From NCBI GenBank assembly GCA_003024985.2, contig PXIH01S0002051.1: DNA of 22,667 bases; one strand, 5' to 3'. The stretch is from Euperipatoides rowelli. Lineage: Eukaryota > Onychophora > Udeonychophora > Euonychophora > Peripatopsidae. Below the pieces are notes generated by a model. It searched no databases. It saw only the letters and a list, made by a program, of their open reading frames with translations, and had not been told where the DNA came from. The translations under genes were made by a program, and so were the position numbers. Shown here piece after piece: positions 1 to 22,667 of the stretch; the stretch's first letter is position 1; the number at the start of each line of letters is the position of its first letter.

Positions 1-240
1 TACGCATTCATAGATGCAAAGTATTTCGTTACTAGCGAATAAGCCCGTTAGACGGACATCAAACATTATTTTTTTGTTTAAGCCTTTTTTATCTAAGAGA
101 AAACATCATTTAAAGTTTCTAAAAATAGCTCCAGCGCCAATCTTTTAAGCCCGTTACACAGGCATCCAACTTTCTTTTTTTTTATTTCAGTGATCTAAGA
201 GAGAAAAAAGTTTGAAATAAGCCCGTTAGATGGCACTGCT
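1..240. repeat. Degenerate repeated unit (AAGCCCGTTA ... ATCTAAGAGA)
   Basis: AAGCCCGTTA occurs at 41-50, 147-156 and 219-228. The first two copies are each followed by a T-rich stretch and then ATCTAAGAGA (91-100 and 193-202). This defines two diverged units of about 72-106 bp and the start of a third, running off the left edge or ending at 228. It looks like old tandem or transposon-derived sequence; no coding potential was seen. Confidence 0.65.
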
Positions 241-375
241 ACTGGCTTCAGAACACTCTAATCCAATTAGTAATATAGGATGGGTTAAATTTACAAAATC
301 AATGAGTGGAATTTGGGAATTTTGCTTTGTAATGAGCCATTGTTTTACTTGTATACATCGTTGGTATCACATAAA

Positions 376-563
376 CGATGAGCGACCACGCCATACACTC
401 CGACACGGTATGGCTTTAGACCGAGTCGCCTGGCATGCCAGGCGACCACAGACACGATCGCATCGTTGCGATTTAATTACAGACAGGGCCATACACACAA
501 CGATCTGTCTGTCAAACCTCATCGTCAGACCAGATTTGGCGAATAAATCGTAGTGTGTATTGG
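376..563. repeat. Cluster of inverted repeats (possible non-autonomous mobile element remnant)
   Basis: Several inverted repeats are packed together: a perfect 22-bp palindrome at 425-446 (GTCGCCTGGCATGCCAGGCGAC broken at its centre), GCCATAC/GTATGGC arms at 390-396 and 408-414, ATCGCA/TGCGAT at 457-472, ACAGACAG/CTGTCTGT at 479-486 and 505-512, and CCATACACACAACGAT (489-504) against the complement of 547-563. The stretch is also more GC-rich than its surroundings. A folded RNA or a MITE-like remnant is possible. No transposase frame is present. Confidence 0.6.
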
Positions 564-799
564 AAAAAGAGGGCTTTTAGAATATTTTTCTTATTAAACA
601 ATGAGATGTGGTACTGGGTGTTGTAATAATAATATGAAAGAAATTTTATTTTGCTTTGGAATTTTATTTTGGTTGTTAATATTATTGAAACAGTAAGGGA
701 TTTATATTTAAAATCGTATTTAAAAATAGTTTTCTTTTGTGGGTTAAAGAATAAATGGGCTTGGGAGGTAGGGTGGATTGATTAGGAGTTTGCAAAATA
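564..799. other. AT-rich stretch without a recognised gene
   Basis: Nothing coding is visible here. On the minus strand there are two AATAAA hexamers (650-645 and 668-663) that could act as polyadenylation signals if the gene ends in the candidate exon at 800-1010. In AT-rich DNA such hexamers are common by chance. Confidence 0.4.
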
Positions 800-1010
800 T
801 TAAATGGTCCAATGAGATATGCAGGGAAGGGTTAGTGGGGAGGATAAAAGGGGGAAATGTAGGTGAAAGACTGTGTTAGGGGAGGGATATGGGGTAGGAG
901 GGTGGAGGGGGATAACTAGGACCCTCTGTGTTACAATTTGTAAAGGCTTTTCGGTTAGTTCTATAATAATGTATTTACAAATGGTATTTTTAAGCTTCAA
1001 AGGAATAATT
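800..1010 (-). CDS. Alternative candidate terminal exon (about 70 codons)
   Basis: A run of 11 T followed by AG (AG at 1012-1011) forms a strong-looking acceptor, giving an intron of about 198 nt from the donor at 1208. Splicing here also completes the split Gly codon and stays open for about 69 further codons to a TAA at 802-800. Two AATAAA hexamers on the minus strand (650-645 and 668-663) lie about 130-155 nt past that stop and could be polyadenylation signals. The second half of the peptide is a low-complexity Pro/Leu/Ser stretch encoded by the complement of a G-rich tract, which argues against a real conserved C-terminus. The frame match has a one-in-three chance of being accidental. Confidence 0.25.
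831..925 (+). other. G-rich tract with quadruplex-forming potential
   Basis: The plus strand is purine-rich with repeated G runs; 879-911 contains four or more runs of at least three G with short loops (GGGG, AGGG, GGGG, GAGGG, GGGGG). This matches the usual G3+N1-7 intramolecular quadruplex pattern. It stands out sharply from the AT-rich surroundings. On the gene's own strand the sequence is C-rich. Confidence 0.65.
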
Positions 1011-1038
1011 CTAAAAAAAAAAATTTTTCTTTTTCAAG

Positions 1039-1082
1039 CTCGCAACCCCCATGGGGGTTATAACCGCCATTGGGATTGCGAG
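1039..1082. repeat. 44-nt near-perfect palindrome
   Basis: Two 22-nt arms, 1039-1060 and 1061-1082, are inverted copies with 19 of 22 positions paired, starting CTCGCAA and ending TTGCGAG with GGTTATAACC at the centre. It lies next to an A/T homopolymer (1012-1030). It could be a tiny foldback element or an RNA hairpin in the intron or 3' region of the gene. Confidence 0.8.
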
Positions 1083-1095
1083 AAACATTGATCTA

Positions 1096-1168
1096 CTATA
1101 TTATATTTTGGAATTTATTACAATAGGTATTTTTGCTGTATTTTAATTGATGTTTTAAATTTGCCTTG
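1096..1168 (-). CDS. Candidate short terminal exon (23 codons plus TAG)
   Basis: A possible acceptor (CATTATTCAACAG, AG at 1170-1169) lies just downstream of the giant exon's donor. Joining here completes the split Gly codon and continues in frame for 23 codons (starting Lys-Ala-Asn-Leu) to a TAG at 1098-1096. A branch-site-like CTAAT lies in the intron. Against it, the intron would be only 40 nt, below what most metazoan splicing machinery handles, and the encoded tail is Lys/Asn-rich as random AT-rich sequence would be. An AATAAA on the minus strand (1119-1114) falls inside the exon. It competes with the candidate at 800-1010, and both may be wrong if the real next exon is outside the window. 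Confidence 0.22.
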
Positions 1169-1202
1169 CTGTTGAATAATGTAAATAAATTAGTGTATAG
1201 AG

Positions 1203-1210
1203 ACTTACCC
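1203..1210 (-). other. 5' splice site (donor) of the giant exon
   Basis: The minus strand reads AATGG|GTAAGT, a perfect match to the metazoan donor consensus, with the exon ending at 1209. The TAA that closes the open frame (1207-1205) is the TAA inside GTAAGT, so translation of the spliced mRNA does not stop here. The codon is split after its second base (phase 2, GG|N = Gly whatever follows). Because the upstream intron is phase 1, the exon length (21,121 nt) is not a multiple of three, and skipping it would shift the frame. Confidence 0.85.
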
Positions 1211-4200
1211 ATTGGACTCTCGTGGTGAATGAATAACTGTCTTTTGCTGCAATTCTTCTTGAGCCAAAGCAATCTCGGTTCTAGATTGTTTTCGGGCTTG
1301 CTGATATTCATGTAATAATGAAGTCATTTCAGAAGATTCAGTGCTAGAATTAGAAATGGTTGAATAATTGTCCGTATTAAGACGTAATTTATTGTAGTGG
1401 TTCCTACTAGGTATGCTATTTTGGGTATCAGCTGATGAAATAATATCTGGTTGATAGTCATAATTGATTAGTCTTTCTGGATAATGTTTATAATTATTTA
1501 AAGTCTGAAGATCCACTTTTTTATTAGGACAAACATCTCTGAAAGTGTCTACTAGACTTCGCCGTAGTTCTACCAGACGTTGCCTATTTTGGCTAGGTGA
1601 AAAGGATGAATACAATTTACTAATAGGGCCAATTGAATTTGCAATGATCGGACGTGGTGTTATTGGAAACTTAGTAGATTCAAATGAATTTTTTAATTTT
1701 TGTGGACGCTCATTTGAAATAGTTAGAGGCTTTCGGTGTATTCTTTTCCTTTTTAATTTTTCCAATTTGAAAATACGATCTTGAATTTTTTCATATGATT
1801 TCTCTAATTGTGTCTGATATTTATGCAGATAATGCTGGGTAGTTTCACTTAAATGAGATAATGGATAAATGGGGTCATCTTTTTCCCATGGTAAATCAAA
1901 AGTACGCAATATGGAGTCGGTCATTCCCATTCCATATGTAAGCTTTGCTTCAGTAAGTTCGGTATGTTCTGTGAACGGAGGCGTATCCCTTCCAAGCAAA
2001 TGAAGAATTCTTTCCCGTTCACTGATTAAGGAGTTCAGTTCATCCTCTAATAACTTTTCAGTTTCCATTTCAACATATTCATCATGTAGACCATCGATAA
2101 CTTCCTTTTCATTGAAATTCTTTTTGAATAGTTGACGACGAGTTGGGAAATCATTCAAATGATCACTAGCAGTTTTATGCACATCATATTCGGATGATCT
2201 TGGTGCATACGCATTTGTGAATGAGCCAACTGGGGTTAAGGAGCCTAGAGAGTGATAATATTCTCTATTGTATCGATCAGAAGATACATCAGATAGAGAA
2301 TACCTATTAATATTTCCCCTTCCTGACAATTTATTATCCATTGATAAATCATATTGTTTTAAGTTCAACGGTCTGAACGTCCAACTTGTAATTCCAGAAC
2401 TTACTGTATCGGAATTTGCTTTCGTAAGTGAATTATATGCAACTGATTTATGTTCATAACTATACAAATTATCTTGGTAGTTTTTACAATGAAGATGCCC
2501 AGAGTCAGAAATGGTTTTCCTTTCTTTTTTCCACATATTTTTATCATTATTTTCCCTGTTTGAAAATCGAGATGTTGAATGTAAGGAAAAGTCCAAAGTA
2601 TGAGTTTGAGTAGAAGCATCCTTATGATGAATATTTCCCAAAGTTTGAGTGCCTACTGTCACTGAAGTTCTTACTTTAGGACTAATAACTCGATTGTCTA
2701 AAGTCTGCCTTCTGTTTAATAAACGTTTAGAATCAACACGCAAAGATGACTGCTGGAGCCAATGGGTAGCTGTCTGTGACAAAATTAAGTTGGAATTTTT
2801 GTCTTCGGGTTTTATATCGTGTGTAGTGCCGCTTTTCTTTATTGGTGTTACAAAAGCATCAGATTTTAGACTTAGACAAGATTCTGAAATGGATAATTCT
2901 GAAGCTTCCGAGTCGATTATTTTCTTAGACTGTAGAATGCCAGTTAGCTTCCTCTCCATCAAAAACCTCAATTTATCACGGGATGATAAAGTAGACGGAT
3001 CTTCTTTACTAAGTCTAATATTAGAACTTTGTGGTAATTCTGGTAAGGAATGAACTGATAAAGAAACATATTTATCCTGTGTTAATTGCTCAAAAGAATT
3101 TTCACTATATGCTGAATTGTTTTCAAAATTTATTTCAGACAGATTGCCCCAGGAGACAGTCTTTCGAGATTTTTGATAGGGTTCTTGATGTTTTGAGATT
3201 TTTTCAGTACTTTGTTCAGCACTGATTTTATCTTTTGAATCATTAGTATAGTGTCTATGCATTTCAAAGGGAGATATGGATATTTCTGATGGAATGCTGT
3301 TATGCCTGTGTTTGCAGTAACATACATTTTCCAGGGACACAGAGCGTTCAGGGAACATCGTATACTCCTCAGTATGTTCCTGTCGGAATTTTTGTGCACG
3401 GATGATTCTCAAATTATCATCTGAAGTGGTTCGACGAAGAATAGATCCTTTATTGGTAATATTATGATTAGAAGGGCCACCCATAAATACAAAAATAATA
3501 CTATCGGTGGATGTATTTCTAGCTGGAATGAAATCTGAGCTATACATATCCGGAGATATTGAATGAGGAACTTCAGAGTTGGCTTCACTTTCATCGTAAG
3601 ATGAAGATGAAGTTGTACGTCTTCGATAGCGGTATCGTTTTTCAAGAGGTTTAATATGTTGGTGTTTCTGAGGTAAGTCTTTAAATGTTGGGATGTAGTC
3701 ATTATTTAAATCATCATCACTACTAAACACATCAGAAACGTCTAAGTGTGAATCAGCAGCATCACTTACAAGATCTGAAAGGCTGGCGTTTGGAGAATCA
3801 GTTGATAAGTCTGAAAGATGGCTAAAATTTGAACTTTTCCTTCCTCTATGAAATTTCTTAACTGCATCAGGATCAATAGAGGTATCTTTGTCACCTTCTA
3901 GAGAGTCATCTTGGCCATTTAAGACCCAAGATTCAATTTGTTTCTTAGAAAGAAATTCTTGACTCTCATTTCTATCCGACCAAACTGGAGGAATGCTTTC
4001 CAGTTTACGATTTACAAATCTGACCGCAGTTACGATATCATTTACATTTTCTGGATCTTTCAACTCAGTTGCCAGATTGTTGGGATTTGAAACGCTTCTT
4101 GGAGAATTACTTTCTTCATAAACATTCTGATGAGCCCATGTATTCCAAGTACCATCATCCATCTGACACCAAGAATTCCAAATACCATTCTCAGATGATT

Positions 4201-7200
4201 TTGCTTTATGTTCTGAATTGGTGTAGTCTCGTTCTAGTGCACTTTCTGTTGTACTAAGAAGTTGAACTCCATCTAGATCATTTTCCTTTAGAATTTCGCC
4301 ATCATTTGGATATTTTTTGACAATTTCATAATGATCGGGGTGACTTAGAATATCATCTGGTATCATATCATTAGTTTCAGTTATGTCATCATGAATAGCT
4401 ATTGAATATATTATATCAGTATATTCATTTTTTTCTGAGGGTTGAATTAATGGCACCTTATCAGTTACAATATCTTGTAATTCATAACTAGTTTTCAGCC
4501 GATCTTCTAAAGATTGCAAAGAAGGTAACGGTTCAATATTTTTATTTTCAGACCTAATTTTCTGGTCTTGAATTTCTAAAGAAATATGATCTTTGACAAC
4601 CCTTTCTGGAGTATACACAACTATTTTGTTCTCTATACTGGTAGCAATTTTCCGAACATTTACATCAACCGGTTCATGATTCCAAGAGCTCCAATGTTCT
4701 CCAGAATATGCTTTCCAGGTATTCCAAATGACATCAGATGCAAATGGATTTACACGATCTATTTCTTCAATTAATTTAGTGTCCTTTCCAGCCTTTTCAG
4801 CAGTTGTTGATCCATTTGACATGTTCAATAATTCACTTTCAACAGACTCATCTGAAGAATAATCTAACATCTGCATTTCGATATTTACTCCTCGACTTAC
4901 TAATTGTTTAAGTAAAGATGTAATAATCTCAACATTAGTATTAGTGTCACTTTCATTACCTTCTTCCAGTAGTCTATTCACCTTATCAACTGTTGGATTA
5001 TTTCCATTAATTTTTTTCTTACTTTCATTTATTATTTCATTATTTTTATACATTCCTTCATGTTTATTTCTATTATAACTTTTTTCACTGGTGTTTTCTT
5101 CTTCACATTTTTTATCTGGATCAACTAGTTCTTTAGTTTTGGAAGATGTTTCTAGATTATAATTAATTGCCATATTAACAAGGTTTTTATCCAACTTTTC
5201 ATTTTCCTCAATTGCCTTTTTATTAGCTTCGTCACAATGATCTATAGGCAAGTTTTGTTCTCCAGTAATATCATTAATTTTATTTGCAATTGAGCATGAT
5301 ATGCCACAATTCTTTATCATTATTTCTAGATTAAATCCCTTATATTCATTCATCATGCTGGTCATCTCAACATGTGCAGTTTCGCCTTTTACAGCTTCCC
5401 CAATAACATCCTTCTGCCAATAATCCCAACTCTTCCAGATACCATCTTTATAAATATCCCACTGATTCCATGAGTATTTACCAAATTTGAATTCTTCATC
5501 TTTACCTTCTGATAGGGCATACATATCAAAGCCTATTTGAGGAGCAGCATTAGGAATGGGTATGTCTAAATTCAAAGATTCCATTTGAATTGTACCAATG
5601 AGTTTGGGTTTCACATTTTCTAAACAGCTAGCTTCAAAGTTATGTTCATTTTCAATTAACTCTTCAAATAGCCGTTCTGGTAAAGATGTCTCCAAAATGC
5701 CACTATTTTGTGAAATTTCAGGGTCAAATTGTTCTGATGTGATATGTATTTTGTCAAGTCTTAAATTACTTTCAAAGTCGTTATGACAATCATAATCGGA
5801 AGCTTCACCTGACTTAACGCAGTCAGAAACAGATGGCAAGCTTTGTTTCAAATTTAGACACTTTTCTACATTAATAATTTTCTCATCATAACTTTCATCT
5901 GTCCCAAGTTCGGAAATGCCTTCAAAATCAAAGTTTTTATCCATCATTTTTAATGTGTGATGATCACTTTGTAAAATATTGTCACTATTTTCAAATGTTA
6001 CAATAATTTTAATTTGAGAACTAACATTAGGGCCTTCAGAGTCTTCGTCTGTCCATGATGAAGCATTAACTATTGATCTTGAGCATGGTTCATCATAAGT
6101 ATCGGATATCTCAATATCAAAGTCTTTGTGTTCATTACTGTCATTCATGTTACTTTCAATATACAAATTTTTAGAATCTGTTGGCTTAATATCTAACATC
6201 ATCTCATTCAATTCAATTTCAACAACCGGCATATCTTCACATGAGCACATGCACTCCTCGCATGCACATTCTAAACATTCTTTGCCACTTGTTTCATCAA
6301 TAATACCTAGTTCTAACTCTTTAGCTCTCAATTCATAATAAAAATCTTTCACATCTTCATCAATTGTTTTATTATTCTCAATAATGTTATTTCCAAGTAT
6401 ATCCAAAGTCCTATCCTCTTGGTCATCAGTCATTTGTTTAATTATTTTAGATTCTTCAAATATTTCTTTGCTATTGTCATGGTATAATTCAACTGTTTGT
6501 GACGTTGATTCCTCCGAGGCTAGAATTTTAATTTCTTCAAAATTTTGAATCCCGTAATAATTTTCATTATATTCATCTTCTTCACTTTCCTCAACAAGTG
6601 TCTCCAATTCCTTTAGTTCAAACTCTTGTTCCTCCATCTCATAAATAGATTCATTTTCCTCTTCTTCACTCTCACTTTCCTCAGGAATGGTTTCCAGATC
6701 ACTTTCATCAGGAATGGCTTCTACGATTACTCCATCCTCGTTGGCCACAAGTACATACTTATCTTTTGACATAGCCTCAATTAAAACATATTCTTGCATT
6801 TCAGGAGTGAAACTACCATCCTTCACTAAGTAGTTAATGCTTTCTTTGGAGATCCTTCTCTGAGGATTGAACACTACATACTCTGACTGTGACAAATCTT
6901 CCTTAATTTTTTTATGATTCTTTTCATATTGTTTGTCTGTCTCAAAGATCATTTCATCTTCAAATAACATTTCTGGTTCTTCTTCATCAAATTCAAAATG
7001 TTCAATATTGCTTTCCATTAATTCCTGTTTCAAACTGCTTCCTGCTTCTTCCTCTGAAGTAATTACATCACTACTAAAATTGGAATCATTTATCTTTTCA
7101 CAATCCATTTTAGTTTCATCTTCCAAAGTGCATTCATTGAGAATAGTTTCCTTCAAACTGACATTAACTATTGTATCGTTAGAACTATTAAATATATCAT

Positions 7201-10200
7201 CATCTAAAGACTCTCCCGAACTTGGTGATAACAACTCCTGGTCAGGAGACCTCAATTTATCATCATCAAAAATTAATCTATCACAAGAATCATCTTCAAT
7301 AATTATTTTTGATTCTAGTAATGAATAATCTTCTGGTTCAGCATCAAAATCACTCAAATATTCATTAGAAGAGACACTGGATTTCGAATTTTCTACAAGT
7401 GATGACAATGATGATAAAGAAGTTGCTTGTTCAGCAGACTTCTCTTCATTTTTCTCTTTATAAACATAATCATTCTCATAAATGTTATTTTGTAATGGAT
7501 CTAGTTGTAAATTACTACCATGACTTGTTATTTCTTCATTGTCTTTAGGAAATATTCCATTTTGCCCAATGCAATAATTATGGATATATTCATTAGAAAT
7601 TTCAAGGTTATTATTAAATGCAAGGGTCTTAAATCCATCATTGTTATCAATTATATTTTTACATTGTTCATTTTCATTGCTCTCTGCAAACAATTGTGTT
7701 TTGTTTATCGGAATAGAAGCAATAACTAGACTATCGTTCACAAGGTCATTAGAAGGATGATGGTGGTAGTGGAATTTTAGACATTCTATTCCACTTGCAT
7801 TTTCAAAGTTTACAGAAGATGTTTGCATTTCAACAACTTTGGCTAGTCCTTCTACAGATGGATTATCATCAATACAAGAGTAACCGTTAGTTTTCTGAAT
7901 AAGTGTATCTTGTGTATGATAACATGGTATTGTTCCGATTTCTGGATATGACTTGGTACTATTTAAACCAAACATGTGTTGATTGTTATCAAGATATGTT
8001 TGATCGTTAAATATTTCTTCAGAAGTCTCAGTCTCTGACAGGTGATTTAATGAATTTTCTAAATCAACTTTGCTTGAAGAGGTTACTTGATGTGCATCAT
8101 CTTTAGTAATTAAATAAACATCCTCCAATCCTTCCTGTTTGTCTGACAATTGCTTTTCCATGAGCAATATCTCGCTTTCAGATAGGCACTTCTTGTAATT
8201 ATATTCTTCAATTTCTTCTCCTTCCAATTCTTCTGGGATTTCATCTTCATCAGATTCATCATTGACATCTTCAGGACATTTTTCGTTCATTGATTTTCCA
8301 TCTATCCATTCATCAACTTGGATTTTAATTGATGTTCCAATAATATCTAAATCAGGAGGCAATTTATCTCTTTGATTTATTGGAGTATTTACTGCAATGT
8401 CTTCTGAACCAAGCCCTAAAAAAGACGTTTTGCCAGTTGACATAACAGAAACTTTAGAACTTGTAATTATCTGAGAATCTATATCTGTCGTTGTGATTGG
8501 TTGGCTCTGATGCTCACAAAGATGTGGGCTTGTTATATTGGTTTTACTTTTGGGGGTGGTTTTTTTATTTTTTGGCATCTCTTCCGATTCTTCTTTAATC
8601 ATTTCCAAATTTATCTGAGAAGTACCAGGCATCGGGTCAACATCTTCATCAGAGTTATCAGTTGGTGGTTTTGAATTATAAAATGCTGCCACTAGTTTTC
8701 CTGGACTATTTTCACCTGGTTCGGTCATTTCAATGGTAATCTCAGAATCTGTAACATAAACAGCAATGTTTGTTTCTGATTTATGGCTCTCAATAAATAC
8801 ATCATCAATTTCACTTTCCTCTTCTAGATCCAGGGATATAGAATTACTATTCCCACTGCTTCTATTTGTACACAAATCTGAAAAATCAGATTGCTCTTCA
8901 ATACCTATTTCTGAGTGATAATCGCCAGTCTTCTCGTCAACATTGTCTTGGCTGACATGTTTTTTGTCAACAATATTATTGTCAATAACAGGGCTGGCAG
9001 CTTCATCTAGAAATTCCTTTTCAAATTTACTATCACAAGTCTGACCTATTTCTTTGATAGGGGTCTCTATAATTTTAGATGCATCTTTATTGAATTCTTT
9101 CTGTTCATTGTCATCAATACAATTTTCATTGCTAGAATTTGACAAGGTATCTCCTACAGCAAAACCAATTTCTTCCCTTTGTTTTGATATTTTTTTAAAA
9201 GTTTCAAGGATAAACATTTTTACAATAGAATTCTCCCTAAGTTTCTCTAATGCCTTTATGTCAGAATCGGCTGGAAAATCTTTATTATAGCTTTCATTAG
9301 TTTTTACAAGACTTTTATCAACAAAAACTTGATTCTTGTCAATATTGTTGTGATTTGCCAAGTCATCTGTTTTTTCTACAGATATAACCTGAAAAGAGTT
9401 GGGTTTCTGATTCAAAAATCTCTTAAAACATTTAAGGACGTACTTTTTTACCATTGGATTATTGGAAAGTTGCTGCATGGCCTCTTCATCTGGTTCAATG
9501 CTAGTGCATAATACATTTTCATTCACCTCTTTGTGGATCTTCTTTTCTGCATTTCCATGAAGAAAACCGTCACCATCTACCGTTTTCTTCACATTACCTT
9601 GTTTCTCTTTTGCCGTACTTTTAAAAGCTTCAAGGATATACATTTTTACAATAGAATTGTCATCCATTTCCAAGAACTCATCGTCAACAGTTAATGTTGA
9701 CAGTTTCTCTTCAGCTGAAGCATCTAAAACTTCTGCCGCCAATAATCTTATTTCAGCTTCGGCTTCTAACTTCTCAGCAGCTTGTAGTGTCTCTTCAGCG
9801 GCAGTTTCAAGTAGGATGGATTCTTCCAAATCTTCGCTTGCATGTCGTCCAAGAATTTCGGCCTTTTTAAATTCCATACGAGCATCATTTTGCATTTTGG
9901 CTGCCATTTGAAATATTGCATCGCCACTACATTCTAGTTCTTTGGCCTTTTCTAGTTTCTCTTTTGCACTTGCATCCAAAGCATCAGCCTCTTTAAGTCT
10001 TCCAAGAGCATCTTTTTCAACTTCATCAGCATTTGTAAGTGTTCCTTTAATAATACTTTCTAATTCTTGTCTTGCAATACCTTGTAAAGTTTCAGCTTTA
10101 TCAAATTCAGCAGTTGCCTGGGCTTTGAAATCTGTTGCTTCATCAAATTTCCCTTGCGCTTGTGATTCGAGTTTCTCTGCAAGTTTTAGTTTTCCATGAG

Positions 10201-13200
10201 CAATTTTTTCCAATTGCTCAACTTCTTCAAACTTCTGTTTGGCATTCCTTTCGAAATCTTGTGCAGCTTTCAATTTTTCATTAGCCTTCCCCTGAAGCTG
10301 AACTGCAATTTTAATTTCATTTTTAGCATCATCTTCAAGCTGGTCTGCAGCATTAGCTTCTTCTTTAGCCGAAGATTTTACCTTCCCTGCTTCAAAAGGC
10401 AATTTATCTGCAAGACGTGCCTTGACAGTCACAGGTAACTTTTCAACCAGTTTGATCTTTGTTTCAAGTTCTTTATCATCTACCAAGTCCTCATCTGTAC
10501 TCAAGTCTTCAGAGCCTCGTTTACATGTGAAATAGATTGGATCTCCTTGAAATTCCTCTTCAAATTCCATTTCCATTTGATCTCCAAGATCCAATTCAGC
10601 CATCATTTTCAACTTTAGAACTTCAGCCTTTTCTTTCTCCTTGAGTTCCTTAGCTGACAGAAAAGCTTCAATAACATTTATCGCTTTTAAACAAGTTTCT
10701 GGATTATCAAACTCATTAATACTACTACCGTCTTCATTTTGGTCTACTAAATCAGATTTAGTTTCTGATAAATCTTCATCTAGATTTACTTCATCACTTT
10801 TCTGTTTAGCTAATTTGTTATTACTTGTATCTAGTTCAACAACTTTATTTTCATATAATATATCTTCAATAGGATCAATTTCATAACTTTTAGCTCCGTT
10901 GGAATCTTTTTCATTACTTTCATTTTCATTTCTATCTTCGTTTGAAACTTTTTCATTACTTTCATTTTCATTTTCATTTTTATCTTTATTTGGATTTATT
11001 TCATCAATGTTATTTAGATCTGATATATCCTGTCCAATACAACTTATCACATTAACTTTATCTTCATTTAATATAAACTCAATTGGATCTGCTATTTCAT
11101 CAGCATTATCCTCATCTGATGTATCATATGGTGATTTTATATTTAATCTTATTCTAAATTTAGAGGAACAAAATTCATCAGTTATGTCATTTCTTTCCAC
11201 AACATCTATTGTTTTGTCTATATTTTGATTATCTCCGAGAATTCCATCCCTAAAACACAAACTGTTTTCTACATTAGCTGTTACCAAATTATTATTGTCA
11301 AATATTTTTGTTATTCTCATTTCATCATTAATTTCTTCATCTAATACACTATGTGATTCTTCAAATAACTGTTTACTATTGTCTTCCTCATAACTTTTAG
11401 ATTCTTCCATTTTATCAGATCCATTAGCCATTGTGTTAAATGTATCATGCTCATTTATTATTTCGTGAACAGGACTAATATCAACAGAATGTGGTACATC
11501 TTCCTCTTGATTGACTTCCGATGAACATACTTTAACAGTGTCATCGTGAGATAAAGATACCATTTCATAATCATGGCTATCAAAACCTTGTTCTTTCCTA
11601 AGGTTTTCACTTTCTGCTTCATGAATGAAATTGTCTGCCATTTCAATAACTTCCTTTTCTGGTGTATCAATGGCTTCTGGTGAGTGAATGACAATCTTTG
11701 GAACTTCCATATCAAAGGAATTATATTCTCTAGATAGATGTCCCATGTTCTCTTTTGTACTTACTTCAGATAAGGTTCCAGTTTGATTTCTTTTTTCAAT
11801 TTTGATTGTTAAGCAACCCGTTTCATCATCCTCAATAACTTTATATGTCCTATGCACCTTTTTTCTTTTTGCAATACTTCCTTCATTCATCAGTTTAGCA
11901 ATCCCAAAGTCTACTTCATTTGATACATCATCAAACATGCTACTATCATCACTGTCATAGTTCACAGAGTTTTGGTTGTATTGTTCATGATATGATTCAT
12001 TGTTAAAACCGAGCACAGCATTTGTTCCAGTATACAGATGCTCATTCAATCCTCCTTCTATTTCATAAAAATCTTTTTCATGACTTGAGAAACTTGCTAA
12101 AGACTCAATATTTTCTGTAATATTTGAGTCAAAAAATAATGAACAACCCTTATCTCTGGCAATTTCTTCAAGTTTTGAAACTTCAGCCATTTCAGATGAT
12201 GTTTCCATTGTTAACCAATTTCTTTCTTTTTCTGTCGCTACTACTTCTCTTATATCTTTAGAACTTTCAGAAATGTTCTGTTCATTTTGTAATACTTCCA
12301 TTTTATCATCTCTCATTGTTATTGGTTGATTATTTCCAACAGTTATGTTTGGAGTCTCGTCCGTTAATATTATTTCATTTTCCACATGATTTTCCATATG
12401 GTCTTCAAGCTCCTTTATAATTACTGTACTCTTCTTTGTTTCTTCATTTGTTTGTTTGTAATTAAAATGGTTCTTTACTATAAACTGTAATAATTCATCT
12501 ATAACAGATTCTGAATCAACTTCATATTCACAACTATTGGGGTCAAGAGTAATATGCATATTATCAATAATATTATGATCTATAATGAAGTCATTGGGAA
12601 CCATTTGTTGAAAATCACTTGATTCAGTTGGACATTCATGGTCTTTTATTTCTTGGAGAACAAAATTTTGAGCAGGGGCTTTATCATATACTGTTACAAA
12701 ATGTTCAGGTTCAACATCCAATTTGCTGTCGCCACTTCTAGTAATTATTTCACTGTATATCTCTGTAGTTGAATTTTTTACTATATCAGATTGCATGTCT
12801 ATAGTTCCAAGTAAGCCATTTTGCTCTAGATTTATTTCAGGCATTATTTTGTTGTACCCTATTAAATCATGATGAAATGGCCTAGTTGTCTCCGACATGT
12901 CAACAATTATGAAGGTATCTCCAACTAAGGAGGCTTCCAATGGTGATTGTCCAGGAATTGCTTGAACAATTTCAGATACAATAGATGAAAGTATATCACT
13001 TTCAACTTCTTCTAAGACGTCTTGATGACTTGCTATGCATTCTTTATTATGTGTCATAGCTTCATTAAAGCATATTTCCTTAAATTGGTTTTGATTTAGT
13101 ATTTTTGGTGACATCACTGGAATCTCAGTATTATCCAATTTGCTTGGTGTTTTATTGATGTCATACTCTACTTCAGACTGTTCATTATCAATTGATGTGG

Positions 13201-16200
13201 AACTTGTAATAAATGATCTATCACTGCTGCCATCATCTACTATTCCTGTCATATGATATTCTGATTCCAAATGACTTGTCTTTATTTCATTTGATGATGA
13301 TTCAACAGTAAGATTTTTAGCTATGTTTAATTCACTTTCATCATTTTCATGGCTTTTCATGATTTCTGAATTTTCATCATTAGGTTGGTCAATTTCTCTA
13401 ATGCTAATAGTCTTAGAATCTGTGTCTATCTGTTCGTCATCTTCTTGTACTTCTCCGCAGGTTTGCAAATCATTATCAGCAAATTCATTTTTATTTCCTG
13501 TGAAAACCAAGATACTTAATGTTACCGTTTCATCTTGAATTTGTGTGGAACCAAAAGTATTAGCTTCATTCTGTTTTATTTCAAGTGGATCCACATCATT
13601 TTGAAGATCATTCAATGTAAATACAGTTTTTTCAGCTATTGCAGGGTCACTATTGTTAGAAATTATTTGTCTTTTATCAATAATCTCATGAGTTTTTGTT
13701 GGCTCATCAATTTCAAATCGTTCAGAGCCTTGGATAACTTTTTTATGGGATGTCTCTTCATTGATATCCCCTTCAACTCTTGCAATGTTCATTATGTAAG
13801 CTGAAAAAACAGAATCAAGTCCATTTTTTTCTTCAGATTTTACAGAAATGGTTTCATTATGTTCAAATTCAGAAGATTTATCAATTTTCTCAAGATTGCT
13901 CTTTAAAGGTCCAGTTTCATGAGTTATTAATGAGTTTCTAGTGGTAAGAGATTCAATTTGGGATGTGTCAATAGTTTCATAGCCTGCATATGGCTTGTTA
14001 TCCATATTGGCTGATTTATTAGACGATGCATTAATGTCTCTAGTAAATTCTTTAATAAAGGATTCAAACACTGAGCACAAGCCATCTTCTTTGTCTTGAG
14101 ACTGGTTGGATTCAACTGAAATTTCTGAATGCATTGTACCCTCACAATTATGTTGTGGTTCTACCTTCTCATATTGTCTATTATCATTTTCATTGTCAAC
14201 AATTATTTCTATGTGCTCTTTTATTTCAAGTTCTTCTTCTACCTTCTCATATTGTCTATTATCATTTCCATTGTCGTGAATAATTTCTATGTGTTCTTTT
14301 GTTTCAAGTTCTTCATCAGTTTGAGTAATTTCTAGTTTTGAGTAATTTCTAGTTAGAATACTGCTAACTTCTTTAACTGAATTCAAAATATATGAATCAA
14401 ATACCGAATTTAATTCACCCATGCTACGATTATCTTCAACTTTAATTTCTAATTGCCTATCAAATTCTTGATTCGACCTGCCCTCATCTACCATTTGCTT
14501 CAGATGCTTATTATTAACTATATCTTTTCTTTTTATAGCATCTAATGAGCTAATTTCAAAGGATTCACTTTCAATTATTTGCTCATCATTATCATTTTCA
14601 CTTCCCATTGCTGATCTAATGCTTCGATGGGTCATAGAAGAGTATTTGTTCTGCTTAACCTCCATATAGTCATGTTCAGAGTCGTTATCTTGAATTCCAA
14701 AAGTGATTTCTTCCTGAGATTTATCTACATGGCTTCTATCTGTTTCAATAACAGAATTCCTCTGAAAGTTTTCACTTTTAACATCCTCTACAATATAATG
14801 TTCAATAATTTTATCTTCATTATCCAATTGAACACTACCTACATCAACTTCATGAGTGTGCTGTTCAGGCAGCCTATCTTCACTTGAATGATCAGCTACT
14901 TTCATTTTAGAATCCATCGTGGACTTATCATATAAATATTGCAATGCTTCAACATCCTGACTTATATATTCAGATTTAATACTTTGACATTTTGGGGCAA
15001 CTACATGTATTGTTTCTGAAGACACATATGGTCCTTCAAGATCTATTTCCAAATCCACTGCTTGCTGGTTATTGTCCTTTATTAAATTATCTCTCCTATA
15101 ATCTAATTGGGATTGTATATTACTTATACATTCTCTTTCATCTTCAATTTTTATGGATTCCTTTACACCTGATATTTCACCTTCTTCTGTATTCATAATC
15201 CCATAATTGTTTAAGTTATCTTCATTTTCTGCATATCTAATTTGTGATTGCTTGTTGCCATCATTATTCTTTATAATTATATTTCCTTCTAATGGTTTTC
15301 TAATATCATTAGAATTCGTTGTGTGTTTTGCAATTCCAAACAATAATTGCTCACCACTTATTTCTGATATTGTTGCATTCTCTAATTTACTATCGTGTTT
15401 TACTTCAGCCACTAAACTATTTTCATATATGTTTCCTTCAGCATCATCTGATTTATTCAGGTATCTAGGCTTGTGTAGTTGATTATCAATTTCAGACTCT
15501 ACTTCAATGTTGTTGAAACTATTAATTTTTGTTCTAGAATCTGTTGTCAGACCTTTGGTGTTGTCTTCTGAGATGTCGGTATCTGTTTCAATATCATGAG
15601 GTTTTAATTCACCAGAAAGGTTAACATTATTAACCATTGTTTGTAACTTCTCAATTTTAATAGCATCTACTACCGCTTCCACAAGCTTTGTGGCAATATT
15701 ATCAACTACTACTTCATCATCAACTGTTACTTTTCTAAGACCCAAAACAGTTTCAAAATCTACTGATTCACTATCAGCCATAGCATCTACATTATCTTCT
15801 GTTTCAACATCCACTGTTGATTCTACATTGAGAATTCCATTTTTGATATCAGTTGTTTCAATGTTATACACTTTTGTACCACTATCATCAATAACATCAA
15901 CTGTATCAATTCCTGTTTCACACTTAGTTAATGTATCATCATTATCAATTTCAACAGTATCATTTCTTTCATTATCAAATGTGTCAAGGTAATACATTTT
16001 TCTATTCACATGGTCTAAATTTTTAATATCAGTTTCAATGTTTTGAACATCAATTATTTCTACATTATTAAGTTCAAAAGATTCTTCAGCTTCTCTGTCA
16101 CCCATAACTGTTGTTTTTACAAAATGAACTTCAAATGTATCCTCCCTTTCATCGTTCATGGTTGTTTCAACATTAACAATGTCAAGAATATCAACTTCTA

Positions 16201-19200
16201 TTTTACCATCAGCCATTGTTGTTTCATTACCCATTTTACAGGACTTTTCTTTTTCACCATCAACTGTATAATGAACTACAAAAGAATCTGTTTCATCAAC
16301 TGTATCTCCTATATTGAAAGCTTGAAAAGAATCATCACTTATTTTACCATCAACTGCTGTTGCATTCCTAACATTGTTAATTTGGATTTCTGTTTTAGCA
16401 GCATCAAGTTTTACATAATCTTCTTTTTCCCCATCAACTGAGTTATTCACATAGTCATCTTTAGTTATTCTTTTCTCTTTCACATTACTACTTAATTTTG
16501 TCTCATGACTACCGATTTTTGTTTCAGTACTATTTCTCACTTCAACTTCTGTATCAATTATATTAATTTTTGTTTCATCCATCTTTTTTACTTTTCTGGT
16601 AGTATTCATTTCAAGCATAACTACAGTTTCATTATCACTGGAATAAGTATACGTAACATCTTCATCAATCATATTTGCTTCAGGAAAAGCCTTGTCTTCA
16701 GGAGTTTCATGTTTTAGATCAATATTAACTTTGTCTTTAGATATTTTAATTTCTGAGTTAGCAGTTATAATTTCCTGCTCACAGTGATCATCAGCTAAAA
16801 CAACATTTGATCTTACAATAGCAATGTCCTCACAGGTCTCAGCATCTGCTTCAACTTCTTTAATTTTTACATCATTATCAACTACATAAGTATCAATTTC
16901 CATACTATTGCCTTTATTGGCACCTACAATGGTTTCAGTACTTCCAAGATACATACCATATTCCACTGCCTTCAATACCCTATGACCAAATGTTTCATCA
17001 AAGCTATTACCATCTGCAGGAGAATCTGATTTATCATTACTATAATTTTCACCTTCTACTTCAATTATATCAATAGGTTCAGTTAGATTATTATCTTTAT
17101 CATGAATTTCTGGCTCAGAACAATCAGAATTTGATTTAGACCCATCTAAATCTAAATGCCTAATCTCGTCTGCCATCATTGCGGATTCTAAATCAGGTCT
17201 ATTGTTATTTTCTTCAATCCTTATATTAACCAAATTTGTTTCATCATCATTAATAAGATTTCTTTGTTTTTCAGTACTGTTATGTATGAAATCAAACGTT
17301 AAGTTAGAAGTATCAGTGCATTTGATATTTGTCAATTTATCAGGATGTTCCACTTCTTGATTTATTGCCACACTTTCTTCAATGATTTCATTTCCCGTTG
17401 TGTCTCCCACAATATCTTCTTGTTTTTCATTGAAATAGAATTCTTTCTCCATTTTTGCATCACTTGTTAGAGCAACTGCTTCAGCAAAATGTTGCCCTCT
17501 ATCATCCACCTCAATGGTACCTTCTTTGTCCCCCAAAATTGGTTTATCTGGATAAAAAACAGACTGAACTTCAATATTCTGAATTTCTGGTAGTTCATCT
17601 ACAGATGTCTTTTCTAGTCCAATAGTATCAGAACAAAGCAATGATCTACATTCTGAAATCTTGATTGATGGCCATTTTTCAGAAACATGATTATTAATGC
17701 AAACGATACCTTCTTGGTATTCATCTTCTTTATTTTGCTCATTGGAAAAGTCATTATGTATTGAAGATGAGTTTTCATATTTTGATAACCCCATTCCATT
17801 TACAGATTTTCTTAGTTCCTCTTCCTCAGCAGTGGTATTCATATTTTGTAATTCTTCAAAAGTTTCATTACATTGTTCCAATTTTATATGTTCTTTAATT
17901 TTTGGAATGAACTTTTCTTTATGAAATTCATTCTCACCATCAAATAATGGTGTTTCTGAATGATCTCCATTTTTATTTTCTGAAGAAACTAATGATCTAC
18001 AATTGGAGATTTTAATAGATGGCAAAAATTCTTGAAACAGACCTGTCTGGTTAGAGATGTCTGTTTGATTATTATATTCATCGTTCATGCTTCTTTCACT
18101 GAAATGGTCATTATTTATTGCATGTTCCTGATCATTTTGTGACAATCCATCCTGTTTAGTAGGCTGTCTGAATACATCTTCAATTTCAAAATTTATGTCC
18201 ATTAACATATTTCCTCCTCTTTTATTCAAATGAATTCCATTAACAGAAGTGGATAACTGAACAGCCTCATCAAAGTTATTCTCAACTCTAGAAATATCAG
18301 AGTCTGCATCTAAGTTTGTTATTTCTAATTCTTCATTATCAACTGTTTGTTGAAGTATGTTAGAACTGGAAGAAACCAATGACATACAATTAGAAATTTT
18401 AAAAGGTGGCCATTGTTCATAACTGATGTCATTATTGTCAGAACGTTCCATTTCTTTATTGGATCTATCTTCTATGTTTATATCAAAAGTGACATTGCTG
18501 AAGATGGATTCCTGTTCGTTTTCTAATGATCTATTATCCTTTGTGCTTAAGTTACATGGATCTATATTGTTTAAGAATGTTTTGGTCTCTTTCATGACAG
18601 TTTTCATGGGACTAATTTCATAAACGTTTTCTAATATCTGTGTATTTACTTGCTCTTCATTATCAGAATCCTGACTACTATTTACCAACATTTGGTTTAA
18701 CTTAAGTGTTGGAGTTCCAGATGATAAACGACGAAGACAGGGATGAGTTGGAGCTAAGAAGTGTTCATATAAGGCATCATACTCACTTATTTGACCCGTA
18801 TTGTGTTGATCAAGCAATTTGGTAGCTTCATCATCGCTTCCTGAATCACTTTCAACTTGAGTGTTGGCAATATAGTAACTCATAGATACTCTTTTGAATG
18901 GACAGGAATACTTAATTTCTTCATCCTGTTCATTTTGAAACTTTTCTTCTACAATATTTGTTAAATACCAATTCTGATTTCTAGATTCAACATCTATTTG
19001 GCATTCATTCTTTTGTATAGCAGTGTCTATAAATTCTACTTCTGGAGTTCCATTTGTCAAATTTGCCAAGGCAGCCTTTATTGCCGTTTGGACCATAGAA
19101 CTTGATATAAAATCTTCTTCATTGGCAATAGTAACGTTTGAAGACTCTAGAATTGTTACATCAAGTTCATCTTTATATTCCTTCATTGGGCTATTTGCAG

Positions 19201-22200
19201 TGCCATGTGAAATAATATAACTTGTACTACTTTTATTGCACTCCTCGGCAGAAAAATTCTCTTTAGTACCAAATGACTTATCTTCATGAATATCTGATTT
19301 TTGCTTTATTTTCTCATTAATAAAATTGTCAACATTATTATAAGCTTTTTCTAAAACATTTTTGACTAATTTCTTGATACTATTATCCTGCACTAATAAA
19401 TCAATACTTTCTTTTGTTTCTCGCCTTGAATAACTGAAATGTTCTCGTTCAGATGACACAATTTCTGATTCAGCTTCATACATATCACATACTTCATCCA
19501 AATCATGAGTTTTAGGTGTAGATTCTATTGTTCCTACTTCATTTAATTTATATTCTGTTTGACTTTCAATTTCATCTTGAATGTTTCCTAATTTGATGCG
19601 AGCAGGAATCACTTCATCATGTTTTATTTCATCGTCATTCAAACTAATAACTTCCATGGAGTTTAAGTGTTCTGACTTTATTGTAGAATCTCTGTCAAGT
19701 ATTGCCTGTTCACATTTATAAGTTTCTCCATTTAGGTTTTCATCATAATCTTTTGAATCTGAAATGTCCATTTTTGGAGACAAATTTTCAAAGGTATGAC
19801 TATTATCCTTTAAGTGTAAAGATGAAAGATCATCAATTTCTAGAGAATTACTTGATTTATTAATATCAACTTGATCAGCCATTTTTTGGTTCTGATGAAG
19901 ATAGTTTCCATTGCTGCTATCAGTATCATCTTGATCTGATGTAAAAACATGTTGATTCATGACATCGTATTTATGGTGTGCTTCAAATGAGCGTTCCAAA
20001 ATAATGTTCCTACTATTTGAAGATGACTTATCAACATTATAATTTGAAATGCTTTGTGTTGGACTAAGCTCAGAAGGATAAATATGTGGTAACTGAAGTT
20101 CTTTTAAAGAATCATCAGAATAAACACTATCATTATCAGACATAGCGTAAGCATCAGAACTACTTTGTTTTCTCTCAGAAACTGATAACGGCTTGCGACG
20201 TTTTCTGGATGTGGATCCCAATCTGGGACTTAGTCTTGAGAAGTTGCCAGAAACAAGAGAATCTTCTGAACAACCACTATTTGCATCAGATTCTACATCA
20301 TGATTTATTTCTTTATGTTGTTCAGTTCGTTTTCGTAGTAATTTCTTTGACAATTTACTACGAAGTAATAGTTCAGGAGATTTAGAGGGCAATAAATTTG
20401 GTATATTGGAGCTCTTTATACTGTAGTCTTCAAAATTCTTCAGTGGAACGCTATCCTCTTCACTTCCTTGGCTGTGGTATGTTTTAGGAATATCTTCATT
20501 AAGGGAATCCTCCGAGCAAACATGCTCAATCGATTTGGTATGAAGCTTATTTTCTAATGAATCATTGGACTGTAAACTATCATCGGAATACTCTTCCATA
20601 GAATCTCCACAAGTTTCATCCATTTTAGATTTTTCATTCATTAAATCTGAAACTTGTGTGAAGTTCTTTGCACTAGTTTCAGATGTCATNGACTGTTGAT
20701 TGTTTGTTTGTTTAGAAGATGCTATTATATTTTTTTGCTCCGATGTATTACCCGGTATATACCTATGATTACCAACATAGATATCTATTTTAGGTTCTTG
20801 ATCTGGAGATATTGCTGTTTGACAATCAGAAGTAATATTTTCCGATGATGATGCTGGTAAGGATACACGCCGAGATTTCACAAGCTTATTTTTCACAATA
20901 TTGTCTTTTAATGTGTGCGATTTCATGACTTCTTGATGTTCTGTAGTGTTAATTTCTGATTTTGTTGTGAATCTACAATTTGATTCCAGTTTTTCATTCA
21001 TGATCTGAGTTTTTGTTGACCTATTCATCTTCATTGTTTCAGTGGAATCCTTGTCAATGTTAGCAATATTAATTCTTTTTGTCCGAACTTCGGATTCTGG
21101 AATGAAAACCCATTCCATTTCACTGTTAAAACTTTTGATATTTTCCTTTATTTCTGATGATGTCATCATGTTCTGTAAGAAGTGAGCATGTTCCACTCCT
21201 GATGAATCTTCTAAATCAGGGTCTAGGTAATTCATAAAGAGTTGCTGATGTCTGGCAATATCAAATTGACTTTTTTCATAACTTTCACTGCTATTTCTGT
21301 GGATTGTCTGCTGTGGTTCCGAAATAAAATTTTGAACATTTTCATCATTTTTTTCGACAGAAGAAGAGCTCCAAGATGTTGTCTCGGTTAAAAATTCTTT
21401 ACTTTCCTTGTCAAAATGAATTTTAGAAGGTAAAAAATTTCCAAAGTGTTTGCTTTTACTATCAGTTGAATCGTTAGAATCTTTATCTGACCGGTGAGTA
21501 AAATGAAAGTTCAGTTTCTTTGGTAAAAAATCTGGTTTTAGTTCTTTGATAAAACTAGTTTTTTGAGAATCTTGTGTGGAAAACATATTATAATTTTGTA
21601 CAAAAGTCTTAGAAATAGTTGAGTAATTATTATGTAGTGTTTCTGGTTTGGAGAATTTGCTATTTGACTCTCTCTGCCTACAAGATTCCTCATTTAAACA
21701 CCTTTTAAATCTATTAGGGCAAAAGCTGTCCGGGATTCCTGGAGATGAGGTCGATGGTATTTTAAAAATACCATTAGTGTCTTTAATATCATCATCATCG
21801 TCATCATCATCATCCTCTGATAACAATTTCTGATTAATATTTTCTTCACTACAAGACTCACCAATCGGACTAATACGATCGATTCCTCGTAAATATTTTT
21901 CTATAATCTGTTCTTGATTTTCGATTGAGGCTAAATGTTCACTTTGCACAGCAATGTGACGAAGATTTGACACACCTTCATGGTGATAATCATCTTCTAA
22001 CCGTTGAATTCTTCTTTCCTGAGCTGCAATAAGTTCTTGGTTAATTAAAATACTTTGTTGGTAAGTCCTCATTTCATGTCTAAAGGAACCGTCATCAAAC
22101 TGACAATTGCTATCTTCTAGTCTGTGTTTATTTTTCCCGTTTTCACGGTCAAATTCCTCCATTTTATATTCTGTGTGAATATGAAAATCTCCAGTTGTGG

Positions 22201-22329
22201 GATTCACTTTGTCAGTTTGCACTTGTGAATCTTCAGTAGTGGATCTTTGGTAGTCTGTTTGAATGGCAAATTCTTTGGTGGATTTATCCGACAACTTTTC
22301 ACATGATTGACCTTCAACAATTCGCAGCC
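1209..22329 (-). CDS. Giant internal exon of an unidentified very large acidic scaffold-like protein (partial CDS)
   Basis: This single open frame encodes 7,039 complete codons between a consensus acceptor (AG at 22331-22330) and a consensus donor (GTAAGT, 1208-1203). It begins with the last two bases of a split Gly codon (phase 1) and ends with the first two bases of another (phase 2). The protein is rich in Asp, Glu, Asn and Ser, shows no signal peptide or membrane segment, and is probably mostly disordered. In order it has: an N-terminal coiled coil, a poly-Asp run, several families of short repeated motifs, a 14-residue helical repeat (residues 3995-4222, counting from 22351), a Cys cluster near 5359-5371, three Trp motifs (5628-6072), and a basic, coiled-coil C-terminal part. 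I do not recognise the family; a cytoskeletal or membrane-cortex scaffold is only a guess. One ambiguous base (N at 20690, residue 554) does not break the frame. Neither start codon nor stop codon lies in this exon. Confidence 0.93.
1700..2160 (-). other. C-terminal structured-looking segment with two coiled-coil stretches
   Basis: Residues about 6730-6880 are less acidic, with regular helix-forming stretches (TEKLLEDELNSLISERERI and YQTQLEKSYEKIQDRIFKL) on either side of a Pro/Gly/Thr-containing section (RDTPPFTEHTEL, LTYGMGMTD, LPWEKDDPIYPL). A strongly basic tail, KLKRKRIHRK, follows. The complexity and mixed composition suggest this is the part most likely to be conserved and to reveal the family by homology search. 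I did not recognise it. Confidence 0.5.
2603..2650 (-). other. Paired TQT motifs (candidate dynein light chain LC8 sites)
   Basis: Two TQT triplets, in VGTQT (2642-2650) and ASTQT (2603-2611), lie 13 residues apart at about residues 6568 and 6581. LC8 (DYNLL) partners often carry several TQT motifs spaced this way in disordered regions. Related ITQTD (about 14325), AIQTD (about 22255-22267) and QVQTD (about 22211-22225) occur elsewhere in the protein. Confidence 0.45.
3149..3163 (-). other. RVxF-like PP1 docking motif (KTVSW)
   Basis: Residues 6397-6401 read KTVSW, preceded by Arg and followed by Gly-Asn. This fits the general [RK]-x-[VI]-x-[FW] pattern by which regulatory subunits bind protein phosphatase 1. 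It lies in a basic, Ser-rich region with many RRxS/RRxT-type sites (for example RRRTTSSS near 3610-3635). Such motifs are short and occur by chance, so function is inferred only. Confidence 0.4.
4136..5470 (-). repeat. Three WNxWx7Wx[ST]W tryptophan motifs
   Basis: Copies at 5426-5470 (WNQWDIYKDGIWKSW, residues 5628-5642), 4682-4726 (WNTWKAYSGEHWSSW, 5876-5890) and 4136-4180 (WNSWCQMDDGTWNTW, 6058-6072) keep four Trp at identical spacing (1, 4, 12, 15), Asn at 2, a Gly at 9 or 10 and Ser/Thr at 14. With one adjacent extra Trp they account for about 13 of roughly 30 Trp in the whole protein. They are separated by 248 and 182 residues of acidic sequence. I know no named domain with this pattern; it could be a small beta-hairpin or Trp-zipper-like binding module. 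Confidence 0.85.
6239..6277 (-). other. Six-cysteine cluster (C-x2-C-x-C-x2-C-x-C-x-C)
   Basis: Six Cys residues lie within 13 positions (5359, 5362, 5364, 5367, 5369, 5371; CLECACEECMCSC) in a protein that otherwise has few Cys. Metal binding or palmitoylation is possible. The spacing does not match a zinc-finger class I know. The flanks are acidic and neutral, with no obvious second half of a zinc site. Confidence 0.7.
9194..9658 (-). repeat. Triplicated N-[SP]-[IM]-V-K-x-[YF]-[IV]-L-x-x-F-K motif
   Basis: Three 13-residue copies at 9620-9658 (NSIVKMYILEAFK, residue 4232), 9422-9460 (NPMVKKYVLKCFK, residue 4298) and 9194-9232 (NSIVKMFILETFK, residue 4374) directly follow the 14-residue helical repeat. 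Each is preceded by an acidic/Leu-rich lead-in and followed by basic residues. Unit spacing is 66 and 76 residues. A looser relative (NSIKKLVKNVLEKAYN) lies far upstream near 19330-19385. The pattern predicts a short amphipathic helix, plausibly a partner-binding site. Confidence 0.8.
9686..10369 (-). repeat. 14-residue amphipathic helical repeat, about 16 units
   Basis: Residues 3995-4222 fall into tandem 14-residue units with Ala at position 1, Leu/Phe at 5, Ala at 8 and Leu at 11, and charged residues elsewhere; examples are AKEKLEKAKELECS and AEETLQAAEKLEAE. Seven units run without a gap, an eighth carries 8 extra residues (NADEVEKD), seven more follow, then a partial unit ends in LSTLTV. 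Position 1 is Ala in all units but one (Gly). Hydrophobic spacing is 4-3-3-4, which predicts one very long helix, either a coiled coil or a surface-lying amphipathic helix. It differs in period from the 11-residue repeats of perilipins and synucleins. The segment is the only clearly Ala-rich, regular part of the protein. Confidence 0.88.
10889..10972 (-). repeat. 42-bp tandem duplication (14-residue Asn/Glu-rich unit)
   Basis: Two adjacent units, 10931-10972 (NENESNEKVSNEDR) and 10889-10930 (NENESNEKDSNGAK), form a low-complexity Asn/Glu stretch at about residues 3794-3821. The DNA is a simple ATT/TTC-type repeat and looks like slippage-prone sequence. Confidence 0.85.
14161..14316 (-). repeat. 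78-bp tandem duplication encoding two 26-residue units
   Basis: Two adjacent copies, 14161-14238 and 14239-14316, match at about 70 of 78 positions by eye. They encode near-identical 26-residue units containing KEHIEII and NDNRQYEKVE. The in-frame length and high identity mark a recent duplication compared with the other, much more diverged repeats of the protein. Confidence 0.92.
14321..14354 (-). repeat. Exact 17-bp tandem duplication read in two frames
   Basis: The 17-base unit TTGAGTAATTTCTAGTT (plus strand) occurs twice back to back at 14321-14337 and 14338-14354 with no mismatch. Since 17 is not a multiple of three, the two copies are translated in different frames, giving TRNYSK from one and LEITQT from the other. 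The surrounding frame stays open, so a compensating change must have occurred or the duplication arose with another indel. Confidence 0.9.
16028..16444 (-). repeat. Degenerate DGEKE/DGK repeat block
   Basis: Six imperfect units share a core such as VDGEKED, AVDGKISDD, TVDGEKE, MADGKIEVD, MNDERED and VMGDREAEE, each followed by alternating hydrophobic residues (FEVHFV, FELNNV). VDGEKE starts at residues 1972 and 2030, and MNDERE at 2065. The alternating pattern would suit short beta strands separated by acidic turns. The block continues more weakly to about 15600 as Thr/Val/Asp-rich sequence. Confidence 0.55.
17630..18409 (-). repeat. Triplicated P-x-[IF]-K-I-S-[NE]-C-[RM]-S-L motif
   Basis: Three copies of a 14-residue motif occur at 18368-18409 (PPFKISNCMSLVSS), 17981-18022 (PSIKISNCRSLVSS) and 17630-17671 (PSIKISECRSLLCS), that is residues 1315, 1444 and 1561. 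They sit in an acidic, variable background with about 129 and 117 residues between starts. Related flanking text (VNGIHLNK, VNGMGLSK) suggests each motif is the conserved core of a longer degenerate unit of about 120 residues. I know no named domain with this pattern; a short linear binding motif is the likeliest reading. Confidence 0.75.
20098..20610 (-). repeat. Cluster of [YC]S[DE]DSL motifs with basic nuclear-signal-like stretch
   Basis: The six-residue pattern [YC]S[DE]DSL occurs four times in about 170 residues (YSDDSL, CSEDSL, CSEDSL, YSDDSL), with a further NDSL between them. The acidic Ser context fits casein kinase 2-type phosphorylation sites, which is inference. A basic stretch SRKRRKPLS (around 20189-20206, residue about 716) and KKLLRKR (about 20325-20350) lie within the same segment and resemble nuclear localisation or lipid-binding basic patches. 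Confidence 0.6.
21788..21814 (-). repeat. Poly-Asp codon run ((GAT)n microsatellite)
   Basis: Nine consecutive Asp codons (eight GAT and one GAC, seen as ATC/GTC on the plus strand) encode residues 180-188. The run is a trinucleotide microsatellite and could vary in length between individuals without changing the frame. Confidence 0.9.
21975..22090 (-). other. N-terminal coiled-coil segment of the giant protein
   Basis: About 35 residues near positions 88-125 have charged/hydrophobic spacing typical of a helix or short coiled coil (for example NQELIAAQERRIQRLEDD). Upstream (residues 29-47) are two xQTD motifs (AIQTD and QVQTD). This is a structural prediction by eye; no family is implied. 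Confidence 0.5.
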
Positions 22330-22350
22330 CTGAAAATAAAAATAGGTACA
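22330..22350 (-). other. 3' splice site (acceptor) of the giant exon
   Basis: Read on the minus strand, a T-rich tract (TATTTTTATTTTCAG) ends with AG at 22331-22330 and is followed by GGCTGCG of the exon. Frame bookkeeping puts the last intron G in the place of the first base of a Gly codon, so the intron is phase 1. The open frame runs on into the intron as far as a TTG at 22351, but those seven codons are pyrimidine tract and not protein. The preceding exon is not in this window. Confidence 0.85.
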
Positions 22351-22560
22351 AACTATTAAACTATTACTTTTTAAATAAATTTATTCATTATACATTACAT
22401 GATAACAACATTATGATATAACAATTTCTTGATTATACATACAATTGAGTATAAAATTATATATCATACATAGTATATAGTCATCACAGAAAATAATTTC
22501 AGATAAAGCAGGCTAATTCCTAAAAAAAAAACATAATTTGACATGAAAATCCGGCCAAAA
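22351..22560. other. AT-rich intron sequence
   Basis: This is the 3' part of the intron before the giant exon. It is strongly AT-rich with small AT palindromes and no open frame or repeat I can support. Confidence 0.6.
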
Positions 22561-22567
22561 AAAATTT

Positions 22568-22649
22568 TGTCCATTGTCGGATTCGAACCAGCGACAAAGC
22601 GGGCCACCAAAATACCGAGCGGTCGACTTTACCACTCGATTAGGCCCAC
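22568..22649 (-). mobile_element. Degenerate tRNA-like element (tRNA pseudogene or SINE head)
   Basis: On the minus strand an A-box-like stretch (TAATCGAGTGGT) is followed by a perfect B box (GGTTCGAATCC) and, just beyond, a run of eight T (22565 to about 22556) that could stop Pol III. Total span is about 82 nt, as in Ser/Leu-type tRNAs. A functional tRNA is unlikely: the acceptor arms pair at only a few positions, the T stem has a mismatch, and no clean 5-bp anticodon stem forms. It lies in the intron upstream of the giant exon, on the same strand. A tRNA-derived SINE is the favoured reading. Confidence 0.6.
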
Positions 22650-22667
22650 AGACCTACTATTAAATTA

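What the first reader, a model, noticed from the sequence alone, without database searches (positions are those of the whole stretch)
1209..22329. A single internal coding exon of about 21.1 kb
The frame is open for 7,039 codons between a good acceptor and a perfect donor. That places it among the largest coding exons known in animals. The phases differ (1 upstream, 2 downstream), so the exon cannot be skipped without a frameshift. The protein family is not recognisable by eye, so this may be an undescribed giant protein.
Basis: partly seen in the sequence, partly recalled or inferred. Interest (0 to 1): 0.8.

Follow-up and report, generated by a model that had tools for sequence, protein, structure and literature searches.

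The report
Giant 21-kb exon, probably STARD9-like kinesin
An unidentified animal-type genome carries one uninterrupted 21,121-base protein-coding exon that encodes a mostly disordered 7,039-residue section of a giant protein, probably a very long relative of the kinesin STARD9, though its motor and lipid-binding ends could not be seen here.

Summary
On the minus strand, 22329..1209 is a 21,121-bp stretch with 7,039 whole codons and no stop, flanked by a good acceptor and a GTAAGT donor; phases are 1 and 2 as stated. The coding score is positive in 47 of 47 windows. Its first 2,400 and last 500 residues are single copy in the held genome, and only about 1.6% lies in tandem arrays, unlike mucin exons of similar size. 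Corrections: the donor is 'perfect' only on its intronic side, a terminal-exon reading stays open, and arthropod origin is doubtful.

The protein is acidic and mostly predicted disordered, with a confidently modelled helical hairpin (aa 3987-4210) and three degenerate motif families. No sequence relative was found, but I did not establish that these collections hold such animal proteins. Best reading: the tail of a STARD9/KIF16A-like kinesin. Three of four pieces of a recalled, unverified human STARD9 segment find their best place in the last 250 residues, in order. Motor and START ends lie off the contig or in N, so membership is untested. A probable new, extreme variant of a known kind.

The parts
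1209..22329 (-). single giant coding exon, 21,121 bp, 7,039 whole codons
22330..22352 (-). acceptor: pyrimidine tract and CAG; intron phase 1
   Evidence: sequence
1203..1208 (-). donor GTAAGT, intron phase 2; contains in-frame TAA at 1207-1205
1238..1333 (-). aa 6999-7030, helix matching the recalled STARD9 pre-START block
   Evidence: (recalled query; score 77, shuffle maximum 47), helix in the low-confidence model
1538..1597 (-). aa 6911-6930, second STARD9-like block (helix)
   Evidence: (recalled query; score 47, shuffle maximum 48, so not above chance alone)
1904..1957 (-). aa 6791-6808, third STARD9-like block (EAKL..G.G..D..L)
   Evidence: recalled query; score 47, shuffle maximum 40
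9698..10369 (-). aa 3987-4210, about 15 degenerate 14-residue repeats; two helices of 107 and 111 residues joined by a short turn (helical hairpin)
   Evidence: (mostly pLDDT above 90)
9176..9655 (-). three copies of a motif with V-K-x-[YF]-[IV]-L-x-x-F-K (aa 4225-4384)
   Evidence: pair scores 62, 44, 41
4127..5470 (-). three copies of W-x-x-W...W-x-x-W (aa 5620-6067)
   Evidence: pair scores 53, 53, 52
17624..18415 (-). three copies of K-I-S-x-C-x-S-L (aa 1305-1568)
   Evidence: pair scores 56, 56, 53
14159..14314 (-). one 78-bp tandem duplication, 2 copies, 91% matches

Best explanation
The window holds one internal exon that encodes the central tail of a giant cytoskeletal motor protein, most likely an invertebrate relative of STARD9/KIF16A (kinesin motor and FHA domain at the N terminus, START lipid-binding domain at the C terminus). 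By inference, upstream exons supply the motor, this exon supplies a 7,039-residue flexible acidic spacer carrying short repeated motifs and a helical hairpin, and downstream exons supply the START domain, so that the chain would link microtubule movement to a membrane or lipid cargo over a very long reach. Shown: the open coding frame, its splice-like borders, its predicted disorder and its motifs. Inferred: family, motor, START domain and function.
For: Open frame and coding continuity. Mostly disordered by charge-hydropathy, 66 of 70 windows, net charge -705, like the STARD9 middle, which is described as holding many disordered regions (passages of PMC12692329). A recalled human STARD9 segment aligns to the C-terminal part with score 92 against a maximum of 70 in 300 shuffles, and three of its four pieces find their best place in the whole 7,039 aa at 6791, 6911 and 6999, in the recalled order; the last two coincide with helices of a low-confidence model. 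Human STARD9 is 4,700 aa with 36 exons (passages of PMC10203878) and has kinesin, FHA and START domains (passages of PMC9252791). Long internal exons tend to encode disorder and to lie between folded domains (passages of PMC9825244).
Against: One block (6911) does not beat its own shuffles (47 against a maximum of 48 in 200), the fourth piece does not match in place, and the best overall local alignment (score 92, aa 6900-7030) leaves out the 6791 block and does not pair the 6911 block as the block-by-block match does. No START of STARD9 type and no FHA were found in the held genome; these searches have little power exon by exon. Kinesin-3-like motor exons on contig C8 look like KIF16B (label recalled) and are not linked to this gene. 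No relative in any collection searched.
Confidence: 0.6

Rival explanations
1. A giant disordered scaffold unrelated to STARD9 (a lineage-specific or undescribed family), using its triple motifs and helical hairpin to dock several partners.
For: No sequence relative found in the collections searched; the W..W, KIS.C.SL and V-K-x-[YF] triplets match no family that I know (recall); motor and START not seen.
Against: I did not establish that the collections hold animal proteins of this kind, so absence says little; three ordered C-terminal blocks resemble recalled STARD9.
Confidence: 0.27
2. It is the terminal coding exon: translation ends at the TAA that overlaps the GTAAGT, with a short 3' UTR, and nothing is encoded downstream.
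For: In-frame TAA at 1207-1205; AATAAA 89 and ATTAAA 61 nt after the exon end; moderate donor score 4.7.
Against: Any phase-2 GTAAG donor creates this TAA, so the stop adds nothing; AATAAA/ATTAAA is common here (6 sites in 1,208 bp); a full GTAAGT at the exact end of the frame is unlikely by chance.
Confidence: 0.1
3. Not a working single exon: assembly artefact, pseudogene or several genes.
For: One N in the exon; no transcript evidence available.
Against: 0 stops in 7,039 codons and positive coding score in 47 of 47 windows; no second copy of its first 2,400 or last 500 residues; no second ORF of 150 aa or more.
Confidence: 0.03

Closest known systems
STARD9 / KIF16A (kinesin with FHA and START domains)
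   Same: giant, largely disordered middle; C-terminal blocks resembling the recalled pre-START region; giant central coding exon in vertebrates (recalled, no call)
   Different: human protein is 4,700 aa in total (PMC10203878 passages) while this exon alone gives 7,039 aa; motor, FHA and START not seen here
Giant cassette exons of ANK2/ANK3, MAP2, NIN (SAFB-regulated)
   Same: very long A-rich coding exon (39.7% A in sense) of a probably cytoskeletal protein (PMC10901741 passages)
   Different: phases 1/2 mean that skipping shifts the frame, so it cannot be a simple cassette; 2.7 times the 7.8-kb ANK3 exon
Mucin VNTR exons (MUC4, MUC12, MUC16)
   Same: single coding exons of this size or larger (PMC13345508 passages)
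   Different: those are tandem-repeat arrays; here about 336 of 21,121 bp are in tandem arrays
Titin's largest exon (about 17 kb, length recalled; named exon 327 in a passage of PMC12672817)
   Same: very long coding exon that is not a VNTR
   Different: encodes folded Ig/FnIII domains (recalled); here mostly predicted disordered and no Pfam domain above cut-off

Membership tests
STARD9/KIF16A | N-terminal kinesin motor domain | not testable with these tools
   contig C628 ends 338 bp upstream of the exon; kinesin exons elsewhere are unlinked
STARD9/KIF16A | FHA domain after the motor | not testable with these tools
   would lie upstream, off the contig; genome scan for FHA empty, low power per exon
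STARD9/KIF16A | C-terminal START domain | not testable with these tools
   C628:1-10681 reads N; the one START exon found (C3696) looks like the STARD10/PCTP type (label recalled); a recalled STARD9 START query found nothing (no positive control)
STARD9/KIF16A | conserved pre-START blocks | tested here: inconclusive
   three of four pieces match in order, two of them above their shuffles, but the reference letters were recalled, not fetched
STARD9/KIF16A | giant disordered central region | tested here: met
   66 of 70 windows disordered by charge-hydropathy; not specific to the family
giant internal coding exon | one open frame between acceptor and donor, coding throughout | tested here: met
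giant internal coding exon | spliced as one exon in mRNA | not testable with these tools
   no RNA data held
mucin VNTR exon | length made up of tandem repeats | tested here: not met
   about 336 of 21,121 bp (1.6%) in tandem arrays

The most novel reading that the evidence does not exclude
This is the longest non-repetitive internal coding exon known in any animal, and it belongs to the longest kinesin known, roughly 8,000 residues, in which one exon has grown into an unbroken disordered tether one and a half times the length of the whole human protein.
Probability: 0.33. Interest if true: 0.65.

Novelty: new variant of a known kind. Interest (0 to 1): 0.48.

Why it matters
A 21-kb internal exon that must be recognised whole strains exon-definition models: how the splicing machinery passes over internal sites for 21 kb is a direct question for RBMX/SAFB-type repressors described in mammals (passages of PMC11446547 and PMC10901741). 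If the protein is STARD9-like, it shows that the middle of this motor is a length-tolerant tether that can reach 7,000 residues, which bears on how a motor and a lipid-binding domain at opposite ends of one chain cooperate.

Tried and rejected
Protein relatives: three searches of the large protein collection (1,940, 2,949 and 47 candidates, none at E <= 10), IMG/VR, PDB sequences and Pfam gave nothing credible (best PDB E 0.18; Pfam DUF3290 E 0.19, below its cut-off). Foldseek hits of the helical hairpin are generic coiled coils (chemoreceptors, SMC arms; one match at E <= 0.001, 16% identity) and were not taken as homology.

Selection against internal splice sites: tested and not found. Donor-like sites do not differ from 500 synonymous shuffles (GTAAGT 4 against 3.6; GTRAG 17 against 19.8; sites scoring 6 or more 0 against 1.4), and AATAAA is in excess (47 against 34.4), not avoided.

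CpG depletion (0.40) as a sign of gene-body methylation of this gene: not accepted, because eight unlinked genome pieces show the same (0.28-0.48). The two short introns in the window are higher (0.83 over 1,208 bp; 1.37 over 335 bp with 9 CpGs), which I leave unexplained.

Linking the C8 kinesin-3 motor exons to this gene: no support. Two motif families seen by pattern only (SVF.SYI, SDDSL) were not among the 40 top pairs listed by the scored self-comparison, so I do not count them. A self-BLAST printed nothing and was replaced. A search for STARD9 peptide words in the literature found no paper. A Kif16-like gene is mentioned in a passage on Nematostella (PMC4300403), without saying whether it is of the STARD9 kind.

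Full report
Observation. On the minus strand of the window a frame is open from 22360 to 1205, 7,051 residues, the only ORF of at least 150 aa listed in six frames. Between an acceptor (TTTGTACCTATTTTTATTTTCAG|GG, exon starting at 22329) and a donor (AATGG|GTAAGTCT, exon ending at 1209) lie 21,121 bases: two bases, 7,039 whole codons without a stop, and two bases. The other two sense frames hold 475 and 1,251 stops. With base composition alone the chance of such a frame is about 10^-269. A codon score trained on the rest of the exon is positive in 47 of 47 windows of 150 codons.

Corrections. The donor is consensus on the intronic side (GTAAGT) but weak on the exonic side; with a weight matrix of recalled textbook frequencies it scores 4.7, and three internal GTs score 5.4, 4.9 and 4.7. 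It overlaps an in-frame TAA, as any phase-2 GTAAG donor does, and AATAAA lies 89 nt further on, so a terminal-exon reading is possible; I hold it at about 0.1. One base in the exon is N (window 20690).

Genome. The window is C628:10682-33348 of a 100.9-Mb, 4,324-contig assembly and reaches the contig end. C628:1-10681 reads N; I do not know whether this is a gap or withheld, and it is where downstream exons would lie. Searches with the first 2,400 and the last 500 residues found the exon itself plus one match at E 2.5; the middle was not searched. Exact (TTAGGG)4 gave 12 overlapping matches on 3 contigs and none for the reversed control, (TTAGG)5 gave none, and the cuticle-protein family PF00379 gave none (nothing rang in its control genomes either, so this is weak). 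The species was not identified: the 18S search did not complete, COX1 was not found, and a channel family tried (PF02932) gave nothing.

The protein. It is rich in E, S, D and N, net charge -705, and 66 of 70 windows of 100 residues fall on the disordered side of the charge-hydropathy line. Residues 3987-4210 consist of about 15 degenerate 14-residue repeats; a single-sequence AlphaFold2 run models them, mostly at pLDDT above 90, as two helices of 107 and 111 residues with a short turn, while 239 of the 471 residues of that piece are under 50. Foldseek matches are generic coiled coils. Three motif families occur three times each: K-I-S-x-C-x-S-L (aa 1305-1568), a motif with V-K-x-[YF]-[IV]-L (aa 4225-4384) and paired W-x-x-W (aa 5620-6067). 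Their best pair scores (56, 62 and 53) exceed the best pairs of four block-shuffled proteins (45-47); two pairs within the V-K-x-[YF] family score 44 and 41, within the shuffled range. Tandem arrays make up about 336 of the 21,121 bp.

Identity. Pfam, PDB sequences, IMG/VR and three searches of the large protein collection gave no credible relative. I did not establish that these collections hold animal proteins of this size, so the absence says little. The lead is a recollection: the last 250 residues resemble the region before the START domain of vertebrate STARD9. The overall best local alignment covers 6900-7030 only and pairs its first half differently. A model of this part is low-confidence (mean pLDDT 49) but puts helices at 6911-6932 and 6999-7030. 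Because the letters are unverified and were typed after I had read the window, I treat this as inconclusive for membership and as moderate support for the reading. A recalled STARD9 START query found nothing in the held genome; the only START exon found (C3696) looks like the STARD10/PCTP type by my recollection, and no FHA exon was found. Kinesin-3-like motor exons on C8 resemble KIF16B by recollection and are not linked.

Known background. Human STARD9 has 4,700 aa and 36 exons, and a lysosomal role is reported (abstract and passages of PMC10203878). Its middle is described as holding many disordered regions (passages of PMC12692329). The counterparts compared in fly and worm share the kinesin domain but differ in their C-terminal domains (passages of PMC9252791). 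Coding exons longer than this one exist in human mucins (MUC4 alleles to 27,843 bp; MUC12 proteins of up to 23,080 aa; [quoted passage not shown] Long internal exons tend to encode disorder (passages of PMC9825244). RBMX represses cryptic splice sites in ultra-long exons and SAFB represses giant cassette exons within long A-rich targets (passages of PMC11446547 and PMC10901741); this exon is A-rich (39.7%) but shows no depletion of donor-like sites against synonymous shuffles and an excess of AATAAA. My literature searches for STARD9 in arthropods or insects listed no such report, and those for giant exons listed none that I recognised as a non-repetitive coding exon of this size; of those lists I saw titles and starts of abstracts, and of the papers named above the outline or passages only.

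Verdict. A real and extreme coding exon (about 0.95 that it is one coding unit; about 0.85 that it is internal), most likely the central tail of a STARD9-like kinesin (about 0.6). It is a new, outsized variant of a known kind.

Noticed in passing
window 22560-22655 (-): tRNA-like relic (box B GGTTCGAATCC) in the upstream intron; ARAGORN calls no tRNA and a genome search found only this copy, though common words are skipped.
   Followed up: partly
window 1038-1082: imperfect palindrome (CTCGCAACCCCC...TTGGGATTGCGAG) in the downstream intron, possibly a small transposon relic.
   Followed up: no
window 40-60, 145-160, 220-235: short phrase AAGCCCGTTA seen three times in the downstream intron.
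   Followed up: no
L023 (C8:100001-109187), 103385-105268 (-): Exons of a kinesin-3 motor that look KIF16B-like by recollection.
   Followed up: partly
L018, L020, L021, L023-L027 and window exon: CpG is depleted in eight unlinked genome pieces (observed/expected 0.28-0.48) and in the exon (0.40), but not in the two short introns of the window.
   Followed up: partly
L030-L037 (C110, C2280, C4007): TTAGGG arrays rather than the TTAGG typical of arthropods.
   Followed up: partly
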